From: Actinoplanes utahensis
Lineage (GTDB): Bacteria > Actinomycetota > Actinomycetes > Mycobacteriales > Micromonosporaceae
Length of the DNA stretch: 64,000 nucleotides
NCBI RefSeq assembly: GCF_016862455.1
Contig: NZ_BOMZ01000012.1
Location: forward strand, 1-64,000
Direction of reading: 5' to 3'
The translations under genes were made by a program, and so were the position numbers. This document shows, piece after piece, positions 1-64,000 of the stretch; within the stretch, counting starts at the first letter, position 1; each line of letters begins with the position of its first letter. Under the pieces are notes generated by a model. That model was given only the letters and a program-made list of their open reading frames with translations. It had not been told where the DNA came from and searched no databases.

Positions 1-327
1 CGCCAGGAAGCGAAGTCAGGCGAGCGCTGCGGGCGGGTGGGTCGCGGCAACGAGCCGACCCGCCCGCAGCACCGCGCCGGGACCGCACTCCGGCCGGGCG
101 GTCCGGCGGGCCACGCCCGGGGCGGCGGGCACGGCCGAGCTCTCACGTCTGCGGATCGGACTCTGCCACGGTGGGCGCCCGGCCCGCACGCAGGCAGTGT
201 GCGCCACCGGTGTTACGGGAAGTCACACTCTTTTTCCACAGCAGACAAATAGGTAAAAAGCGCCCTAGAATGACGTTACTCCTGCGAAGATCAACTCGAT
301 TGACGTGATCGACAGCGGGGGTGGGCA
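1..327. other. Leading intergenic stretch, no gene supported
   Basis: No convincing gene is visible here. The only open frames are short, Arg/Pro/Gly-rich and typical of chance frames in GC-rich DNA. Positions about 215-300 are clearly richer in A/T than their surroundings and contain TAGAAT at 266-271, a plausible -10 element for the gene that begins at 328. No good -35 partner was seen, so the promoter is a weak inference. Confidence 0.4.
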
Positions 328-912
328 GTGCGGAACGACGACAGCGGCAGCACGCCGGTCATCAACAGGCCGGTGCCCCGGCCCGCCCATCGGGGCCCGC
401 AGCCCGCCCCGCTGCTGCTCGCCGAACCCGCCGTCAACAACGATCTTCCTCTCGAACTGGTCCGCCGCGACATCGCCGGCGATCAGCCGGGGGTGCCGCT
501 GATGCTGCGGGTGCGGGTCCTGCACACGGTCTCCGGGTTCCCCGTCCCGGCCGCGGTGGTGGACATCCGGCACCTGCCTCCCACCGGGACGGGCGAGTTG
601 CGCGGTGCGCAGGTCACCGACACCGAGGGGTACGCCGAGTTCCGTACCGTCCACCCCGGCCGCGCACCGGGCGAACCCGTCCGGATCGACACCGCCGTCC
701 ACGTCGGTGGCATCCTCGCCGGTGGGCGGGCGCTGACGTACACCGGTCCGCTCATCGTCCCCGAGCAGATCGCCGGGCAGGTGGCGCCCGGGCCCGCCCC
801 CAACGGCGAACCGCACCCCATCAGCGGCGGGGTGCTCAACGTCGTCCCCCGCGACCGTTTCGACGTGACCGCCGGCCTGCTCGCCACCATGACCGTGGCC
901 GTCGGCGACTAG
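328..912 (+). CDS. Intradiol dioxygenase-like protein, probably non-catalytic
   Basis: A 194-residue protein whose central part (about residues 55-170) follows the beta-sandwich pattern of intradiol ring-cleavage dioxygenases: a FPVPAAVVDI strand, a QVTDTEGYAEFRT turn-strand and a VHVGG strand. Enzymes of this family bind iron through two Tyr and two His, usually in a YPGWY-like turn and an HIHxKVHVGG strand. Here those places read HPGRA and RIDTAVHVGG, so the ligands appear to be lost. The first 40 residues are Pro-rich and probably disordered; no signal peptide is seen. The GTG at 328 is the first usable start. The fold assignment is an inference from motif spacing, and catalysis is doubtful. 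It stands alone and converges on the response regulator gene. Confidence 0.6.
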   Translation: MRNDDSGSTPVINRPVPRPAHRGPQPAPLLLAEPAVNNDLPLELVRRDIAGDQPGVPLMLRVRVLHTVSGFPVPAAVVDIRHLPPTGTGELRGAQVTDTEGYAEFRTVHPGRAPGEPVRIDTAVHVGGILAGGRALTYTGPLIVPEQIAGQVAPGPAPNGEPHPISGGVLNVVPRDRFDVTAGLLATMTVAVGD

Positions 913-1036
913 AGGGGTCCCGAGCGGCCCAGCCGGGCCGCAACGTACCGCTGAGACGGCCGAACCGGTGATGCACCCCGCCGAGCGTCACTCCCATGAC
1001 ACGATCCGCAGCGAGCACGCCGGCCGCCACCCCCGT

Positions 1037-1687
1037 TCAACCGCGCAGGTAGGCCAGGACGGCGCGGACCCGGCGATGGTCGTCGGCGTCCGGTGGAAGG
1101 TCGAGTTTGGCGAGCAGGCTGCCGATGTGCTTGGCGACCATCGCCTCGGTCACCACCAGGGTCCGGGCGATAGCCGTGTTCGACCGCCCCTCCGCCATCA
1201 GCGCCAGGACCTCACGCTCGCGTGGGGTCAGCCGGCTCAGCGGATCACGCCGCCGGCTGATCATCTGGCGGATCACCTCGGGATCGATCACGGTCCGCCC
1301 CGCGGCCACCGCCTCGAGACCGTCGACGAACTCGGTGACCTCCCCGATCCGGTCCTTGAGCAGGTAACCCACGCCGGCCCCACGGCCGGAGTGGATCAGC
1401 TCGGCGGCATAGGTCTGCTCCACGTACTGGCTGAGCACGAGCACCGGCAGAGTGTCGTCGGCGGCCCGCATCTCGATCGCCGCCTGCAGACCCTCGTCGC
1501 CGAACCCGGGCGGCATCCGCACGTCCGTCACCACGATGTCCGGTCTCTCCCGGGCGACGGCCTCGCGCAGCGCGACGGCGTCACCCACCGCGGCGACCAC
1601 CTCGTGGCCGAACCGGCGCAGCATCCCGGCCACGCCCTCCCGCACGATCAGCCCGTCCTCGGCGATGACGACACGCAGCCCGCTCAT
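1037..1687 (-). CDS. NarL/LuxR-family response regulator
   Basis: A 216-residue two-domain regulator. The N-terminal receiver domain (about 1-120) has an acidic residue at D11, the phospho-acceptor D55 in IVVTDVRMP and the conserved K111 in YLLKD. The C-terminal LuxR-type helix-turn-helix (about 150-205) carries LTPREREVLALMAEG. Its ATG overlaps the stop of the upstream histidine kinase gene by four bases (ATGA), so the two are translationally coupled. The kinase is divergent from an ABC/FtsX exporter, which is the obvious candidate target. The recognition helix (TEAMVAKHIGSLLAKL) has Ala and Met where most relatives have Thr-Val, a mild variation. Confidence 0.93.
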   Translation of the reverse strand: MSGLRVVIAEDGLIVREGVAGMLRRFGHEVVAAVGDAVALREAVARERPDIVVTDVRMPPGFGDEGLQAAIEMRAADDTLPVLVLSQYVEQTYAAELIHSGRGAGVGYLLKDRIGEVTEFVDGLEAVAAGRTVIDPEVIRQMISRRRDPLSRLTPREREVLALMAEGRSNTAIARTLVVTEAMVAKHIGSLLAKLDLPPDADDHRRVRAVLAYLRG

Positions 1688-2916
1688 GCCCGCACCGGAA
1701 TGTCCACGCGCACGACGGTAGGCCCTCCGGCCGGGCTGGACAGCGTGACCGTCCCGTCCAGAACCGCGACCCGGTCGGCGAGCCCGACCAGCCCCGAACC
1801 CGCCGCCGGCTCCGCGCCGCCCACCCCGTCGTCACGGACCTCCACCAGCAGCCGATCCCCCCTGACGAACGCGCTGACCCGGGCCCGGGTCGCCGCGCTG
1901 TGCTTCGCCACGTTGGTGAGCGCCTCGGACACCACGAAATAGGCGGTCACCTCGACCGCCGCCGGAAGCCGGCCGGGCAGCCGCACATCGATGTCGACGG
2001 GCAGCGGTGCGACGGAAGCGGCCTCCCCGACGGCTGCGGCCAGGCCACGGTCGGTGAGAACCTTGGGGTGCACGCCACGGATCAGCTCCCGCAGCTCGGT
2101 GAGCGCCTGTTTCGCCAGCTCGTGCGCGGCGCTGAGAGGCTCGTCGGCGGGCGAGCCCGGTGGCACCTCGAGCCGGGCCATGCCGAGTTGCATGCTGAGC
2201 GCGACCAGCCGCTGCTGGGCCCCGTCGTGCAGGTCCCGCTCGATGCGCCGCCGCTCCACCTCGAAGGCGTCGACCAGCCGTGCCCGGGACCGGGTCACCT
2301 CGATCAGCCGGGCGTCGTCGTCGCGGGGCGCGAGCATCGCCCGGACCATCGCGGCACGGGCGCCGGCCCAGGCCATCACCGGGTACACCAGGATCGGGGC
2401 GCAGAACAACCCGAGGAAGGTGGCCGGCAGCGTGCTGGAGAGCGGCTCGTCCCGGATGCTCAGCGGCGCCCCGACCGAGATCGACAGCAGGAAGCCCACT
2501 CCTGCCAGCACCAGCAGGTCCAGCCAGCACAGCAGCGCCGCCGCCAGCGCCGCGTAGAACAGCTCCCGCCACGTCGCCTCCTCCCGCAACCGCAGGGTGA
2601 TCCAGGCCCGCAGACCGGCTCGCGGCGCCGGCTGGTGCGCGTCGGCCAGCTCGTCGAAGTCGACCAGGCGCAACCGGATCCGCTCGACCCGGGCGACCAC
2701 GATCCCGGACAGCAGGCAGGCCACATAGCCGCCGATGCCGACGACCACCGCGAGCAGCAGGGTGCCCGCCACCAGCAGCGCCAGCACCGCCGCGACGGTC
2801 GCGGCGCCCAGCAGCGCGCCGCTCGCCAGATAGGCGAGCGAGCGCCACGGCCAGGACGATCGCATCAGGACGACCGGGCGCAGGGCGAGCGCTTCGAGGG
2901 CGGTACGGGCCTGCAT
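1684..2916 (-). CDS. Sensor histidine kinase (HisKA_3 type)
   Basis: A 410-residue membrane kinase. Residues about 25-185 form a multi-helix membrane module of the actinobacterial 'putative sensor' type (start SWPWRSLAYLASG). The dimerisation domain carries the phospho-accepting H230 in ERDLHDGAQQR, and the C-terminal ATPase domain has the N box (SEALTNVAKH, N335) and a GSGLVGLADR G box. The ATG at 2916 was chosen because it gives the family-typical N terminus; the frame stays open further upstream but runs into the divergent promoter region. It likely phosphorylates the coupled regulator at 1037-1687. Divergence from the exporter genes at 3028-6209 suggests a stress- or antibiotic-sensing unit. 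Confidence 0.93.
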   Translation of the reverse strand: MQARTALEALALRPVVLMRSSWPWRSLAYLASGALLGAATVAAVLALLVAGTLLLAVVVGIGGYVACLLSGIVVARVERIRLRLVDFDELADAHQPAPRAGLRAWITLRLREEATWRELFYAALAAALLCWLDLLVLAGVGFLLSISVGAPLSIRDEPLSSTLPATFLGLFCAPILVYPVMAWAGARAAMVRAMLAPRDDDARLIEVTRSRARLVDAFEVERRRIERDLHDGAQQRLVALSMQLGMARLEVPPGSPADEPLSAAHELAKQALTELRELIRGVHPKVLTDRGLAAAVGEAASVAPLPVDIDVRLPGRLPAAVEVTAYFVVSEALTNVAKHSAATRARVSAFVRGDRLLVEVRDDGVGGAEPAAGSGLVGLADRVAVLDGTVTLSSPAGGPTVVRVDIPVRA

Positions 2917-3027
2917 GGATGGCCACGGTACCGGCCGGGCGGGTCTCCGTCGGTAGTGCTGGATATACCACCGGGTGTCGATCCCGCACGACTGTGCCGG
3001 GGCCGCCGCGACGGTTGGCTGGACGGC

Positions 3028-3840
3028 ATGACGGATCACGACACACCAGCGGCCGAGACGCCAGCGGTCGAGCTGCGCGCGGTTACCAGGAGCTTCGGGA
3101 CGGGTGAACGCGCCGTGACCGCGCTCGACCGCGTGGACGCCCGGTTCGAGCCGGGCACCTTCACCGCGGTCATGGGCCCGTCCGGCTCCGGCAAGTCCAC
3201 GCTGCTGCACTGCGCCGCCGGCCTGGACCGGGCCTCCGGCGGCGAAGTGATCATCGACGGCGTGCCGGTCGGAGGTCTGAGCGAGCGGGCGCTGACCCGT
3301 CTGCGCCGCGCCCGCGTGGGTTTCGTCTTTCAGGCGTTCAACCTGGTCCCCGCGCTCACCGCGGCACAGAACGTGGCATTGCCGCTGCGCCTGGCCGGGC
3401 GCCGCCCGCACCGCGGCGAGGTGGCCGCGGTGCTGGCCGAGGTGGGGCTGGAGGGCCGGGAGCGGCATCGGCCGTCGGAGCTGTCCGGCGGCCAGCAGCA
3501 GCGGGTGGCGATCGCGCGGGCGCTGGTGGCACGGCCCGCGGTGCTGTTCGCCGACGAGCCGACCGGCGCCCTGGACGCGACGGCCGGAGCGGGTGTGCTG
3601 CGGCTCCTGCGGGAGGCGGTCGACCGGCATCGGCAGACGATCCTGATGGTGACCCACGATCCGCTCGCCGCGGCCACCGCGGACCGTGTGCTGTTCCTGG
3701 CCGACGGCCGGGTCGTGGACGAGTTGCCGGGCTCGGCCGGGGCCGAGCGGATCGCGCTGCACACCGCACGCCTGGAGGCCACGAAGACCGTGAGCGCCGC
3801 CGTCCGCACCGATGGCTCGGGCGCGGCGGTGACCCGGTGA
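3028..3840 (+). CDS. ABC transporter ATP-binding protein (MacB/LolD type)
   Basis: A 270-residue ATPase subunit of an exporter or lipoprotein-extraction-type ABC system. Walker A is GPSGSGKST (50-58), the Q loop lies in FVFQAFN, the signature is LSGGQQQRV (152-160), Walker B is VLFADEP (172-178), and the switch His is in MVTHD. The ATG at 3028 gives a normal N terminus; the open frame extends far upstream but antisense to the kinase gene. Its stop overlaps the GTG of the permease gene (GTGA), so the two form one coupled unit. The substrate cannot be read from sequence. Confidence 0.95.
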   Translation: MTDHDTPAAETPAVELRAVTRSFGTGERAVTALDRVDARFEPGTFTAVMGPSGSGKSTLLHCAAGLDRASGGEVIIDGVPVGGLSERALTRLRRARVGFVFQAFNLVPALTAAQNVALPLRLAGRRPHRGEVAAVLAEVGLEGRERHRPSELSGGQQQRVAIARALVARPAVLFADEPTGALDATAGAGVLRLLREAVDRHRQTILMVTHDPLAAATADRVLFLADGRVVDELPGSAGAERIALHTARLEATKTVSAAVRTDGSGAAVTR

Positions 3841-6209
3841 TCGCGGGTGCGGTGGGCACCGGCTGGGCCACGGTCCGGCACCGTTTCCCGAGGTTCGCCG
3901 GCACGTTCGTCGCGGTGTTCCTGGGTGTGGCCGTCGTCGCCGGTGCGGCCACCCTGCATCTCAGCTCGCAGCCACAGGCCCCCGCTCGGTACGGTCAGTC
4001 CCCGGTGCTGGTGACGCCGCCGGATCCGGGCACCGGTCAGGACAGTGACCGCCGGGCGTGGACCGCGCGGGAGGCCGCCGGGCTCGCCGCCCGGCTCGGG
4101 AGCCTGCCGGGGGTCACGGCAGCCGTCGCGGACCCGTGGTTCTACGTGCAGCGGCTCGTGGCGGGGCGGGCGACCGGTGACGCCCAGGCGGCGCTGGTGG
4201 ACGGGCATTCGTGGTCGTCGGCGGCGCTCGGTGGATACCGTCTCACCGCTGGGCGGCCTCCACGGACCGGTGGCGAGGTCGCGGTCGCCGGGCTGTCCCC
4301 GGGCGCCACCACCGACGTGCTCACCTCGGCGGGGCCGGAGAAGTGGCTGGTCACAGGCACCGTCAGCGGGCCCGGCTTCTATGTGGCGGACCATGAGGCG
4401 GCACGACGCGCCTCCGGCGTCCACGTGATCGGTCTGACCCTGGCCGCCGGCGCGGGCGAGGTCGGGGACGGCGCCGGCCGGGCCGAGGTTGCGGCGGTCC
4501 GTGCCGAGGTCGGCGCGGAGGGGGTGGTCCGGGCCGGCGCCGATCGGGATTCGCTGGAGCCGGACAGTGTCACCCGGATCCGCTGGCTCGGCGCGCAGTT
4601 GCTGATCGCGCTGGTCATGCTGGGGGCGTTCGCGACCGTCTTCGTGGTGTCGTCGACGTGTGCGCTGAGCGCGGCACAGCGCCGCCGGGAGCTCGGGCTG
4701 CTGCGGGCGATCGGCGCGACCCCGGGTCAGGTGCGCCGGTTGATGTACACCGAGACGGCCCTGATCGCGCTGTTCGCCGGGCTGCTCGGGGCGCCCGCCG
4801 GTGCGGCCGCCGCCCCGCTGCTGGCCGAGCCGATGGTCGGCACCGGTCTGGAACCGGCCGGGTTCGCCGTCACCAGCCAGCCCACCGCGCTGGCCGGGGC
4901 GATATTGCTCGGCCTCGTCGTGGCGCTGGCCGGAGTGGCCGCGGCCGCTCGCCGGGCCAGCCGGATCCCACCGCTCGACGCGCTCCGCGAGGCCGCCGCC
5001 GATCCGCGGGCGATGACCCCGGCCCGCTGGGTGGCCGGGCCGTTCTGCGCCGTCGCCGGGGCCGGTCTGCTGGCCTCCGTTCCCGCGCTGCCCCTGGAAC
5101 TGCGCTCGACCGCCGGGCTGGGCGCCGCGATGCTGCTGCTCACCGCGGCCGCGCTGCTGTCGCCGGTGCTGATCGTCCCGCTGGTCCGGGTGATCGCCCG
5201 GCCCTGGCGGAACACCGCCATCGGCATGCTGGTCCGCGAGAGCACCCTGACCGGGGTGCGGCGCGTCGCGTCGACTGCCGCGCCGGTCCTCGCCACGGTC
5301 GGGTTCACGGTGCTGCTCGCCGGCACGGTGGCGACCGCGGAGGCCGCCGTCGGGATCGACGAGTCGGCGAAGTACCCCGCCGGCACGCTGCTGGTCCCGG
5401 ACGGTACCCCCGGCCTGTCCGCGGCGGCGGTCACCGCCCAGGGCGCCGAGCCCACCCCGTCGACCCGCCTCCTGATCACCCACGGCGGCGCGACGACCGG
5501 CGTCCCGGCGAGCGGCTCCGTCACCGGCCCCGCCGGGACCGGTGACGGACCGGCTCCCGGCGGGGAGTTCCTGGTCCTGGACCGGTACACGGCGGCGGAA
5601 CTCGATGCCCGCGCCGGAGATGTGGTGCGGGTGCGGTTCGCCGACGGCGCGGTGACGTCGCTGCCGGTCCGGGCGGTCGGGGCGGAGGTCCAGGTGCCGG
5701 TGGAGATGGTTCGCCGGCACGACCCTGATGCGCTGACCCGCCTGGTCGTCCTGGAGGAGGATGCCGTGGCCGTCCCCGGCGGGCGGTTCCTGCCGGTTCA
5801 GGAGTACGTGCGGGAGGAGGTCGACGAGGAGGGACGGCTGGTGGATCTGTTCCTGGTCGCGCTGATCGGGCTCACGGCCGGATACACCGGGATCGCGGTC
5901 GGCAACACGCTGCTGATGGCCACCGCGGCGCGGCGGCCGGAGTTCGGGGCGCTGCGGCTGGCCGGGGCGGGCACCGGGCAGGTGCTCCGGATCGTCACCG
6001 CGGAGACGTTGCTGGCGGTGCTGACCGGGGCCGTTCTCGGGACCCTGGTCGCGGTGATCTCGCTCGCCGGGATCCGGGCCGCCTTCGCAGCGGAGGTCGG
6101 CGCGGAGATCGCCCTGGTCATCCCCTGGACGATCACGGCTGCGGTGACCGCGATCTGTGCGGCGCTGGCCACGGCCGCCGCGATCGTCCCGGTCCTGCGG
6201 CGGGGGTGA
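3837..6209 (+). CDS. FtsX-like ABC transporter permease
   Basis: A 790-residue integral membrane permease with two FtsX repeats. It has an N-terminal transmembrane helix (about 20-42), a large extracytoplasmic domain, a three-helix block (about 250-370) with the RRRELGLLRAIGATPGQVRRL coupling segment, a middle helical block, a second extracytoplasmic domain, and a C-terminal three-helix block with RRPEFGALRLAGAGTGQVLR. This layout matches duplicated actinobacterial MacB/FtsX-type exporters. The GTG start overlaps the ATPase stop by four bases. It works with the ATPase at 3028-3840 and is probably controlled by the divergent two-component pair. The substrate is unknown. Confidence 0.92.
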   Translation: MIAGAVGTGWATVRHRFPRFAGTFVAVFLGVAVVAGAATLHLSSQPQAPARYGQSPVLVTPPDPGTGQDSDRRAWTAREAAGLAARLGSLPGVTAAVADPWFYVQRLVAGRATGDAQAALVDGHSWSSAALGGYRLTAGRPPRTGGEVAVAGLSPGATTDVLTSAGPEKWLVTGTVSGPGFYVADHEAARRASGVHVIGLTLAAGAGEVGDGAGRAEVAAVRAEVGAEGVVRAGADRDSLEPDSVTRIRWLGAQLLIALVMLGAFATVFVVSSTCALSAAQRRRELGLLRAIGATPGQVRRLMYTETALIALFAGLLGAPAGAAAAPLLAEPMVGTGLEPAGFAVTSQPTALAGAILLGLVVALAGVAAAARRASRIPPLDALREAAADPRAMTPARWVAGPFCAVAGAGLLASVPALPLELRSTAGLGAAMLLLTAAALLSPVLIVPLVRVIARPWRNTAIGMLVRESTLTGVRRVASTAAPVLATVGFTVLLAGTVATAEAAVGIDESAKYPAGTLLVPDGTPGLSAAAVTAQGAEPTPSTRLLITHGGATTGVPASGSVTGPAGTGDGPAPGGEFLVLDRYTAAELDARAGDVVRVRFADGAVTSLPVRAVGAEVQVPVEMVRRHDPDALTRLVVLEEDAVAVPGGRFLPVQEYVREEVDEEGRLVDLFLVALIGLTAGYTGIAVGNTLLMATAARRPEFGALRLAGAGTGQVLRIVTAETLLAVLTGAVLGTLVAVISLAGIRAAFAAEVGAEIALVIPWTITAAVTAICAALATAAAIVPVLRRG

Positions 6210-6360
6210 GCGAAAGTCGTGTGCCCGGTAACGAACCGCGCGGCAGGATATTTCATGATCTTGAGCGGGGTGCCTTCATACCGGTCCCCACCAGGCATTC
6301 CTGTGGGTGACCGGGAGGTTCTAGGCTGACCCGAAAGCACCAGAGCAGGGGGCCGCAACG

Positions 6361-6798
6361 ATGCGCCATGACACGCGGCAGGACGCCACACCGCACACCG
6401 GGTGGCAGGACGACGGCCGGCCCGATCGGCGCCGGAGACTCCTCTGGACGCTGGTGGGCCTGCAGGCGCTGCTCGTCGTTCCGACGGCGTACCTCTGGCT
6501 GGGACCGGCCAGCGCGACGGCCGCCGCCAACCCGGAGCCGGACCTCGGCGCCGGACTCGTCGGGCTGCTGCTGATGATCGCCGGTCTGCCCTGGTCGATG
6601 TTCGTCTGCCTGCTCGACAACCACTACGGGCTCTTCGACAGCGGTGCCCGTGACGTGTTCGTGCTCGGTCCCGCCGTGCTGAACCTGGCGATCACCGCGT
6701 TCGGGGTCTGGTGGACCGGCCGGCACCCGGTGACTGCCACCGACTGGCAGGTCATCGAAGACGCCGGCGACCTGGAGGACGCCGGGCCGAGGCCCTGA
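6361..6798 (+). CDS. Small membrane protein of unknown function
   Basis: A 145-residue protein with a hydrophilic, charged N terminus (about 1-27) and three or four predicted membrane helices: LLWTLVGLQALLVVPTAYLW, LVGLLLMIAGLPWSMFVCLL and VLGPAVLNLAITAFGVWW. A short acidic tail follows. The ATG at 6361 has a purine-rich AGGGGG at a suitable distance. It resembles small SCO4225-like actinobacterial membrane proteins in layout, but that is a weak association. It stands alone between the exporter and a convergent EAL/HDOD gene and is followed at once by a 15-bp tandem repeat. I cannot assign a role. Confidence 0.8.
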   Translation: MRHDTRQDATPHTGWQDDGRPDRRRRLLWTLVGLQALLVVPTAYLWLGPASATAAANPEPDLGAGLVGLLLMIAGLPWSMFVCLLDNHYGLFDSGARDVFVLGPAVLNLAITAFGVWWTGRHPVTATDWQVIEDAGDLEDAGPRP

Positions 6799-6830
6799 TC
6801 GGCTTCCTGCCGGGGCGCGGCCGGAACTCG

Positions 6831-6903
6831 CCCGACGGGAGGCGGCCCGACGGGAGGCGGCCCGACGGGAGGCGGCCCGACGGGAGGCGGCCCGACGGGA
6901 CGG
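6831..6903. repeat. 15-bp tandem repeat, about 4.9 copies
   Basis: Four exact copies of CCCGACGGGAGGCGG start at 6831, 6846, 6861 and 6876, followed by a partial copy at 6891-6903. The array lies between the small membrane protein gene and the convergent EAL/HDOD gene. The 15-bp unit keeps any reading frame, but the frame here is not part of a recognisable protein. The DNA after it (to about 7000) remains a looser GGCGAGAGG/GGCCGG repeat. It may act as a hairpin-forming barrier between convergent transcripts, which is an inference. Confidence 0.9.
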
Positions 6904-7001
6904 CCCGGCGAGAGGCCGGCCCGGCGAAGGGCGGGCCGGCGAGAGCAGGCGTGGCGGGGAGGGCGGACGGCGAAAGGCGGCCTGGTGGGAGGGCGTCCGG
7001 G

Positions 7002-8231
7002 TCAGGCGGGGCGGCGGCGGGTGGACGGCGGCTTGAAGCGATGCGCCGCCGTCAGCGTCCGCGTCGACCAGCGCATGGCGTCGAGGGACAGGCCGGCCAG
7101 GTCGCCGCTGCCCCACTCGCCGTCCTCGTAGGCGCGGACCGCCCGGAGCACCTCGCCGAGACGGCCGGTGCCGTAGGCGAGGGCGTCGGAGACCTCGACG
7201 GTCAGCGGCAGCTGGTCGGTCATCGCGGACGGTGTCAGCGCCATCAGCCCGGCCATGCCGGCGACCAGGCCGGCCACGAAGGCGGCGCCCGGGTCGGCGC
7301 CGAAGCGCGGGGCCAGGTTCTCGCACAGGCGCGCCTGCGTGAGGACGGTGAGCAGCTGCTCCTCGGGCGCCTCGGCCACGTCGTCGACCACCATCAGGGT
7401 GGCCCAGCGGCGGATCCGGGTGAGGCCGACCAGCATGACGGCCTGGCGGACCGAGGAGATCCGACTGACCACGCCGGCGGCGACCGAGTTGCTGACCCGC
7501 AGCACGCGCAGGGCGAGCGCCGGGTCGCTGACGATGATCGCGGTAATCTTGTCGAGGGGCACGTCGGGTGACATGAGCGCGGCGACGAGTTCGAGCCGGC
7601 GCATCCGGGACGGGGACAGGCTGGGCGTGCTGAGCACCTGGGGGCGGCTCAGCGCGTACCCCTGCCGCAGTTCCATGCCGAAGTGGTCGGCGATCGCGAC
7701 CTGGTCGGCCGTCTCGAGGCGTTCGGCGACGAGCTGGATGCCGGGGTGCTCGCGGCAGGCGGCGACGATGTCGCCGAGCCGGCTGAGGTCGCCGTCGAGA
7801 AGATCGAGTTTGACGTACGAGGCCAGCCCGAGCAGCCGTTCGTGCCCGGAACCCCAGACGAAGTCGTCGAGGGCGATCTTGTATCCGGCCTCGGCGAGGG
7901 CGGTCAGCCCGGCGATCACCTCGTCGTCGACGTCGACCGTCTCCAGCACCTCGAGCACCACCTGTTCGGGGCCGAACGGCAACGGCAGCCGCCCGGTCAC
8001 GAACTCGCGGGTGAGGTTGATGAAGCAGGGCCGGTTGCCGGCCACTTCAGCGATACCGAACTCGGTGAACGCGTTCACCATGACGGCGCTGGTGGCGTAG
8101 GTGTCCTGCCGCCCCGACGCGACGTCGTCCATACGGCCACGGAACAGCAGCTCGTAAGCCACGACGGCGCCTTGAGCGTCGAAGATCGGCTGACGGCCCA
8201 CATGTACCGCATCCAACACCGGGATTCCCAC
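7002..8231 (-). CDS. EAL and HDOD domain regulatory protein
   Basis: A 409-residue cytoplasmic protein of the YuxH-like type. The N-terminal EAL-like half (about 1-200) has YELLFRG in place of the EAL signature but keeps FINL, VLEVLE, ALDDF, VKLD, AERLE and RQGY, so most metal- and substrate-binding positions survive. The C-terminal HDOD half (about 205-390) contains LDKITAIIVSDPALALRVLR and RQAVMLVGLTRIRRW. Related proteins are thought to bind or hydrolyse cyclic di-GMP, or to act as non-catalytic scaffolds; activity here is uncertain. A diguanylate cyclase with an intact active site is encoded at 34620-36092. The gene is monocistronic and divergent from the acyl-CoA ligase gene. Confidence 0.9.
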   Translation of the reverse strand: MGIPVLDAVHVGRQPIFDAQGAVVAYELLFRGRMDDVASGRQDTYATSAVMVNAFTEFGIAEVAGNRPCFINLTREFVTGRLPLPFGPEQVVLEVLETVDVDDEVIAGLTALAEAGYKIALDDFVWGSGHERLLGLASYVKLDLLDGDLSRLGDIVAACREHPGIQLVAERLETADQVAIADHFGMELRQGYALSRPQVLSTPSLSPSRMRRLELVAALMSPDVPLDKITAIIVSDPALALRVLRVSNSVAAGVVSRISSVRQAVMLVGLTRIRRWATLMVVDDVAEAPEEQLLTVLTQARLCENLAPRFGADPGAAFVAGLVAGMAGLMALTPSAMTDQLPLTVEVSDALAYGTGRLGEVLRAVRAYEDGEWGSGDLAGLSLDAMRWSTRTLTAAHRFKPPSTRRRPA

Positions 8232-8387
8232 GACGGAGCCATCGGCAGCGGATGTCCGGACCTAAACAAAGGCGCAGGGAAACAAAGACGAAACGAAGGG
8301 TTCCACGGACCCGGGTGCGCATGCTGGGATGGCAAAACAGCGGATGAGACCGCCGTCACAACTCACCGGTAAGAAGGGTTCCACCGC

Positions 8388-9935
8388 ATGCTCAACCTCT
8401 CCGTTCTCCTGGAGGACAGCGCTCGCCACTACCCGGAGCGCGCGGCCGTGGTGCTCGGCCCGCAGCGGCTGAGCTACGCGCAGGTGAACGCCGCGGCGAA
8501 CCAGGTGGCCGGCCTGCTGCGGGAACGTGGCATCCAGCCCGGCGACAAGGTGGCGCTGACCTGCCCGAACCTTCCGTACTTCCCGATCGTGTACTACGGC
8601 ATCCTCAAGGCCGGCGCGGTGGTCGTACCCCTCAACGTCCTTCTGAAGGGCCGTGAGATCGCCTACCACCTGAAGGACTCGGACGCCAAGGCGTACTTCT
8701 GCTTCCAGGGCACCCCGGAGCTGCCGATGGGCGCCGAGGGCTTCGCGGGTTTCCAGGAGGCCGCCGGCACCGAGCACTTCTTCCTGATCACCGCGGACCC
8801 GGCGGCCGCTTCGCCGATCGAGGGCGTGGAGACGCTCGGCGCGGCGCTGGCCGGGAAGTCGCCGTTCTTCGCGACGGTGCAGCGGGACGAGACCGACCCC
8901 GCCGTGATTCTGTACACCAGCGGCACCACCGGCCAGGCCAAGGGCGCCGAGCTGTCGCACTCGAACCTGGTGCTGAACGCGCTGACCTGCAACCGGCTGT
9001 TCGGCACCCAGCCGGCCACCGACACGCACCTGCTGGTCCTGCCGCTGTTCCACTCGTTCGGCTCGACGGTGAACATGAACGCCGGTTTCTCGACCGCGGC
9101 GACGCTGGTGCTGCTGCCCCGGTTCGACGCGGCGGCGGCGGTGCAGTTGCTGCAGAGCGAGGACGTGACGTTCTTCGCCGGGGTGCCGACGATGTACTGG
9201 GGCCTGCTCAACGCCCTGGGCGAGGGCGTCGACGTGGACCGGATCGCCCGGAACATGCGGGTGGCGGTGTCCGGCGGTTCCAGCCTGCCGGTGGAGATCA
9301 TCAAGGCGGTCCGGGAGCGGTTCGGCGTCACCATCCTGGAGGGGTACGGCCTGTCCGAGACCTCGCCGGTGGCCACCTTCAGCGACCCGCACAGCGAGCC
9401 CCGGCCCGGCTCGATCGGCGTCCCGATCTGGGGTGTCGAGGTGAAGCTGATCGACCAGGCGTGGAACACGATCGACAACGCGGACGAGATCGGCGAGATC
9501 GCGATCCGCGGGCACAACATCATGCGCGGCTACTACGGGCGGCCGGAGGCGACGGCCGAGGTGATCCGGGACGGCTGGTTCCGGACCGGTGACCTGGCCC
9601 GCCGGGACAAGGACGGCTTCTACTACATCGTCGACCGCGCCAAGGACATGATCATCCGGGGTGGCTTCAACGTCTACCCGCGGGAGATCGAGGAGGTGCT
9701 GCTCACCCACGAGGCGGTCTCGCTGGCCGCGGTGATCGGGGTGCCGCACGAGAGCCACGGCGAGGAGATCAAGGCGTTCGTGATCCTCAAGCCGGGCGCC
9801 TCGGCCACCGAGGAGGAGCTGGTCGCCTGGGGCAAGGAGCAGATGGCCTCGTACAAGTACCCGCGGATCGTGAAGATCGTCGAGGCGCTGCCCATGACCG
9901 CCACCGGCAAGCTGCTCAAACGTGAACTGAGCTGA
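8388..9935 (+). CDS. Long-chain fatty-acid-CoA ligase (FadD-like)
   Basis: A 515-residue AMP-forming acyl-CoA synthetase. The P-loop-like motif ILYTSGTTGQAKG lies at about 175-187, followed by LPLFHSFG, the YGLSETSP motif, GWFRTGDLA and the C-terminal lysine motif TATGKLLKREL. It activates a fatty acid to acyl-AMP and then acyl-CoA in the cytoplasm. The length is typical of short FadD13-like ligases. A purine-rich AAGAAGG precedes the ATG. It is a single gene ended by a strong hairpin at 9950-9979. A second, longer ligase is at 19705-21381. Chain-length preference cannot be told from sequence. Confidence 0.94.
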   Translation: MLNLSVLLEDSARHYPERAAVVLGPQRLSYAQVNAAANQVAGLLRERGIQPGDKVALTCPNLPYFPIVYYGILKAGAVVVPLNVLLKGREIAYHLKDSDAKAYFCFQGTPELPMGAEGFAGFQEAAGTEHFFLITADPAAASPIEGVETLGAALAGKSPFFATVQRDETDPAVILYTSGTTGQAKGAELSHSNLVLNALTCNRLFGTQPATDTHLLVLPLFHSFGSTVNMNAGFSTAATLVLLPRFDAAAAVQLLQSEDVTFFAGVPTMYWGLLNALGEGVDVDRIARNMRVAVSGGSSLPVEIIKAVRERFGVTILEGYGLSETSPVATFSDPHSEPRPGSIGVPIWGVEVKLIDQAWNTIDNADEIGEIAIRGHNIMRGYYGRPEATAEVIRDGWFRTGDLARRDKDGFYYIVDRAKDMIIRGGFNVYPREIEEVLLTHEAVSLAAVIGVPHESHGEEIKAFVILKPGASATEEELVAWGKEQMASYKYPRIVKIVEALPMTATGKLLKRELS

Positions 9936-9949
9936 TCGACGGCAAGGAC

Positions 9950-9979
9950 GAGGCGCCCGGCGGTTCCGCCGGGCGCCTC
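9950..9979 (+). terminator. Rho-independent-type hairpin after the ligase gene
   Basis: A perfect inverted repeat, GAGGCGCCCGGCGG / CCGCCGGGCGCCTC, begins 14 bases after the ligase stop codon. The two arms are 14 bases each with a TT centre. No U-tract follows, which is common for actinobacterial terminators. It separates the ligase gene from the PknG operon. Confidence 0.85.
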
Positions 9980-10067
9980 GCGTTCGTAGACTCCCGTCGG
10001 CAGCGGTGATCCCTTGCATCCATGACGCACAGTGGACGTGCGATCCCCCAGCGAGAGGGCACCCGGA

Positions 10068-11345
10068 GTGACAGCAGTTCAGGCGCCGCCGACGGCGGCG
10101 CTGCGACGATTCGCCGGCTTGCGACACACCTCGCCCGGCCGTCTCCAGCTGCTGCTCGTCATTCTGCTCGTGCTCACCACCCTGACCGGTCTGGTCGCCG
10201 GCCTGGCCGCCCGCTCGGCCACCGTCGGCACCGCCGACCTGCGGGATCGCGCCCAGCCTCTGATGGTCGAGGCGGAGACCGTCTATTCGGCGCTCGCCGA
10301 CGCCGACTCGACCGCCGCGCAGGCGTTCATCACCGGCGGCCTGGAGCCGCCCGCGCTGACCCGGCATTATGACGAGAAGCTGACGGCCGTCGCGACCGCC
10401 TTGACCTCGGCGGCCCGCCGGGTTCCGGCCGATTCCGCGGCGGCCGGGGCGATCCGCGAGATCAACACCGGGCTCGGTGACTACATGGCGCTGGTCGCCA
10501 CCGCCCGCGCCCTCAACCGCCAGGGCAAACCGGTCGGCGCGGCGTACCTGTCGACCGCCTCCCAGCTGAACCGGAACGCCCTGCAGCCGCAGGCGCAGCT
10601 TCTGCTGTCGGCGGCACGGCGCGAGGCGGAGGTCGGTTACAACAACGCGCGCAGCGCGGGGTGGCTGGTGCTGCTGGTGCCGCTGGTGGTCCTGCTGATG
10701 GCCGCCCTGGTGTGGACGCAGGTGCATCTGAGCCGCAGCACACGCCGGACGTTCAACGTGCCGCTGCTGGTCGCGTCCGCGCTGACGCTGCTGGTGGCGG
10801 TCACCTGCTCGGTGATCTTCGTGCACCAGTGGGTCCGGCTGGCCGACGCGGACCGGGACGGGTCGGGGCCGGTGGAGGCACTGGCCGAGATGCGGATCAC
10901 GGTGCTGCGGGAGCGGTCCAACGAGGCGCTCACGCTGGCCGCCCGTGCCGGGCACGGCGACCTGGAGGACGAGTTCACCCGGATGGCGGGCGGCCTCGCC
11001 TTCGACGCGCGGCGGCTCGACGACGTGCGGGGGCTGATGGCGACCGCGGAGAGCCAGCACGCCGCCTATCTCGCCTTGCATCAGAGGATCCGGGAGCTCG
11101 ACGACGGCGGTGACTACGAGGGCGCGGTCCGGATGGCCGTCGGCGACGAGACGACCAAGGCGTTCAAGGAAGTGACCACGACGCTCGGCGCCGCCGTGGC
11201 GGACCGTGCCGCGGCCTTCGACGCGGATGTCCGATCGGCCGGGCGCGGGCTGGGCGTGCTGACCGTGCTGGGACCGCTGCTGGCGATCGGGATCGGGATG
11301 TCCGCGGCGATCGGCCTGCGGGCCCGGTTGGAGGAGTACCGGTGA
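10068..11345 (+). CDS. glnX: GlnX-like membrane sensor protein of the PknG pathway
   Basis: A 425-residue protein with four predicted membrane helices (about 26-48, 198-218, 232-252 and 394-417). They enclose two extracytoplasmic helical domains rich in Ala, Arg and Glu. This topology, and its position directly before a GlnH-type lipoprotein and PknG, match GlnX of mycobacteria. There GlnX is proposed to receive the amino-acid-bound GlnH signal and pass it to PknG. The GTG at 10068 is preferred because GAGAGG lies nine bases upstream; an in-frame GTG at 10032 is possible. It is the first gene of a seven-gene operon. The assignment rests on topology and context more than on sequence motifs. 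Confidence 0.82.
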   Translation: MTAVQAPPTAALRRFAGLRHTSPGRLQLLLVILLVLTTLTGLVAGLAARSATVGTADLRDRAQPLMVEAETVYSALADADSTAAQAFITGGLEPPALTRHYDEKLTAVATALTSAARRVPADSAAAGAIREINTGLGDYMALVATARALNRQGKPVGAAYLSTASQLNRNALQPQAQLLLSAARREAEVGYNNARSAGWLVLLVPLVVLLMAALVWTQVHLSRSTRRTFNVPLLVASALTLLVAVTCSVIFVHQWVRLADADRDGSGPVEALAEMRITVLRERSNEALTLAARAGHGDLEDEFTRMAGGLAFDARRLDDVRGLMATAESQHAAYLALHQRIRELDDGGDYEGAVRMAVGDETTKAFKEVTTTLGAAVADRAAAFDADVRSAGRGLGVLTVLGPLLAIGIGMSAAIGLRARLEEYR

Positions 11346-12274
11346 CGCGTACCCGTCTCGCTCTGGCTGCCGTGGCGCTCCTCGCCGGCTTGACCGCCTG
11401 CACCGATGCCCAGCCGGTGAAGGAAACGGCGGCGCCGGCCGCTTCTCCGCCGGCGAAGGAGGCCGCGCCGCCGGCGGAGACGTGCGACCCGCGGGCCAGT
11501 TTCCGGCCCACCACCGCGCTGCAGATCCCCGCCGGCAGCCACATGAAGACCATCCGGGACCGCGGCCGCCTCATCCTCGGCACCAGCCAGGACACCCTGC
11601 TGTTCGCCTCCCGTGACCCGTTCACCGCGAAGATCGAGGGCTTCGACGTGGACATGGGCCGCGAGATCGCCCGGGCCGTCCTCGGTTCCCCGGACAAGCT
11701 GGAGATCCGGGTCGTCCCGCGGGCGAAACGGATCGAGGCGGTCCAGAAGGGCACCGTCGACCTGGTCATCAACACCATGACGGCGAACTGCGCCCGCTGG
11801 GAGCAGGTCGACTTCTCCACCGTCTACTACGAGGCCGGTCAGAGTCTGCTGGTCGGCAAAGACTCGACGGCGCAGCGGATCGAGGACATGGGTGGCCGGC
11901 CGGTCTGCGCCGCCGCCGGCTCGACCTCCCTGGAGAACATCGGCAGGGTGAACCCGCCGCCGGTCGCGGTGGCCCGTGCCGATTTCGGCGAGTGCCTGGT
12001 CGCGTTCCAGCTGGGCGAGGTCGAGGCGATCTCCACCGACGACACGATCCTGGCCGGTCTGGCCGCCCAGGACCCGTACGCGAAGGTCGTCGGCGTGCCG
12101 TTCACCCAGGAGCCCTACGCTATCGCGATCGACAAGAAGCATCCGGAGTTCACCCGGTTCGTCAACGCGGTCCTGGAGCGGATGCGCGGGGACGGCACCT
12201 GGGCGTCCATCCACGACCGCTGGCTGGCCGGTTCCGGCCCGGCCCCGCAGCCACCCGCGGCACGGTACCGATGA
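11342..12274 (+). CDS. glnH: GlnH-like amino-acid-binding lipoprotein
   Basis: A 310-residue periplasmic-binding protein (SBP_bac_3 fold). A signal peptide (1-20) ends in the lipobox LTAC, so C20 should be lipidated and the protein held on the outer face of the membrane. After a Pro/Ala-rich linker (about 22-55), the ligand-binding domain shows GRLILGTSQDT, FDVDMGREIARAV, GTVDLVINTM and a FTQEPYAIAI hinge strand. Mycobacterial GlnH binds Asp, Glu, Asn and Gln. No permease or ATPase gene is nearby, so it is a sensor rather than a transporter part. Its GTG overlaps the glnX stop by four bases. Confidence 0.9.
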   Translation: MTRTRLALAAVALLAGLTACTDAQPVKETAAPAASPPAKEAAPPAETCDPRASFRPTTALQIPAGSHMKTIRDRGRLILGTSQDTLLFASRDPFTAKIEGFDVDMGREIARAVLGSPDKLEIRVVPRAKRIEAVQKGTVDLVINTMTANCARWEQVDFSTVYYEAGQSLLVGKDSTAQRIEDMGGRPVCAAAGSTSLENIGRVNPPPVAVARADFGECLVAFQLGEVEAISTDDTILAGLAAQDPYAKVVGVPFTQEPYAIAIDKKHPEFTRFVNAVLERMRGDGTWASIHDRWLAGSGPAPQPPAARYR

Positions 12275-13485
12275 CGCCCGCCCTGACCGCCGCCGACACC
12301 GAACTGGCCCGGCTGGAGAACGCCGTCGCCGCGATCGCCGCCAACCTGGTCGAGCTGGATCAGAACCCGGATCGTCAGGAACTGGGCCGGATCAAGCTGA
12401 CCGGCCGCACCGCGGCGGCGTGGGACACCGCCGGTGACGCCCTGGCCCGGCTGTGGCAGGGGCACCGCCAGCTCACCGAGGTGATCATGCGGGCCCGGGC
12501 GCTGCGCGGCCAGCGCCGGATGAGCGACGCCGACCGGGCCGCCTACCGGCACGAGGTGCTGGGCAGTTCGATCACGCTGTCGACCGCGACGGTGCCGCTG
12601 GCGCAGCGCGGGCTGCTCGGCTCCGGGCAGGTGGTGTCCACGTCCACACCGGCCGAGCTGCTGTCGGCGATGGAGTCCGCGTTCACCACGGCGGTCGCGG
12701 TGGTGACCCGGGCCGGGGACGTCTGGCGCCGGGCGATGCCGGCCGCCGCCGAGGCCGCGGACGCGTTGCGGCGGGTGCGTGAGCTGACCCGGCAGTCCGG
12801 GGCGGGCGGGCTGGCGGTGCAGGCCGACCGGATGCTCGACGAGGCGGACCGGCTGCTCGGCGACCTGACCGGGGCCCTCGCGTCGGATCCGCTCGGCGCG
12901 GGCGCCGATCTGTCCGGCCTGGCCCGGGTCCATGATCTGGTGGCGCGGGCGGACGCGGAGCGCACCTCGGCCGCCGAGCTGCGTGCCTCGCTGACGCAGC
13001 GCCTGCGCGACGCCCGTGCGCTGCTCGCCGACCTGGACACGGCCGAGCGGGAGGCGGAGGCGTCCCGGGAGGCGGTGGCCGGGCGTTTCCCGGAGCACCG
13101 GATTCATGCGGTACGGGTGACCGACCTGCGCCCCGAACTCGCCGGGATCGACGCGCTCGCCGCGGCCGGCCACTGGGCTCTGATCAGCCCGCGCCTGTCC
13201 GCGTGGAACCGGCAGGCCCGCGAGCGGCTGGCCGCGCTGCGGTCCGCGCGGGCGCACCACACCGGCCTGCTCGCCGAGCGCAACGAGCTGCGCGGCCGTT
13301 TCGACGCCTACCGGGCCAAGGCGCTGGGCCGCGGTCTCGGCGAGGACCCGCGGCTCGGCCCGCTCGCCGAGACCGCCCGTGACGCCCTCTACCAGGCTCC
13401 CTGTGATCTGGCGGCGGCCCGTGCCGCCGTCGACGCGTACCAGGACGCGCTCTCCGCCACCATCGCCGCTCGGGAGGCCCGATGA
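12271..13485 (+). CDS. Uncharacterised all-helical protein of the PknG operon
   Basis: A 404-residue protein with no family I recognise. It has no signal peptide, membrane helix or cysteine pair that would suggest a metal site. Nearly the whole length is predicted alpha-helical, with long Ala/Arg/Glu/Leu heptad-like stretches (for example about 190-275 and 320-404), so a coiled-coil or helical-bundle scaffold is likely. Both ends overlap neighbouring genes by four bases (ATGA at 12271 and at 13482), so it is made in step with GlnH and PknG. By context it could be a cytoplasmic adaptor or a PknG substrate; that is inference only. Confidence 0.85.
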   Translation: MTPALTAADTELARLENAVAAIAANLVELDQNPDRQELGRIKLTGRTAAAWDTAGDALARLWQGHRQLTEVIMRARALRGQRRMSDADRAAYRHEVLGSSITLSTATVPLAQRGLLGSGQVVSTSTPAELLSAMESAFTTAVAVVTRAGDVWRRAMPAAAEAADALRRVRELTRQSGAGGLAVQADRMLDEADRLLGDLTGALASDPLGAGADLSGLARVHDLVARADAERTSAAELRASLTQRLRDARALLADLDTAEREAEASREAVAGRFPEHRIHAVRVTDLRPELAGIDALAAAGHWALISPRLSAWNRQARERLAALRSARAHHTGLLAERNELRGRFDAYRAKALGRGLGEDPRLGPLAETARDALYQAPCDLAAARAAVDAYQDALSATIAAREAR

Positions 13486-15782
13486 CCCGCTGCCAGCGCA
13501 ACAACTGTTCCGGCACGATCGAGGACGGGTACTGCGACGAGTGCGGGCTGGCGCCCGCCGTCACGGCGCCCGCCCCCACGTCCGCGCCCGTGGCGCCGGT
13601 TCCGGTCGCCGCCACCGGCAGGTGTCAGCGGACCGGTTGCGACGGCGCGATCGAGGACGGCTACTGCGACACCTGCGGGCTGGCCGCGGTCAAAGCCGCT
13701 GTCCCCGCGCCCCGGCAGGGCACCGCCGCGTCGTCGCGCAGCAGCGCGCTGTCCAGCCGTACCCGGGGAAGCGGCCGCACCTCCGGCAGCTCCCGCACCG
13801 GATCGGCCCGCCGCTTCGGCGGTGGCCTGGTGGACATCGAGCCGGTGCGGACCGCGGACCCGGCGACCGCGGTGATGGCCGTGGCCGAGGTGCCGGAGTC
13901 GAAACGGTACTGCGCCAAGTGCGGCAAACCGGTCGGCCGGACCCGCGGTGACCGGCCCGCCCGTACCTCCGGCTTCTGCGCCTCCTGCGGCGAGGCGTTC
14001 GACTTCACGCCCAAGCTGGCCAAGGGTGACCTGGTCGCCGGGCAATACGAGGTGGTCGGCCCGCTGGCGCACGGCGGCCTCGGCTGGATCTATCTGGCCG
14101 TCGACAAGAACGTGTCGGACCGCTGGGTGGTGCTCAAGGGCCTGCTCAACTCCGGCGACGAGGACGCGCTCGCCGCCGCGGTGGCCGAGCGGCGGTTCCT
14201 GGCCGAGGTCGAGCACCCGAACATCGTGAAGATCTACAACTTCGTGGAGCACGAGGGCGCCGGCTACATCGTGATGGAGTACGTCGGCGGCAAGTCCCTC
14301 AAGGACCTGCTGAAGGAGCGCCGCGCGAACGGCACGTCCGAGCAGCTGCCGGTGGACCGGGCACTCGCCTACGTGCTGGAGATCATGCCGGCCTTCGGTT
14401 ACCTGCACGACCGTGGCCTGATCTTCTGCGATTTCAAGCCGGACAACGTGATCCAGTCCGGCGACCAGATGCGGCTGATCGACCTCGGCGGTGTGGTGCA
14501 CATCGACGACGAGGACTCCGCGATCTACGGCACCGTCGGTTACCAGGCGCCGGAGATGGCGACCCTGGGCCCGTCGCCGGCCTCCGACCTCTACACCATC
14601 GGCCGGACCCTGGCGGTGCTCACCACCGACTTCCGCGGTTACCAGACCACGTTCGCCGACAGCCTGCCGGACCGCGGCGAGTTCGAGGTGTACCAGAAGC
14701 ACGAGGCGTTCTACCGGCTGCTGGAGCGGTCCACCCGCACCGACCGCGACGAGCGGTTCGCCGACGCCGCCGAGATGGCCGAGCAGATGCTGGGCGTGCT
14801 GCGGCAGGTGCTCGCCGCCGGCGGCACCCCGCACCCGGCGATCTCCCGGTTCTTCACCGCGGAGCTGCGCACCGACCTGCGCGACGACCGGCCCCGCTGG
14901 CAGGATCTGCCGACCCCGCTGCTGGATCTCACCGACCCGGCCGCCGGGTTCCTCGCCTCGATCACCGCCGCCGACCCGAAGACGGTGCTCGCCCAGCTGG
15001 CGTCCGCTCCGGCCGACTCCGACGAGGTGGGGCTGCGGCGGATGCGGGCGTACATCGACCAGGGTGACGCCGGGGCGGCCGCGACGGCGTACCGGGAGCT
15101 GACCCCGGACTGGCGCGCCGACTGGTACGACGGGCTGCTCGCGCTGTCCACCGGCGACCACGCGCGGGCCCGGCAGCGGTTCGACGCGGTGTGGTCGGCG
15201 CTGCCCGGTGAGCTGGCCCCGCAGCTGGCCCTCGGGGTCACCGCCGAGCTGGCCGGGGACGCGGCCACCGCCTGCGGCTTCTACGACGTGGTGAGCCGGA
15301 CCGACCCGGCGTACACCACGGCGGCGGCCGGGCTGGCCCGGTGCCGTCTGGAGACCGGGGACCGGGCCGGGGCGGTGGAGGCGTACAACCGGGTGCCCGG
15401 CACCTCGTCGGCGTACCCGAGCTCGCAGGTGGGCGCGATCCGGGCGCTGGTCCGGGCGCACCGTACCGCGGCGGTCGACGTGGACTCGCTGGCCCGTGCC
15501 GCGGAGCTGATCGCGCGCTTGGAGCTGGAGGCCGCGCAGCTGGCGGCGCTGCGCTCGGAGCTGCTGGAGCAGGCACTGAAGACCATCGGCGACGGTACGG
15601 CCATCGACCGGGACGTGCTGGCCACGGTGATCGGCGGCGCCCCGGCGGAGAAGATGCCGGAACGGGATGTGCGGTTCGCGCTGGAGTCGGCGTACCGGGA
15701 GATGGCCCGGGCGGCGCAGGGCGCGGAGAAGATCCGCCTGGTGGACCTGGCGAACGCGGTACGCCCGCGGACGCGGACGTGA
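13482..15782 (+). CDS. pknG: Serine/threonine protein kinase PknG
   Basis: A 766-residue soluble kinase. Two extra zinc ribbons come first (C4/C9/C18/C21 and C48/C53/C62/C65), then a Ser/Arg-rich linker, then the PknG rubredoxin-like domain (C144/C147, C166/C169). The kinase domain (about 188-420) has a Gly-rich AHGGLGWIY, the ATP-binding lysine K219 in VVLKGL, the catalytic D317 in FCDFKPDN and DLGG (D334) in place of DFG. A C-terminal TPR-rich region ends in LVDLANAVRPRTRT, close to the mycobacterial PknG tail. PknG controls glutamate/2-oxoglutarate metabolism by phosphorylating FHA proteins such as GarA. The pair of N-terminal ribbons is not in the mycobacterial enzyme. ATGA overlap with the gene before. 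Confidence 0.96.
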   Translation: MTRCQRNNCSGTIEDGYCDECGLAPAVTAPAPTSAPVAPVPVAATGRCQRTGCDGAIEDGYCDTCGLAAVKAAVPAPRQGTAASSRSSALSSRTRGSGRTSGSSRTGSARRFGGGLVDIEPVRTADPATAVMAVAEVPESKRYCAKCGKPVGRTRGDRPARTSGFCASCGEAFDFTPKLAKGDLVAGQYEVVGPLAHGGLGWIYLAVDKNVSDRWVVLKGLLNSGDEDALAAAVAERRFLAEVEHPNIVKIYNFVEHEGAGYIVMEYVGGKSLKDLLKERRANGTSEQLPVDRALAYVLEIMPAFGYLHDRGLIFCDFKPDNVIQSGDQMRLIDLGGVVHIDDEDSAIYGTVGYQAPEMATLGPSPASDLYTIGRTLAVLTTDFRGYQTTFADSLPDRGEFEVYQKHEAFYRLLERSTRTDRDERFADAAEMAEQMLGVLRQVLAAGGTPHPAISRFFTAELRTDLRDDRPRWQDLPTPLLDLTDPAAGFLASITAADPKTVLAQLASAPADSDEVGLRRMRAYIDQGDAGAAATAYRELTPDWRADWYDGLLALSTGDHARARQRFDAVWSALPGELAPQLALGVTAELAGDAATACGFYDVVSRTDPAYTTAAAGLARCRLETGDRAGAVEAYNRVPGTSSAYPSSQVGAIRALVRAHRTAAVDVDSLARAAELIARLELEAAQLAALRSELLEQALKTIGDGTAIDRDVLATVIGGAPAEKMPERDVRFALESAYREMARAAQGAEKIRLVDLANAVRPRTRT

Positions 15783-15802
15783 GAGAGGCGGCAACCGCAC
15801 CG

Positions 15803-16891
15803 ATGATCGTGACCGAATGCACGGCCTGTGAGGACGAGCGCGCCGCCGGCGCCACCTTCTGCGAGGTGTGCGGGCGCAAGCTGGCCGGCACCGTGGAGGT
15901 CGAGGCGCCGGCGGCGGACGGCAAGCAGGAGTGTGCGCACTGCGGGGCGGCCGGCTCCGTGGGCGAGGACGGGTACTGCCAGGAGTGCGGCATGATGGCC
16001 GGACGATCGCGTGATCATCTCGAGGCCGACGGCGGCGTGGCCGGAGCCGCGGTCAGTGACCGGGGCCGCCGTCACCACCGCAACGAGGACGCGATGTGGC
16101 TGGCGGTGGGTGTGGACGCCGCCGACGTGGTGGTCTCCGACGGCGTCTCGGCGTCGTACGACCCGGACGCCGCCTCCGACATCGCCGTGCGGACCGCCGG
16201 GGAGCTGCTGGCCGGCGCCCGGCATCCGGATCAGCCACCGCCGGCCGGCAACCCGGACGAGACCGCCGATCTGGAGGGCCTGGAGCAGCCGGTCGGCGCG
16301 GTCGGCCTGGCCGGGTCGGTCGCGCACGCGATCGCCGGCGCCGCCGCCGCGGTCGCGTCGCTCGCCCACACCGGCGACCCGCGCCGCGCCGCCGCGAACC
16401 CGGCCTGCACGATCGTCGCCGCCGCGGTGCGCGGCCCGCACGTCGGGTACGGCTGGGTCGGTGACAGCCGGATCTACTGGCTCGGCCCGGACGGCGTGGC
16501 CCAGCAGCTCACCGAGGACGACTCCTGGGCCACCCACGTGATCGCGCTCGGCGTCGACCCGGTGACCGCGATGAACGATCCGAAGGCGCACGCCATCACC
16601 GCCTGGCTCGGCGCCGACGCCGGGCCGGTGGCGCCGCGGGTCCGGTCGTTCACCGCCACCGAGCCGGGTCACCTGGTGCTCTGCAGCGACGGCCTGTGGA
16701 ACTACCTGCCGGACCCCGCCGACTTCACCCGCGTGGTCCGCGACTGCCTGGACGGCGCGACGACGCTGCTGGGGGCGGCCCGGGCCCTGACCGCGTACGC
16801 GAACGCGGCCGGTGGCGCCGACAACATCACGGTCGCACTGGTGCCGGTGCGGCCGGTCAACGATCTCGAACCCGAGACCACCGAGGTTTAA
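15803..16891 (+). CDS. PP2C-type Ser/Thr phosphatase with zinc ribbons
   Basis: A 362-residue protein. Two zinc ribbons lie at the N terminus (C6/C9/C20/C23 and C44/C47/C59/C62); the second contains EDGYC, almost the same wording as the PknG ribbons. The PP2C domain (about 80-350) keeps HHRNED, VVSDGVSA, WVGDSR, CSDGLWNYL and GGADNITVALV, so all metal-binding aspartates appear present. It should dephosphorylate Ser/Thr in the cytoplasm, and PknG or its targets are the natural candidates. The ATG at 15803 gives a compact ribbon start; an in-frame GTG at 15779, overlapping the pknG stop as GTGA, is equally possible and fits the style of this operon. Confidence 0.92.
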   Translation: MIVTECTACEDERAAGATFCEVCGRKLAGTVEVEAPAADGKQECAHCGAAGSVGEDGYCQECGMMAGRSRDHLEADGGVAGAAVSDRGRRHHRNEDAMWLAVGVDAADVVVSDGVSASYDPDAASDIAVRTAGELLAGARHPDQPPPAGNPDETADLEGLEQPVGAVGLAGSVAHAIAGAAAAVASLAHTGDPRRAAANPACTIVAAAVRGPHVGYGWVGDSRIYWLGPDGVAQQLTEDDSWATHVIALGVDPVTAMNDPKAHAITAWLGADAGPVAPRVRSFTATEPGHLVLCSDGLWNYLPDPADFTRVVRDCLDGATTLLGAARALTAYANAAGGADNITVALVPVRPVNDLEPETTEV

Positions 16892-16901
16892 GGAGCCCTG
16901 C

Positions 16902-18167
16902 GTGTCCTACACCGCCGAGACGTTCCAGAACGAGTACCTCGCCCTGGGTGCGAGCGAAGTCAACGCGATCGTGACGGTCACGTCGACCGGTGGCGACGGC
17001 GGTCGCCGGTCCGGCGGCGCGACCGAGATCATCATCGTGGACGCGTCCGGGTCGATGCAGGCGGAGGGTCGCATCGGCGCGGCCCGCCAGGCGGCCAAGG
17101 CGGCCGTGGAGTGCCTCGACGACGGCGTCCACTTCGCGATCATCGCCGGGGTCAGCACCGCCCAGCAGCTCTTCCCGGACCCGGGTCAGCTGGCGGTCGC
17201 CTCACCGCAGACCCGGGCGGCGGCGTCGCACGCGATCGACCGGCTGCAGGCCAACGGCGGCACCGCGATGGGCGCCTGGCTGCTGCTGGCGGCCCAGCTT
17301 TTCGAGCAGCGGCCGGGCGACATCAAGCACGCCATCCTGCTCACCGACGGCGACAACGGCGAGCGGCACGGCTACCTGGACAGCGTGCTGAACCAGATCA
17401 AGGAGAAGTTCATCTGCGACTGCCGCGGCGTCGGGGCGAACTGGAAGGTCTCCGAGCTCCGCAAGATCGCCGACAGCATGCTCGGGACGGTGGACATCGT
17501 GGCCCGGCCCACCGAGCTGACCGCCTCGTTCCAGCAGATGATCACCGCGGCGATGGGCAAGACGGCCGCCGACGTGCAGCTCAAGGTGTGGACGCCGGTG
17601 AACAGCACGGTCCGGTTCGTCAAGCAGGTCGAGCCGCAGGTCGCCGACCTGACCGGCAAGCGGGTCGAGGACGGGCCGCGGGCCGGCCGTTACCCGCTGG
17701 GCTCCTGGGGCCAGGAGAGCCGTGACTACCACATCTGCGTCGACGTGCCGGCCGGCGCGGCCGGTGACGAGATGCTCGCCGCCCGGGTGCACATCATGGA
17801 GGGCGACACCGAGCACGCCCGGGGCCTGATCCGGGCGGTGTGGACCGACGACACCGCGCTGTCCACCCGGATCAACCGGCAGGTCGCCCACTACACCGGG
17901 CAGGCCGAGCTGGCCGACGCGATCCAGGCCGGCATCGCGGCGCGGGAGGCCGGCGACGAGCGCACCGCGACGATCAAGTTCGGCCGGGCCGCGCAGCTCG
18001 CGCACGCCAGCGGCAACAAGGCGACCGAGGATCTGCTGTCCAAGGTGGTGGAGATCGAGGACGCGGTGACCGGCACGGTCCGGCTGCGCCGTAAGGTCGC
18101 CGCCGAGGACGAGATGGCCCTGGACACCCGGTCGACGAAGACGGTGCGCGTGGGGCGGGGGCAGTGA
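16902..18167 (+). CDS. VWA-domain protein of the PknG operon
   Basis: A 421-residue cytoplasmic protein with a von Willebrand factor A domain (about 40-225). The metal-ion-dependent adhesion site is complete: DASGS (D48, S50, S52), a GGTAMG Thr and LLTDGDN. A beta-rich middle part (about 225-330) and an alpha-helical C-terminal part with two helix-turn-helix-like repeats (about 335-400) follow. VWA proteins usually mediate metal-dependent protein contacts. The GTG has an AAGGAG box six bases upstream, the best ribosome-binding site in the operon. Its product probably links kinase, phosphatase and FHA partners; that is inference. Confidence 0.92.
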   Translation: MSYTAETFQNEYLALGASEVNAIVTVTSTGGDGGRRSGGATEIIIVDASGSMQAEGRIGAARQAAKAAVECLDDGVHFAIIAGVSTAQQLFPDPGQLAVASPQTRAAASHAIDRLQANGGTAMGAWLLLAAQLFEQRPGDIKHAILLTDGDNGERHGYLDSVLNQIKEKFICDCRGVGANWKVSELRKIADSMLGTVDIVARPTELTASFQQMITAAMGKTAADVQLKVWTPVNSTVRFVKQVEPQVADLTGKRVEDGPRAGRYPLGSWGQESRDYHICVDVPAGAAGDEMLAARVHIMEGDTEHARGLIRAVWTDDTALSTRINRQVAHYTGQAELADAIQAGIAAREAGDERTATIKFGRAAQLAHASGNKATEDLLSKVVEIEDAVTGTVRLRRKVAAEDEMALDTRSTKTVRVGRGQ

Positions 18168-18820
18168 GCGGAACCTACCCCTGCCCGAAGGGGCACATCT
18201 CCGGCGAGCCGGACTTCTGCGACACGTGCGGGACCCGGATCGAGGGTTCCGCGACGCCCCCGATCCTGGTCGAGGCGCCGCCCGTCGCCGTCCAGGAACC
18301 GCCGAAGGAGAAGTGCCCGAACTGCGGTTACCCGCGCAGCGGCCCGTTCCGTTTCTGCGAGGACTGCGGGTTCGACCACAGCACCGGCCGGGTCCCGCAG
18401 ATGGAGACGCCGCCGCCCGCCGTTCCGGCCGGCGACTGGACCGCGACGATCGCCGCCGATCCGGAGTACTTCGCGCTCAACGACATCGAGGGCGTGACGT
18501 TCCCGGCGCAGGCGATCCCGCAGACCGTGACGCTGACCCCGCCGCAGGTGCGGATCGGGCGGCACAGCACGTCCAAGGGCACCATGCCGGAGATCGACCT
18601 GGCCGCCGCGCCCTCGGATCCGGGCGTGTCGCACAACCACGCGCTGCTCACCTTCACCGTCGACGGCACGTGGCTGGTCTCCGACGTCGGCTCGTCCAAC
18701 GGCACCTGGATCAACGACGAGGATCAGCCGCTCGGCGCCGGATCGTCGCGGACACTGAAGGACGGTGACCAGGTGCACGTCGGCGCCTGGACGACGATCA
18801 CCCTGCACGCCCCGGCATGA
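18164..18820 (+). CDS. Zinc-ribbon and FHA-domain phosphopeptide reader
   Basis: A 218-residue protein. Two Cys clusters come first (C7, then C19/C22; C51/C54 and C65/C68), followed by a Pro-rich linker and a C-terminal FHA domain (about 122-215). The FHA signature residues are present: IGR, SHNHALL and DVGSSNGTWIN. FHA domains bind phosphothreonine. In mycobacteria PknG acts through the FHA protein GarA, so this is a candidate effector of the kinase in the same operon, although it is longer than GarA and carries ribbons that GarA lacks. GTGA overlap with the VWA gene. A hairpin terminator follows at once. Confidence 0.93.
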   Translation: MSGTYPCPKGHISGEPDFCDTCGTRIEGSATPPILVEAPPVAVQEPPKEKCPNCGYPRSGPFRFCEDCGFDHSTGRVPQMETPPPAVPAGDWTATIAADPEYFALNDIEGVTFPAQAIPQTVTLTPPQVRIGRHSTSKGTMPEIDLAAAPSDPGVSHNHALLTFTVDGTWLVSDVGSSNGTWINDEDQPLGAGSSRTLKDGDQVHVGAWTTITLHAPA

Positions 18821-18823
18821 GGA

Positions 18824-18849
18824 AGGGCCGTCCCCGCGCGGACGGCCCT
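18824..18849. terminator. Bidirectional hairpin between convergent genes
   Basis: A perfect 10-bp stem AGGGCCGTCC / GGACGGCCCT with a six-base loop lies three bases after the FHA stop and six bases from the stop of the convergent phosphatase gene. It probably ends the PknG operon and the gene on the other strand. Confidence 0.85.
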
Positions 18850-18855
18850 CTCCTC

Positions 18856-19635
18856 TCACCGAACCCTGAGCTGCTCCAGGGCGATGTCGTTGACCTGCGC
18901 GGAACGGCCGAACAGCGACGCGCCGGAGCCCGGCACGGTCCGCCCGTCGACGCCCCGATAGTCGCCGCCGGCCTCGGTGACGATCAGCGACGTGGCCGCG
19001 AAGTCCCAGATCTTGCCGCCGGTCTGCAGGGACAGGTCCAGGTCGCCGCGGGCCACCATCAGGGACGGCTGCACCGGCCACTGGCGTTCGTCGGCGGCGG
19101 CGATGAACGCCTCGTACGGCTCCCGGCCCCAATGCGGCACCACCCCGAGACGGGCCCGCGCCGGGCCCGTCTCGGCGACCTGGATGCGCCGTTCGTCCTC
19201 GATACGCGCGTCGCGGACCTCCGCCTCCCAGGCGCCGCCGCCGCGCACCGCCCACCAGATGCGGCCCTGCGCCGGAACCGCCGCGACCCCGACGGTGATC
19301 TCGCCCTGGTCCTCCAGGGCGATCAGCACCAGCCAGCGGTCGTCGCCCTCGACGAACAGGTGGGTGCCGTCGATCGGGTCGATGATCCACCGGCGTCCGT
19401 CGGTGCCGAGCGTCTCGCCGTGCTCCTCGCCGAGGATGGCGTCGCCGGGCCGGGCCGCGGTCAGCACCGCCCGGATCCGGTCCTCGACGGCACGGTCGGC
19501 GGCGGTCACCACGGTGCCGTCCTGTTTCAGCTCGCGTGGCAGCTCGGCGAGCGCCGCGAAGTGCCGGAGGGCTTCGGCCGCGCCGGCGAGGGCGGCCTCC
19601 TGTGCCAATTGAAGGTCGTCTGCCACGTCACCCAT
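18856..19635 (-). CDS. Inositol monophosphatase family protein, HisN-like
   Basis: A 259-residue Mg-dependent phosphatase. It shows LKQDGTVVTAADRAVE, a GEEHG metal ligand, the signature WIIDPIDGTHLFV and the second-site motif KIWDFAATSLIVTEAGG. Related actinobacterial enzymes dephosphorylate L-histidinol phosphate (HisN) or inositol phosphates; the TH after DPIDG and the W-D-F-A-A segment fit the histidinol-phosphatase branch, but the substrate is not certain. The ATG at 19635 was chosen; the frame is open far upstream only as an antisense shadow of the ligase gene. It is divergent from that ligase with a 69-base gap. Confidence 0.88.
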   Translation of the reverse strand: MGDVADDLQLAQEAALAGAAEALRHFAALAELPRELKQDGTVVTAADRAVEDRIRAVLTAARPGDAILGEEHGETLGTDGRRWIIDPIDGTHLFVEGDDRWLVLIALEDQGEITVGVAAVPAQGRIWWAVRGGGAWEAEVRDARIEDERRIQVAETGPARARLGVVPHWGREPYEAFIAAADERQWPVQPSLMVARGDLDLSLQTGGKIWDFAATSLIVTEAGGDYRGVDGRTVPGSGASLFGRSAQVNDIALEQLRVR

Positions 19636-19675
19636 CCTGCCCTCGCCGGGCGGCCCGGCCGGGCGGTGACACAGA

Positions 19676-19691
19676 ATATTCACGGGAATAT
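19676..19691. promoter_or_regulatory. AT-rich inverted repeat in the divergent promoter region
   Basis: ATATTC-ACGG-GAATAT is a perfect 6-bp inverted repeat in the 69-base gap between the phosphatase and ligase genes, just upstream of the AGAGGAGA ribosome-binding site of the ligase. Its A/T content contrasts with the flanks. It could be a small operator or contain a -10 element; the function is inferred. Confidence 0.4.
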
Positions 19692-19704
19692 CAGAGGAGA
19701 CCTT

Positions 19705-21381
19705 GTGACGCCGTGTACCGCCCCCGCACACGAAGAGCGATTTCTGACCGAGTTGCGGCGCGACAGCCCGTCGTCGTTCGGCGCGATGTTCCTGGCACGC
19801 GCCGACCGTACCCCCGATGACGTCGCCTATCGCAAGCCCGGGACCGGCGGTGCGTGGACCGCGCAGACCTGGGCCGAGACCGCGCGGGCGGTCCGCGAGA
19901 TCGCCGCCGGCCTGCTCGCCGCGGGCCTGCGCCGGGAGGACCGGGTGGCGATCGCGTCCGGCACCCGGGTCGAGTGGATCGAGGCGGATTTCGCGGTGAT
20001 GTGCGCGGGTGGCGCGACCACCACGGTGTATCCGTCGTCGTCGGCGGAGGAGGTCGCGCACATCCTCACCGACTCGGGCAGCCGGTTCGCGTTCGCCGAG
20101 GACGCCGCCCAGCAGGAGAAGGTCGCCCCGCACGTGGAGCGCGTGTTCCGCCTCGACGACCTCGGCGAACTGCGGGCGAGCGGCCGGGACGCGCTGGAGA
20201 AGGAACCGGACCTGGTCGATCGCACCACCGCGGCGATCGGGCCGGACGATCTGGCCACGCTGATCTACACGTCCGGCACCACCGGCCTGCCGAAGGGGGT
20301 GCGGATCGCCCACGACGCGTGGGTCTATCAGGGCCTGGCCATCCAGGCGATGGGCATCGTGCGCCCCGACGACGTCGGTTACCTGTGGCTGCCGCTGTCG
20401 CACGCCTTCGGCAAGGCGCTGCTGTCCTGCCAGCTGTCGGTCGGTTTCGAGTTCGCGGTGGACGGCGACGTGAGCCGGATCGTGGAGCGCCTCGCCGAGG
20501 TCCGGCCGACCATCATGCCGGCCGTGCCGAGGATCTTCGAGAAGGTGTACGCCGGGGTCGGCGCCACCATCGGCGGCGGGCTGAAGGGCCGGCTGTTCGC
20601 GCTCGCCGTCAAGGCCGGGCACCACAACCCGCTCGCCGACGTGCTGCTGTCGAAGGTGCGGGCCCGGTTCGGTGGCCGGATGCGGTACTTCATCTCCGGC
20701 GCCAGCGCTCTCGACCCCGGCATCGCGTCCTGGTTCGGCGCGGTCGGGCTGCCGATCGCCGAGGGGTACGGGCTGACCGAGTCCTGCGCCACCACGATCT
20801 TCAACCGGCCGGACGATCCGGAGTACGGCACCGTCGGCCGCCCGCTGCCCGGCACCGAGGTGCGGATCGCCGAGGACGGCGAGGTGCTGCTGCGCGGCCC
20901 GGGGATCATGCGGGGTTACCACGGCCTGAGCTCGGACGAGGTGCTGGCCGGCGGCTGGCTGCACACCGGCGACATCGGCGAGGTCACCGACCGCGGCTCG
21001 CTGCGGATCACCGACCGCAAGAAAGACCTGATCAAGACCTCGAACGGCAAGTACGTGGCCCCGCAGGCGATCGAGGCGAGGTTCAAGGCGCTGTGCCCGC
21101 TGGCGGCCCAGATCCTGGTGCACGGCGACAAGCGCAAGTACGTCACCGCCCTGATCGACCTGGACGAGGGGGTCGCCCGGACCCCCGAGGTGGAGGCCGA
21201 GGTCGCCGCCTGCGTGGACCGGCTGAACGCCGGCCTCAACCCGTGGGAGACCATCAAGAGGTTCGCGATCCTGGACGAACACCTCGACGTGGCGAGCGGG
21301 CTTCTGACCCCGTCGCTGAAGCTGCGCCGCCGGGTCGCCGAGGAACGCTACGGGTCGCTGTTGGACGGTCTCTATCGGTAA
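19705..21381 (+). CDS. Long-chain acyl-CoA synthetase (FadD15-like)
   Basis: A 558-residue AMP-forming ligase. It carries IYTSGTTGLPKGV (about 193-205), LWLPLSHAFGK, PRIFEKVYAGVG, YGLTESCA, GWLHTGDIGE and ITDRKKDLIKTSNGKYVAPQ. This set is typical of the long-chain FadD15/FAA family and differs from the shorter ligase at 8388-9935. It activates long-chain fatty acids to CoA thioesters for lipid synthesis or breakdown. The GTG at 19705 has a strong AGAGGAGA site; the in-frame extension upstream is a shadow. It is followed 9 bases later by the VOC gene, probably co-transcribed. Confidence 0.93.
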   Translation: MTPCTAPAHEERFLTELRRDSPSSFGAMFLARADRTPDDVAYRKPGTGGAWTAQTWAETARAVREIAAGLLAAGLRREDRVAIASGTRVEWIEADFAVMCAGGATTTVYPSSSAEEVAHILTDSGSRFAFAEDAAQQEKVAPHVERVFRLDDLGELRASGRDALEKEPDLVDRTTAAIGPDDLATLIYTSGTTGLPKGVRIAHDAWVYQGLAIQAMGIVRPDDVGYLWLPLSHAFGKALLSCQLSVGFEFAVDGDVSRIVERLAEVRPTIMPAVPRIFEKVYAGVGATIGGGLKGRLFALAVKAGHHNPLADVLLSKVRARFGGRMRYFISGASALDPGIASWFGAVGLPIAEGYGLTESCATTIFNRPDDPEYGTVGRPLPGTEVRIAEDGEVLLRGPGIMRGYHGLSSDEVLAGGWLHTGDIGEVTDRGSLRITDRKKDLIKTSNGKYVAPQAIEARFKALCPLAAQILVHGDKRKYVTALIDLDEGVARTPEVEAEVAACVDRLNAGLNPWETIKRFAILDEHLDVASGLLTPSLKLRRRVAEERYGSLLDGLYR

Positions 21382-21390
21382 GGTCTGATC

Positions 21391-21774
21391 ATGCATCGCA
21401 GTCGCCTGTTCGGGCTCTTCATCGACACGCCCGCCGCCGACACGCCCGCCGCCGCGAAGTTCTGGGCCGGCGCCTTCGGCACCACCGCGCAGCCGGTTCC
21501 CGGTGAGGAGGAGTTCATCGCCCTCCACGACGCCTTCCCCGGCCTCGCGGTGGACGTGCAGGCGGTCGACGACGCCCCGCGCTATCACCTGGACATCGAG
21601 AGCGACGACGTGGCGGCGGAGGCGGCCCGGCTGCTCTCGCTCGGCGCGACGCTGGTGGCCGACCACGGCGGTCACCAGACACTGCGGGCGCCCGGCGGCC
21701 ACCTGCTCTGCGTCGTCCCGATCCAGAGCGACCCGCGCCTCTTCGACGCCGAGGCCCGCTCCTGGCCCGCTTGA
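21391..21774 (+). CDS. VOC (glyoxalase/bleomycin-resistance) family protein
   Basis: A 127-residue protein with two beta-alpha-beta-beta-beta modules of the vicinal oxygen chelate fold. The N-terminal module (LFGLFIDTP...AAKFWAGAFG) and the C-terminal one (YHLDIESDDVAAEAARLLSLGAT, then GHLLCVVP) are both clear. Some family members are metal-dependent lyases or dioxygenases and others bind drugs; no full metal triad can be confirmed here. It lies nine bases after the ligase gene, so they may share a transcript. Confidence 0.85.
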   Translation: MHRSRLFGLFIDTPAADTPAAAKFWAGAFGTTAQPVPGEEEFIALHDAFPGLAVDVQAVDDAPRYHLDIESDDVAAEAARLLSLGATLVADHGGHQTLRAPGGHLLCVVPIQSDPRLFDAEARSWPA

Positions 21775-21830
21775 ACTCCGCCCGGTGAGCCCTCTAAGAT
21801 CACCGGCTCAGTGATCCACGGGGGAGATTC

Positions 21831-22550
21831 ATGCTGTCGCGGCACGACCTGTCGAGAAGCCACCGCATCGTGCCGCTGCTCGCTGTCCTGCTCACCGCGG
21901 GTTGTGTCGGCCCGCCGTCGCCGGACAGTCCCGCCCCGGCCGCCCCCGCGCCCTCCTACCCGGTCGTCGTCGACGAGTTCACCACGATCCTGAACCGGAC
22001 CCGCGCCGCTCCGTACGCCTACCGGGTTCAGGGTGATCTGCCCGCCGGACAGAACCTGACCGCCTCGGGCGCCTACGACGCGAAAGCCGGTCGCCTGGTC
22101 GCGGAACGGCGACTGACCGGCGGTGACCTTCCGGGTGGATTCGAGGCGCTGCGCGTCGACGGCGCGAAGACCTGGGTGCGGAGCAGCGCCCGGCTCACCT
22201 GGACGTCGATGCCGGGCGCCGCCGACATGAGCGACCCGATGGGCCTGTCCCGGTTCGCCGAGGCGATCCAGGACGTCCGGTCGGCCGGGCCCGGTCTCTA
22301 CTGGGTGTACGTGCAGCCCGGCGAGTCCTCGATCACCGCGGCCGATTCCTTCCTGCCGATCGGGGCTCCGGGCTCGGTGCAGGTGTTCTCCAGGCTCGGC
22401 GGCGCCGTCCGGGTGAACGTGACCACCGACGCGGCCGGATGGATCACCGCATTCACGATGGAGGCCCAGAGCCTCGGCAAGACCCACCGGATCGTCACCA
22501 CGCTGAGCGATCACGGCCGGCCGGTCATCGTCCCTCCGGTCCCGAGATAG
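21831..22550 (+). CDS. Secreted lipoprotein, possibly LppX/LprG-like
   Basis: A 239-residue protein with a long basic signal peptide ending in the lipobox LLTAGC (lipidated Cys at about 25), a Pro/Ala/Ser linker and a 190-residue extracytoplasmic domain. That domain contains repeated beta strands (ASGAYDAKAGRLVAERRL, LRVDGAKTWVR, FSRLGGAVRVNVTTDAAG), like the half-barrel lipid-binding LppX/LprG proteins; that similarity is of pattern only. GGGGGAGA lies just before the ATG. Its 3' end overlaps the convergent STAS gene by 26 bases. Confidence 0.8.
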   Translation: MLSRHDLSRSHRIVPLLAVLLTAGCVGPPSPDSPAPAAPAPSYPVVVDEFTTILNRTRAAPYAYRVQGDLPAGQNLTASGAYDAKAGRLVAERRLTGGDLPGGFEALRVDGAKTWVRSSARLTWTSMPGAADMSDPMGLSRFAEAIQDVRSAGPGLYWVYVQPGESSITAADSFLPIGAPGSVQVFSRLGGAVRVNVTTDAAGWITAFTMEAQSLGKTHRIVTTLSDHGRPVIVPPVPR

Positions 22551-22875
22551 CGAAGAGACCGTCGGCGCGGGTGGCCCGCAGCAGCCAGCGCAGGTGCGGC
22601 TGCGGGCCGTGCAGGTGGCAGGTGGCCTGCCGGGCCTCGGCCACCCGCCGCGCCGCCACCAGCATGCGCAGGCCGGCGGCGTCGCAGAAGTCGACGCCCG
22701 CCACGTCGATGTGGATCTGCCGGACCGGCACGCCGAAGCCGATCAGGTCGTGCACCCGGGCCAGGTCGTAGAGCTGGCTCTGCAGCGCCTCCACCGACAT
22801 CGCGTCGAGGCTGCCGCACAGCGTGATCAGCAGACGGTCGCCGTCACGTGCGCCGTCGATCCTGGTCCCGCTCAC
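22525..22875 (-). CDS. STAS-domain anti-anti-sigma-like protein
   Basis: A 116-residue single STAS domain: LLITLCGSLDAMSVEALQSQL, then IHIDVAGVDFCDAAGLRMLVAARRVAE, then the C-terminal helix. In RsbV/SpoIIAA proteins a Ser or Thr in the D-[ST]-[SAG]-G loop is phosphorylated; here the loop reads VDFCDAAGL, so the phospho-acceptor is replaced by Ala. It may therefore be a constitutive partner or a member of another STAS branch. The GTG start overlaps the stop of the upstream kinase gene (GTGA), so the two form a partner-switching pair. Confidence 0.88.
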   Translation of the reverse strand: MSGTRIDGARDGDRLLITLCGSLDAMSVEALQSQLYDLARVHDLIGFGVPVRQIHIDVAGVDFCDAAGLRMLVAARRVAEARQATCHLHGPQPHLRWLLRATRADGLFAISGPEGR

Positions 22876-23711
22876 CACTGCTCCTCCGGCCGGGTACGGA
22901 TGATCGCCCACACCAGCTTGCCACCGCGGGCGGGCAGCGCACCCCACGCCGACGCGGCGGCCCCGACGATCCGCAGCCCCAGGCCCCGGTCGGTCAGGGA
23001 CGCGCCGAGCGGCCCGGTGACCGGGTCCGGCACCCGCGGCAGTGTCTGGTCCCCGTCGTAGACGGCCAGGTGCAGGGCGGCCGCCCCGTTCGACGCGGTC
23101 CGCCCGCGCGACGACGCGATCACTTCGATGTCGGTGCCCGCGTGTTCGGCCGCATTCACCACCAGTTCGGAGATGACCAGCCGGGCGCGTTCGCACAGGT
23201 GCCCCAGGCCCCAGCCGGTGCACGCGTCGGTGACCAGGCTGCGGGCCTGGATGGCGGCCGCCGGGTCCGGGGGCAGGGCCAGGCGCAGCCGGTCGGCGAG
23301 CGGGTGCCGGCCGGACAGCACGGCCCGCGCCTGCGGCACGGAGGCGTAGAGCACCAGCCAGTCGCGGGCGCCGAGCCGCCGCAACCGGCGGGCCAGCGGC
23401 GCCGAGGCGGGCAGGCACACCGCGACCGCGGCCGGCGGCTGCATGGCCGCGGCCTTGGCGCACGCGGTGAGCCAGAGCGGCGCGCTCACCGCGTGCGGGT
23501 CATGCAGCCGGTGCAGGTCGATGATCAACCCGGTGGGGTGCTCGGCGAGGCATTTGTCGAGCACCACCCGGGCCTGCGCGGACAGCCGCCGGTCCCAGTC
23601 GCCCCACACCGAGAACTCGATGACCGCGGTGTCGGCGTCGATGACCGCCAGCACCGAATCCGCCACCGCGTCACCGGACCATCCGATCAGATGCGGTGAG
23701 CCCGAGCCCAT
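22872..23711 (-). CDS. STAS-HATPase fusion, anti-sigma-kinase-like
   Basis: A 279-residue cytoplasmic protein. Its N-terminal part (about 15-120) has a STAS-like pattern (IEFSVWGDWDRRLSAQARVVLDK, GLIIDLHRLHDP). Its C-terminal part (about 140-275) is a GHKL ATPase of the RsbW type: LVISELVVNAAEHAG (N box), DRGLGLRIVGAAAS (G box) and GGKLVWAII. It would phosphorylate or bind a STAS partner, plausibly the protein encoded directly downstream. No sigma factor gene is next to it, so the target is unknown. The DNA between it and helY (115 bases) holds no gene. Confidence 0.85.
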   Translation of the reverse strand: MGSGSPHLIGWSGDAVADSVLAVIDADTAVIEFSVWGDWDRRLSAQARVVLDKCLAEHPTGLIIDLHRLHDPHAVSAPLWLTACAKAAAMQPPAAVAVCLPASAPLARRLRRLGARDWLVLYASVPQARAVLSGRHPLADRLRLALPPDPAAAIQARSLVTDACTGWGLGHLCERARLVISELVVNAAEHAGTDIEVIASSRGRTASNGAAALHLAVYDGDQTLPRVPDPVTGPLGASLTDRGLGLRIVGAAASAWGALPARGGKLVWAIIRTRPEEQW

Positions 23712-23826
23712 GTCCTCTGTCTCCCGACCATTGGGGAATCAGCGACGTCGATGCCGCCGCCGCAATTCTTGATTCAGCCCAAAGTGGCCGTCAACGGAGA
23801 TTCACCATCCGCGATGATCGCCGTCC

Positions 23827-26580
23827 TCAGAGGGCGCTCTGCAGAGCCAGCACCCCCCGGTTCACCGCGGTGATCGCCTTGCGGGCGGTCTCCTTCACGC
23901 TCGGTGAGGCGGCGGCCGCCTCGCGGACCTGACCGAGCAGGTCGAGCACCTGCCGCGCCCACCGGACGAAGTCACCGGCCGGCATGTCGGCGTCGTAGGC
24001 CCCGCTGGCCAGCACCCGGGCCAGCGGCTCGCCGCGGGCCCACCGGTACATCGGCCAGACGAAGCCGGGGTCGGGCTCGCGGGTCAGCGACAGCCCGTGC
24101 TCGCTCTCGTCGGCCGCGATCTCGCCCCACAGCTTGGCGCAGGCGTCGACCGCGGCGCTGATCGGGCCCTTCGGCACGTTCGCCCGGTCCTCGCCCTCGC
24201 GGCGGGACTCGTAGAGCACCATCGAGACGGCGGCGGCCAGCTCCTCCGGGGCCAGACCGTCCCACACGCCCTGGCGCAGGCACTCGGCGACCAGCAGATC
24301 GGCCTCCGACCAGATCCGCCCGAGCATCCGCCCGGCCTCGGTCACCTCGCCGTCGGCGGACAGGTAACCGCGGGCGGTCAGCACCGCGCACACCTGGTCG
24401 AAGGTGCGCGCCAGCGAACCGGTGCGCCCGGCCACCTTGGCCCGCAGCGTGTCGGTGTCACGCAGCAGCCGGTGCCGCCGCTCGGCCCAGCGGGCGTGGT
24501 CCTCCCGCTCCGGGCAGGCGTGGCAGGGGTGCTGCCGCATCTGCACCTTGAGCAGGGCGATCTCAGCGTCCTCACCGGGGTTGCCCTTGCTCCGGCCGCT
24601 GCGCCTGCGGTCCGGGTGCCGGTCCAGGCCGGTGGCGCTGACCTGGGCCGCTAGATCCCGGCGGGCGCCCGGCGAGCGGTGGTTGAAATTCTTCGGCACG
24701 CGCACCCGGGCCAGCACCTCGACCTCGCCGCCGAAGTCGCCGGGGCTGACCCGGCCGGCCCAGCGGTCCTGGGTGAGCACCAGCGGGCGCGGCTCGCCGA
24801 ATCCGGTGGCGGCCGGCTCCAGGACCACGGCCAGGCCGGCCCGCCGGCCCTGCGGCACCCGGATCACGTCGCCGATCCGCAGCCGCTCCAGCGAGGAGAC
24901 GGCGGCCGAGCGGCGCTGCTGGACGCCCTGGCGGGACAGCGCCTTCTCCCGGTCGGCGATGGCGACGCGGAGCCCGAAATACTCGTCGAAGTCGCCGTGG
25001 TGGCAGGTGGCGTCCTCGGAGTACGACTGCATGGTCTCGACGTTGCGCTGCACCTGCCGGGCCAGGCCGACCACCGACCGGTCCGCCTGGAACTGGGCGA
25101 ACGACGACTCCAGCAGCTCCCGGGATTTCTCCGCGCCGACGGTGCCGACCAGGTTGACCGCCATGTTGTAGGACGGGCGGAACGAGGAGCGCAGCGGATA
25201 GGTGCGGGTGGAGGCGAGGCCGGCCACGTGGCGCGGGTCGACGTCGGGGCTCCACAGCACCACGGCGTGGCCCTCGACGTCGATGCCGCGGCGGCCGGCC
25301 CGGCCGGTGAGCTGGGTGTACTCCCCCGGGGTGAGGTCGACGTGGGCCTCGCCGTTGAATTTCACGAGCCGCTCGAGGACCACGCAGCGGGCCGGCATGT
25401 TGATGCCCAGCGCCAGGGTCTCGGTGGCGAAGACCGCCTTGACCAGGCCCTTGACGAAGCACTCCTCGACCGCCTCCTTGAAGGCGGGCAGCATGCCGGC
25501 GTGGTGGGCGGCGACGCCGCGCTCCAGGCCGTCGAGCCACTCCCAGTAACCCAGCACCGACAGGTCCTCGGCGGGCAGGTGCGCCACCTTGGCCGTGACG
25601 ATGCGCCGGATCTCGGCCCGCTCGTCCGGGCCGGTGAGGCGCAGGCCGCCGTCCAGGCACTGCTTGACGGCCGCGTCGCAGCCGGCCCGGCTGAAGATGA
25701 ACAGGATGGCCGGCAGCAGGTCGGCCCGCTCCAGCCGGTCGACGACCTCGGCCCGCGGCGGTGGCTGCCAGCGCCGCCCGCGGCCGCCGCGCCAGCCGGC
25801 GCCGGCCCGGTCGGTCATCTCCAGCCGCCGCTCCATCTCCCGGCTGTAGCGCAGCAGCTCGGGGTGGACGTCGTGCTTCTTCGCCGCGTCGGCGTCGTGG
25901 AACAGGTCGAACATCCGCTTGCCGACCAGCATGTGCTGCCAGAGCGGCACCGGCCGGTGCTCGCTGACCACCACCTCGGTCTGCCCGCGGACGGTGACCA
26001 GCCAGTCGGCGAACTCCTCGTAGTTGCTGACCGTGGCGGACAGCGAGACCAGGGTGACCGAGGCCGGCAGGTGGATGATCACCTCTTCCCAGACCGCGCC
26101 GCGGAACCGGTCGGCGAGGTAGTGCACCTCGTCCATCACCACATAGGCCAGGTTGCGCAGCTGGTCGGAGCCGGAATAGAGCATGTTGCGCAGCACCTCG
26201 GTGGTCATCACCACCACCGGGGCGTCGCCGTTGATCGCGTTGTCGCCGGTGAGGAGGCCGACCTTGTCGGCGCCGTGGCGCTGCACCAGGTCGTGATATT
26301 TCTGGTTCGACAGCGCCTTGATCGGGGTGGTGTAGAAACACTTGCGCTCGCCCGACCGCAGCGCCAGGTGCACCGCGAACTCACCGACCACGGTCTTGCC
26401 CGCGCCGGTCGGCGCGCAGACCAGCACCCCGCTGCCGCGCTCCAGGACCTCGCACGCCTGGCGCTGGAAGTCGTCCAGGTCGAAGCCCACGTCGAGCATG
26501 AAATCCTCGAGGGCCGGGTAGCTGGCGACCCGCGCCGCCCGCCGCTTTGATGCCGCATATTTCTCGGCGGGACTCGTCAT
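23827..26580 (-). CDS. helY: Ski2/Mtr4-like DEAD/DEAH RNA helicase HelY
   Basis: A 917-residue superfamily 2 helicase. Motif I is APTGAGKT, motif II is DEVH in VMDEVHYLADRFRG, motif III is SLSATVSN, and motif VI is QLTGRAGRRGID. The C-terminal third contains a stretch with four Cys (about 690-710) and a DSHCT-type domain. Members of this family unwind RNA for degradation or processing. In mycobacteria helY lies next to tatC and tatA, just as here, which supports the name. The ATG at 26580 gives the family-typical start MTSPAEKYAA; an upstream extension is a shadow of the HAD gene. Confidence 0.92.
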   Translation of the reverse strand: MTSPAEKYAASKRRAARVASYPALEDFMLDVGFDLDDFQRQACEVLERGSGVLVCAPTGAGKTVVGEFAVHLALRSGERKCFYTTPIKALSNQKYHDLVQRHGADKVGLLTGDNAINGDAPVVVMTTEVLRNMLYSGSDQLRNLAYVVMDEVHYLADRFRGAVWEEVIIHLPASVTLVSLSATVSNYEEFADWLVTVRGQTEVVVSEHRPVPLWQHMLVGKRMFDLFHDADAAKKHDVHPELLRYSREMERRLEMTDRAGAGWRGGRGRRWQPPPRAEVVDRLERADLLPAILFIFSRAGCDAAVKQCLDGGLRLTGPDERAEIRRIVTAKVAHLPAEDLSVLGYWEWLDGLERGVAAHHAGMLPAFKEAVEECFVKGLVKAVFATETLALGINMPARCVVLERLVKFNGEAHVDLTPGEYTQLTGRAGRRGIDVEGHAVVLWSPDVDPRHVAGLASTRTYPLRSSFRPSYNMAVNLVGTVGAEKSRELLESSFAQFQADRSVVGLARQVQRNVETMQSYSEDATCHHGDFDEYFGLRVAIADREKALSRQGVQQRRSAAVSSLERLRIGDVIRVPQGRRAGLAVVLEPAATGFGEPRPLVLTQDRWAGRVSPGDFGGEVEVLARVRVPKNFNHRSPGARRDLAAQVSATGLDRHPDRRRSGRSKGNPGEDAEIALLKVQMRQHPCHACPEREDHARWAERRHRLLRDTDTLRAKVAGRTGSLARTFDQVCAVLTARGYLSADGEVTEAGRMLGRIWSEADLLVAECLRQGVWDGLAPEELAAAVSMVLYESRREGEDRANVPKGPISAAVDACAKLWGEIAADESEHGLSLTREPDPGFVWPMYRWARGEPLARVLASGAYDADMPAGDFVRWARQVLDLLGQVREAAAASPSVKETARKAITAVNRGVLALQSAL

Positions 26581-26677
26581 GAACACCAGGCTAGTTCGTG
26601 GGTGTGACAAAACGCAGCACGGTATTGGGGTGTACGGGCCGTCGGGGCCGTCACCGGCGCTCGGTAAGGTGCACGAC

Positions 26678-27412
26678 GTGCCGCATGTCTCGAATCCTCC
26701 CGCCCATCCCGTGCGGCCCGTCGAGGCCGTGCTGTTCGACTTCCACGGCACCCTGGCGCAGGTGGAGGATCCCCTGACCTGGGTTCTCGCCGCCGCCGCG
26801 GCCTGTGGCGCCGATCTGGACCGGGGGAAGGCGACCATCCTGGCCGACCGACTGCTGACCGCGGGCCGGGCCGGCGGCCCGCTGCCGAACCGGGTGCCGC
26901 CGCATCTGGCCGAGCACTGGGCCGACCGTGACCTGTACGCGCACAGTCACCGGGCCGCCTACACCGGGCTGGCCGCGACCGTGCACAGCGACGTCGAGGG
27001 CCTCGCCGACGCCCTCTACGAGCGGCTGCTCACCACGGACGGCTGGGTCCCCTACCCGGACACCGAGCCGACGCTGCGCAAGCTGCACGAGGCGGGCGTC
27101 AAGGTCGCGGTGGTCAGCAACATCGCCTTCGACATCCGGCCGCTGTTCGCCGCCTGGGGGCTGGACACCCTGGTCGACGCGTTCGCGCTGAGTTTCGAGC
27201 TGGGGCGGATCAAACCCGACCCGGCGATCTTCTACCGGGCGTGCGGGCTGCTCGGCGTGGATCCCGAGCACACGCTGATGGTCGGCGACACTCCGGCCGA
27301 CGCGGGCGCGGTCAAGGCGGGCTGCACGGCACTGGTGGTGCCGGCCGCGGACGCGGGCAAGCCCAACGGCCTGTCGGCGGTTCTGGCGCTCGCACTGCCG
27401 TCAGAGAAATAG
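26678..27412 (+). CDS. HAD-family hydrolase
   Basis: A 244-residue cytoplasmic phosphatase-like protein of the haloacid dehalogenase superfamily. Motif I is FDFHGTLAQ (His replaces the usual second Asp), motif II is VVSNIAFD, motif III is the Lys in IKPDPAIF, and motif IV is MVGDTPADAGA. The His in motif I affects the general acid/base and may point to a dehalogenase-like or altered activity. A GTG at 26678 is chosen because TAAGG lies eight bases upstream; other starts up to 26579 are open. It is divergent from helY and convergent with a tiny gene at 27420. Confidence 0.85.
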   Translation: MPHVSNPPAHPVRPVEAVLFDFHGTLAQVEDPLTWVLAAAAACGADLDRGKATILADRLLTAGRAGGPLPNRVPPHLAEHWADRDLYAHSHRAAYTGLAATVHSDVEGLADALYERLLTTDGWVPYPDTEPTLRKLHEAGVKVAVVSNIAFDIRPLFAAWGLDTLVDAFALSFELGRIKPDPAIFYRACGLLGVDPEHTLMVGDTPADAGAVKAGCTALVVPAADAGKPNGLSAVLALALPSEK

Positions 27413-27419
27413 CGCCGGA

Positions 27420-27614
27420 TCAGGCATAACGGTCCAGCGAGACACCGCGGCGGCCCTTCTTCGCGGCGGTCTCCGCGGTCGCGGCCGGTGATTCGGCCGA
27501 CGGGCTGGTCGCCGCGTCGGCGATCGCCTTCATCGCCTCCCGCGCGTTGCCGAACACCGAGGTCGCCAGGCTGGTCACCGACGGCCGGTTGCTGCTGCTG
27601 ATCGAGTTCGTCAT
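27420..27614 (-). CDS. Small Ala/Ser-rich protein of unknown function
   Basis: A possible 64-residue protein, polar at the N terminus, helical in the middle (FGNAREAMKAIADAAT) and basic at the C terminus (AAKKGRRGVSLDRYA). An AAGG lies just upstream of the ATG. It has no recognisable domain. Its start is 41 bases past the stop of the diacylglycerol-kinase-like gene, so it may be the last gene of the tat-side transcript. Evidence is codon pattern and position only. Confidence 0.5.
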   Translation of the reverse strand: MTNSISSSNRPSVTSLATSVFGNAREAMKAIADAATSPSAESPAATAETAAKKGRRGVSLDRYA

Positions 27615-27655
27615 GCCTTACCGTTCGGCCCGCCCGCGGAAATCTGACCCGCTGG

Positions 27656-28555
27656 TCAGCGCAGCAACCGAATCGCACCCGGCACACAGCTCACCTCGAG
27701 CGGCAACGGGCCGAGCCGCTCGCCGTCGGCGTACGCCACGATGCCCGCGGCCTCGATCCGCACCTCGCGCGCCCGCAGCACGGTGACCCGCGGATCGCCG
27801 ACGTGGGTGCCGTGCCGCAGCCGCGGTTTCAGTCGGGTGAGCCCACCGCGCCCCAGCGGCGCCGCGAAGATGACGTCGAGGAGCCCGTCGGCCGGGTCGG
27901 CGTCCGGCAGGATCCGCATCCCGCCCCCGTAACTCGCGCAGTTGCCGACCGCGACGATCTCGGCGGGGAACCGGTGCTCCACGCCGTCCACGCACACCAC
28001 GTAGCCACGCGCCCGGAGCCGGGCCAGTTCGAGCAGGATCGCCAGGTCGTAGCGGCGCGGGCCGGTGGGCCGGCGCATCCGGTTGGCGCGCTCGTTGACC
28101 AGCGCGTCGAAGCCCGCCGCCAGCACCGCGCAGAACCAGCGCCGCGCACCGTGGGCGTCACGGGTGCGAGCCAGATCGAAGCGGTGGTCACGCCGGTCCC
28201 GCAACGCCGCGGCGATCCCCTCCGCGGCTTCGAGCGGATTGCGGGGTACGCCCACCGCGCTCGCGAAGTCGTTCCCCGTCCCGGCCGGCACCACCCCGAA
28301 TCCGGTCGAGGTTCCGGCCACCGACTGCAGGGCCCGGTGCACCGTCCCGTCGCCGCCGACCGCCACCACCGCCGCCGCCCCGTCCGCCACCGCCTGATGA
28401 CAGGCGTGCTCGGCCTCCACGCCGCTGCCGGCCACCAGGGGCCGCACGGTGTGCCCGGCCGTTGCGAGCGCTCGCAGCACCCCGGGAAGCAGATCGCGGT
28501 GCCGGCCGCGCCCCGCCGAGGGGTTGGCCAGCACCGCGATGAAGTCGCCCGTCAC
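27656..28555 (-). CDS. Diacylglycerol kinase family lipid kinase
   Basis: A 299-residue enzyme of the DAGK catalytic family. Markers are VLANPSAGRG (N-terminal loop), the nucleotide-binding VVAVGGDGTVHRAL, VPAGTGNDFASAVGVP and YGGGMRILPDADPADGLLDVIF. It should transfer phosphate from ATP to a lipid alcohol at the membrane, diacylglycerol being the usual substrate; multi-substrate members exist. The GTG at 28555 is 39 bases from the tatC stop, so co-transcription with tatC and tatA is likely. The same kind of gene sits between helY and tatC in other actinobacteria. Confidence 0.9.
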   Translation of the reverse strand: MTGDFIAVLANPSAGRGRHRDLLPGVLRALATAGHTVRPLVAGSGVEAEHACHQAVADGAAAVVAVGGDGTVHRALQSVAGTSTGFGVVPAGTGNDFASAVGVPRNPLEAAEGIAAALRDRRDHRFDLARTRDAHGARRWFCAVLAAGFDALVNERANRMRRPTGPRRYDLAILLELARLRARGYVVCVDGVEHRFPAEIVAVGNCASYGGGMRILPDADPADGLLDVIFAAPLGRGGLTRLKPRLRHGTHVGDPRVTVLRAREVRIEAAGIVAYADGERLGPLPLEVSCVPGAIRLLR

Positions 28556-28594
28556 AGCCGCAGACGATAGACCCGCCCGCGACCCGTGCCTAGA

Positions 28595-29560
28595 TCACGT
28601 CATGTCGTCGAAGCGCCGCTCGATCGGCCGGGGCTGCTCGACCGGGCTCGGGCCCTCGACGGCGCTCGGGGCCTCGATCGGGTCGGACGCGCCGACCGGG
28701 ATCCGCTCCTCGGGCAGCTCGGAGATCGCGTCGTCGTCGAGGCCGGCGTAGATCTCCTTGCCACGGCCCTTGCGCTTGTCGTTGAGGAACGCCACGCCGA
28801 CGGCGATGAAGTAGAGCAGCGACAGGCAGGCGGCCAGCAGCGTCATGCCGAACGGCCCCGGGTCGGGGGTGGCGACCGCGGCGAACGCGAACGACAGGAA
28901 GACCACGGTCCGCCACCAGCTGAGCAGCCGCCGGGCGGAGACCACGCCGGTGAAGTTCAGCATCAGCAGGACCAGCGGGAACTCGAACGCCGCCCCGAAG
29001 ATCATGATCATGCTGGTGACGAAGCCGGTGTACTGCGTGATCTCCAGCTGCGTCGTCTCACCGATGACACCGGCGGTCATGATGAATTTGAGGCTGTGCT
29101 TCACCACGAAGTAGGCGAGGGTCGCGCCGCCGATGAACAGGGGCGCGGCGATCGCGACGAACACGTACGCCCATTTGCGCTCGTGCCGGTGCAGGCCGGG
29201 CGCGATGAACGCCCACAGCTGGTAGAGCCAGACCGGCGCGCCGACGATCAGACCGACCCAGAGCGCGATCTTCAGCTTCAGGATCAGCTGATCCGCCACG
29301 CCCAACGTGAGGAAATCACACGTCCCCCGGCCGACCTTCGCCAGCGACCACGACGTGTCGAGACCACAGTAGGGCGCCCGGAGCAGATCGAAGACCCACT
29401 CGGAGAGGATGAAGCCGACGACCAGGCCGGCCACGATGCCGAGGGACGCGAAGAACAGCCGGTTTCGCAGCTCCCGAACGTGCTCGATGAGCGTCATCGA
29501 GCCGTCGGCCGCCTGCTGGAACTTGGTCGGTCCCTTTTTCTTACGCAGGCTCAGTGCCAT
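28595..29560 (-). CDS. tatC: Twin-arginine translocase subunit TatC
   Basis: A 321-residue polytopic membrane protein with the expected six helices. It carries the N-terminal SMTLIEHVRELRNRL motif (conserved E and R), the first periplasmic loop, FAIVLF-like helix patterns and the EFPLVLLMLNFTGVVSARRLLSWWR segment. TatC binds the RR-motif signal peptide and nucleates TatA to export folded proteins. A cytoplasmic tail of about 70 charged residues extends beyond the usual end, as in other actinobacteria. It follows tatA by nine bases. Confidence 0.95.
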   Translation of the reverse strand: MALSLRKKKGPTKFQQAADGSMTLIEHVRELRNRLFFASLGIVAGLVVGFILSEWVFDLLRAPYCGLDTSWSLAKVGRGTCDFLTLGVADQLILKLKIALWVGLIVGAPVWLYQLWAFIAPGLHRHERKWAYVFVAIAAPLFIGGATLAYFVVKHSLKFIMTAGVIGETTQLEITQYTGFVTSMIMIFGAAFEFPLVLLMLNFTGVVSARRLLSWWRTVVFLSFAFAAVATPDPGPFGMTLLAACLSLLYFIAVGVAFLNDKRKGRGKEIYAGLDDDAISELPEERIPVGASDPIEAPSAVEGPSPVEQPRPIERRFDDMT

Positions 29561-29569
29561 CGGTCCGGG

Positions 29570-29950
29570 TCAGCGGTCGTTGGTGCGGTGCTGCACCGGG
29601 TCGACGAACGGCTGCGCCGGCGGCTGCTGGTAGCCCTGCGGCGCCTGCTGCGGGTACCCGGCCGGCGGCGGGGGCGCCTGCTGCGGGTAGCCGGCCGGCG
29701 GGGGCGCCTGCTGGTAGCCCGGCTGCTGGTAGGGCTGCTGGACCTCGCCCTGCAACGGGGTGCGGCTGTGCTGGGGCTCCGCCTTCTCCGCGACGTTGTT
29801 GTCGTCGTCGACGAGCCCCTTGGTCTCCGCCTTGATGATCCGCAGCGAGCGGCCGAGGGACCGCGCCGCGTCAGGCAGTCGCTTCGCGCCGAAGAGCAGG
29901 ATCAGCACAACAACGAGAACAATGATGTGCCATGGCTTGAGGGCGCCCAT
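29570..29950 (-). CDS. tatA: Twin-arginine translocase subunit TatA
   Basis: A 126-residue protein: one N-terminal membrane helix ([19 protein letters not shown]), the [21 protein letters not shown] amphipathic helix hinge, and a long Pro/Gln/Gly/Tyr-rich tail with repeated [10 protein letters not shown] units (about residues 78-118). TatA forms the pore for folded proteins. The tail is encoded by imperfect short repeats and is probably disordered. It is the first tat gene of the tatA-tatC unit. Confidence 0.95.
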
Positions 29951-30077
29951 GGGAGACTCCAGTCGGTCGGATCAGGTTGCGGGGTCCATCGTACGTGTGT
30001 ATCCCGGCGAAGTTGCCCCCTGGATCCTTCCGGTTTCTTATGATCTTGGGAAGGTCAGGACAACAGCCGGGAACGGC

Positions 30078-30329
30078 TCAGCGCCGGCCCAGACCGGCCT
30101 TGATCTGCGCGACCTGGCCCTGCGCCGCCTCGGCTCGCTGCTGCAGCTCCAGCATCGTCTGCTGCATCCGCTCGGCCTTGACCTGCAACGCCAGCGCCTC
30201 CTCCTGACGATGCTGCAACTTGCGAGCGGCCCGCTGCAACCCCTGCAACCGCCCCACGACCCTCGTCCCGGCAGCAGCCAGGACGACCACAGCCAGCACC
30301 ACCACGGCGATCCAGACCCACATCAGCAC
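30078..30329 (-). CDS. Small membrane-anchored coiled-coil protein
   Basis: An 83-residue protein with one N-terminal membrane helix (about 3-22, VWIAVVVLAVVVLAAAGTRVV) followed by a helical, Gln/Arg/Glu-rich tail with clear heptads (about 28-78). It lies between pafC and tatA, 9 bases after the pafC stop. The GTG at 30329 or the ATG six bases later can start it. No function is known; it could be a small scaffold related to the Tat or PafBC genes by transcription only. Confidence 0.72.
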   Translation of the reverse strand: MLMWVWIAVVVLAVVVLAAAGTRVVGRLQGLQRAARKLQHRQEEALALQVKAERMQQTMLELQQRAEAAQGQVAQIKAGLGRR

Positions 30330-30338
30330 GCCGCAACC

Positions 30339-31328
30339 CTACCGGCCGGCGGGCGCGTCGGCAGCGAGGGCCTGCGGCGCGGCGTACTGATCGAGGGCGG
30401 TGGCCGCCTGCGCCCGGATCCGTTCGAGCAGCTCCGGCGGGCCGATCACGGTGACGTCGCGGCCCTGGCCGGTGAGGAACCGCTGCGCCCAGCCGAGGTC
30501 GGTGACCCGCATCGTGACCAGCCACTCCGGGGCGTCCTTGACGACCTGCTCGACCGGGTAGTACTCGGTGATCCACCGACCGCCCCGGCCCACCCGCAGG
30601 GTGACCAGCGGCAGCTCCGGGCCGGGCCGGAAGACGCCGCCGGTGACGTCGTGCGGCACCGCCTCGACCGGCGGCGCGGACGGCTCGTCCAGCTCGGCGA
30701 ACGCGTCGATCCGGTCGATCCGGAAGAGCCGGGTCGCCTCGGCCCGGCGACACCACGCCTCCAGGTAGTTGAAACCGCCGACCATCAGCATCCGCATCGG
30801 GTCGACCACCCGGTCGGTCGTCTCGTCCCGCGCCGACGTGTAGTAGGTGAGCCGCAGCGCGTGCCCGGACTCCACCGCGGCACGCACCTCGGCCAGCCGC
30901 TTCTGGTTGGCCGGCATCCGCACGGTGACCGGCGCGTCGGCCAGGTCCCCGGCAGCGTTCTCGATCTTGGCGAGGGCCCGCTCGATGGCGTCGCGGGTGC
31001 CGATCCCGGGCGTCTCGGCGAGCATCCGCAGCGCCACCACCAGGGCCAGCGCCTCGTCCGGGTTGAGCCGCAACGGCTTGGACATGCCGGCGTCGTGGCT
31101 GATCGTCACGTGGTCGCCGTCGATGGCCATGTCGATCAGGTCGCCGGGGCCGTACCCCGGCAGCCCGCAGACCCAGAGCAGCTCCAGGTCCTCGCGCAGC
31201 TGCTTGCCGGTGACACCGAGATCGGCGGCCGCCTCGGAGATCAGGATGCCGGGACGGGCCAGCAGGTACGGCACCAGGTTCAACAGCCGGCCGAGCCGGT
31301 CCCCCGACGGGGTGCGCGCCGTGCTCAT
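30339..31328 (-). CDS. pafC: WYL-domain transcription regulator PafC
   Basis: A 329-residue protein with an N-terminal winged helix-turn-helix (about 10-70, RLLNLVPYLLARPGILISEAAADLGV) and a WYL domain (about 140-215) with LRLTYYTSARDE and a GGFNYLEAWCRRAEATRLFRIDRI strand. With PafB it forms the PafBC activator of the mycobacterial DNA-damage response, which is LexA/RecA-independent. Its ATG overlaps the pafB stop by four bases, so the pair is made together. The name rests on pairing with pafB and location between tatA and the proteasome genes. Confidence 0.93.
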   Translation of the reverse strand: MSTARTPSGDRLGRLLNLVPYLLARPGILISEAAADLGVTGKQLREDLELLWVCGLPGYGPGDLIDMAIDGDHVTISHDAGMSKPLRLNPDEALALVVALRMLAETPGIGTRDAIERALAKIENAAGDLADAPVTVRMPANQKRLAEVRAAVESGHALRLTYYTSARDETTDRVVDPMRMLMVGGFNYLEAWCRRAEATRLFRIDRIDAFAELDEPSAPPVEAVPHDVTGGVFRPGPELPLVTLRVGRGGRWITEYYPVEQVVKDAPEWLVTMRVTDLGWAQRFLTGQGRDVTVIGPPELLERIRAQAATALDQYAAPQALAADAPAGR

Positions 31329-32314
31329 GCCGTCACCGCCACGACCTCGTGCCGGGTGATCAGCTCTTTGAGATGCTGGACGACGGCCTCGCGCAGTTCC
31401 GGCGGGCCGTCGGCGCGGGCGTCCGGGCCGTACCCGGCGATCCGTGACGCCAGCCACTCGACGTCGCCGTAGTTGATGGTCAGCCGGTCGCCGTCCGGGC
31501 CCGGCAGCACCTCGGCGGCCAGCCGGCGCAGCCCGGCCGCCCGCCCGGGACGGACCGTCACGGTGGCCCGGCCGTTGCGGGCGATCGGCCCGGAGAACCG
31601 CCGCACGTGACTGATCAGGTCGGCGCCGGCCGGCGGCTCGAAGGCGCCGGGACGGCCGGCGGCGCGGACGTCGCCGACGATCCGGGACAGCCGGAAGCAG
31701 CGGGGGGCGTCCCGGTCCCGGTCGTGGCCGACCACGTACCACCGGGCGCGCCAGCACACCACGCCCCACGGCTCCAGCCGGCGGGTGCTCGGCTCGTCGA
31801 CCTCGGGCACCCGGTACTTGAAGGTGACCGCGCGACGGTCCCGGGCGGCCGCGGTCAGCGGGCCGAACGACGGGTCGACGGTGACCACCGGCTCCACGCC
31901 GAGGGTGGCCTGCGGGTCCACCTCGACCCCGGCGGCCCGGAGCTTGGCCAGGCCGGACGACGCGGCGGCGGCCAGCCCGGCGTGCTGCCACAGGCGGGCG
32001 GCGATGCCGACGGCGGCGGCCTCGTCCGGCTCGAGCAGGATGTCGGGCAGCGCGTACTCCCGCTGCGCGATCCGGTAACCCGGCTCCTGGTCGAAGATGC
32101 TCGCCGTGCCCGTCTCCAGGGGCACGCCCAGCTCCCGCAGCTCGGCCTTGTCCCGCTCGAACTTGCGCTGGAACGCCTCGTGGTCACGTGGGTCGGACGG
32201 ATCGTGCTCGTAACCGGGCACGGTCAGGGCGATCTGCGCGGCGGTCAGGAACCGCCGCGTGGACAGGAGACAGATGACCAGGTTAACCAGGCGCTCGGTC
32301 CGAGTGCGCGACAC
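31325..32314 (-). CDS. pafB: WYL-domain transcription regulator PafB
   Basis: A 329-residue protein. The start VSRTRTERLVNLVICLLSTRRFLTAAQI is the family-typical PafB winged-helix opening, so the GTG at 32314 was chosen over an upstream extension to 32380. The WYL domain (about 140-225) has RRAVTFKYR and PWGVVCWRARWYVVGHDRDRDAPR. PafBC senses DNA damage, with single-stranded DNA proposed as the ligand, and activates repair genes. It is divergent from the cation-efflux gene. No strong ribosome-binding site is visible upstream of the GTG. Confidence 0.93.
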   Translation of the reverse strand: MSRTRTERLVNLVICLLSTRRFLTAAQIALTVPGYEHDPSDPRDHEAFQRKFERDKAELRELGVPLETGTASIFDQEPGYRIAQREYALPDILLEPDEAAAVGIAARLWQHAGLAAAASSGLAKLRAAGVEVDPQATLGVEPVVTVDPSFGPLTAAARDRRAVTFKYRVPEVDEPSTRRLEPWGVVCWRARWYVVGHDRDRDAPRCFRLSRIVGDVRAAGRPGAFEPPAGADLISHVRRFSGPIARNGRATVTVRPGRAAGLRRLAAEVLPGPDGDRLTINYGDVEWLASRIAGYGPDARADGPPELREAVVQHLKELITRHEVVAVTA

Positions 32315-32382
32315 GAGACGCAACGCTAGCAGGCGTGTGTGCGCGACGGTTATCCGTCGTTGTGCCGGGGAAGACCGCATTC

Positions 32383-33354
32383 GTGACCTCCGCTGAAACC
32401 CCCCTCGTCGCCCCCACCGAACCGCCCGCCACGTCGGAGAGCGTCGGCACCGTCCTGGTCGCCGGAGCCGCCAATCTGGCCATCTCGGTGGCGAAACTGG
32501 TCGCCGGGCTGATCTCCGGCTCGGCCGCGATGCTCTCCGAGGCGGCCCACTCCCTGGCCGACACCGTCACCGAGGTCTTCCTCTACGTCGCGTTGCGCCG
32601 AGGGCGCAAACCGGCGGACGAACAACACCCGTTCGGGTACGGCAAGGAGAGCTGGATCTGGGCCTTCATCGCGGCGATCTTCACGTTCGTCGGCGGCGCC
32701 GGGTTCTCGATCTACCACGGTGTCGTCACGATCGTCGAGGGTGAGCACACCGGCGACTATCTGGTGTCGTACATCGTCCTGGCCGTCGCCTTCCTGGCCG
32801 AGAGCGTCTCGTTCGCCAAGGCGGTCAAGCAGATCCGGGGCGAGGCGGGCCGCTGGCGGACCACGCCGCGCCGGTTCCTGCGGCACACGTCCGACACCAC
32901 GGTGAAGGCGGTGTTCTTCGAGGACGCCGCCGCCCTGATCGGCCTGGTGCTGGCAGCGGCGGGCCTGGCCCTGGCGCAGGTGACCGGCGACGAGATGTGG
33001 GACGGGGTGGCGTCCATCCTGATCGGGCTGCTGCTGCTCGTGGTGGCGACCATGCTGGCCCGCAGCAACGCGTCGTTGCTGGTCGGGCAGGCGGTGCCGG
33101 CCCGGATCCACGCCGGGATCGCCGAGGACCTGGCCGCGATCGCGGTGGTGACCGCGGTGCCGACGCTGCTGACCATGCGGATCGGGCCGGGCGAGATCCT
33201 GGTCGCCGCGAAGGTCGACTTCGCCGACGACGCCTCCGGCCGCGACATCGAGGCGGCGGCGGACGAGGCGGAACAGCGGCTGCGGGCCCGCTTCCCGGAG
33301 ATCCGGTACGTGTTCCTCGACCCGACCAGGGGCGCCGCCCGTCCCGGGCGATAG
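32383..33354 (+). CDS. Cation diffusion facilitator transporter
   Basis: A 323-residue membrane protein of the CDF family with six helices. Helix 2 carries AAMLSEAAHSLADTVTE and helix 5 carries VFFEDAAALIGLVLA; the two sets of E/D/H are the usual metal site. HPFGYGKESWIW follows helix 2. A cytoplasmic C-terminal domain (about 235-320) is also typical. CDF proteins export Zn, Fe, Mn or Co in exchange for protons; which metal cannot be told. The GTG at 32383 has a GGGGAAG box about ten bases upstream; the ATG-less extension to 32335 was rejected. Confidence 0.9.
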   Translation: MTSAETPLVAPTEPPATSESVGTVLVAGAANLAISVAKLVAGLISGSAAMLSEAAHSLADTVTEVFLYVALRRGRKPADEQHPFGYGKESWIWAFIAAIFTFVGGAGFSIYHGVVTIVEGEHTGDYLVSYIVLAVAFLAESVSFAKAVKQIRGEAGRWRTTPRRFLRHTSDTTVKAVFFEDAAALIGLVLAAAGLALAQVTGDEMWDGVASILIGLLLLVVATMLARSNASLLVGQAVPARIHAGIAEDLAAIAVVTAVPTLLTMRIGPGEILVAAKVDFADDASGRDIEAAADEAEQRLRARFPEIRYVFLDPTRGAARPGR

Positions 33355-33364
33355 GGTCGCCGCC

Positions 33365-34447
33365 ATGGTGCGGTGGCGGTCGGGAACAGTGCAGTCGGTG
33401 CGGCGCGGCTGGCACGGCGCCGTGGAACTCGACGTGACGACCGGCGACGGCCCGATGCGCGCCCTCGCCTACCCGCACCTGGTCGGCACCCCGCAACCCG
33501 GCGACCGGGTGCTGCTCAACGTCGGTGCGCTGGTGATGGGTCTGGGCACCGGCGGGTACGCGCTGGTCGTCGCGCTGCCCGACCGGCTGCCCGCCGACCC
33601 GCCCGACGACGGCACCGACCGCGGCCACGGCCACCTGGTCAAAGCCCGCTACACCCCGCTGCAGCCGATCCTGCTCGGCGTCGACGAGGAGGCGTCCCCA
33701 CACCGGGCCGTCCTGGCTGCCGCCGAGTCGATCGACGGGATGCCGGTGGTCACCGCCGACCTGCACTCGGCGCTGCCGGCGATCCTGGCCGGGATCCACG
33801 CCGACCGGCCGAACGCCCGGGTGGCCTACCTGATGACCGACGGCGGGGCGCTGCCCGCCTGGTTCTCCCGCACCCTGGACGGACTGCGCGGCCACCTGGC
33901 CGGGACGATCACCACCGGCCAGGCGTTCGGCGGCGATCTGGAGGCCGGCACCGTGCACACCGGGCTGCTGGCCGCCCGGCACGTGCTGCACGCCGACGTG
34001 ACGATCGTCGCGCAGGGCCCCGGCAACCTCGGGACCGGCACCACCTGGGGGTTCTCCGGGGTGGCGCTGGGGGAGGCGGTCAACGCGGTGGCGGTGCTCG
34101 GCGGCCGGCCGGTCGGGTCGCTGCGGATCTCCGACGGCGACGGGCGGGAGCGGCACCGCGGGGTGTCGCATCACAGCCTGACGGCGTACGGGAAGGTCGC
34201 TCTCGCCGCCGCCGACCTGCCGGTGCCGGACGGCCTCGACCCCGCCCTGGCCACGGCGGTCGACGCCGCGCTCGCCCCGCTGTCCGGGCGGCACCGCGTG
34301 GTCCGTGTCGCCACCGACGGCCTCGACGCGGCCCTGCGCGCCTGCCCGGTCCCACTGTCCACCATGGGCCGCAAGCTGGACCAGGACCACGGCTACTTCC
34401 TGGCCGCCGCCGCGGCCGGCCGGCACGCCGCCGCGCTGCTGACCTGA
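33365..34447 (+). CDS. DUF3866 family protein
   Basis: A 360-residue cytoplasmic protein. It matches the actinobacterial DUF3866 pattern: an N-terminal beta-rich region (WRSGTVQSV...GDRVLLNVGA), a central VAYLMTDGGALPAWFSRT, an AQGPGNLGTGTTWGFSG motif and a SHHSLTAYGK segment. The role is unknown. The gene starts 10 bases after the CDF gene and is probably co-transcribed with it. Its stop codon lies in the first unit of a 49-bp tandem-repeat array, which may have arisen by duplication of this 3' end. Confidence 0.88.
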   Translation: MVRWRSGTVQSVRRGWHGAVELDVTTGDGPMRALAYPHLVGTPQPGDRVLLNVGALVMGLGTGGYALVVALPDRLPADPPDDGTDRGHGHLVKARYTPLQPILLGVDEEASPHRAVLAAAESIDGMPVVTADLHSALPAILAGIHADRPNARVAYLMTDGGALPAWFSRTLDGLRGHLAGTITTGQAFGGDLEAGTVHTGLLAARHVLHADVTIVAQGPGNLGTGTTWGFSGVALGEAVNAVAVLGGRPVGSLRISDGDGRERHRGVSHHSLTAYGKVALAAADLPVPDGLDPALATAVDAALAPLSGRHRVVRVATDGLDAALRACPVPLSTMGRKLDQDHGYFLAAAAAGRHAAALLT

Positions 34448-34636
34448 CGGGCCTCCCGCTCAGGGCGGCCGGCATGCCGCCACACTGCCGACCTGACACG
34501 TCTCCCCCTCAGGGCCGCCGTCATGCCGCCGCGCTACCGACCTGACACGTCTCCCCCTCAGGGCGGCCCTCATGCCGCCGCGCTACTGACCTGACGGGCC
34601 TCCCGCTCCCGGCGGGCCGTCACGCCGCCGCGGCGC
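34441..34636. repeat. 49-bp imperfect tandem repeat, four units
   Basis: Units begin at 34441, 34490, 34539 and 34588, all 49 bases apart. Each opens with GACCTGAC and contains a CTCAGGGCGGCC-like block and a CATGCCGCC block. The first unit overlaps the last codons and the TGA of the DUF3866 gene. The last unit runs over the stop of the convergent diguanylate cyclase gene. There are no spacers, so it is not a CRISPR. The middle 170 bases hold no gene. Confidence 0.9.
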
Positions 34637-36092
34637 CGGCCCGGTCGTTCGGGGCGACCTCGATGCGGTTGCGGCCGGCCGCCTTGGCGGCGTAGAGCGC
34701 CGTGTCGGCCCGGGTGAGCAGCTCGTCGGAGGTCTCGGTGGAGTTCCAGACGGCGAGACCGGCCGAGAACGTCTGCCCGGACGGGGTCGCCGTCAGCGCC
34801 CGGGTCAGCACCCGCACGCCGTCCCCGGCGCCCGCCGCCGGCAGCAGCACCACGAACTCCTCACCGCCGTACCGGGCGATGACGTCGACGTCACGCAGGG
34901 CCGCATGCCACGCCGCGCTCGCCTCCTTGAGCAGCCGGTCCCCCGCCGGGTGCCCGTACGTGTCGTTGTAGCTCTTGAAGTGGTCCAGGTCGAGGATCGC
35001 CACCGCGACCGGCAGGCCGTCGCGGCGGGCCCGTTCCAGAGCGCGGGGCAGCTCGTCGTTCCAGGCGCGGCGGTTCGGCAGCCCGGTCAGCTCGTCCGAG
35101 CGGGCCAGCGCGCGGACCTGCCGCGCCTGCGTCTCCACCTCCCGGATCAGCAGCGCCATCCGGGCCACGACCAGCAGGAACAGGGTGGCCGAGCAGAACG
35201 CGATACTCCAGCCGTCGGACACCGTGCCGGACGCGGTCTGCGCGGCCAGCACCGCCGGCGCGATCAGTGAGGCGCCGGTCAGCAGGGTCAGCAGACCGGT
35301 GCCGAGACTGGCCGGGCGGGCGTCCGTGGGACCGGCCACCGCGCGGGCGCCGGGATGCAGCGCCGCCACCCCGAACAGCAGGAACGCGACCAGGAACACC
35401 GACTCCAAGGCGCGGGAGAACCACGGGGTGCCGATCAGCACGGTGCCGGTGTCGCCCAGGTTGTCCAGGATCACCCAGGCGCTGTCGCCGATCAGAAAGG
35501 CCGCCAGTGAGCCGGTGAGCCACCAGAACGGCGCGCCGCGGCTGCCCCCACTGCGCAGCAGCCGGGTGGTCGCCGCGAGGAGCAGGACATCCCCGATCGG
35601 GTACGCCACCTGAGTCGCGTGGGCCGCCCGGTCCATCGGATCGCCCAGATTCACCGGGGCGATCACATAGACCCAGGCCAGCAGCCCGAACCCGGTGGTG
35701 ATGGTGGCCGCGTCGACGAGCGCCGCCCAGTCCCGGCGCGGGTTGCGGCGCCGGATCAGCACGATCAGGCCGGCCGCGCACGCCGGATAGAGGCCGAGGA
35801 AGAACGGGTCGGCCGGGGTCGGCAGGTCGACCAGCCCGTACCGTTCGGCGGCGACCGCGGCGACACCGATGCCGGTGGCGTTGCTGAACACCCCGGCGGC
35901 GAACAGCCACCAGGGCAGCCGGTCCCGGCGCGGCATCCGGTGCGCGCCGATCAGGATCGCGGCGACACCGGTCCAGCCGATCGCCACCTGCATGACGGTC
36001 GGCCACCACCCGCCTTCGGGCAGAAACTGGTACGTGATCAGGGCGAGGACCGCCACCATCACGTACGTCCTCGCGATTCGCTGCTCCGGCAC
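34620..36092 (-). CDS. Membrane diguanylate cyclase (GGDEF)
   Basis: A 490-residue protein. Residues 1-320 form about nine membrane helices, a possible ligand-sensing domain. A short linker helix (REVETQARQVRALARSDE) leads to a GGDEF domain (about 330-485). The active site is GGEEF, and an RDVD five residues before it matches the RxxD product-inhibition site, so both catalysis and feedback control look intact. It makes cyclic di-GMP. The start is uncertain: GTG 36092 gives a basic N terminus, GTG 36110 and ATG 36059 are alternatives. It lies between pafA and pafB, with tandem-repeat arrays on both sides. Confidence 0.9.
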   Translation of the reverse strand: MPEQRIARTYVMVAVLALITYQFLPEGGWWPTVMQVAIGWTGVAAILIGAHRMPRRDRLPWWLFAAGVFSNATGIGVAAVAAERYGLVDLPTPADPFFLGLYPACAAGLIVLIRRRNPRRDWAALVDAATITTGFGLLAWVYVIAPVNLGDPMDRAAHATQVAYPIGDVLLLAATTRLLRSGGSRGAPFWWLTGSLAAFLIGDSAWVILDNLGDTGTVLIGTPWFSRALESVFLVAFLLFGVAALHPGARAVAGPTDARPASLGTGLLTLLTGASLIAPAVLAAQTASGTVSDGWSIAFCSATLFLLVVARMALLIREVETQARQVRALARSDELTGLPNRRAWNDELPRALERARRDGLPVAVAILDLDHFKSYNDTYGHPAGDRLLKEASAAWHAALRDVDVIARYGGEEFVVLLPAAGAGDGVRVLTRALTATPSGQTFSAGLAVWNSTETSDELLTRADTALYAAKAAGRNRIEVAPNDRAGAAAA

Positions 36093-36191
36093 CCCCTCAG
36101 GAGACGACACCGAGGGGACAGGCGGGTTCGCCGTCCGGGTGCGGGCCGGTTGCCGCTCGCCTTCCGCATCCCGCCGCCGTCTCCACCCGAC

Positions 36192-36350
36192 GGCTGCACC
36201 CGCGGCTGAGATCAGCTGGTGACGATCCCGGCGGCTGCACCCGCGGCCGGGCTCAGCTCGTGACGATCCCGGCGGCTGCACCCGCGGCCGAGATCAGCTC
36301 GTGACGATCCCGGCGGCTGCACCCGCGGCCGGGCTCAGCTCGTGACGATC
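36192..36350. repeat. 41-bp tandem repeat, about 3.9 units
   Basis: Units begin at 36192, 36233, 36274 and 36315, exactly 41 bases apart. Each starts GGCTGCACCCGCGG and contains a CAGCTCGTGACGATCCC block with few changes. The last unit covers the final codons and stop (36335) of the small membrane protein gene. The array therefore looks like repeated duplication of that gene's 3' end toward the diguanylate cyclase gene, whose upstream region it fills. Confidence 0.9.
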
Positions 36351-36535
36351 AGATAGGCCCAGCCGGCCAGCAGCAGGCCCAGGATCGCCGCCAGCACCCA
36401 GGTCGGCACCTTGTGGCCGCCGGCCCGGTCGCGCTGGATCTGCCGGAACACCCGCTCCCGGCGGCGCTCCAGACGCCGCCAGCGGATCTCGGACTCGGAG
36501 CGCTCGGGCGGTTCGGGCTGGCCGGGCATCGTCAT
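36335..36535 (-). CDS. Small membrane protein after pafA
   Basis: A 66-residue protein. The first 45 residues are highly charged (RRLERRRERVFRQIQRD) and probably helical and cytoplasmic; one C-terminal membrane helix follows (VPTWVLAAILGLLLAGWAYLIVTS). This is a tail-anchored layout. The ATG is 23 bases after the pafA stop, so it should be co-transcribed with pafA. I do not recognise a family. Confidence 0.75.
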   Translation of the reverse strand: MTMPGQPEPPERSESEIRWRRLERRRERVFRQIQRDRAGGHKVPTWVLAAILGLLLAGWAYLIVTS

Positions 36536-36558
36536 GGCCCGGCCAGCCTATCGCGGAA

Positions 36559-37917
36559 TCACATGCTGGCGATCAGGCGCTCCACCCGCTCGTCGTAGGC
36601 CCGGAACGGGTCCTTGCAGAGCACGGTGCGCTGGGCCTGGTCGTTCAGCTTCAGGTGCACCCAGTCGACGGTGAAGTCGCGGCGCTTCTCCTGGGCGTGC
36701 TTGATGAACTCGCCGCGCAGCCGGGCCCGGGTGGTCTGCGGCGGCGTCTCCTTCGCCTCGAAGATCTGCAGGTCGTTGGCGATCCGGTCGACCTGCTTGC
36801 GCTTCTCCATCAGCGCGTAGAGGCCACGGCCCCGGCGCACGTCGTGGTAGGCCAGGTCGAGCTGCGCGATCCGCGGGTGCGACATCGGGATGTCGTGCTT
36901 GGCCTGGTAGCGCTCGATCAGCTTGTATTTCGACACCCAGTCGATCTCGCGGGACACCGGGTCCAGGTCGCCGCTCTCGATCGCGTTGAGCACCCGGCCC
37001 CACAGCTCGACGACCCGCTTGGCGACCGGGTCGCCGCCCCGGCGCTCGACGAACTCGGTGGCCTTCGCCAGGTACTCCTGCTGGATCTCCAGCGCGGAGA
37101 CCTCCTTGTTGTTCGCCAGACGGATCTTGCGACGGCCGGTGACGTCGTGGCTGACCTCGCGGATCGCCCGGATCGGGTTCTCCAGGGTGAGGTCGCGCAT
37201 CACCACGCCCGCCTCGATCATGCGGAGCACGATGTCGGCACTGCCCACCTTCAGCAGGGTGGTGACCTCGTTCATGTTGGAGTCGCCGACGATCACGTGG
37301 AGGCGCCGGTACCGCTCGGCGTCGGCGTGCGGCTCGTCGCGGGTGTTGATGATCGGCCGGGATCGGGTCGTCGCGCTGGAGACGCCCTCCCAGATGTGCT
37401 CGGCCCGCTGGGACAGGCAGAACACCGCCCCGCGCGGGGTCTGCAGCACCTTGCCGGCGCCGCAGATCAGCTGCCGGGTCACCAGGAACGGGATCAGCAC
37501 GTCAGCGAGCCGGCCGAACTCGCCGTGCCTGCTGACCAGGTAGTTCTCGTGGCAACCATACGAGTTGCCGGCGGAGTCGGTGTTGTTCTTGAAGAGGTAG
37601 ATCTCCCCGGCGATGCCCTCGTCGTGCAGACGCTTCTCCGCGTCGACGAGCAGGCCTTCCAGGATCCGCTCGCCGGCCCGGTCGTGGGCGACCAGATCGG
37701 TGACGGAGTCGCATTCGGGGGTCGCGTACTCAGGGTGGGAACCGACGTCGAGGTAGAGACGGGCGCCGTTACGGAGAAAGACGTTGCTGCTGCGTCCCCA
37801 GGACACCACTCGGCGGAACAGGTAGCGGGCCACCTCGTCCGGAGACAGCCGCCGCTGCCCCCGATAGGTGCACGTGACTCCGTACTCGGTCTCGAGGCCG
37901 AAAATTCGCCGTTCCAT
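36559..37917 (-). CDS. pafA: Pup-protein ligase PafA
   Basis: A 452-residue carboxylate-amine ligase of the Dop/PafA family. It attaches the C-terminal glutamate of Pup to substrate lysines using ATP, marking proteins for the proteasome. Evidence: start [14 protein letters not shown] with metal-binding E9, [15 protein letters not shown] with the catalytic base D57, [20 protein letters not shown] and [20 protein letters not shown]. It lacks the extra loop that Dop has after the N terminus. The length is normal. A 21-bp perfect hairpin separates it from prcA, so it may have its own promoter. Confidence 0.97.
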
Positions 37918-37970
37918 GTCGAAACACTACCGGTAAGGACCGGTTAAGTGGCACCCACAATCGGGCTTTC

Positions 37971-38015
37971 CATGATTGCGGGGCGTGTTCCGGCGGAACA
38001 CGCCCCGCAATCATG
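37971..38015. terminator. Perfect 21-bp hairpin between prcA and pafA
   Basis: CATGATTGCGGGGCGTGTTCC pairs exactly with its complement at 37995-38015 across a three-base loop (GGC). It lies seven bases past the prcA stop and 53 bases before the pafA start. No U-tract follows on the minus strand. It most likely ends or attenuates the pup-proteasome transcript before pafA. The arms begin and end with the palindromic ATGAT/ATCAT. Confidence 0.75.
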
Positions 38016-38022
38016 ATCCGCC

Positions 38023-38829
38023 TTACTTGTCGGTGCCCTCGGTGTCCTCCGACGCCGCCGAGATCGTCGGCTTCGCCTCGGCCGGAGCCGGGGGCGCCGC
38101 GTCGACGTCACCGAGATCGGCCTCCGGCACCGACTCGTGGCCGAGCAGCGTGGTCAGCGCGGCCCCGGTGATCCGCCGGAACGCCCGGCCCGGCCGCCGC
38201 CGGTCCAGCACGGCCACCTCCAGCTGCTTGGCCTCCAGGGTGCGCGCCTGGCCGTTCTCGCCGCCCACGCTGCCGAGCGCCTCCCGGGCCAGCGTCAGCG
38301 CCGCCAACAGCTCCGCCGACGCGTCATGCCGCTCCCGCAGCACGTTCGCGATCGCCTCGGCCTGGCCGCCCATCGCCATGAAACCGGGCTCGTCCATGAC
38401 CGAGCCGTCGTAGGTGATCCGGTACAGCTCGTCGGCCTCCGGCGTCGCGCCGACCTGCGCGACGCAGATCTCCACCTCGTACGGCTTCTGCGTCTCCGAG
38501 AAGATCGCACCGAGCGTCTGCGTGTACGTGTTGGCGAGCGCCCGGGCCGTCACGTCACGCCGGTCGTAGCTGAGACCGACCATGTCGGCCATCCGCACAC
38601 CGCCACGGCGCAGCGCCTCGAACTCGTTGTAGCGCCCCACCGCCGCGAACGCGATCTTGTCGTAGATCTCGCTGATCTTCCGCAGGGTGGTGATGTTCTC
38701 GGCGACCAGCAGGATGCCGCCCTCGTAGGTGAGCACCACGGCCGACCGGCCGCGGGCGATGCCCTTGCGGGCGTACTCCGAGCGGTCCCGCTGGACCTGC
38801 TCGGGTGATGCATAGAACTGCATGGCCAC
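38023..38829 (-). CDS. prcA: Proteasome alpha subunit PrcA
   Basis: A 268-residue alpha-type subunit of the actinobacterial 20S proteasome; seven copies form each outer ring and gate. Evidence: [12 protein letters not shown] terminus, [44 protein letters not shown] and [22 protein letters not shown] Glu/Ala-rich tail (about 235-268) is typical. The GTG at 38829 fits best with a GAGAGAGG site upstream; an ATG two codons later is an option. It follows prcB by 32 bases. ARC/Mpa docks on this ring. Confidence 0.97.
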
Positions 38830-38861
38830 AGGTGGCTACCTCTCTCTCCTCGACGCGCGGG

Positions 38862-39701
38862 TCAGCCGCCCGGGTTCTCCATACGCCCCGCGACGACCCG
38901 CTCGGCCACCGTGGTGATCTCTTCGTCGCTGAGCCGGTGAGTGCCGTTCGCCGTCGCGGTCATCACGACCGGGTAGATCTTGCGGGTGACGTCCGGCCCG
39001 CCGGTCGCGGTGTCGTCGTCGGCCGCGTCGTACAGCGCCTCGACCGCCAGGTTGATCGCGTCGCCGGTGCTCAGGCCGGCCCGGTACCGCTTCTTCAGCG
39101 CCGACTTGGCGAACAGCGAACCCGACCCGATCGCCTCGTAGCCGGTCTCCTCGTAGAGCCCGCCGGCCACGTCGAAGCTGAAGATCCGGCCGGCACGCGC
39201 CGTGTCACCCGGCGCCAGGTCGAACCCGGCGAACAGCGGGACCACGGCCAGGCCCTGCATCGCCGCGCCCAGGTTGCCGCGCACCATCGCGGCCAGCCGG
39301 TTCGCCTTACCGTCGAGCGAGAGCATCGCGCCCTCGATCTTCTCGTAGTGCTCGAGCTCCACCTGGAACAGACGGATCAGCTCGATGCCGATGCCCGCGG
39401 TGCCGGCGATGCCGATCAGCGAGTAGGCGTCGGCGGGGTGCACCTTCTTGATGTCCCGGCTGGCGATGAGGTTGCCCATGGTCGCCCGGCGGTCACCGGC
39501 CATCACCACACCCTCGGCCGTCGCGATCGCGACGATCGTGGTGCCGTGCGGCGCGATGTCCGCGGACAGGCCGGGCGGAAGCGGCCGGCGTCCCGGAAGC
39601 AGCTCCGGGGCGGCCTGGCTCAGGAACTGCGTGAAGGAGGACGTCCCCGTGCTGGTGAAGAAATCCGGTAGACGCCCGGATGGATCAAAGCCCGTCGCCA
39701 C
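38862..39701 (-). CDS. prcB: Proteasome beta subunit PrcB
   Basis: A 279-residue catalytic subunit. A 53-residue propeptide ends in HG, and T54 of TTIVAIA is the predicted N-terminal nucleophile released on assembly. [20 protein letters not shown] and [16 protein letters not shown] are conserved. The GTG at 39701 gives the family opening [14 protein letters not shown] and has AAAGGA upstream; the open frame continues to 39935 only as a shadow of the endonuclease frame. The first 82 bases overlap the 3' end of that endonuclease frame. Confidence 0.96.
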
Positions 39702-40156
39702 GTGGTTCCTTTCAGGTACGTAATCGCGCCGGCGAGGAGAACCGGGTCGTCCCGGAACTGCCCCAGACCGCCGTTGCAGTTGAAGCACAATATCCCGCGC
39801 ACCCCACCGGTGCGATGATCGTGATCTACGTGTTGCGGGTCGGCCGCGCCACAGATGGCGCAGACATCCCCCTGCTCCGCGAGAAGCGCGTCGACCTCCG
39901 CCTGGCCGATGCCATACCTCTGGCGCGGGTGACACTCCCGGTTGCCACCGGATAGCCGCTGCCTGGTCTCGTTACCGCGCGCGTTGCGGCACGGCTTGCA
40001 GTACCTGCCACGGCCACCCGTGTCGTTACGACTGCGGGGAAACTCGGCCGACGCCTTCGTCTCCCCGCAGTCCGGACAGCAGCGGTGCCTCTCGGGAACA
40101 ACCCTGCTCTGTGGACCTTCCGACCCAGCGGCATGTCCGTTTAGCGAACTATGCCC
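39620..40156 (-). CDS. Endonuclease VII-like frame with no start codon
   Basis: An open frame encoding a recombination-endonuclease-VII-type HNH protein: a zinc-ribbon [16 protein letters not shown]...YCKPCRN, a linker [20 protein letters not shown], and the HNH core [19 protein letters not shown]...[18 protein letters not shown] gene of this kind lies between pup and prcB in other actinobacteria. Between the pup stop and the first ribbon Cys there is no ATG, GTG, TTG or CTG in this frame; the frame continues open through pup, in the -1 frame, up to an ATG at 40411. It may be frameshifted, made by a -1 frameshift on pup, or damaged. The coordinates give the open stretch after pup. Confidence 0.6.
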
Positions 40157-40371
40157 TACTGTCCGCCTTTTTGTACGTATCCGCGGACGAATTCCTCGGC
40201 GTTCTCCTCCAGGACGGAGTCGATCTCGTCCAGGAGGTCGTCGACGTCCTCGGTGATCTCCGCGACCCGCTCGGCGACCTCGGGATTGGCCTCGACGGTG
40301 ACGTCCTCGATCTCCTGGTCGCTCGAGCCCTTGCTGCTCTGCGACTGACCACCTGTGTCTCGGGTTGCCAT
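40156..40371 (-). CDS. pup: Prokaryotic ubiquitin-like protein Pup
   Basis: A 71-residue, acidic, mostly disordered protein ending in GGQ. The C-terminal Gln is deamidated to Glu by Dop and then joined to lysines of targets by PafA. The helix that binds the ARC/Mpa coiled coil (about 30-55, VAERVAEITEDVDDLLDEIDSVL) is clear. The ATG has GGGGGA upstream. The last codons (GTA CAA AAA GGC GGA) are A-rich and use codons rare in this window; they contain an A5 run at 40168-40172 next to the stop. Confidence 0.97.
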   Translation of the reverse strand: MATRDTGGQSQSSKGSSDQEIEDVTVEANPEVAERVAEITEDVDDLLDEIDSVLEENAEEFVRGYVQKGGQ

Positions 40372-40469
40372 GGATGTCCCCCTTCTGAAGCCACCCGAAG
40401 TCCTGCAACATCGGGTTGGAAAAAACCTACCTCGCACCTGTGACGAAACGGCCCGCCGGAACGGGTGTT

Positions 40470-41990
40470 TTATTGCCGGCTCGTGATCACCTCGAGCAGA
40501 TCCTTCGCGCTCTCGCACGTGTCGAAGAGCGCGCCGACGTGCTTCCTGGTGCCCCGCTCCGGCTCCATCATGGGGACCCGGACCAGCGACTCGCGGCCCA
40601 CGTCGAAGATGACCGAGTCCCAGCTGGCGGCGACCACTTCGGAGGCGTACTGCGCGAGGCAGCGGCCACGGAAGTAGGCGCGGGTGTCCTCCGGCGGCTC
40701 GTACATCGCCCGCTGAGTGTCGTCCGGGTCGAGCAGGGTCTGCATCGACCCGCGGGCGACGAGCCGGTGGTAGAGGCCCTTCTCCGGGCGCACGTCGGAA
40801 TACTGGAGGTCGACGAGCTGAAGCTTGGGCGAGGACCAGGCCAGGCTCTCCCGCTCCCGGTAACCCTCCAGCAGACGCAGCTTGGCCACCCAGTCCAGGG
40901 TGTCGGAACAGAGCATCGGGTCGCGGCCGAGCTTGTCCAGCACGTCCTCCCAGCGATCCATGACGTCCGCGGTCTGCTCGTCCACGTCGGCGCCGTACCG
41001 CTCGTCGACGAACTGGCGGGCCCGCTCGTAGTACGCCCACTGCAGGTCCAGGGCGGTCAGCCGGCGGCCGTCACGCAGTCGCATGAGGTGCTTGAGCGAC
41101 GGGTCGTGGCTGACCGCCTTGAGCTCGCTCACCGGGTCGGCGATGCCGAGCTCGCCGGTGAACACCTTCTCCTCGATCATGTTGAGGATCAGGGCGGTGG
41201 TGCCGGCCTTGAGGTAGGTGGAGATCTCCGACAGGTTGGCGTCGCCGATGATCACGTGCAGGCGGCGGTACTTGTCGGCGTCGGCGTGCGGCTCGTCCCG
41301 GGTGTTGATGATCGGCCGCTTGAGGGTCGTCTCCAGGCCGACCTCGACCTCGAAGAAGTCGGCCCGCGAGGAGATCTGGAAGCCGGCGCCGCTGCCGTCC
41401 TGCCCGATGCCGACCCGGCCGGCGCCGCAGAAGATCTGCCGGGTCACGAAGAACGGGGTGAGGTGGGCGACGATGTCGGCGAACGCGGTCTGGCGCCGCA
41501 TCAGGTAGTTCTCGTGGGCCCCGTACGACGCGCCCTTGTTGTCGGTGTTGTTCTTGTAGAGCTGGATGCGGTGCGTGCCGGGGATGGTGGCGGCACGGCG
41601 CGACGCCTCGGCCATCACCCGCTCACCGGCCTTGTCCCACTTGACCACGTCGAGGGGGTTGGTGACCTCGGGAGTGCTGTACTCCGGGTGGGCGTGGTCG
41701 ACGTAGAGGCGGGCGCCGTTGGTCAGTATCACGTTGGCGAGGCCGAGATCCTCGTCGGCGAGGGCCTCGGCGGGATCGTAGGCGGCGCCGGAGTAGGTGA
41801 AACCGCGGGCGTCGCGCAGCGGCGACTCCTCCTCGTAGTCCCAGCGGGCCCGGCCTTTGCTGCTGAGCTCAGGACGGGCGCCGTAGGCGTTGACCACCTG
41901 GGACGACGTGACCATCGGATTGGCGCCGGGCTGCCCGGGAACCGAAATGCCGTACTCGACCTCGGACCCCATAATCCGTCGAACGCTCAT
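40470..41990 (-). CDS. dop: Deamidase/depupylase Dop
   Basis: A 506-residue homologue of PafA. It converts the C-terminal Gln of Pup to Glu and removes Pup from conjugates. Evidence: [16 protein letters not shown] (metal-binding E10), the Dop-specific loop (about 40-80, [18 protein letters not shown]), [14 protein letters not shown] with D98, [21 protein letters not shown] and [20 protein letters not shown]. The loop and length set it apart from PafA. Start ATG at 41990, preceded by AGGGTGG. It is followed 98 bases later by pup. Confidence 0.97.
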
Positions 41991-42187
41991 GCGACCACCC
42001 TGTCCGCCACGAAGCCAAGCCTGCTCATGCATCGAGCCTAGACGCTCTCGTATCGCTTTCCGAAGCTGCCTGTGTGCGCGCCGGTACCTTGCGTGGCGAG
42101 TTTGATCACCGTGGCGTGGGCGGGCATGGTCCTGAGCGGGGGGTTTCACCCGTCGATGCACGCGCGGGTCCGCGCGAATGATGCGAA

Positions 42188-42218
42188 GCGGGGCTGGAGG
42201 GAGACCCTCCAGCCCCGC
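42188..42218 (-). terminator. Hairpin terminator after arc
   Basis: GCGGGGCTGGAGGG pairs perfectly with CCCTCCAGCCCCGC across a three-base loop (AGA), 14 bases past the arc stop. It should end the arc transcript, so dop and pup are probably driven by a promoter in 41991-42187. Confidence 0.85.
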
Positions 42219-42231
42219 GTCACGGTGCCTG

Positions 42232-44013
42232 TTACAGGTACTGGCCGGTGTTGTTGGCGGTCTCGATGGACCGGCCGGCCTCGGCGCCCTTGCCTCCGGA
42301 GACGAGCGTGCGGATGTAGACGATCCGCTCGCCCTTCTTGCCGGAGATGCGGGCCCAGTCGTCGGGGTTCGTGGTGTTCGGCAGGTCCTCGTTCTCCCGG
42401 AACTCGTCGACGCAGCTGTCGAGCAGGTGCTGCAGCCGGAGGCCCTTCTTGCCGGAGGTGAGGAACTCCTTGATCGCCATCTTCTTGCCACGGTCGACGA
42501 TGTTCTGGATCATCGCGCCGGAGTTGAAGTCCTTGAAGTACAGGACCTCCTTGTCACCGTTGGCGTAGGTGACCTCCAGGAAGCGGTTCTCCTCCGTCTC
42601 CGTGTACATCCGCAGCACGACCGCCTCGATCATCGCGGCGACCGTCGCGTCCCGGTTGCCGCCGTGCTCGGCCAGGTCGTCGGCACTGAGCGGGAGGTCC
42701 GAGAGGATGTACTTGCCGAAGATGTCCTTGGCCGCCTCGGCGTCCGGGCGCTCGATCTTGATCTTCACGTCGAGTCGTCCGGGGCGCAGGATCGCCGGGT
42801 CGATCATGTCTTCCCGGTTGGAGGCGCCGATGACGATCACGTTCTCCAGGCCCTCGACACCGTCGATCTCGCTGAGCAGCTGGGGAACGATCGTGTTCTC
42901 CACGTCGCTGGAGACACCCGAGCCACGGGTCCGGAAGATCGAGTCCATCTCGTCGAAGAACACGATCACCGGGGTACCCTCGCCGGCCTTCTCACGAGCC
43001 CGCTGGAAGACCAGGCGGATGTGCCGCTCGGTCTCGCCCACGTACTTGTTGAGCAGCTCCGGGCCCTTGATGTTGAGGAAGTAGCTGGTGTGCTTCTCCT
43101 CGCCGCGCCGCTCGGCGATCTTCTTGGCCAGCGAGTTGGCCACCGCCTTGGCGATCAGGGTCTTGCCACAGCCGGGCGGGCCGTAGAGCAGGATCCCCTT
43201 CGGCGGGCGCAGCTGGTGCTCCCGGAACAGGTCGGCGTGCAGGAACGGCAGCTCCACCGCGTCGCGGATCTGCTCGATCTGCGAGTGCAGGCCGCCGATG
43301 TCGGTGTAGTCGACGTCGGGGACCTCCTCGAGGACGAGCTCCTCGACCTCGCTCTTCGGGATCCGCTCATAGGCGTACGCCGAGCGGGGCTCGATCATGA
43401 GCGAGTCACCGGCGCGCAGCTTGGTGATGTCGAGCGAGTCGGCGAGGAACACGATGCGCTCCTCGTCGGCGTGCGACATCACCAGTGCCCGGTCGCGGGG
43501 GCCGCCGGACGGGTTGTCCAGCACCTCCTTGAGCGAGACGACCTCGCCGGTGCGCTCGAACCCGAACGCGTCGACGACGTTGAGCGCGTCGTTCAGCAGG
43601 ACCTCCTGGCCCCGCTGGAGCTCGTCGACCGCGAGCGACGGCGAGACCGCCACCCGCAGCTTGCGGCCGCCGGTGAACACGTCCACCGTGCCGTCCTCGT
43701 GGGCTGCCAGGAAAACGCCGTAGCCGCTGGGCGGCTGGGCGAGCCGGTCAATCTCTTCCTTGAGAGTGACGATCTGAGCCCGGGCTTCCTTGAGGGTCGC
43801 CACGAGCCTCTCATTGTTCTCGGTCACTCGGGAGAGCTGCGCCTGCGTCGCCGCAAGCCGTTCCTCGAGCTGCCGGACGTGTCGGGGGCTCTCGGTCAAC
43901 TTCCGCCGAACCAGAGCGAGTTCCTCTTGCAGGAACGCGACCTGGCTGGAGAGATCGTTGGCCTCTTTCTCCCATCGTGCGGCGCGGGAGTCCGCTTCGT
44001 CGCTACGTGCCAC
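42232..44013 (-). CDS. arc: Proteasomal ATPase ARC/Mpa
   Basis: A 593-residue AAA+ ring ATPase that unfolds pupylated proteins into the proteasome. An N-terminal coiled coil (about 18-92) recognises Pup. Two OB-like domains (about 95-230) follow, then the AAA module with Walker A GPPGCGKT (278-285), Walker [11 protein letters not shown] and the sensor/arginine region [17 protein letters not shown]. The C-terminal QYL is the motif that docks on the alpha ring. The ATG at 44013 was chosen. The gene is divergent from the ferredoxin gene, with a 174-base gap that must hold both promoters. Confidence 0.97.
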
Positions 44014-44187
44014 GTCCCACCTCCCCGGGGGGCTCGAACGTCTTGGGTCAACACTAGCCGTTCAGAAACCGTTTTTGACCCATGCAACACCCCTGTCACC
44101 GACTCTTGATCGATTGGCCGTACCGGCGGTGACCCGGCCGGACAGACTTCGGGTACCGTCGGGCGTTCGCTGTTGTGGGAGGTAGAT

Positions 44188-44484
44188 GTGGCGGCCGACA
44201 CTGATGAGCTGCAGGTCTGGATCGATCAGGACCTCTGCACCGGCGATGGACTCTGCGTGCAGTACGCCCCGGAGGTGTTCGAACTGGACATCGACGGCCT
44301 CGCCTATGTGAAAGACCACTCCGGCGAGTTGCTTCAGAGTCCAGGGGTCCGCACACTGGTGCCGTCCGGCCTGTTGCTCGAAGTCATCGACTCGGCCAAG
44401 GAGTGCCCGGGCGACTGCATCCACGTCGTGCGGACGGCCGACGACGTGGCGGTCGCCGGCCCGGACGCGCATGAAGGAACGTGA
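44188..44484 (+). CDS. Ferredoxin, probably [3Fe-4S]
   Basis: A 98-residue acidic ferredoxin. Cluster ligands are C17 and C23 (CTGDGLC, C-x5-C) and C73 in ECPGDC, with the extra C77. This pattern fits single [3Fe-4S] ferredoxins that serve cytochrome P450s and similar enzymes; the insertion of about 45 residues between the cysteine groups is longer than usual. The GTG at 44188 follows GGGAGG directly and is preferred over TTG 44173. It is divergent from arc and ends 6 bases from a convergent gene. No P450 lies in this window. Confidence 0.85.
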   Translation: MAADTDELQVWIDQDLCTGDGLCVQYAPEVFELDIDGLAYVKDHSGELLQSPGVRTLVPSGLLLEVIDSAKECPGDCIHVVRTADDVAVAGPDAHEGT

Positions 44485-44490
44485 CCGAGC

Positions 44491-45081
44491 TTACAGAGTG
44501 GGACGCCCGACCAGCGACGCCACCACCCGGGAGAACTCCTCCAGCCGGTTGATCTGCCCCGGCCCGCCGTCGTCGAGGGTCTTGCCGAAGCGCAGGGCGT
44601 CGTGGCGTAACGGCGCGCGGCCCTCCTCCTCACCCACCCCGGGCGGCGGCACCGCGTCGTCGACCGAGCTGAGCAGCAGGTAGACGTCGATGCTGTCGAC
44701 CCGGGCCTGCCCGTTCGGGGTCCGGGTGAGCCGCCGCCGGCAGCCCACCTCGGTCACCGTGGACAACGGCACCACCCGCAGCGACGAGGTCATCGCGCCG
44801 ACCGGGCCGTCGCCGGGAGCCACGTCCTCGCCGTGCCAGAGCACCAGCCGGCTGCCGTCGCAGACGACGACCTCCTGCCACACCCCGTTCACCTCGTTGA
44901 CGAAACGCTCCAGGGTGAAACAGAGCACCTGGGCGCCGCGCAACACCCCGAACAGCGCCTCCAGGGCCACGTCCGGGTCACGCAGATAGGCGCGGGCCGC
45001 CGAGTCCAGGTCCGGGTAGGGCGACCAGTCGGGGAACACCGCCGGCATCTCGTTGCCGCCGCCGAACGGCGGAGAGCTCAT
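44491..45081 (-). CDS. Conserved protein of unknown function near arc
   Basis: A 196-residue cytoplasmic protein. A helical N-terminal part (about 18-55) precedes an alternating beta region (LCFTLERFV, EVVVCDGSRLVLWHGED, SSLRVVPLSTVTEVGCRRRLT, SIDVYLLLSS) and a C-terminal helix (GQINRLEEFSRVVASLVGR). The layout resembles PH-like DUF5998-type proteins, but I cannot name the family with confidence. The ATG at 45081 was chosen for its GGGTGGGAA upstream. It sits 63 bases after the trmI stop and may be co-transcribed. Confidence 0.75.
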   Translation of the reverse strand: MSSPPFGGGNEMPAVFPDWSPYPDLDSAARAYLRDPDVALEALFGVLRGAQVLCFTLERFVNEVNGVWQEVVVCDGSRLVLWHGEDVAPGDGPVGAMTSSLRVVPLSTVTEVGCRRRLTRTPNGQARVDSIDVYLLLSSVDDAVPPPGVGEEEGRAPLRHDALRFGKTLDDGGPGQINRLEEFSRVVASLVGRPTL

Positions 45082-45144
45082 CGTTCCCACCCCTGTCCTC
45101 CGATCGCAGACCCCCCGGAACCTACCGGACTCCAAAGGCGAGCG

Positions 45145-46101
<957 letters not shown>

Positions 46102-47256
46102 TCAATTCCGGCTGGCCCGCCGCGGTTCCAGCACGGCGGCCACATCGGCGACCCGCAGGACGCCCACGACATCCTCGCCTGCGGTCACCAGGTACTGCGC
46201 ACCCGGGTGGGCCTGCAGGGCGCGGATCACCTGCTCACCGGTCAATCCCAGCGGCAGCGCGGTCAGCGCGTCCCGGGACCGGGCCACGCTCTCCACGCTC
46301 ACCCAGGGCCGCCGGTCGACCGGAATCCGCTCGGCGGCGACCGGATCGACCAGCGCGGTGAGGCTACCCGCCGAGTCCGCCACCGCCAGCACCACGTCCG
46401 GCCTCGGGTCCTCGGCCCGGCGCCGCTGCGCCTCCCCCAGCGGCGTCCCCGCCGGCACCGCCAGCACCGGCCGGGTCAGCGCGCCCAGATCGATCAGCGG
46501 GAACCGCCCCGTCATCCGGCCCAACCGGATCGACTGCCCCGCCCCCTGCCACAGCGTCAACACCACCAGCAGCACGAACGCCAGCCCCAGCACCGTGATC
46601 ACCCCGAGCTGGTAGAGCATCGTGGTCAGCGCCGCGGTCAGCACCGCCAGCACCCGGCCCGCCCAGCCGGCCACCACCGTCGCCCGGTTCCGGTCCTTCA
46701 GCACCGCCCACAGCAGCGCCCGCAACGCCCGGCCGCCGTCCAGCGGCAACCCCGGCAGCACGTTGAAGACCGCCACCAGCACGTTGCTCAACGCCAGCTG
46801 GAACGCGATCTCGCCGGGCACCGTGCGGTCCGGCAACGCCAGCGCGGCCGCCGTGGCGACCCCGCCCAGCAGCAGCGACACGGCCGGCCCGGCCAGCGAC
46901 ACCAGCGCGTCCACCCGCGGGGCTGGTGCGTCCCGGTCCATCTCGGTCCAGCCGCTGAGCAGCTCCAGAGTGATCCGGCGCACGCCGATGCCACAGCGCC
47001 GGGCGGTCAGCGCGTGACCGAGCTCGTGCAACAGCACCGAGCCGATCAGACAGACCACGAAACCCAGGCCCACCAGGTACGCCCACGGCTGCGCCAGGCC
47101 CAGCTGCTCCCGGGCGTAATTGCCGTACACCACCGTGACCAGCACCGCGAGCAGCAGCATCGAGGCGCTCGCATGCACCGGGATGCCGGCCACGTGCCCG
47201 ACCGGCCGGCCGGCTCCCGGCGGCGGCGGACCCTGCGGGGTGCGGCTCTGCTCCAC
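46102..47256 (-). CDS. Site-2-protease family M50 metalloprotease
   Basis: A 384-residue intramembrane protease. Six or so membrane helices hold the zinc motif HELGH (about 77-81) and the second-site FNVLPGLPLDGGRAL. A C-terminal cytoplasmic region (about 265-380) contains a CBS-domain pair (LTGEQVIRALQAHPGAQYLVT, DVVGVLRVADVAAVL). CBS-S2P proteins cut membrane-bound regulators and respond to nucleotides; the target is unknown. It lies 21 bases before the trmI start and is probably co-transcribed with it. The gene is divergent from the RecB-like gene (77-base gap). Confidence 0.92.
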   Translation of the reverse strand: MEQSRTPQGPPPPGAGRPVGHVAGIPVHASASMLLLAVLVTVVYGNYAREQLGLAQPWAYLVGLGFVVCLIGSVLLHELGHALTARRCGIGVRRITLELLSGWTEMDRDAPAPRVDALVSLAGPAVSLLLGGVATAAALALPDRTVPGEIAFQLALSNVLVAVFNVLPGLPLDGGRALRALLWAVLKDRNRATVVAGWAGRVLAVLTAALTTMLYQLGVITVLGLAFVLLVVLTLWQGAGQSIRLGRMTGRFPLIDLGALTRPVLAVPAGTPLGEAQRRRAEDPRPDVVLAVADSAGSLTALVDPVAAERIPVDRRPWVSVESVARSRDALTALPLGLTGEQVIRALQAHPGAQYLVTAGEDVVGVLRVADVAAVLEPRRASRN

Positions 47257-47333
47257 GCGATCGATGCTACGGACACGCCCGCGCCGGACCCACCCCGCGT
47301 TTTTCGTCGTACCCCTGGCCTAGCCTCTGATGC

Positions 47334-48692
47334 ATGACGGCGCTCTCTCCCATGGCGGCCCAGCCGGTCTCCCCGCCCCCGCAGCCCGGCGACCCGGACC
47401 GGTCCGGCGCCGGCACCGCCGTTCCCGCCGGGCGCGGGCGGCGCCCCGAGCGGCCGACCGGGCCCTCGCTCTCCCCGTCGCGGGCCGCCGACTTCAAGAC
47501 CTGCCCGTTGCTGTTCCGCTTCCGCACCGTCGACAAACTGCCCGAGGAGCCGTCGGCCGACCAGGTCCGCGGCACCCTCGTCCACGCGGTGCTGGAGCGC
47601 CTGTTCGACCTGCCCGCCACCGAGCGCACCCCGGAGGCCGCGGCCGCGCTGGTCGCCCCCGAGTGGGACCGGCTGCTCGCCGAGGAGCCCGGCCTGGCCG
47701 CCATCTTCGCCAAGGAGCCACCAGTCAGGGGCCGCCGCGCCCCCGCCTCGGACACATCCGCGGGCGCCGCCTCCGCGGCTCCCGCACCCGGCGCCGGCAC
47801 CTCGAACCTCGCGCCGGACGCTGTCGCCTCCGCTTCCACGATCGATGTCGCCTCTTCGGCACTCGCGCATGACATCGCCGCCCCCGCCACCGCGCATGAT
47901 GCCGCCGTCTCGGCCGGCACCGCCTCCTCGGTCCCCGTGCCCGGCGCCGCCTCCTGGGTCCCCGTGCCCGGCGCCGCCTCCTCGGTCCCCGTGCCCGGCG
48001 CGCCGATGCGGGATCCGGCCGCTGTCGCGGCGGAGGCCGACGCGACCGGCCAGATCGCGCTGGTCGACGTTCCGGAGGGCACGGCCGAGGTGGCCCGGAT
48101 CGCCGCGTTTCTGGCCGGTGCCCGCGACCTGCTCGACGGCTACTTCGCCGTCGAGGATCCCCAGCGCCTCGAACCGGCCGAGCGGGAGACCCTGATCTCC
48201 ACGACGATCGGCGACGAGCTGCTGATCCGCGGTTACATCGACCGGCTCGACGTCTCCCCCGCCGGCGACCTGCGGGTGGTCGACTACAAGACCGGCGGCG
48301 CGCCACGGGAGGCGTTCGAGGGCCGGGCGCTGTTCCAGCTCAAGTTCTACGCCCTGGTGCTGTGGCGCACCCGCGGTGTCGTCCCCCGGGCGCTGCGCCT
48401 GCTCTACCTCAAGGACGCCGAGGCTCTCGACTACAGCCCCGAGGCGGGTGAGCTGGAGCGTTTCGAGCGCACCCTGATCGCCCTCTCCCAGGCCATCGAG
48501 CGGGCCAAACGCGACCAGGACTTCCGCCCCAAACCGAGCCGTCTGTGCGGCTGGTGCAGCCATCAGGCGCTGTGCCCGGAGTTCGGCGGCACCCCACCGC
48601 CCTACCCGGAACTGCTCACCGTGAGCAGCCCCACCGGAGATCCCGAACCCGACCGGGTCGGCACCCACCTGCGGGACGACCCCCTTGGCTGA
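47334..48692 (+). CDS. RecB-family nuclease with low-complexity insertion
   Basis: A 452-residue PD-(D/E)XK exonuclease. The core opens with SLSPSRAADFKTCPLLFRFR and ends with a VVDYKTGG catalytic segment. C57 and a C-terminal CGWCSHQALC group form a likely Fe-S cluster, as in AddB/Cas4-type nucleases. Residues about 129-250 are an Ala/Pro/Ser/Val-rich insertion with three 9-residue repeats (ASSVPVPGA, 197-223); other members go straight between these parts. It is probably disordered and may not affect the fold. It acts on DNA, perhaps in repair. The gene is alone and divergent from the M50 gene. Confidence 0.9.
   Translation: MTALSPMAAQPVSPPPQPGDPDRSGAGTAVPAGRGRRPERPTGPSLSPSRAADFKTCPLLFRFRTVDKLPEEPSADQVRGTLVHAVLERLFDLPATERTPEAAAALVAPEWDRLLAEEPGLAAIFAKEPPVRGRRAPASDTSAGAASAAPAPGAGTSNLAPDAVASASTIDVASSALAHDIAAPATAHDAAVSAGTASSVPVPGAASWVPVPGAASSVPVPGAPMRDPAAVAAEADATGQIALVDVPEGTAEVARIAAFLAGARDLLDGYFAVEDPQRLEPAERETLISTTIGDELLIRGYIDRLDVSPAGDLRVVDYKTGGAPREAFEGRALFQLKFYALVLWRTRGVVPRALRLLYLKDAEALDYSPEAGELERFERTLIALSQAIERAKRDQDFRPKPSRLCGWCSHQALCPEFGGTPPPYPELLTVSSPTGDPEPDRVGTHLRDDPLG
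47922..48002 (+). repeat. 27-bp tandem repeat, three units, inside the nuclease gene
   Basis: Three exact or near-exact 27-bp units code for ASSVPVPGA, ASWVPVPGA and ASSVPVPGA. They lie in the low-complexity insertion of the RecB-type nuclease and keep the frame. Confidence 0.9.
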
Positions 48693-49151
48693 CCACGACA
48701 CCACCCGCCCCGGCCGCCCAGGCGCCTCGTCCGGGCCTGGCGTCCACGACGCGCCTGCGCCTCCGAGCCGCCTCCGCGGGCCTGGCGTCCATGACGCGCC
48801 TGCGCCTCCAAGCCGCCTCCGCGATCCCGCCCGGCCCGGCCGCGCCGGCCCATCCACGTGGCCCGGCCGCCCAGGCGCCTCGTCCGGGCCTGGCGTCCAC
48901 GACGCGCCTGCGCCTCCGGGCCGCCTCCGCGATCCCGCCCGGTCCGGCCGTCCCGGCCCATCCGCATGGGCCGGCCGCCCCGGCTCACCCGCACAGGTCC
49001 TTGCTGGTTCTCAGTGCTGTCTCGACCGGCGCGAGACAGCACTGAGAACCAGCCGACCTGGCTCGTCCGCCCGGCCCGGTCGGCTGCACCTACTCGGCCG
49101 GTCCGGCACCGTGCGGAGACGGCATCGGTGCTGCGGACCGGGACCGGTGGC
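48693..49151. repeat. Intergenic stretch of complex repeats
   Basis: No gene is supported in this 459-base gap. A block of about 45 bases (CCTGGCGTCCACGACGCGCC, then TGCGCCTCCGAGCCGCCTCC) occurs three times, near 48736, 48780 and 48888. A larger block that begins CCGCCCAGGCGCCTCGTCCG occurs near 48713 and near 48868. A GATCCCGCCCGG...CGGCCCATCC block also occurs twice. The open frames here are repeat products. A long perfect hairpin lies at 49003-49053. Confidence 0.75.
49003..49053. repeat. Perfect 22-bp inverted repeat
   Basis: The arm GCTGGTTCTCAGTGCTGTCT plus CG (49003-49024) pairs exactly with 49032-49053 across a seven-base loop. It lies 98 bases before the start of the response regulator gene. 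Part of the arm (TCTCAGTGCTGTCTC) recurs at about 56361-56376, so it may be a dispersed element rather than just a terminator. Confidence 0.8.
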
Positions 49152-50501
49152 ATGACCAGACCGATCCGGGTTCTGCTGGCGGACTCGGCGCCGCTTCAAC
49201 GGGCCGGTCTCCGCGCGGTTCTCACCGCGTCGAACACCGCGTCGAACGCCGCGGGCGCACTTTCGTCGCCCGCACTTCCGTCACCCGAACGGGCGGCACC
49301 CGGCCAGGCAGCGCCCCGGCCCGATGTCCCCGAGCCGGCCTCCGGAACGCCACGACACGATTCGTCAGTTCCACCATCCGGGAAGGCAACGGGAGGTCCG
49401 CCGGCTTCGATGTCGGGGAAGCCACGGGGGAATGCCTCGGCTTCTGCTCCTGGGAGGTCAGGGCGGAATGCCTCGGCTCCCGCTCCCGGCGAGTCAGGGT
49501 GGAAACCGTCGACTCCACCGTCCGGGGAGGCAGCGGCCGATGTTCAGACGCTCCGAGGCGGAGATTCCCGGCAAGGCCGTCCTGCCTCGGCGCCGGGGCA
49601 GAACCATCAGGACTCGGCCTCGGGGCAAGGCCGTCCCGGCCCACCGCCGGGCGATCCCCCAGCAGCCCACCCGGTGCCGGGTCTCTCAGGTTCGGCTCAC
49701 CCGGCATCCGGTACCCCGCGATCGGCCCGCACCGGACCGGGTATCCCAGGATCAGCCAGCACTGGGCCGGGTGTCCCAGGATCGGCCCGGCCGGCAGCCG
49801 CCGATCTGCGAGCCGCGGATCCGGCACCGGGTGAGAGCCGTGCGGGGGGACCCGGATCCGGCAGTCCGATCGCGGGCGAGGGCCCACCCGACTGGGTGAA
49901 CGGCGAGCCGGCGGAGATCGTCGTGGCCGGGGAGGCCGGGGACGGTGTGGAGGCGGTCGATCTGGCTCGGCGGCTGCTGCCGGACGTGCTGATCACCGAT
50001 GTCACGCTGCCGCGGTTGGACGGCCTGGCGGCTGCCCGGGCGATCACCGCGACCCGGCTGGGGGTACGGATCCTCGTGCTCACCGACCGCGACAGTGACG
50101 ACGAGGTGGTGGCCGCCGTCGCCGCCGGAGCCACCGGCTATCTCTGCAAGGACGCGCCCCACGATGAGCTGGTCGCCGCCGTCCGGGCCGTCGCCGCCGG
50201 CGGTGCGGTGATCACCCCGACGGTGTTGGCGCGGGTGCTGAGCCGGGTCACCGGCGCGCTGCCGACGAGCCCGGCCGAGACCGCCGCCACCCGTCTGGCC
50301 CCGCTGACCGGGCGGGAACGAGAGGTGTTGGTCCACGTCGCTCGCGGCCGTTCGAACGCCGAGATCGCCGAGACGCTCGGCGTCAGCGAGACCACGGTCA
50401 AGACCCACGTCGGGCACGTGCTGACGAAGCTGCGCCTGCGCGACCGTACTCAAGCGGTGGTCCTGGCCTACGAGACCGGCCTGGTCCGCCCGCGTTCCTG
50501 A
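49152..50501 (+). CDS. LuxR-type response regulator with split receiver domain
   Basis: A 449-residue regulator, about twice the normal length. The first 27 residues are beta-1/alpha-1 of a receiver domain ([23 protein letters not shown]11). About 220 residues rich in Pro, Ser, Gly and Ala follow (28-250). The receiver then resumes with [11 protein letters not shown], the phospho-acceptor D283 in [16 protein letters not shown] and K333 in YLCKDAP. A C-terminal LuxR helix-turn-helix (about 385-445, [15 protein letters not shown]) is intact. Key residues survive, so it may still work with a disordered loop. No kinase gene is adjacent. The ATG at 49152 follows a GGTGG. Confidence 0.88.
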
Positions 50502-50598
50502 CGCCCGAAGCCCCGCCTCCCCGTCCCGATCGTCCTTTCCTCTGCACACACCGTCCGGCGAGGGCTTCCGCAACCGCGCAGCCGGCATCCGCAGATCC

Positions 50599-50655
50599 GG
50601 AGCGCCGCTGGGCCGGGGATATGGAGCGCCGCAGGGCCGGGGATATGGAGGGCTA
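50599..50655. repeat. 24-bp tandem repeat, two units plus a partial
   Basis: GGAGCGCCGCTGGGCCGGGG-ATAT at 50599 is repeated at 50623 with one change, and a third partial unit (GGAGGGCTAGGG) begins at 50647. It lies between the response regulator and the convergent HAD gene. No gene is seen in this 216-base gap. Confidence 0.8.
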
Positions 50656-50717
50656 GGGCTCAGGAGAACCGGAGGCGGGGCCGCGCGCCGGACCTCCGGA
50701 AGACAGCCGGACGGGAT

Positions 50718-51395
50718 TCAGGAGGCGGGGGACGAGGCGGTCAGGAGGGTGGCGAGGAAAGCCGGGTCGACACCGGTGAGGGTGTCGCGCAGGTGGACGC
50801 CGTCGACCGGGGCCAGTTCCAGCTCGGCCGGGACGGCGAGGACGGCTGCTCCCGCGGCGGACGCGCTGGCCACGCCGCTAGGGGAGTCTTCGATGGCGAC
50901 GCAGGCGGTGATCGGCACGCCGAGCAGGGCGGCGGCGGTGACGTACGGCTCGGGGTCGGGTTTGGGACGTTTCACCTCGTCGCCGCAGACGACGACGTCG
51001 AAATTCTCCGCGCCGAGGGTCTTCAGTGCCACCTCGACGAGGCTGCGGCCGGTGGAGGTGACCAGCGCTGTCGGAATCCCGGCATCGCGGACCGCGAGCA
51101 GCAACTCCATCGCGCCGGGACGCCAGACGAGGCCTTCGGCGAAGAGCTCACGCACCCGCGCGGACAGCCACCGCACGTCCGGCTCCTCGGGACGGCCGGG
51201 CTGTCCCAGGTCGTCGCGGAAGATCTGCATGCTGGTGGCCATGCTGGTGCCGACCATGGCGAGCCGGGCCGGGTCGGACAGGACGCCGCCGGCATGGACG
51301 GCGAGTTCGGCCAGGGCGATGCCCCAGATCCGTTCGCTGTCGACGAGCGTCCCGTCCATGTCGAAGAGCACGGCGGCCGGATAGGCGGAAGTCAC
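50718..51395 (-). CDS. HAD phosphatase, beta-phosphoglucomutase-like
   Basis: A 225-residue phosphatase. Motif I is LFDMDGTLVDSE, motif II is ALVTSTGRS, the Lys is in RPKPDPEPY, and motif IV is CVAIEDSPSGVASA. A four-helix cap (about 18-85) makes it a subfamily IA enzyme of the phosphoglycolate phosphatase/beta-PGM type. The substrate is a small phosphorylated sugar or acid, not predictable. The GTG at 51395 gives a normal start; the frame stays open to 51542 as a shadow. Confidence 0.9.
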   Translation of the reverse strand: MTSAYPAAVLFDMDGTLVDSERIWGIALAELAVHAGGVLSDPARLAMVGTSMATSMQIFRDDLGQPGRPEEPDVRWLSARVRELFAEGLVWRPGAMELLLAVRDAGIPTALVTSTGRSLVEVALKTLGAENFDVVVCGDEVKRPKPDPEPYVTAAALLGVPITACVAIEDSPSGVASASAAGAAVLAVPAELELAPVDGVHLRDTLTGVDPAFLATLLTASSPAS

Positions 51396-51448
51396 CGCCC
51401 CATTCTGGCCGCCCCGGGGGCCCCGGCCGATCGATTGTGACGGCCCCC

Positions 51449-52159
51449 TCAGACCCCGCAGGCGTCGAGGGACTTCTGGTAGCCGTCGGCGAAGGACTGG
51501 AACCGCTGCGCAGGCGTGCCGTGCGCACCCGGCGCGAACCACGGCTGCCCGGGGTCGTCGCCGACAGCGGCAAGACCGTCGGCGAGCTCCTGGGTGTCGT
51601 CGTCCTGCATGGTGAGGACGCCCTGGCGGGCCTTGTCGCCGATGAACGCCCCGGCCATGCAGTCGGCCTGCAGCTCCTGCTGGATGGTGAACTCCTTGCG
51701 GATGCCGAGCCGGGCCTGGATGGCATGCGCGTACTCATGGCCGAGCAGGTAGAACACGAACGAGTCGCCGATCTGCTGGAACGCGGCGAACGCCCAGTTC
51801 ACGTCGTAGGCGATGAAGTCCCCGGCGGAACAGTAGACGGCGTTGTTGCGGGGCAGCGGCTGCCCGGCGCATTCCACTTCACCGTCCCGCTCGTACGGAA
51901 TCACCTGCCGCACCGGCTGGAATCCGCTGCCGAGCCGGCCCGACCAGTACTGCTCGGCGATGAACGTCGAGTCCCGGATGTCGGACGCGAACTCCTCAGG
52001 CGTGTCGGTGCCGTCCGGGTCGGTGGAGGGGGTCGGGCTGGTCTTCGCCGTCCGGTTCGGTGTCGGCGGGCTCTCCGGCCCGGGCGCCACCGGCATGCAG
52101 CCGGCCAGCAGCGGGAGGACGGTGAGAAGAGCCAGGAGCGGTGCCGGTCGAACGCGCAT
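51449..52159 (-). CDS. Secreted neutral zinc metallopeptidase, YpfJ-like
   Basis: A 236-residue lipoprotein. The signal peptide ends in the lipobox LLAGC (Cys at about 21), followed by a Pro/Thr-rich linker (about 25-55). The peptidase domain carries the zinc motif HEYAH (about 141-145) and a downstream ELQADCMAGA with the third ligand Glu. CSAGDFIAYD and the C-terminal FADGYQKSLDAC are also typical of the YpfJ/neutral zinc metallopeptidase family. It acts outside the membrane; substrates are unknown. The gene is divergent from the second ABC/FtsX operon. Confidence 0.9.
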   Translation of the reverse strand: MRVRPAPLLALLTVLPLLAGCMPVAPGPESPPTPNRTAKTSPTPSTDPDGTDTPEEFASDIRDSTFIAEQYWSGRLGSGFQPVRQVIPYERDGEVECAGQPLPRNNAVYCSAGDFIAYDVNWAFAAFQQIGDSFVFYLLGHEYAHAIQARLGIRKEFTIQQELQADCMAGAFIGDKARQGVLTMQDDDTQELADGLAAVGDDPGQPWFAPGAHGTPAQRFQSFADGYQKSLDACGV

Positions 52160-52356
52160 GCGGTCCTCCAGGGCGGGGCTTCCACGTTAGACGGCGCCAT
52201 CGAGTTCCGCCGTTCCTCAGGGGCTCCCCTGAGGACCTCCTGGGTGCCACCCCCGAGGAAATCTCCGCGTCGGCCTCCACCGCCGGGCGGAGGCAGACCG
52301 CCCCATCCGCCGAAACACTGAGGCGGACGCAATCGAGTCCACAGGGGGAGAAGACG

Positions 52357-53133
52357 GTGGCAGTGACGAAGGCCGGCGAGCCGGTAGCCGCGCGCGCGGA
52401 GGAGATCTGGAAGGTCTACGGCTCGGGCGAGGCCCGTGTGGTAGCGCTCCGCGGGGTCAGCGCCGAGTTCGGCCGGGGCCGGTTCACGGCCATCATGGGG
52501 CCGTCCGGCAGCGGCAAGTCGACATTGATGCACTGCCTCGCCGGTCTGGACACGATCGACAAGGGCACCGTGCACGTCGGCGGCACGGAGGTCAGCCGGC
52601 TGGGTGACAAGGCGCTGACGCGTCTGCGCCGCGACCGGATCGGGTTCATCTTCCAGCAGTTCAACCTGCTGCCGACGCTGAGCGCGGCGGAGAACATCCG
52701 GCTGCCGCTGGACATCGCCGGGCGCAAGGCGAATCCGCAGTGGTGGGACACCGTGATCGCCACGGTCGGCCTGGCCGACCGGCTCGGGCACCGTCCCAGT
52801 CAGCTGTCCGGCGGCCAGCAGCAGCGGGTGGCGTGCGCGCGGGCGCTGATGGGCCGCCCCGACGTGATCTTCGCGGACGAGCCGACCGGCAACCTGGACT
52901 CCCGGTCCGGCGCCGAGGTGCTGTCGTTCCTGCGGTCCAGTGTGCGCGAGCACGGGCAGACGATCGTGATGGTCACCCACGACCCGGTGGCGGCGAGCTA
53001 CGCCGACCGGGTGGTCTTCCTCGCCGACGGCTCGATCGTCGACGAGCTGGCCGACCCGACCGCCGACACCGTGCTGGACACGATGAAACGTCTGGACACC
53101 CCGGACGTCCCGGCCGCCCCGGTGATGCTCTGA
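52357..53133 (+). CDS. ABC transporter ATP-binding protein (FtsX partner)
   Basis: A 258-residue ATPase. Walker A is GPSGSGKST, then IFQQFNLLPTLSAAENI, the signature LSGGQQQRVACARAL, Walker B VIFADEPTGNLDSR and the switch His in MVTHDP. It pairs with the FtsX permease that starts at 53133. The GTG at 52357 is chosen because GGGGGAGAAG lies just upstream; the frame is open back to 52141. It is closely similar in layout to the ATPase at 3028-3840, so the window holds two exporters of this type. Confidence 0.94.
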   Translation: MAVTKAGEPVAARAEEIWKVYGSGEARVVALRGVSAEFGRGRFTAIMGPSGSGKSTLMHCLAGLDTIDKGTVHVGGTEVSRLGDKALTRLRRDRIGFIFQQFNLLPTLSAAENIRLPLDIAGRKANPQWWDTVIATVGLADRLGHRPSQLSGGQQQRVACARALMGRPDVIFADEPTGNLDSRSGAEVLSFLRSSVREHGQTIVMVTHDPVAASYADRVVFLADGSIVDELADPTADTVLDTMKRLDTPDVPAAPVML

Positions 53134-55667
53134 TGATCCGCGCGACACTGAAGAGCCTGCTCGCCCGCAAACTGCGGCTGGTGCTGTCCGGCCTGGCGGT
53201 GATCCTCGGGGTGATGTTCGTGTCCGGGGCGCTGGTGCTCACCGACACGCTCAACCGCACCTTCGATTCGATCTTCGCCGACGCCTACGCCTCGACCGAC
53301 GTCTCGGTCGCTGCGAAGCCCAAGGTCGAGATCTCGGAGATGGACGGCGAGGAGGTCGCCGCGACGCTTCCGGCCTCCGTCGTGCGGACGGTGCAGACCC
53401 AGCCGGGGGTACGGTCGGCGACCGGCCGCGTCGACGCCGACGGGGCCCGCGTGATCGGCGCCGACGGCAAGGTCCTCACCTCGTTCGGCCCGCCCCGGAT
53501 GGGCTCCAACTGGACCGGCACCGACGAGATCATGCAGATGCGATCCGGCCGTGGCCCGGAGACGCCCGGCGAGATCGCCATGAACGCGGCCACCGCCGAA
53601 CTCGCCGGCTATCGGGTCGGCGACCAGGTGCCGGTCCTCACACAGCAGCCGAAACGCGTGTTCACGCTGGTCGGCATCTGGGGTTACACCGGTGGCCGGG
53701 ACAGCGTCAGCGGTGTGCAGGAGGTCGCCTTCACCACGCCTGTCGCGCAGGAGCTGATGCTCGGCGCGAAGGACGTGTTCACGTCGGTGACCGTCCAGAC
53801 CGCCGACGGCGTCAGCCCGGAGGAGGTACGCGACCGGCTCGCCCCGCTGCTCGGCGACGGCTACCAGGTGCGGACCGGGGAGCAGCTGGCCGCCGACAGC
53901 GCCGCCGGCCTGAAGGAGGGCATCTCCTTCTTCAACCAGATCCTGCTCGGCTTCGCCGGGGTGGCGCTGTTCGTCGGCATCTTCCTCATCCTCAACACGT
54001 TCTCGATCGTGGTCGCCCAGCGCACCCGGGAACTGGCCCTGCTACGGGCGATGGGCGCGAGCCGCGGCCAGGTGATCAACTCGGTGCTGGTGGAGGCGGT
54101 CATCGTGGGCCTGCTCGCGGCGGTCCTCGGCCTGGCCGCCGGGATCGGCGCCGGTGCCGGGCTGGGCGCGCTGTTCAGCAGCATGGGCGGCGGGATGGAC
54201 CTGGCCCCGATCGGGGTTCCGCTGTCCGCCGTGATCAGCGCGTTCACGGTCGGTGTCCTGGTCACCGTGGTGGCCGCGGTGCTGCCCGCGCTGCGCGCCT
54301 CCCGGATCTCCCCGATCGCCGCGATGCAGGACGTCGCCACCCCGGACCGCCCGCTCACCGGCATCACGGTGGTCGGCTCGCTGGTCACCGCGGCCGGGGC
54401 GGCCGCCCTCGGCGCCGGCCTGTTCGTCGCGTCCGGTGATTCGGTGCTGTGGCTGATCCTCGGCGGGGTGCTCGTCACGTTCATCGGCGTCGCCCTGCTC
54501 ACCCCGCTGATCAGCCGTCCGGTGGTGTCGCTGCTGGGCCGGCTGTTCGCCTGGTCGGTGCCGGGCCGGCTGGGCCGGCTCAACTCGGGCCGCAACCCAC
54601 GCCGGACCGCCATCACCGCCGCCGCCCTGATGGTCGGCATCGCCCTGGTCACCGGTGTCACCGTGGTGATGGACTCGGCGAAGGCCAGCCTCAAGTCGGA
54701 GGTGGCGAGCGTCCTCAAGGCCCAGATCCTGATCAACGGCGATCAGGACACCGCGCAGGCGCCGACGTTCGACCCGGCGATCCTGACGAGAACCGAGGCG
54801 ATCCCGGGTGTCCGGGCGGCCGCCGGGATGCACACCGACATGGCGAAGGTCGGCGCCGACGTGTCGTACGTGGTGGCGACCCCGGACCTGTCCCGGCTGG
54901 CGGAGGCCTACGGCACGACCGCGGCCACGCTCACGCCCGGCCAGCTCGCGGTGAGCGACACCGAGGCGACGGAGCGGGGCTGGCAGACCGGCGCCCGGGT
55001 TCCGGTGCAGACGTCCCGCGGCGAGCCTCGCACCTACACGGTGGCCGCGATCTATCCGGAGAACAGCCTGCCGGGCCGGATCATCCTGCCCGCCGCGGCG
55101 ATCCCGGGCTTCGGCGCCACCGGACCGGTCATGGGCTTCGTGCGCCTCGACGACGGGGTCGCCGTCTCGGCGGTCCTGCCGCAGATCAAGACGCTGCTCG
55201 CGGACAGTCCCGAGTTCAGCGCCATCGACCAGCAGACCTTCGTCGACGAGCAGGCCGCCCAGTTCGACCAGATCATCATGATGATCCAGATCCTGCTGGG
55301 CCTGGCCATCCTGATCGCGGTGCTGGGCGTGGTCAACACCCTGGCCCTGTCCGTCCTGGAACGCACCCGCGAACTCGGCCTGCTCCGCGCCATCGGCCTG
55401 GGCCGCGCCCAGACCATGCGCATGATCACCGTCGAGGCCGTGGTGATCGCCGTCTTCGGCGCACTGCTCGGCGTCGTCGTGGGCGCCGGCATGGGCAGCG
55501 CGGTCACCCGGGCCCTGGAGAACGACGGCATCACCCAACTCGTCCTCCCCTGGACCCGGATGGCCACCTACCTGGCCCTGGCCGCCCTGGTCGGCATCTT
55601 CGCCGCGGTCCTTCCCGCCATCCGCGCCGCCCGCCTCAACATCCTGAACGCCATCGCCCACGACTAA
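53133..55667 (+). CDS. FtsX-like ABC transporter permease
   Basis: An 844-residue permease with two FtsX repeats. The N-terminal helix (about 15-38) is followed by a large extracytoplasmic domain (about 40-255), a three-helix block with QRTRELALLRAMGASRGQVINSV, another helix pair, a second extracytoplasmic domain (about 520-690), and a final block with LERTRELGLLRAIGLGRAQTMRM. Its ATG shares one base with the ATPase stop (TGATG). It probably exports a lipid, peptide or antibiotic. A hairpin terminator follows. Confidence 0.94.
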   Translation: MIRATLKSLLARKLRLVLSGLAVILGVMFVSGALVLTDTLNRTFDSIFADAYASTDVSVAAKPKVEISEMDGEEVAATLPASVVRTVQTQPGVRSATGRVDADGARVIGADGKVLTSFGPPRMGSNWTGTDEIMQMRSGRGPETPGEIAMNAATAELAGYRVGDQVPVLTQQPKRVFTLVGIWGYTGGRDSVSGVQEVAFTTPVAQELMLGAKDVFTSVTVQTADGVSPEEVRDRLAPLLGDGYQVRTGEQLAADSAAGLKEGISFFNQILLGFAGVALFVGIFLILNTFSIVVAQRTRELALLRAMGASRGQVINSVLVEAVIVGLLAAVLGLAAGIGAGAGLGALFSSMGGGMDLAPIGVPLSAVISAFTVGVLVTVVAAVLPALRASRISPIAAMQDVATPDRPLTGITVVGSLVTAAGAAALGAGLFVASGDSVLWLILGGVLVTFIGVALLTPLISRPVVSLLGRLFAWSVPGRLGRLNSGRNPRRTAITAAALMVGIALVTGVTVVMDSAKASLKSEVASVLKAQILINGDQDTAQAPTFDPAILTRTEAIPGVRAAAGMHTDMAKVGADVSYVVATPDLSRLAEAYGTTAATLTPGQLAVSDTEATERGWQTGARVPVQTSRGEPRTYTVAAIYPENSLPGRIILPAAAIPGFGATGPVMGFVRLDDGVAVSAVLPQIKTLLADSPEFSAIDQQTFVDEQAAQFDQIIMMIQILLGLAILIAVLGVVNTLALSVLERTRELGLLRAIGLGRAQTMRMITVEAVVIAVFGALLGVVVGAGMGSAVTRALENDGITQLVLPWTRMATYLALAALVGIFAAVLPAIRAARLNILNAIAHD

Positions 55668-55671
55668 CCCA

Positions 55672-55713
55672 CCACCGATCCGGCCCCGGCTCCCGGCCGG
55701 GGCGGATCGGTGG
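55672..55713 (+). terminator. Hairpin terminator after the ABC operon
   Basis: CCACCGATCCGGCCCCGGC pairs with GGCCGGGGCGGATCGGTGG with one unpaired base and a short loop, five bases past the permease stop. It should end the exporter transcript. Confidence 0.85.
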
Positions 55714-55860
55714 CGCCAGGCAGACCACTGGCGGCCCGTCCCGAATGCCCGCGACAGCCGTCGAATCCCGCCTGGCTCCCGCACTGCGCACGGGTCGCGG
55801 TTCACGTCACCACCCTGGAACCGCGATCTTGTACGCCGTGAATCGCCCTTCGCCAACCCC

Positions 55861-55935
55861 GGCCCGTCCCGTGTCTCCCACGCGAGGTAGCTCCGGGCGC
55901 AGGCCGCAACGCGGCCACCGGGCCGAATGCGACGG
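55861..55935 (-). repeat. Inverted copy A of a ~75-bp dispersed sequence
   Basis: Read on the minus strand, this contains CGCATTCGGCCCGGTGGCCG, a CG-TTGCGGCC block, CCGGAGC, ACCTCGCG and ACGGGACGGGCC. Copy B on the plus strand at 56931-57004 has the same blocks in the same order, with small gaps. By eye about 85% of the bases agree. Confidence 0.75.
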
Positions 55936-56157
55936 TCACCGCCAACCCGTCAAAGCCGTATGCCAGCCCTGTGCCCAGCCCGCGAGGCAGTTCAGACCGG
56001 CGACTCGCGAACAGCGGTAACCGGAACCCCACCACCTGCCGTACCCCGGTTCGCTGATACGGCGGAACCGTTCGGCCAGCGGCGTATCGAGCTCGGCGGT
56101 ACACGAGGTCCGCCCGAACGCCTCAGCTACCCCGACACGGCCCTGCCCACCGCGCCA

Positions 56158-56245
56158 GCCCGCGCCGCACATCACCACGATCCGCGCGCCACCGGCTGCG
56201 TGGAAACCTGCGGCCCAGCCCGCGCCGCACATCACCACGCGGTCC
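56158..56245 (+). repeat. Direct repeat of about 24 bases, two copies
   Basis: CAGCCCGCGCCGCACATCAC-CACG occurs near 56156 and again near 56217, 61 bases apart. Both copies lie inside the 1.36-kb gene-free stretch. Confidence 0.75.
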
Positions 56246-56757
56246 TTGGCCGGCTGGCGCCTGCTGACCGGCGACTCTCATCCACCTGTTGGCCAGCGGT
56301 CAGGCCCAGCCAACCGGCGGACCTGGGGCTGTCCGCACAGCGGCGGATCTTCCCGGCTGGCTCTCAGTGCTGTCTCCCGCTGGTTGAGAGAGCGGTGACG
56401 ACCAACTGGCCGATTCCCCGCCCCCTGTCGAACGTGGAGACTGCTGGGCTTGACCCATCTTGACGGACAGGGTCGATTCCAGGTCCCCTGATCTTGGATG
56501 TCCGTCAAAACGGGGCAGGCCCATGCGCTGTCCGCGCCACCACGCGCTCACCAGCTCCAACCCAGCGGACGAAAAGCCGCCGGCCCGCGACGGAGACACC
56601 CCTTGCGCGCGAGATCCAGTGAGTTTCGGGCGAACCGATTCACCACGACCTCACAAGATCGACAACCGGCGGGCGAGCAATCGGCCAGCCGGATCAGCAG
56701 TGAGAGCCAGCCAGAAGTAACCCCGGTGGCCGGCTTGCCCGCGAGGCCATCAGACAG

Positions 56758-56865
56758 TCCCGGGACCAGGACCAGGACCAGGACCAGGACCAGAAGCGGA
56801 ACCGGGACCGGGAGCGGGACCGGGAGCGGGACCGGGAGCGGGACCGGGAGCGGGAGCGGTGGGAA
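56758..56865 (+). repeat. 6-bp and 12-bp microsatellite
   Basis: Five ACCAGG units are followed by four copies of GGGAGCGGGACC and a degenerate tail. The array reads as Gly-Thr/Arg-Thr/Gly-Ser repeats in one frame, but no gene uses it. It is the longest simple repeat in the window. Confidence 0.9.
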
Positions 56866-56930
56866 TGCCGGTTGACGGCCGGTGGGTGGGAGGGGCCGTC
56901 GAGGGCGGGTGGGATGGGGTAGCCGTTCGG

Positions 56931-57004
56931 GCCGCATTCGGCCCGGTGGCCGCGCTGCGGCCCGGAGCGAGCAGCCACCTCGCGCGGGGGTCACGGGACG
57001 GGCC
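56931..57004 (+). repeat. Copy B of the ~75-bp dispersed sequence
   Basis: Same block order as copy A (CCGCATTCGGCCCGGTGGCC, CGCGCTGCGGC, CCGGAGC, ACCTCGCG, ACGGGACGGGCC) but on the opposite strand. The two copies enclose about 1 kb of gene-free DNA. Confidence 0.75.
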
Positions 57005-57070
57005 GATCCGGCGGGAGCGGGGCACGGCGTACCGAAGAGTGGGGTGGAGAGATCTGACCGTGACCGGCCG

Positions 57071-57625
57071 TCAGACCTTGCTCGGGACGCGGCGGTGCAG
57101 TTCGGCGAGGAGGACCTCGGGGCCGGGGGACATCAGGCCGACGTCGATCACGTAGGCGGTCTCGCCGCCGCGGCGGCGCACGCGAGGGGGCCCGCCGCGC
57201 CCGGGCAGCGCTGTCGCGTAGTCCCCGGCGATCGGGGTGATCACCAGTTCGGTGAACGGGCCGCGGCCGTGCAGGGCCACCGCGGCGATGCCGGACCAGG
57301 GCAGGTGGACCGGGCGGCGGCCGGTCGCGGCGAAGTCGAGGCCGTGCACGGAGGTGTGCAGCCAGCCGAGACGGCGCCAGACGACGAGCAGGACGACGGC
57401 GGCGACGACGGCCGGCACGACGAGTGTGAACTCGGCGAAGATCACGATGTCGGCGGGGCGCGGGCGGTAGCCGCCGGCCATCCGGATGAGCAGGGTGATC
57501 AGCAGCATGGGCAGCCAGGCGGCGGCCAGGACCCAGAGCGCCGTCACGTAGAACATGCCGCGCGCCTGGAAGAAGCTGACGGTGTCGTCGGTGGGTCCGA
57601 GTACCTGGTCAACATGGTCAGCCAT
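57071..57625 (-). CDS. Membrane protein with bacterial PH-like domain
   Basis: A 184-residue protein. Two membrane helices (about 27-52, ALWVLAAAWLPMLLITLLIRM, and 62-84, IVIFAEFTLVVPAVVAAVVLLVVW) precede a soluble region with the beta pattern of a PH-like domain (LHTSVHGLDFAATGRRPVHLPWSGIAAVAL, then ELVITPIAG). The WSGI step in that pattern is common in DUF-type PH membrane proteins. The ATG at 57625 is the best start. It is divergent from the PAC2 gene, with a 123-base gap. No function can be given. Confidence 0.78.
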   Translation of the reverse strand: MADHVDQVLGPTDDTVSFFQARGMFYVTALWVLAAAWLPMLLITLLIRMAGGYRPRPADIVIFAEFTLVVPAVVAAVVLLVVWRRLGWLHTSVHGLDFAATGRRPVHLPWSGIAAVALHGRGPFTELVITPIAGDYATALPGRGGPPRVRRRGGETAYVIDVGLMSPGPEVLLAELHRRVPSKV

Positions 57626-57748
57626 AAGGGCATTATGCACGGATAAAAGCGACTTGGTGGCGGTTATCGACGACGATGGGCGTCGATTCGTCCGGTACCG
57701 GGCGCGGCCGCCGGGTGTGTTCCGGCACCCGCACGTAGGCTGTGTGCC

Positions 57749-58618
57749 ATGACTGAGTTCGACGGCCTTCCGCTGCTCCGCTCCCCCGTGGCCATCGCCG
57801 CCTTCGAGGGCTGGAACGACGCCGCGGACGCTTCGACCGCGGCCGTGGAACACCTCGAGCAGGTGTGGGAGGCTCGGGAGATCACCAGCATCGATCCGGA
57901 GGACTTCTACGACTTCCAGGTCAGCCGCCCCACCATCACGATGGCCGAGGGCGAGACCCGGAAGATCGAGTGGCCGACCACCCGGTTCACCGTGGCCAGC
58001 CCGCCCGGCGCCGACCGGGACGTGGTGCTGATCCGGGGCATCGAGCCGAGCATGCGCTGGCGCACCTTCTGCGAGTCGGTGCTGGAGATCTGCCACAGCC
58101 TCGAGGTCAACCGGATCGTGCTGCTCGGGGCGTTGCTGGCCGATGTCCCCTACACCCGGCCGCTGCCGATCAGCGGCACCGCCCGTGACAAGGAGACCGC
58201 CGAGCGCTACAAGGTCGTCCCGACCCGCTACGACGGCCCGACCGGCATCGTCGGGGTGTTGCAGGAGGCGGCGACCCGCGCCGAACTGGACGCGCTGTCG
58301 TTCTGGGTGCACGTGCCGCACTACGCCAACAACCCGCCCTGCCCCAAGGCGACGTTGTCGCTGCTCAGCCGGATCGAGGACGTGCTGGACCTGCCGGTGC
58401 CGATGGCCGACCTGGCCGAGCAGGCCGACGAGTGGGAGAAGCGTGTCCGGGTCGCCGCGGAACAGGACGCGGAGCTCGGCGAGTATGTGCGCGAGCTCGA
58501 GGAACGCGTCGGGGACGCGGGGATCCAGCCGCTGACCGGTGACGAGATCGCCAGCGAGTTCGAGAAGTACCTGCGCCGCCGCGGCGGCTCGGCCGGCCCG
58601 ACCGCCGGCTCCTGGTGA
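57749..58618 (+). CDS. PAC2 family protein
   Basis: A 289-residue cytoplasmic protein of the PAC2 (proteasome-assembly-chaperone-like) family. Markers are VAIAAFEGWNDAADAST, VLIRGIEPSMRWRTFCE, IVLLGALLADVPYTRP and a C-terminal helical region (about 215-280) rich in Glu. The eukaryotic namesake assists proteasome assembly, but bacterial members are of unknown function, and this one lies 13 kb from the proteasome genes. It starts with an ATG and is followed by a strong hairpin. Confidence 0.92.
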   Translation: MTEFDGLPLLRSPVAIAAFEGWNDAADASTAAVEHLEQVWEAREITSIDPEDFYDFQVSRPTITMAEGETRKIEWPTTRFTVASPPGADRDVVLIRGIEPSMRWRTFCESVLEICHSLEVNRIVLLGALLADVPYTRPLPISGTARDKETAERYKVVPTRYDGPTGIVGVLQEAATRAELDALSFWVHVPHYANNPPCPKATLSLLSRIEDVLDLPVPMADLAEQADEWEKRVRVAAEQDAELGEYVRELEERVGDAGIQPLTGDEIASEFEKYLRRRGGSAGPTAGSW

Positions 58619-58620
58619 CG

Positions 58621-58655
58621 TGCGGCGGCGGGCGCCTCGGGCGCCCGCCGCCGCA
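58621..58655. terminator. Perfect 16-bp hairpin between convergent genes
   Basis: TGCGGCGGCGGGCGCC pairs exactly with GGCGCCCGCCGCCGCA across TCG, three bases past the PAC2 stop. The convergent DUF397 gene ends at 58659. It should end both transcripts. Confidence 0.9.
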
Positions 58656-58658
58656 GCT

Positions 58659-58850
58659 TCAGCGGCTTCTGCCGACCTGCAGGACCAGCTCCTGAAAACC
58701 GTCCCACTCGCTGAGTGTGAAGACCAGCGGTGCCTGCTCAGGGTTCTTGCTGTCGCGAAGGGCGACGGCGGCGCCGTCCACGGCGACCTCGACGCACGCG
58801 CCGGTCGAGCAGAAGGTGCTTCGCTGCCACCCCGTTGTGGTGTCACGCAT
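58659..58850 (-). CDS. DUF397 small protein
   Basis: A 63-residue protein with the DUF397 layout: WQRSTFCSTGACVEVAVDGAAVALRDSKNPEQAPLVFTLSEWDGFQ. DUF397 proteins are encoded next to XRE regulators in actinobacteria and have been linked to development and to toxin-antitoxin-like pairs. The ATG at 58850 has AGGACA just upstream. It starts 33 bases after the XRE gene and is probably co-transcribed with it. Confidence 0.9.
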   Translation of the reverse strand: MRDTTTGWQRSTFCSTGACVEVAVDGAAVALRDSKNPEQAPLVFTLSEWDGFQELVLQVGRSR

Positions 58851-58883
58851 GGTGTGTCCTTTCACCGAAAAGTACATTAATCA

Positions 58884-59804
58884 CTACAAGCCGGATTTTC
58901 GGGCAATCCTCGCGCGCAAGTCATACGCCCGAGCCAGCACCGTCGCCCGGCTCGCCTCCTCTTCCAGCGCCTCGTGCCAGAAACGCTCGAAGACCTCATG
59001 GTGGAATCGGACCTCGGCCGGGTCCTCGATCACGTCATCCCGGGTGTACGACTCCCGGTAGAGCACGGCGTCGTCCACGCCGTCGTCCTCGGCGTCGCCC
59101 TCGCCGAGGTGCAGCACGCTGAACGAGCCGAACATGCCCATCACCGCGCCGCCGTCCATCGGGATCACGCGGACCCGCACGTTCGGCCGGCGGGAGACCT
59201 CGGCCAGGTCCTCGAACTGGGCGGCCATCGTCTCCTGGTCGCCGATCATGCGCCACAGCGCGGACTCGTCGAGGAGCAGCCGGTACTCCGGGGCGCCGTC
59301 CCGCTCGATCACCTGCGCGCGCCGCCGCAGGCGCACCTCACGCCGGACCCGGCGGGCGTCCGACTCCAGGTCGAACCCGGACCATGCCAGGGTCGCCTCA
59401 GCCGTCGCCGGGGTCTGCAGGTAGCCGGGAACCATGGTCGGCTGGTACTCCCGGATGGTCGCCGCGGCCAGTTCGAACTGGAGCAACTGCACCAGTCCCG
59501 GCGGCAGGTGGCTGCGATGCTCGGGGTCCGTCCAGTACCGCTCGCGCCGGGCGATGCGGGCGTCCTCCAGGAGCCCGGCGACCCGGTCGGCGTCGGTCAC
59601 CCGATAGAGGGTCAGGGCGGCGCGCAGGTCGGTGGCCGAGATGTTGACCTCGCCCAGCTCGATGCGCTGGATCTTCGACATGGACCAGCCGAGGGTCTTG
59701 GCGACGTCGCTCTGACTGTGACCAGTGCGCTCCCGCGCCGCACGCAAGGCCAGCCGCACCCGCCGTCGCGAGACCGCGGGTAGCTCCTCGCGCGCAGCCG
59801 ACAT
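58884..59804 (-). CDS. XRE-family regulator with DUF5753-type domain
   Basis: A 306-residue regulator. The N-terminal helix-turn-helix (about 15-72) has RERTGHSQSDVAKTLGWSMSKIQRIELGEVNISATDL. The rest (about 95-290) is the DUF5753-type domain that follows XRE domains in WhiJ-like actinobacterial proteins: EYQPTMVPGYLQTPATAEATL, RAQVIERDGAPEYRLLLDESALWR and MDGGAVMGMFGSFSVLHLGEGD. The DUF397 gene directly downstream completes the usual pair. It is divergent from the GntR gene. Confidence 0.93.
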   Translation of the reverse strand: MSAAREELPAVSRRRVRLALRAARERTGHSQSDVAKTLGWSMSKIQRIELGEVNISATDLRAALTLYRVTDADRVAGLLEDARIARRERYWTDPEHRSHLPPGLVQLLQFELAAATIREYQPTMVPGYLQTPATAEATLAWSGFDLESDARRVRREVRLRRRAQVIERDGAPEYRLLLDESALWRMIGDQETMAAQFEDLAEVSRRPNVRVRVIPMDGGAVMGMFGSFSVLHLGEGDAEDDGVDDAVLYRESYTRDDVIEDPAEVRFHHEVFERFWHEALEEEASRATVLARAYDLRARIARKSGL

Positions 59805-60200
59805 CCAGTCCCCAGACCCTCAAAAGCCGCGAATCAACCACGAATGCGACGTGGCAGACAGCCGTGCAGCTCACGGCCGTGCCGAGAATACCGCAGGCCG
59901 GATGACCACCGGCCCCGCGCCTCCAAGGAGCGAACGAAACCGTCGGCGACAGGGGGGACAGTGGTCACCGAACGTGGCTCATCAAACGAGATGGCGTCCA
60001 GTTGCCGCTGGACGCCACCTCTTGTTCACCCCTACCCCTCCTCACGTGACCTCAGTATGGGGCGCAATCGCCCGTACCCGCCAGGCCCCTGTCTGCCTTA
60101 TAGCTGATAAGCGAATTCATCCATCGTCGTCAGGCGTGTCGCGCGTGCCGATCGACGTCTCGCAGCGCATCCTAGGAACCTAGCTGGAAGGGGACGATCC
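59805..60200. promoter_or_regulatory. Divergent regulatory gap between XRE and GntR genes
   Basis: No gene is seen in these 396 bases. The sequence near 60090-60125 is rich in A/T and holds CTTAT-AGCTG-ATAAG (60097-60111), an imperfect operator or -10 region. A clear palindrome at 60172-60183 lies just before the GntR gene. The first 150 bases should carry the promoter of the XRE/DUF397 pair. Confidence 0.6.
60172..60183. promoter_or_regulatory. Palindromic site before the GntR gene
   Basis: CTAGG-AA-CCTAG is a perfect palindrome 17 bases upstream of the ATG and next to the AAGGGGAC ribosome-binding site. GntR-family regulators often bind such short palindromes over their own promoter or start region, so autoregulation is likely. 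Confidence 0.55.
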
Positions 60201-60992
60201 ATGAGCATCAACCCGGGCGCCGCCGAGTTCCCGCATCGGCAGATCGCGGCCCAGCTGCGGGAACGTATCCGGCGTGGGGACTGGCAGCCGGGCGAGCGGC
60301 TGCCCTCCATCCCCGCCATGGCGGAGATGTTCGGCGTGGCGAAGCAGACCGTGCAACGCACCGTCGACCAGCTGCGGGTCGAGGGCATCCTGATCACCAA
60401 ACCCGGATCCGGTACGTACGTCCGGGGCACCCGCCGCCGCCTCAACCGGCTCTCCCGCGGCCGCTACGGAGTCCACCGCGGCTATCACGCCGACCTGGCC
60501 GCCCGCTACCGCCAGCAGCTCACCGGCGTCGGCCGGGAGGCGGCGCCGCCCGAGGTGGCCGACGCGTTCGGGGTCCGGGACGGCACGGAGATGCTGGTCC
60601 GGCGCCATGTGGTGCGCACCGACGACGCCACCGTCGAGGTCGGCGCGTCCTGGTTCCGGGTGACCGACGCGAGCGGCACCTCCCTGGAACGGCACGAGCC
60701 CTTCGGCCGGCCCCTCTACCAGGAGGCCGAGGAGGTGCTCAGCCGCCGCTACACGTCCGCCACCGACACCATCAGCGCCCGGCAGCCGAGCCGGGAGGAG
60801 GCCGAGATCCTGCAGATCCGGCCGGACACCCCGGTCCTGCATCTGCTGCATGTCGCTTTCGACGAGACCCGCAAGCCGATCGAGGTGGCGCAGGCCACCT
60901 GGCCGGGTCCGATGACCACGCTGACCGAGGAGTACCGGATCCCGGCGCCGGCCCCGGACCCCGACCCGGATCCGGGGCTCGCGCTCGCCTGA
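60201..60992 (+). CDS. GntR-family transcription regulator with UTRA domain
   Basis: A 263-residue regulator. An N-terminal winged helix-turn-helix (about 10-75) shows QIAAQLRERIRRGDWQPGERLPSIPAMAEMFGVAKQTVQRTVDQLRVEG. The UTRA effector-binding domain (about 95-245) has VRRHVVRTDDATVEVGASWF, FGRPLYQEAEEVLSRRYTSATDTISARQPSREEAEIL and PVLHLLHVAFDETRKPIEVAQATWPG. This is the HutC subfamily; UTRA ligands are small metabolites. An acidic Asp/Pro tail ends the protein. A palindrome at 60172-60183 is a likely operator. Confidence 0.93.
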   Translation: MSINPGAAEFPHRQIAAQLRERIRRGDWQPGERLPSIPAMAEMFGVAKQTVQRTVDQLRVEGILITKPGSGTYVRGTRRRLNRLSRGRYGVHRGYHADLAARYRQQLTGVGREAAPPEVADAFGVRDGTEMLVRRHVVRTDDATVEVGASWFRVTDASGTSLERHEPFGRPLYQEAEEVLSRRYTSATDTISARQPSREEAEILQIRPDTPVLHLLHVAFDETRKPIEVAQATWPGPMTTLTEEYRIPAPAPDPDPDPGLALA

Positions 60993-61028
60993 GAAGCAGG
61001 TCCTGTGTGGCGGACCCACCACACAGGG

Positions 61029-62378
61029 CTAGGCCAGCAGCTCGGTCAGGGTGCTGACGAAACGGTCCGGGTCCTCGGACATCGGGTGGTGGCCGGCCGC
61101 CGGGAAGGTCACCAGCCGCTTGTCCGGGGACTCCAGGGCCGCGTACCAGGCGGCGAACGGCTCGGCCAGACCGCGCATCTCCCGGCCGCCCTGCACGAAG
61201 TACGCCGGGACGGCCAGCGCCGGCACCTCCCGGCGCAGGTCGGTGTCCTGCATCCTCGGGTAGAGGGCGTCCCAGGTGTCGAGCATCCGGGTCATCGTGT
61301 GCGCCTTGGCGAGCAGCGTGTACTCGCCGGCGCCGATGTCAACGGGCGCGCCGGCCACCCCGTACGCCTCCGCGGCATGGAGATGGAAAGGCTCGTAGTC
61401 GTAGGCGTCGTCCCACGGCGGCGGTCCCTGCCGTTCCAGCTGCGCCACGACCTCGCTCCGGCCGCCCGACCGCGCCCAGGCCAGGACGTCGGTGTAGAAG
61501 ATCCGGTCACTGGCGCGCAGGTCCACGGCCTGGCCGGTGCCGACGTAGGCGCGGTACCGCTCCGGATGCCGCTGCACGGCCAGCACCGCCGGGATCGACC
61601 CGCCCGAATGGCCGACGAGCGTGATCCGGTCCTGGCCGAACCGTTTCCGCAGGTGATCGGTGACCGTCAGGACGTCGGCCGTCTCGCTGTCCACGGTGAG
61701 TTCCGGGGCACGGCCCTCGGCACCGCGCCGGTCCATGGTGGCCACCACGAATCGGCGCTCCAGGGCGGCCAGCCGGCCGCGCATCGTCCCGGTCGCCGAA
61801 CCGCCGGGTGGGCCGGGCACGTAGAGCAGCAACGGCAGCGACGGCGAGGCGCCCCGGATCATCACACCCAGGCCGCCGACGTGCGCGAGCTCGGCGACCC
61901 CGCCGGAGATCGGCTCGGTCCGGGCCGGCACGGCGGCCGCCACGGCGAAGGCCACGGTCACCACCGTCGCCAGGCCGAGCGCGATCCGCCCGGTGACCCG
62001 CCGCCATCGCCGGGCCGCCGGGCGGCGGTGCGCGAAGGCGGCGGCCACCGCCATCGGCAGCAGGGACAGCAGCGCGTGCACGCCACGGCCGGTGACCAGG
62101 ACGAGGATGCCCATGATGCTCGGGTGCGGGGCGTCCACGGACGGGCCGGTGGCGGTGGCGCGAGCGAGTTCGAAGACCACGGCGAACGTCAGAGGGGCGC
62201 CGATGATCGCCCAGCGTGATCGGGTCGTCCAGCCGGCCAGGAAGCCGGCGCCGGCGCTGACGGCGACCGACCACAGCGCCTCCGCGCCGGTCAGCGGGCC
62301 ACGGGGCGTCCAGGAGGCGGCGATCAGTCCCCAGCCGGCGGCGAGCAGGAACGCGCCGATCTTGGCGTAAGTCGTCAT
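61029..62378 (-). CDS. Membrane-anchored alpha/beta hydrolase
   Basis: A 449-residue protein. The first 150 residues form four membrane helices (from MTTYAKIGAFLLAAGWGLIA). The rest is an alpha/beta hydrolase: oxyanion-side LLLYVPGPPGGS, DRRGAEGRAP, the nucleophile elbow VGHSGGS, a helical cap (about 325-385, EVVAQLERQGPPPWDDAYDYEPFHLHAAEAYG), FVQGGREMRG (acid side) and the His in AAGHHP. It may be an exported lipase- or peptidase-like enzyme held in the membrane. The ATG at 62378 was chosen. Divergent from the next two-component genes. Confidence 0.87.
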   Translation of the reverse strand: MTTYAKIGAFLLAAGWGLIAASWTPRGPLTGAEALWSVAVSAGAGFLAGWTTRSRWAIIGAPLTFAVVFELARATATGPSVDAPHPSIMGILVLVTGRGVHALLSLLPMAVAAAFAHRRPAARRWRRVTGRIALGLATVVTVAFAVAAAVPARTEPISGGVAELAHVGGLGVMIRGASPSLPLLLYVPGPPGGSATGTMRGRLAALERRFVVATMDRRGAEGRAPELTVDSETADVLTVTDHLRKRFGQDRITLVGHSGGSIPAVLAVQRHPERYRAYVGTGQAVDLRASDRIFYTDVLAWARSGGRSEVVAQLERQGPPPWDDAYDYEPFHLHAAEAYGVAGAPVDIGAGEYTLLAKAHTMTRMLDTWDALYPRMQDTDLRREVPALAVPAYFVQGGREMRGLAEPFAAWYAALESPDKRLVTFPAAGHHPMSEDPDRFVSTLTELLA

Positions 62379-62489
62379 GCCCCGGAACGATGCCGCGTCC
62401 GGGCGGTGATCCACATCGGTCCGTGGCAGGGCCGGAGCCGATACTTTGGTAGGTGTCGGGTGACTATGGTTTCTTCTAGGCTTGCGGCC

Positions 62490-63653
62490 ATGCTCTTCGC
62501 GCTGCTGGTGCCCGATCCGGGCGGCGCCCGGGCCGCGACACGGGACCGGGTGGCCGACACCGTCGCCGTCGTCGCCGCCCTCTTCTACGGCACGGTGATG
62601 ATGGTGCTCGGCGACGCGACCCGGCCGGGCGCGATCCTGCCGTGGCAGGCCGATCTGGCGGCGGGCGTGGCGTGCGCCGCGGCCCTGCTGCTGCGCCGGC
62701 GCCATCCGCTCGCCGTCGCCGCCGCGCTGCTGCCGTTCGGCGCGGTGTCGGTGACCGCGACCGGGCCGATCATCGTGGCCCTGTTCACCGTCGCGATCCG
62801 GCAGCGGCCACCGCTGCTGCTCCTGCTCGGCACGATCAACGTCGCCACCGGCGGCCTCTACTTCGTGCTGCACGACGACCCGGCCTACGGGATCTGGATG
62901 GACCTGGTCATGCGCACCCTGACCAGCGTGGCGGCGCTCGGGTGGGGGCTGTTCGTGCAGGCGTACCGGCGCCTGACGACCTCGCTGCGCGAGCACGCCG
63001 CCCGCCTCGAGTCCGAGCAGCACCTGCGCGAGGACCGGGCCCGGCTCACCGAGCGCGCCCGCATCGCCCGCGAGATGCACGACGTGCTGGCCCACCGGAT
63101 GTCGCTGATCACGCTGCACGCGGGCGCGCTCGAGGTGCGGCCGGACGCTTCGGCCGAGGAGCTGACGATCGCCGCCGGCGCGATCCGCAGCAGCGCGCGC
63201 GAGGCTCTGGAGGAGCTGCGCTCGGTGGTCGGTGTCCCGAGCGGGCGGCCGGAGCCGCCGCAGCCCGGCCTGGCCGACATGACCGATCTGATCGTCAGCG
63301 CGCGGGCCGCCGGGATGACCGTCGACTACGTCAACGGCATCCCCGCCGAGGAGCCACCACCGCAGCTCGGCCGCACGGCCTACCGGATCGTCCAGGAGGG
63401 GCTGACCAACGCGCGCAAACACGGATCGGGGCGGGGCGCGTCGGTGCGGCTGTCCGGCGAGGCCGGCCGGGTTCTGCGCATCACGATCATCAACCCCTTC
63501 TGCGGTACGGGGGGAGCACGGTCCACCGGTCACCCCGGCGGGCAGGGGCTGGTCGGCATCGGTGAACGGGTCGCGCTCGCGGGCGGGCGGGTCAGCCACC
63601 GCGCCGCCCACGGCGAGTTCCGCCTCGAGGCCGAGCTGCCATGGCCGTCGTGA
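62490..63653 (+). CDS. Sensor histidine kinase (NarX/DesK type)
   Basis: A 387-residue kinase. Four or five membrane helices cover about 20-160. The linker helix (LREHAARLESEQHLREDRARLTERARIAREMHDVLAHRM) holds the phospho-accepting H197, with the N box GLTNARKHGS and G box GGQGLVGIGERV in the C-terminal ATPase domain. The start is uncertain: ATG 62490, with AGG ten bases upstream, is used here; GTG 62460, ATG 62466 and ATG 62406 are also in frame. Its stop overlaps the response regulator start by four bases (GTGA). Confidence 0.9.
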   Translation: MLFALLVPDPGGARAATRDRVADTVAVVAALFYGTVMMVLGDATRPGAILPWQADLAAGVACAAALLLRRRHPLAVAAALLPFGAVSVTATGPIIVALFTVAIRQRPPLLLLLGTINVATGGLYFVLHDDPAYGIWMDLVMRTLTSVAALGWGLFVQAYRRLTTSLREHAARLESEQHLREDRARLTERARIAREMHDVLAHRMSLITLHAGALEVRPDASAEELTIAAGAIRSSAREALEELRSVVGVPSGRPEPPQPGLADMTDLIVSARAAGMTVDYVNGIPAEEPPPQLGRTAYRIVQEGLTNARKHGSGRGASVRLSGEAGRVLRITIINPFCGTGGARSTGHPGGQGLVGIGERVALAGGRVSHRAAHGEFRLEAELPWPS

Positions 63654-64000
63654 GCGCGGCGCCGCAGCGGCCCATCAGGCTGGTGATCGTGGATGACGAT
63701 CCGCTGGTGCGGGCCGGGTTGCGGATCCTGGTCGGCGGGTCGCCGGACATCGAGGTGGTCGCGGAGGCCGGTGACGGGGAGGAGGCGGTGACGGCGGCCG
63801 GGGCGCACTGGCCGGACATCATCCTGATGGACATCCGGATGCCGCGGGTGGACGGGCTGATGGCGACCCGCCGCATCCGCAGCCGGCCGAACGCTCCGCA
63901 GGTGATCGTGCTGACCACCTTCGACGCCGACGACTATGTGCTGGAGGCGCTGCGCGGCGGGGCGGCCGGCTTCCTGCTCAAGGACACGCCGCCGCGGGAG
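63650..64000 (+). CDS. NarL-family response regulator, cut by window edge
   Basis: The receiver domain of a response regulator (first 117 residues; the DNA-binding part lies beyond 64000). LVIVDDDPLVRAGLRIL opens it, the phospho-acceptor Asp is in IILMDIRMP, LTTFDADDYV follows, and the Lys is in FLLKDTPPRE. It is coupled to the kinase gene by a GTGA overlap. An ATG at 63641 is also in frame. The C-terminal LuxR helix-turn-helix is expected but not seen. Confidence 0.9.
   Translation, partial: MSAAPQRPIRLVIVDDDPLVRAGLRILVGGSPDIEVVAEAGDGEEAVTAAGAHWPDIILMDIRMPRVDGLMATRRIRSRPNAPQVIVLTTFDADDYVLEALRGGAAGFLLKDTPPRE

Follow-up and report, generated by a model that had tools for sequence, protein, structure and literature searches.

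T4 endonuclease VII is the type member of the Endonuclease_7 family (PF02945), whose zinc cysteines and HNH residues we take to be the motifs CAIC, HVDHDH and CFNCN in the sequence described here. dnaX is a programmed -1 frameshift gene, and translational coupling through a Shine-Dalgarno sequence that lies within the preceding gene is likewise a known system. The locus that we analysed, within a stretch of 64,000 nucleotides referred to below as the window, is built like the actinobacterial Pup-proteasome locus, with pup and prcB as neighbours and a gene of the Pup-ligase family upstream, but differs from it by a nuclease sequence between pup and prcB. This sequence resembles the Endonuclease_7 family by its Pfam match (E 1e-23) and its complete CAIC, HVDHDH and CFNCN motifs; it differs in having no usable start, in missing the first zinc ribbon and in carrying changes at conserved residues. 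A search of the literature available to us brought up no paper describing a nuclease gene at the pup locus, and the part of the review PMC8223512 available to us has 0 occurrences of the word 'endonuclease'.

A sequence-only reading of this DNA had drawn attention to the start-less nuclease frame and had suggested that ribosomes slip into it from pup. The comparison with relatives presented here points elsewhere: the frame is very probably a start-lost remnant, that is, a pseudogene, of an Endonuclease_7 gene in a lineage that is losing this gene, with no frameshift fusion involved.

Results

On the minus strand, pup can be read from an ATG at 40371 to a TAG at 40158-40156 (Table 1). It ends with the codons GTA CAA AAA GGC GGA CAG TAG, in which an A5 run occupies positions 40172-40168. 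The nuclease frame, open from 40426 to its stop at 39620 on the same strand, matches PF02945 with 83.5 bits against a curated cut-off of 23.6, lies at -1 relative to pup and overlaps the first 82 nt of prcB. The motif CHNAR, which closes the second zinc ribbon, reads CRNAR in the window. A profile search of the window's own genome found no second Endonuclease_7 match. Two similar minus-strand genes, at 40470-42071 and 36559-37917, flank the proteasome genes; the former, upstream of pup, matches Pup_ligase in a profile search, and by position and N-terminus the two are presumably dop and pafA.

Table 1. Features of the pup-prcB region, in positions of the window
Feature	Coordinates	Strand	Basis
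pup, 71 aa, C-terminus GGQ	40156..40371	-	PF05639 E 2.7e-29 and sequence
AAAAAGGCGG at the pup 3' end, holding the A5 run; weakly Shine-Dalgarno-like, inside the Pup KGG codons	40163..40172	-	
ATG at the start position of intact relatives, out of the nuclease frame	40132..40134	-	relatives G010, G035, G079, G085, G077
Deletion scar region, 172 nt net lost behind the ATG	40100..40131	-	interval lengths and alignments
Start-less Endonuclease_7 frame, very probably a remnant; second zinc ribbon, HNH motif and tail open	39620..40155	-	
Second zinc ribbon CPDC...CKPC	39989..40078	-	alignment
Endonuclease_7 domain, CAIC / HVDHDH / CFNCN complete	39710..39931	-	PF02945 E 8.3e-23 and alignment
prcB, probable start GTG 39701	38862..39701	-	PF00227; start by reading the sequence

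The nuclease frame contains no ATG, GTG or TTG from 40 nt before the pup stop to the HNH motif. The sequence-only reading had gone further for a shorter stretch, stating that no ATG, GTG, TTG, CTG or ATN codon occurs from the pup stop up to the first Cys of the zinc ribbon, and codon reading shows that it was true. Its observations that the frame stays open back through pup (it is open from 40426, with an in-frame ATG at 40411 upstream of pup), that A5 lies at the pup end and that the nuclease frame is -1 to pup all hold, and the codons that it had called unusual are indeed so: in prcB of the surveyed loci, AAG occurs 800 times and AAA 5 times, CAG 415 times and CAA 3 times. Judged by the relatives, an open -1 frame through pup is unremarkable and common in loci that have their own start: by a hand count from the survey table, in which some genomes are listed twice under different names, 12 of 31 full-length -1-frame rows run without a stop for more than 200 nt upstream of the pup stop although they possess their own start codon.

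G010 (80% identity) and G035 (75%) are among the intact relatives that match the window best. After the pup stop, an ATG follows at +21 in the window, G035 and G079 and at +22 in G010, G085 and G077, while the distance from the pup stop to a prcB motif is 466 nt in the window, 638 in G035 and G079, and 639 in G010, G085 and G077. Compared with all five relatives, 172 nt net (57 codons and one base) are absent behind the window's ATG, a disruption relative to intact orthologues of the kind by which pseudogenes are recognised; the count rests on these interval lengths, as net lengths in gap alignments follow from the chosen end points. Since 172 is not a multiple of three, ATG 40134 is out of the nuclease frame, and by the same arithmetic the loss places the nuclease frame at -1 to pup. 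The whole length difference to G010 and G035 falls before the HNH motif, and the deletion takes the first of the two zinc ribbons. Compared by hand, GGTCGGAAGGTCCA after the window's ATG matches GGTCGAGAGGTCCAG of G010 in the ATG frame, and the window's sequence from CAGAGC onward matches G010 one base out. The alignments point to a probable history that combines a frame-preserving loss of about 171 nt (57 codons) with a shift by 1 nt near 40112/40111, a split placed by hand, the aligner having divided the gap differently in each of the five comparisons, least with G010. One alternative in the sequence-only reading, that the frame had been lost relative to ATG 40134, was right: this is the start position of the relatives, with the 172 nt missing behind it.

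To place the window among its relatives, we surveyed 67 genomes of its genus (probably Actinoplanes sensu lato, family Micromonosporaceae), and pup was found in 67/67. The pup-prcB interval of each genome, 68 loci with one genome contributing two, was scanned in three frames against a profile built on six intact proteins; a single match that began at profile position 14 or before and reached at least position 190 was taken as full-length, and the rest were termed remnants. The two copies of the doubled region, in G019 (L065 and L066, on contigs C26 and C88), have an equal pup end and interval length and are possibly an assembly duplicate. A full-length nuclease frame is present in 18/68 loci and absent from 50/68. 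In 17 of the 18 full genes, an in-frame ATG follows the pup stop at a distance of 4-26 nt; the remaining one, in G064, has a GTG at +66. Their frames relative to pup are -1 in 7, 0 in 6 and +1 in 5. The best 80 of 272 named loci, 76 of which had a recognised pup end (the other 4 were left out), gave 68 full-length frames, one with an internal stop, spread 24/25/19 over -1, 0 and +1. For the codon and A5 counts, 15/144 rows were removed as duplicates; in this deduplicated set, A5 occurs in 16/26 full genes at -1, 14/27 at 0 and 15/20 at +1. The comparison of A5 and frame across relatives that the sequence-only reading had put forward as a check therefore yields neither a conserved -1 relation nor an A5 that tracks the -1 frame. 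It had named relatives with a clear ATG and no A-run as the pattern that would speak against slippage; the clear ATG exists, but the A-run is there too, probably for another reason.

The genus remnants span many stages, from one frameshift (G078) through internal deletions (G025, G028) to N-terminal loss (G017). The most reduced keep only the last 30-40 codons, a survival that the overlap of the tail with the prcB start can explain. Among 20 loci that we tabulated, four have no start before the HNH motif, three of them at -1 and one at +1. G028, too, lacks the first ribbon and a start before the HNH motif, while a large part of its domain is retained. A start-loss event shared by the window and G028 was considered and rejected: their junctions differ and G028 does not stand beside the window in the tree described below, so that the two are treated as independent. 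Four of the loci classed as remnants (G018, G024, G068 and G025) have an ATG in frame with a shortened protein, and these copies may not be dead. The versions in G018, G024 and G068 (L113, L109 and L098) are 106 aa long, comprise the HNH part only and have the last Asn of CFNCN changed, reading CFNCS, CLDCF and CFNCD. Elsewhere in the family, L163, L180 and L190 (Micromonospora sonchi, M. endophytica and M. inaquosa) combine a single zinc ribbon with an in-frame ATG, a state perhaps produced by a deletion running from one ribbon into its similar neighbour; L190 has Phe in place of one ribbon Cys. L156 and L155 (M. alfalfae and M. qiuiae) read ACG and ATA at the position of the relatives' start ATG, and their first ribbon is missing or broken.

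The frame that remains in the window carries signs of both decay and constraint. It departs from the intact copies at 5/67 near-invariant columns, 4 of which are invariant in 72/72 copies, and at these four the changes are G to R, H to R, Y to C and L to P. When each intact copy was left out in turn, 64/72 departed at 0-2 columns and 7/72 at 4 or more; these seven are all named loci (three metagenome bins, three other genera and one Micromonospora). The single-ribbon copies L163, L180 and L190 depart at 0, 1 and 2 columns, and G028, start-less in the -1 frame, at 0/50. With changes polarised by four outgroups, the window branch has 10 non-synonymous and 1 synonymous and the G010 branch 5 and 3, small counts of 11 and 8 changes in all. 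Pairwise dN/dS between the window and G010 is 0.23 and not raised, eight intact pairs of similar synonymous distance ranging from 0.09 to 0.43. The remaining 160-odd codons are free of stops, and the zinc and HNH core is complete. As conserved residues are changed but dN/dS is unraised and the HNH core complete, the loss in the window would be recent, or the relaxation modest.

A tree of pup and prcB with 77 rows and many weak forks was used to follow the gene; G014 and G244 (no prcB pattern) and the second G019 copy were left out, 11 non-genus rows were picked by hand, and for these rows the state full or not full was likewise assigned by hand. The tree requires at least 14 changes between presence and absence of the full gene. 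The row nearest to the window is G065, and these two form a group of three with G026 (support 87); in both G065 and G026 nearly the whole nuclease gene is gone. The tree of the nuclease itself, from 72 intact proteins, has two deep lineages (split support 83), each with Actinoplanes and Micromonospora rows. The nuclease type, assigned by a crude N-terminal pattern that mistypes at least G087 and G063, switches 19 times on the prcB/pup tree and 6 times on the nuclease tree; the larger number on the former hints at an exchange of the nuclease at a fixed site.

What, then, keeps the odd codons at the end of pup? AAA is found there in 18/18 full genus loci and 27/49 remnant loci, and GGG or GGA encodes the first Gly in 14/18 full but 3/49 remnant loci (Fisher p 1.7e-8, relatedness ignored), which gives AAAAAGG(G/A)GG just before the nuclease start. 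The named loci show no such difference (6/7 remnants, 48/55 full). With relatedness taken into account, an average of 4.5 of the 9 independent pairs have the Gly codon changing along with the gene and almost none have it going the opposite way (median sign-test p 0.06); for AAA the average is 2.3/9. The A5 run itself was also tried as a tracker of the nuclease gene and rejected, with, on average, 2.4 of 9 independent pairs going the same way and 1.2 the opposite. A wider survey took in 60 of the 95 family members outside the genus that had a pup match, together with 20 of 110 class genomes with a match, 7/80 loci being left out for having no recognisable pup end. In the other family genera, AAA occurs in 12/18 loci with nuclease sequence and in 3/35 of those that keep a trace or lack it; the corresponding figures for the class sample are 1/5 with nuclease sequence, 1/3 with a trace and 0/12 with none. 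The pairing energy with the anti-Shine-Dalgarno sequence, a noisy measure because good pairing is also given by CAG AAG GGC, has genus medians of -10.8 for full loci and -7.2 for those without a full gene, with -7.7 in the window. It does not differ between full and not-full named loci, and in the wider sample comparable values are attained by loci that lack the gene: -10.8 for family loci with a trace, -6.8 for family loci with none and -11.6 for class loci with none. The expected 16S tail sequence is present in 4/4 relatives tested and was not found in the draft genome of the window.

Taken together, these codon patterns suggest, at a strength that is no more than suggestive once relatedness is controlled, that CAA AAA GGN probably serves as a Shine-Dalgarno sequence for the nuclease gene from within the Pup C-terminus. 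Many full-gene loci resemble known translational coupling from an upstream gene, with AAAAAGG(G/A)GG and an ATG 4-26 nt on; the window differs, its start being out of frame and its AAAAAGGCGG weaker. Where 20-26 nt separate the pup stop from the ATG, the spacing is large for such a sequence to act directly, and re-initiation after termination of pup would be required. CAA is kept in 41/49 genus remnants, which the Shine-Dalgarno role does not explain.

Discussion

The sequence-only reading favoured a slip into the -1 frame at the CAA AAA G of pup, by which this strain would make a Pup-nuclease fusion. As in programmed frameshift genes such as dnaX, an A-run is present and the -1 frame is open, here into the nuclease domain, and the one codon AAA can pair again after moving back by a base. 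The strongest point in favour of the frameshift is G028, which is also start-less, in the -1 frame and open back through pup, with CAAAAAGG. The likeness to dnaX ends there: A CAA AAA is no canonical X XXY YYZ heptamer in the pup frame, so that only one tRNA could re-pair, and the downstream RNA is not unusually structured (97 nt folded without pseudoknots, z -0.62, with 49/200 shuffles folding as well). Nor do the relatives behave as a frameshift would predict, for their nuclease frames take every relation to pup, A5 is found with each of them, and the full -1-frame genes have start codons of their own. The window's nuclease frame has lost four invariant residues, and Pup needs its GGQ end for ligation, which the fusion would lack. 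We regard slippage in this strain as extremely improbable. Translation from a non-canonical start, or from ATG 40411 through pup out of frame, deserves no more credence: that ATG is in the nuclease frame, but out-of-frame openness across pup is common, no in-frame ATG, GTG or TTG stands between the pup stop and the HNH motif, and the relatives start just after pup and in different frames, a pattern on which we reject the non-canonical initiation that had earlier been listed as an option.

More consideration is due to an error of base calling or assembly that hides a working single-ribbon nuclease gene starting at ATG 40134. The frame is one base off an in-frame 57-codon loss (the split being placed by hand), Micromonospora has single-ribbon copies with a normal ATG, and dN/dS is not raised. 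However, four otherwise invariant residues are changed in the window while L163, L180 and L190 depart at so few columns, and the nearest relatives, G065 and G026, lack almost all of the gene; we therefore think an error unlikely, if less so than slippage. The preferred reading, a start-lost remnant, has its own difficulties. A stop-free stretch of 160-odd codons with a complete zinc and HNH core is not what a decayed gene would lead one to expect, nor are the unraised dN/dS and the start-less G028 without a single departure. Seven of the 72 intact copies also depart at four or more columns, the Micromonospora single-ribbon copies with an ATG indicate that loss of the first ribbon need not kill the gene, and the reality of the one base that decides the frame is the main point of doubt.

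For the start-lost remnant, we propose the following history. An Endonuclease_7 gene would have stood between pup and prcB, as in many Micromonosporaceae. The net loss of 172 nt behind ATG 40134 would then have left this ATG reading another frame, and the nuclease gene of the window would no longer be translated and would be drifting. The A-rich end of pup is dictated by the Pup residues QKGG; in lineages whose nuclease gene works, it would probably also act as the Shine-Dalgarno sequence that couples the nuclease to pup. A broader idea, which we put forward as speculation and think rather unlikely to be right as a whole, is that the nuclease behaves as a homing-type selfish gene that throughout the Micromonosporaceae is gained or exchanged at one fixed site, coupled to pup by the Shine-Dalgarno sequence and decaying repeatedly, with the window caught just after loss of the start.

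The data make the candidate Pup-nuclease frameshift fusion very unlikely and serve as a reminder that an annotated Endonuclease VII gene may be no more than a remnant. The locus lends itself well to following the decay of a gene in nature, one family holding intact, single-ribbon, frame-shifted and tail-only copies. The Shine-Dalgarno sequence that probably lies in the Pup C-terminus, finally, would be a testable case of the codons of one gene serving the next.
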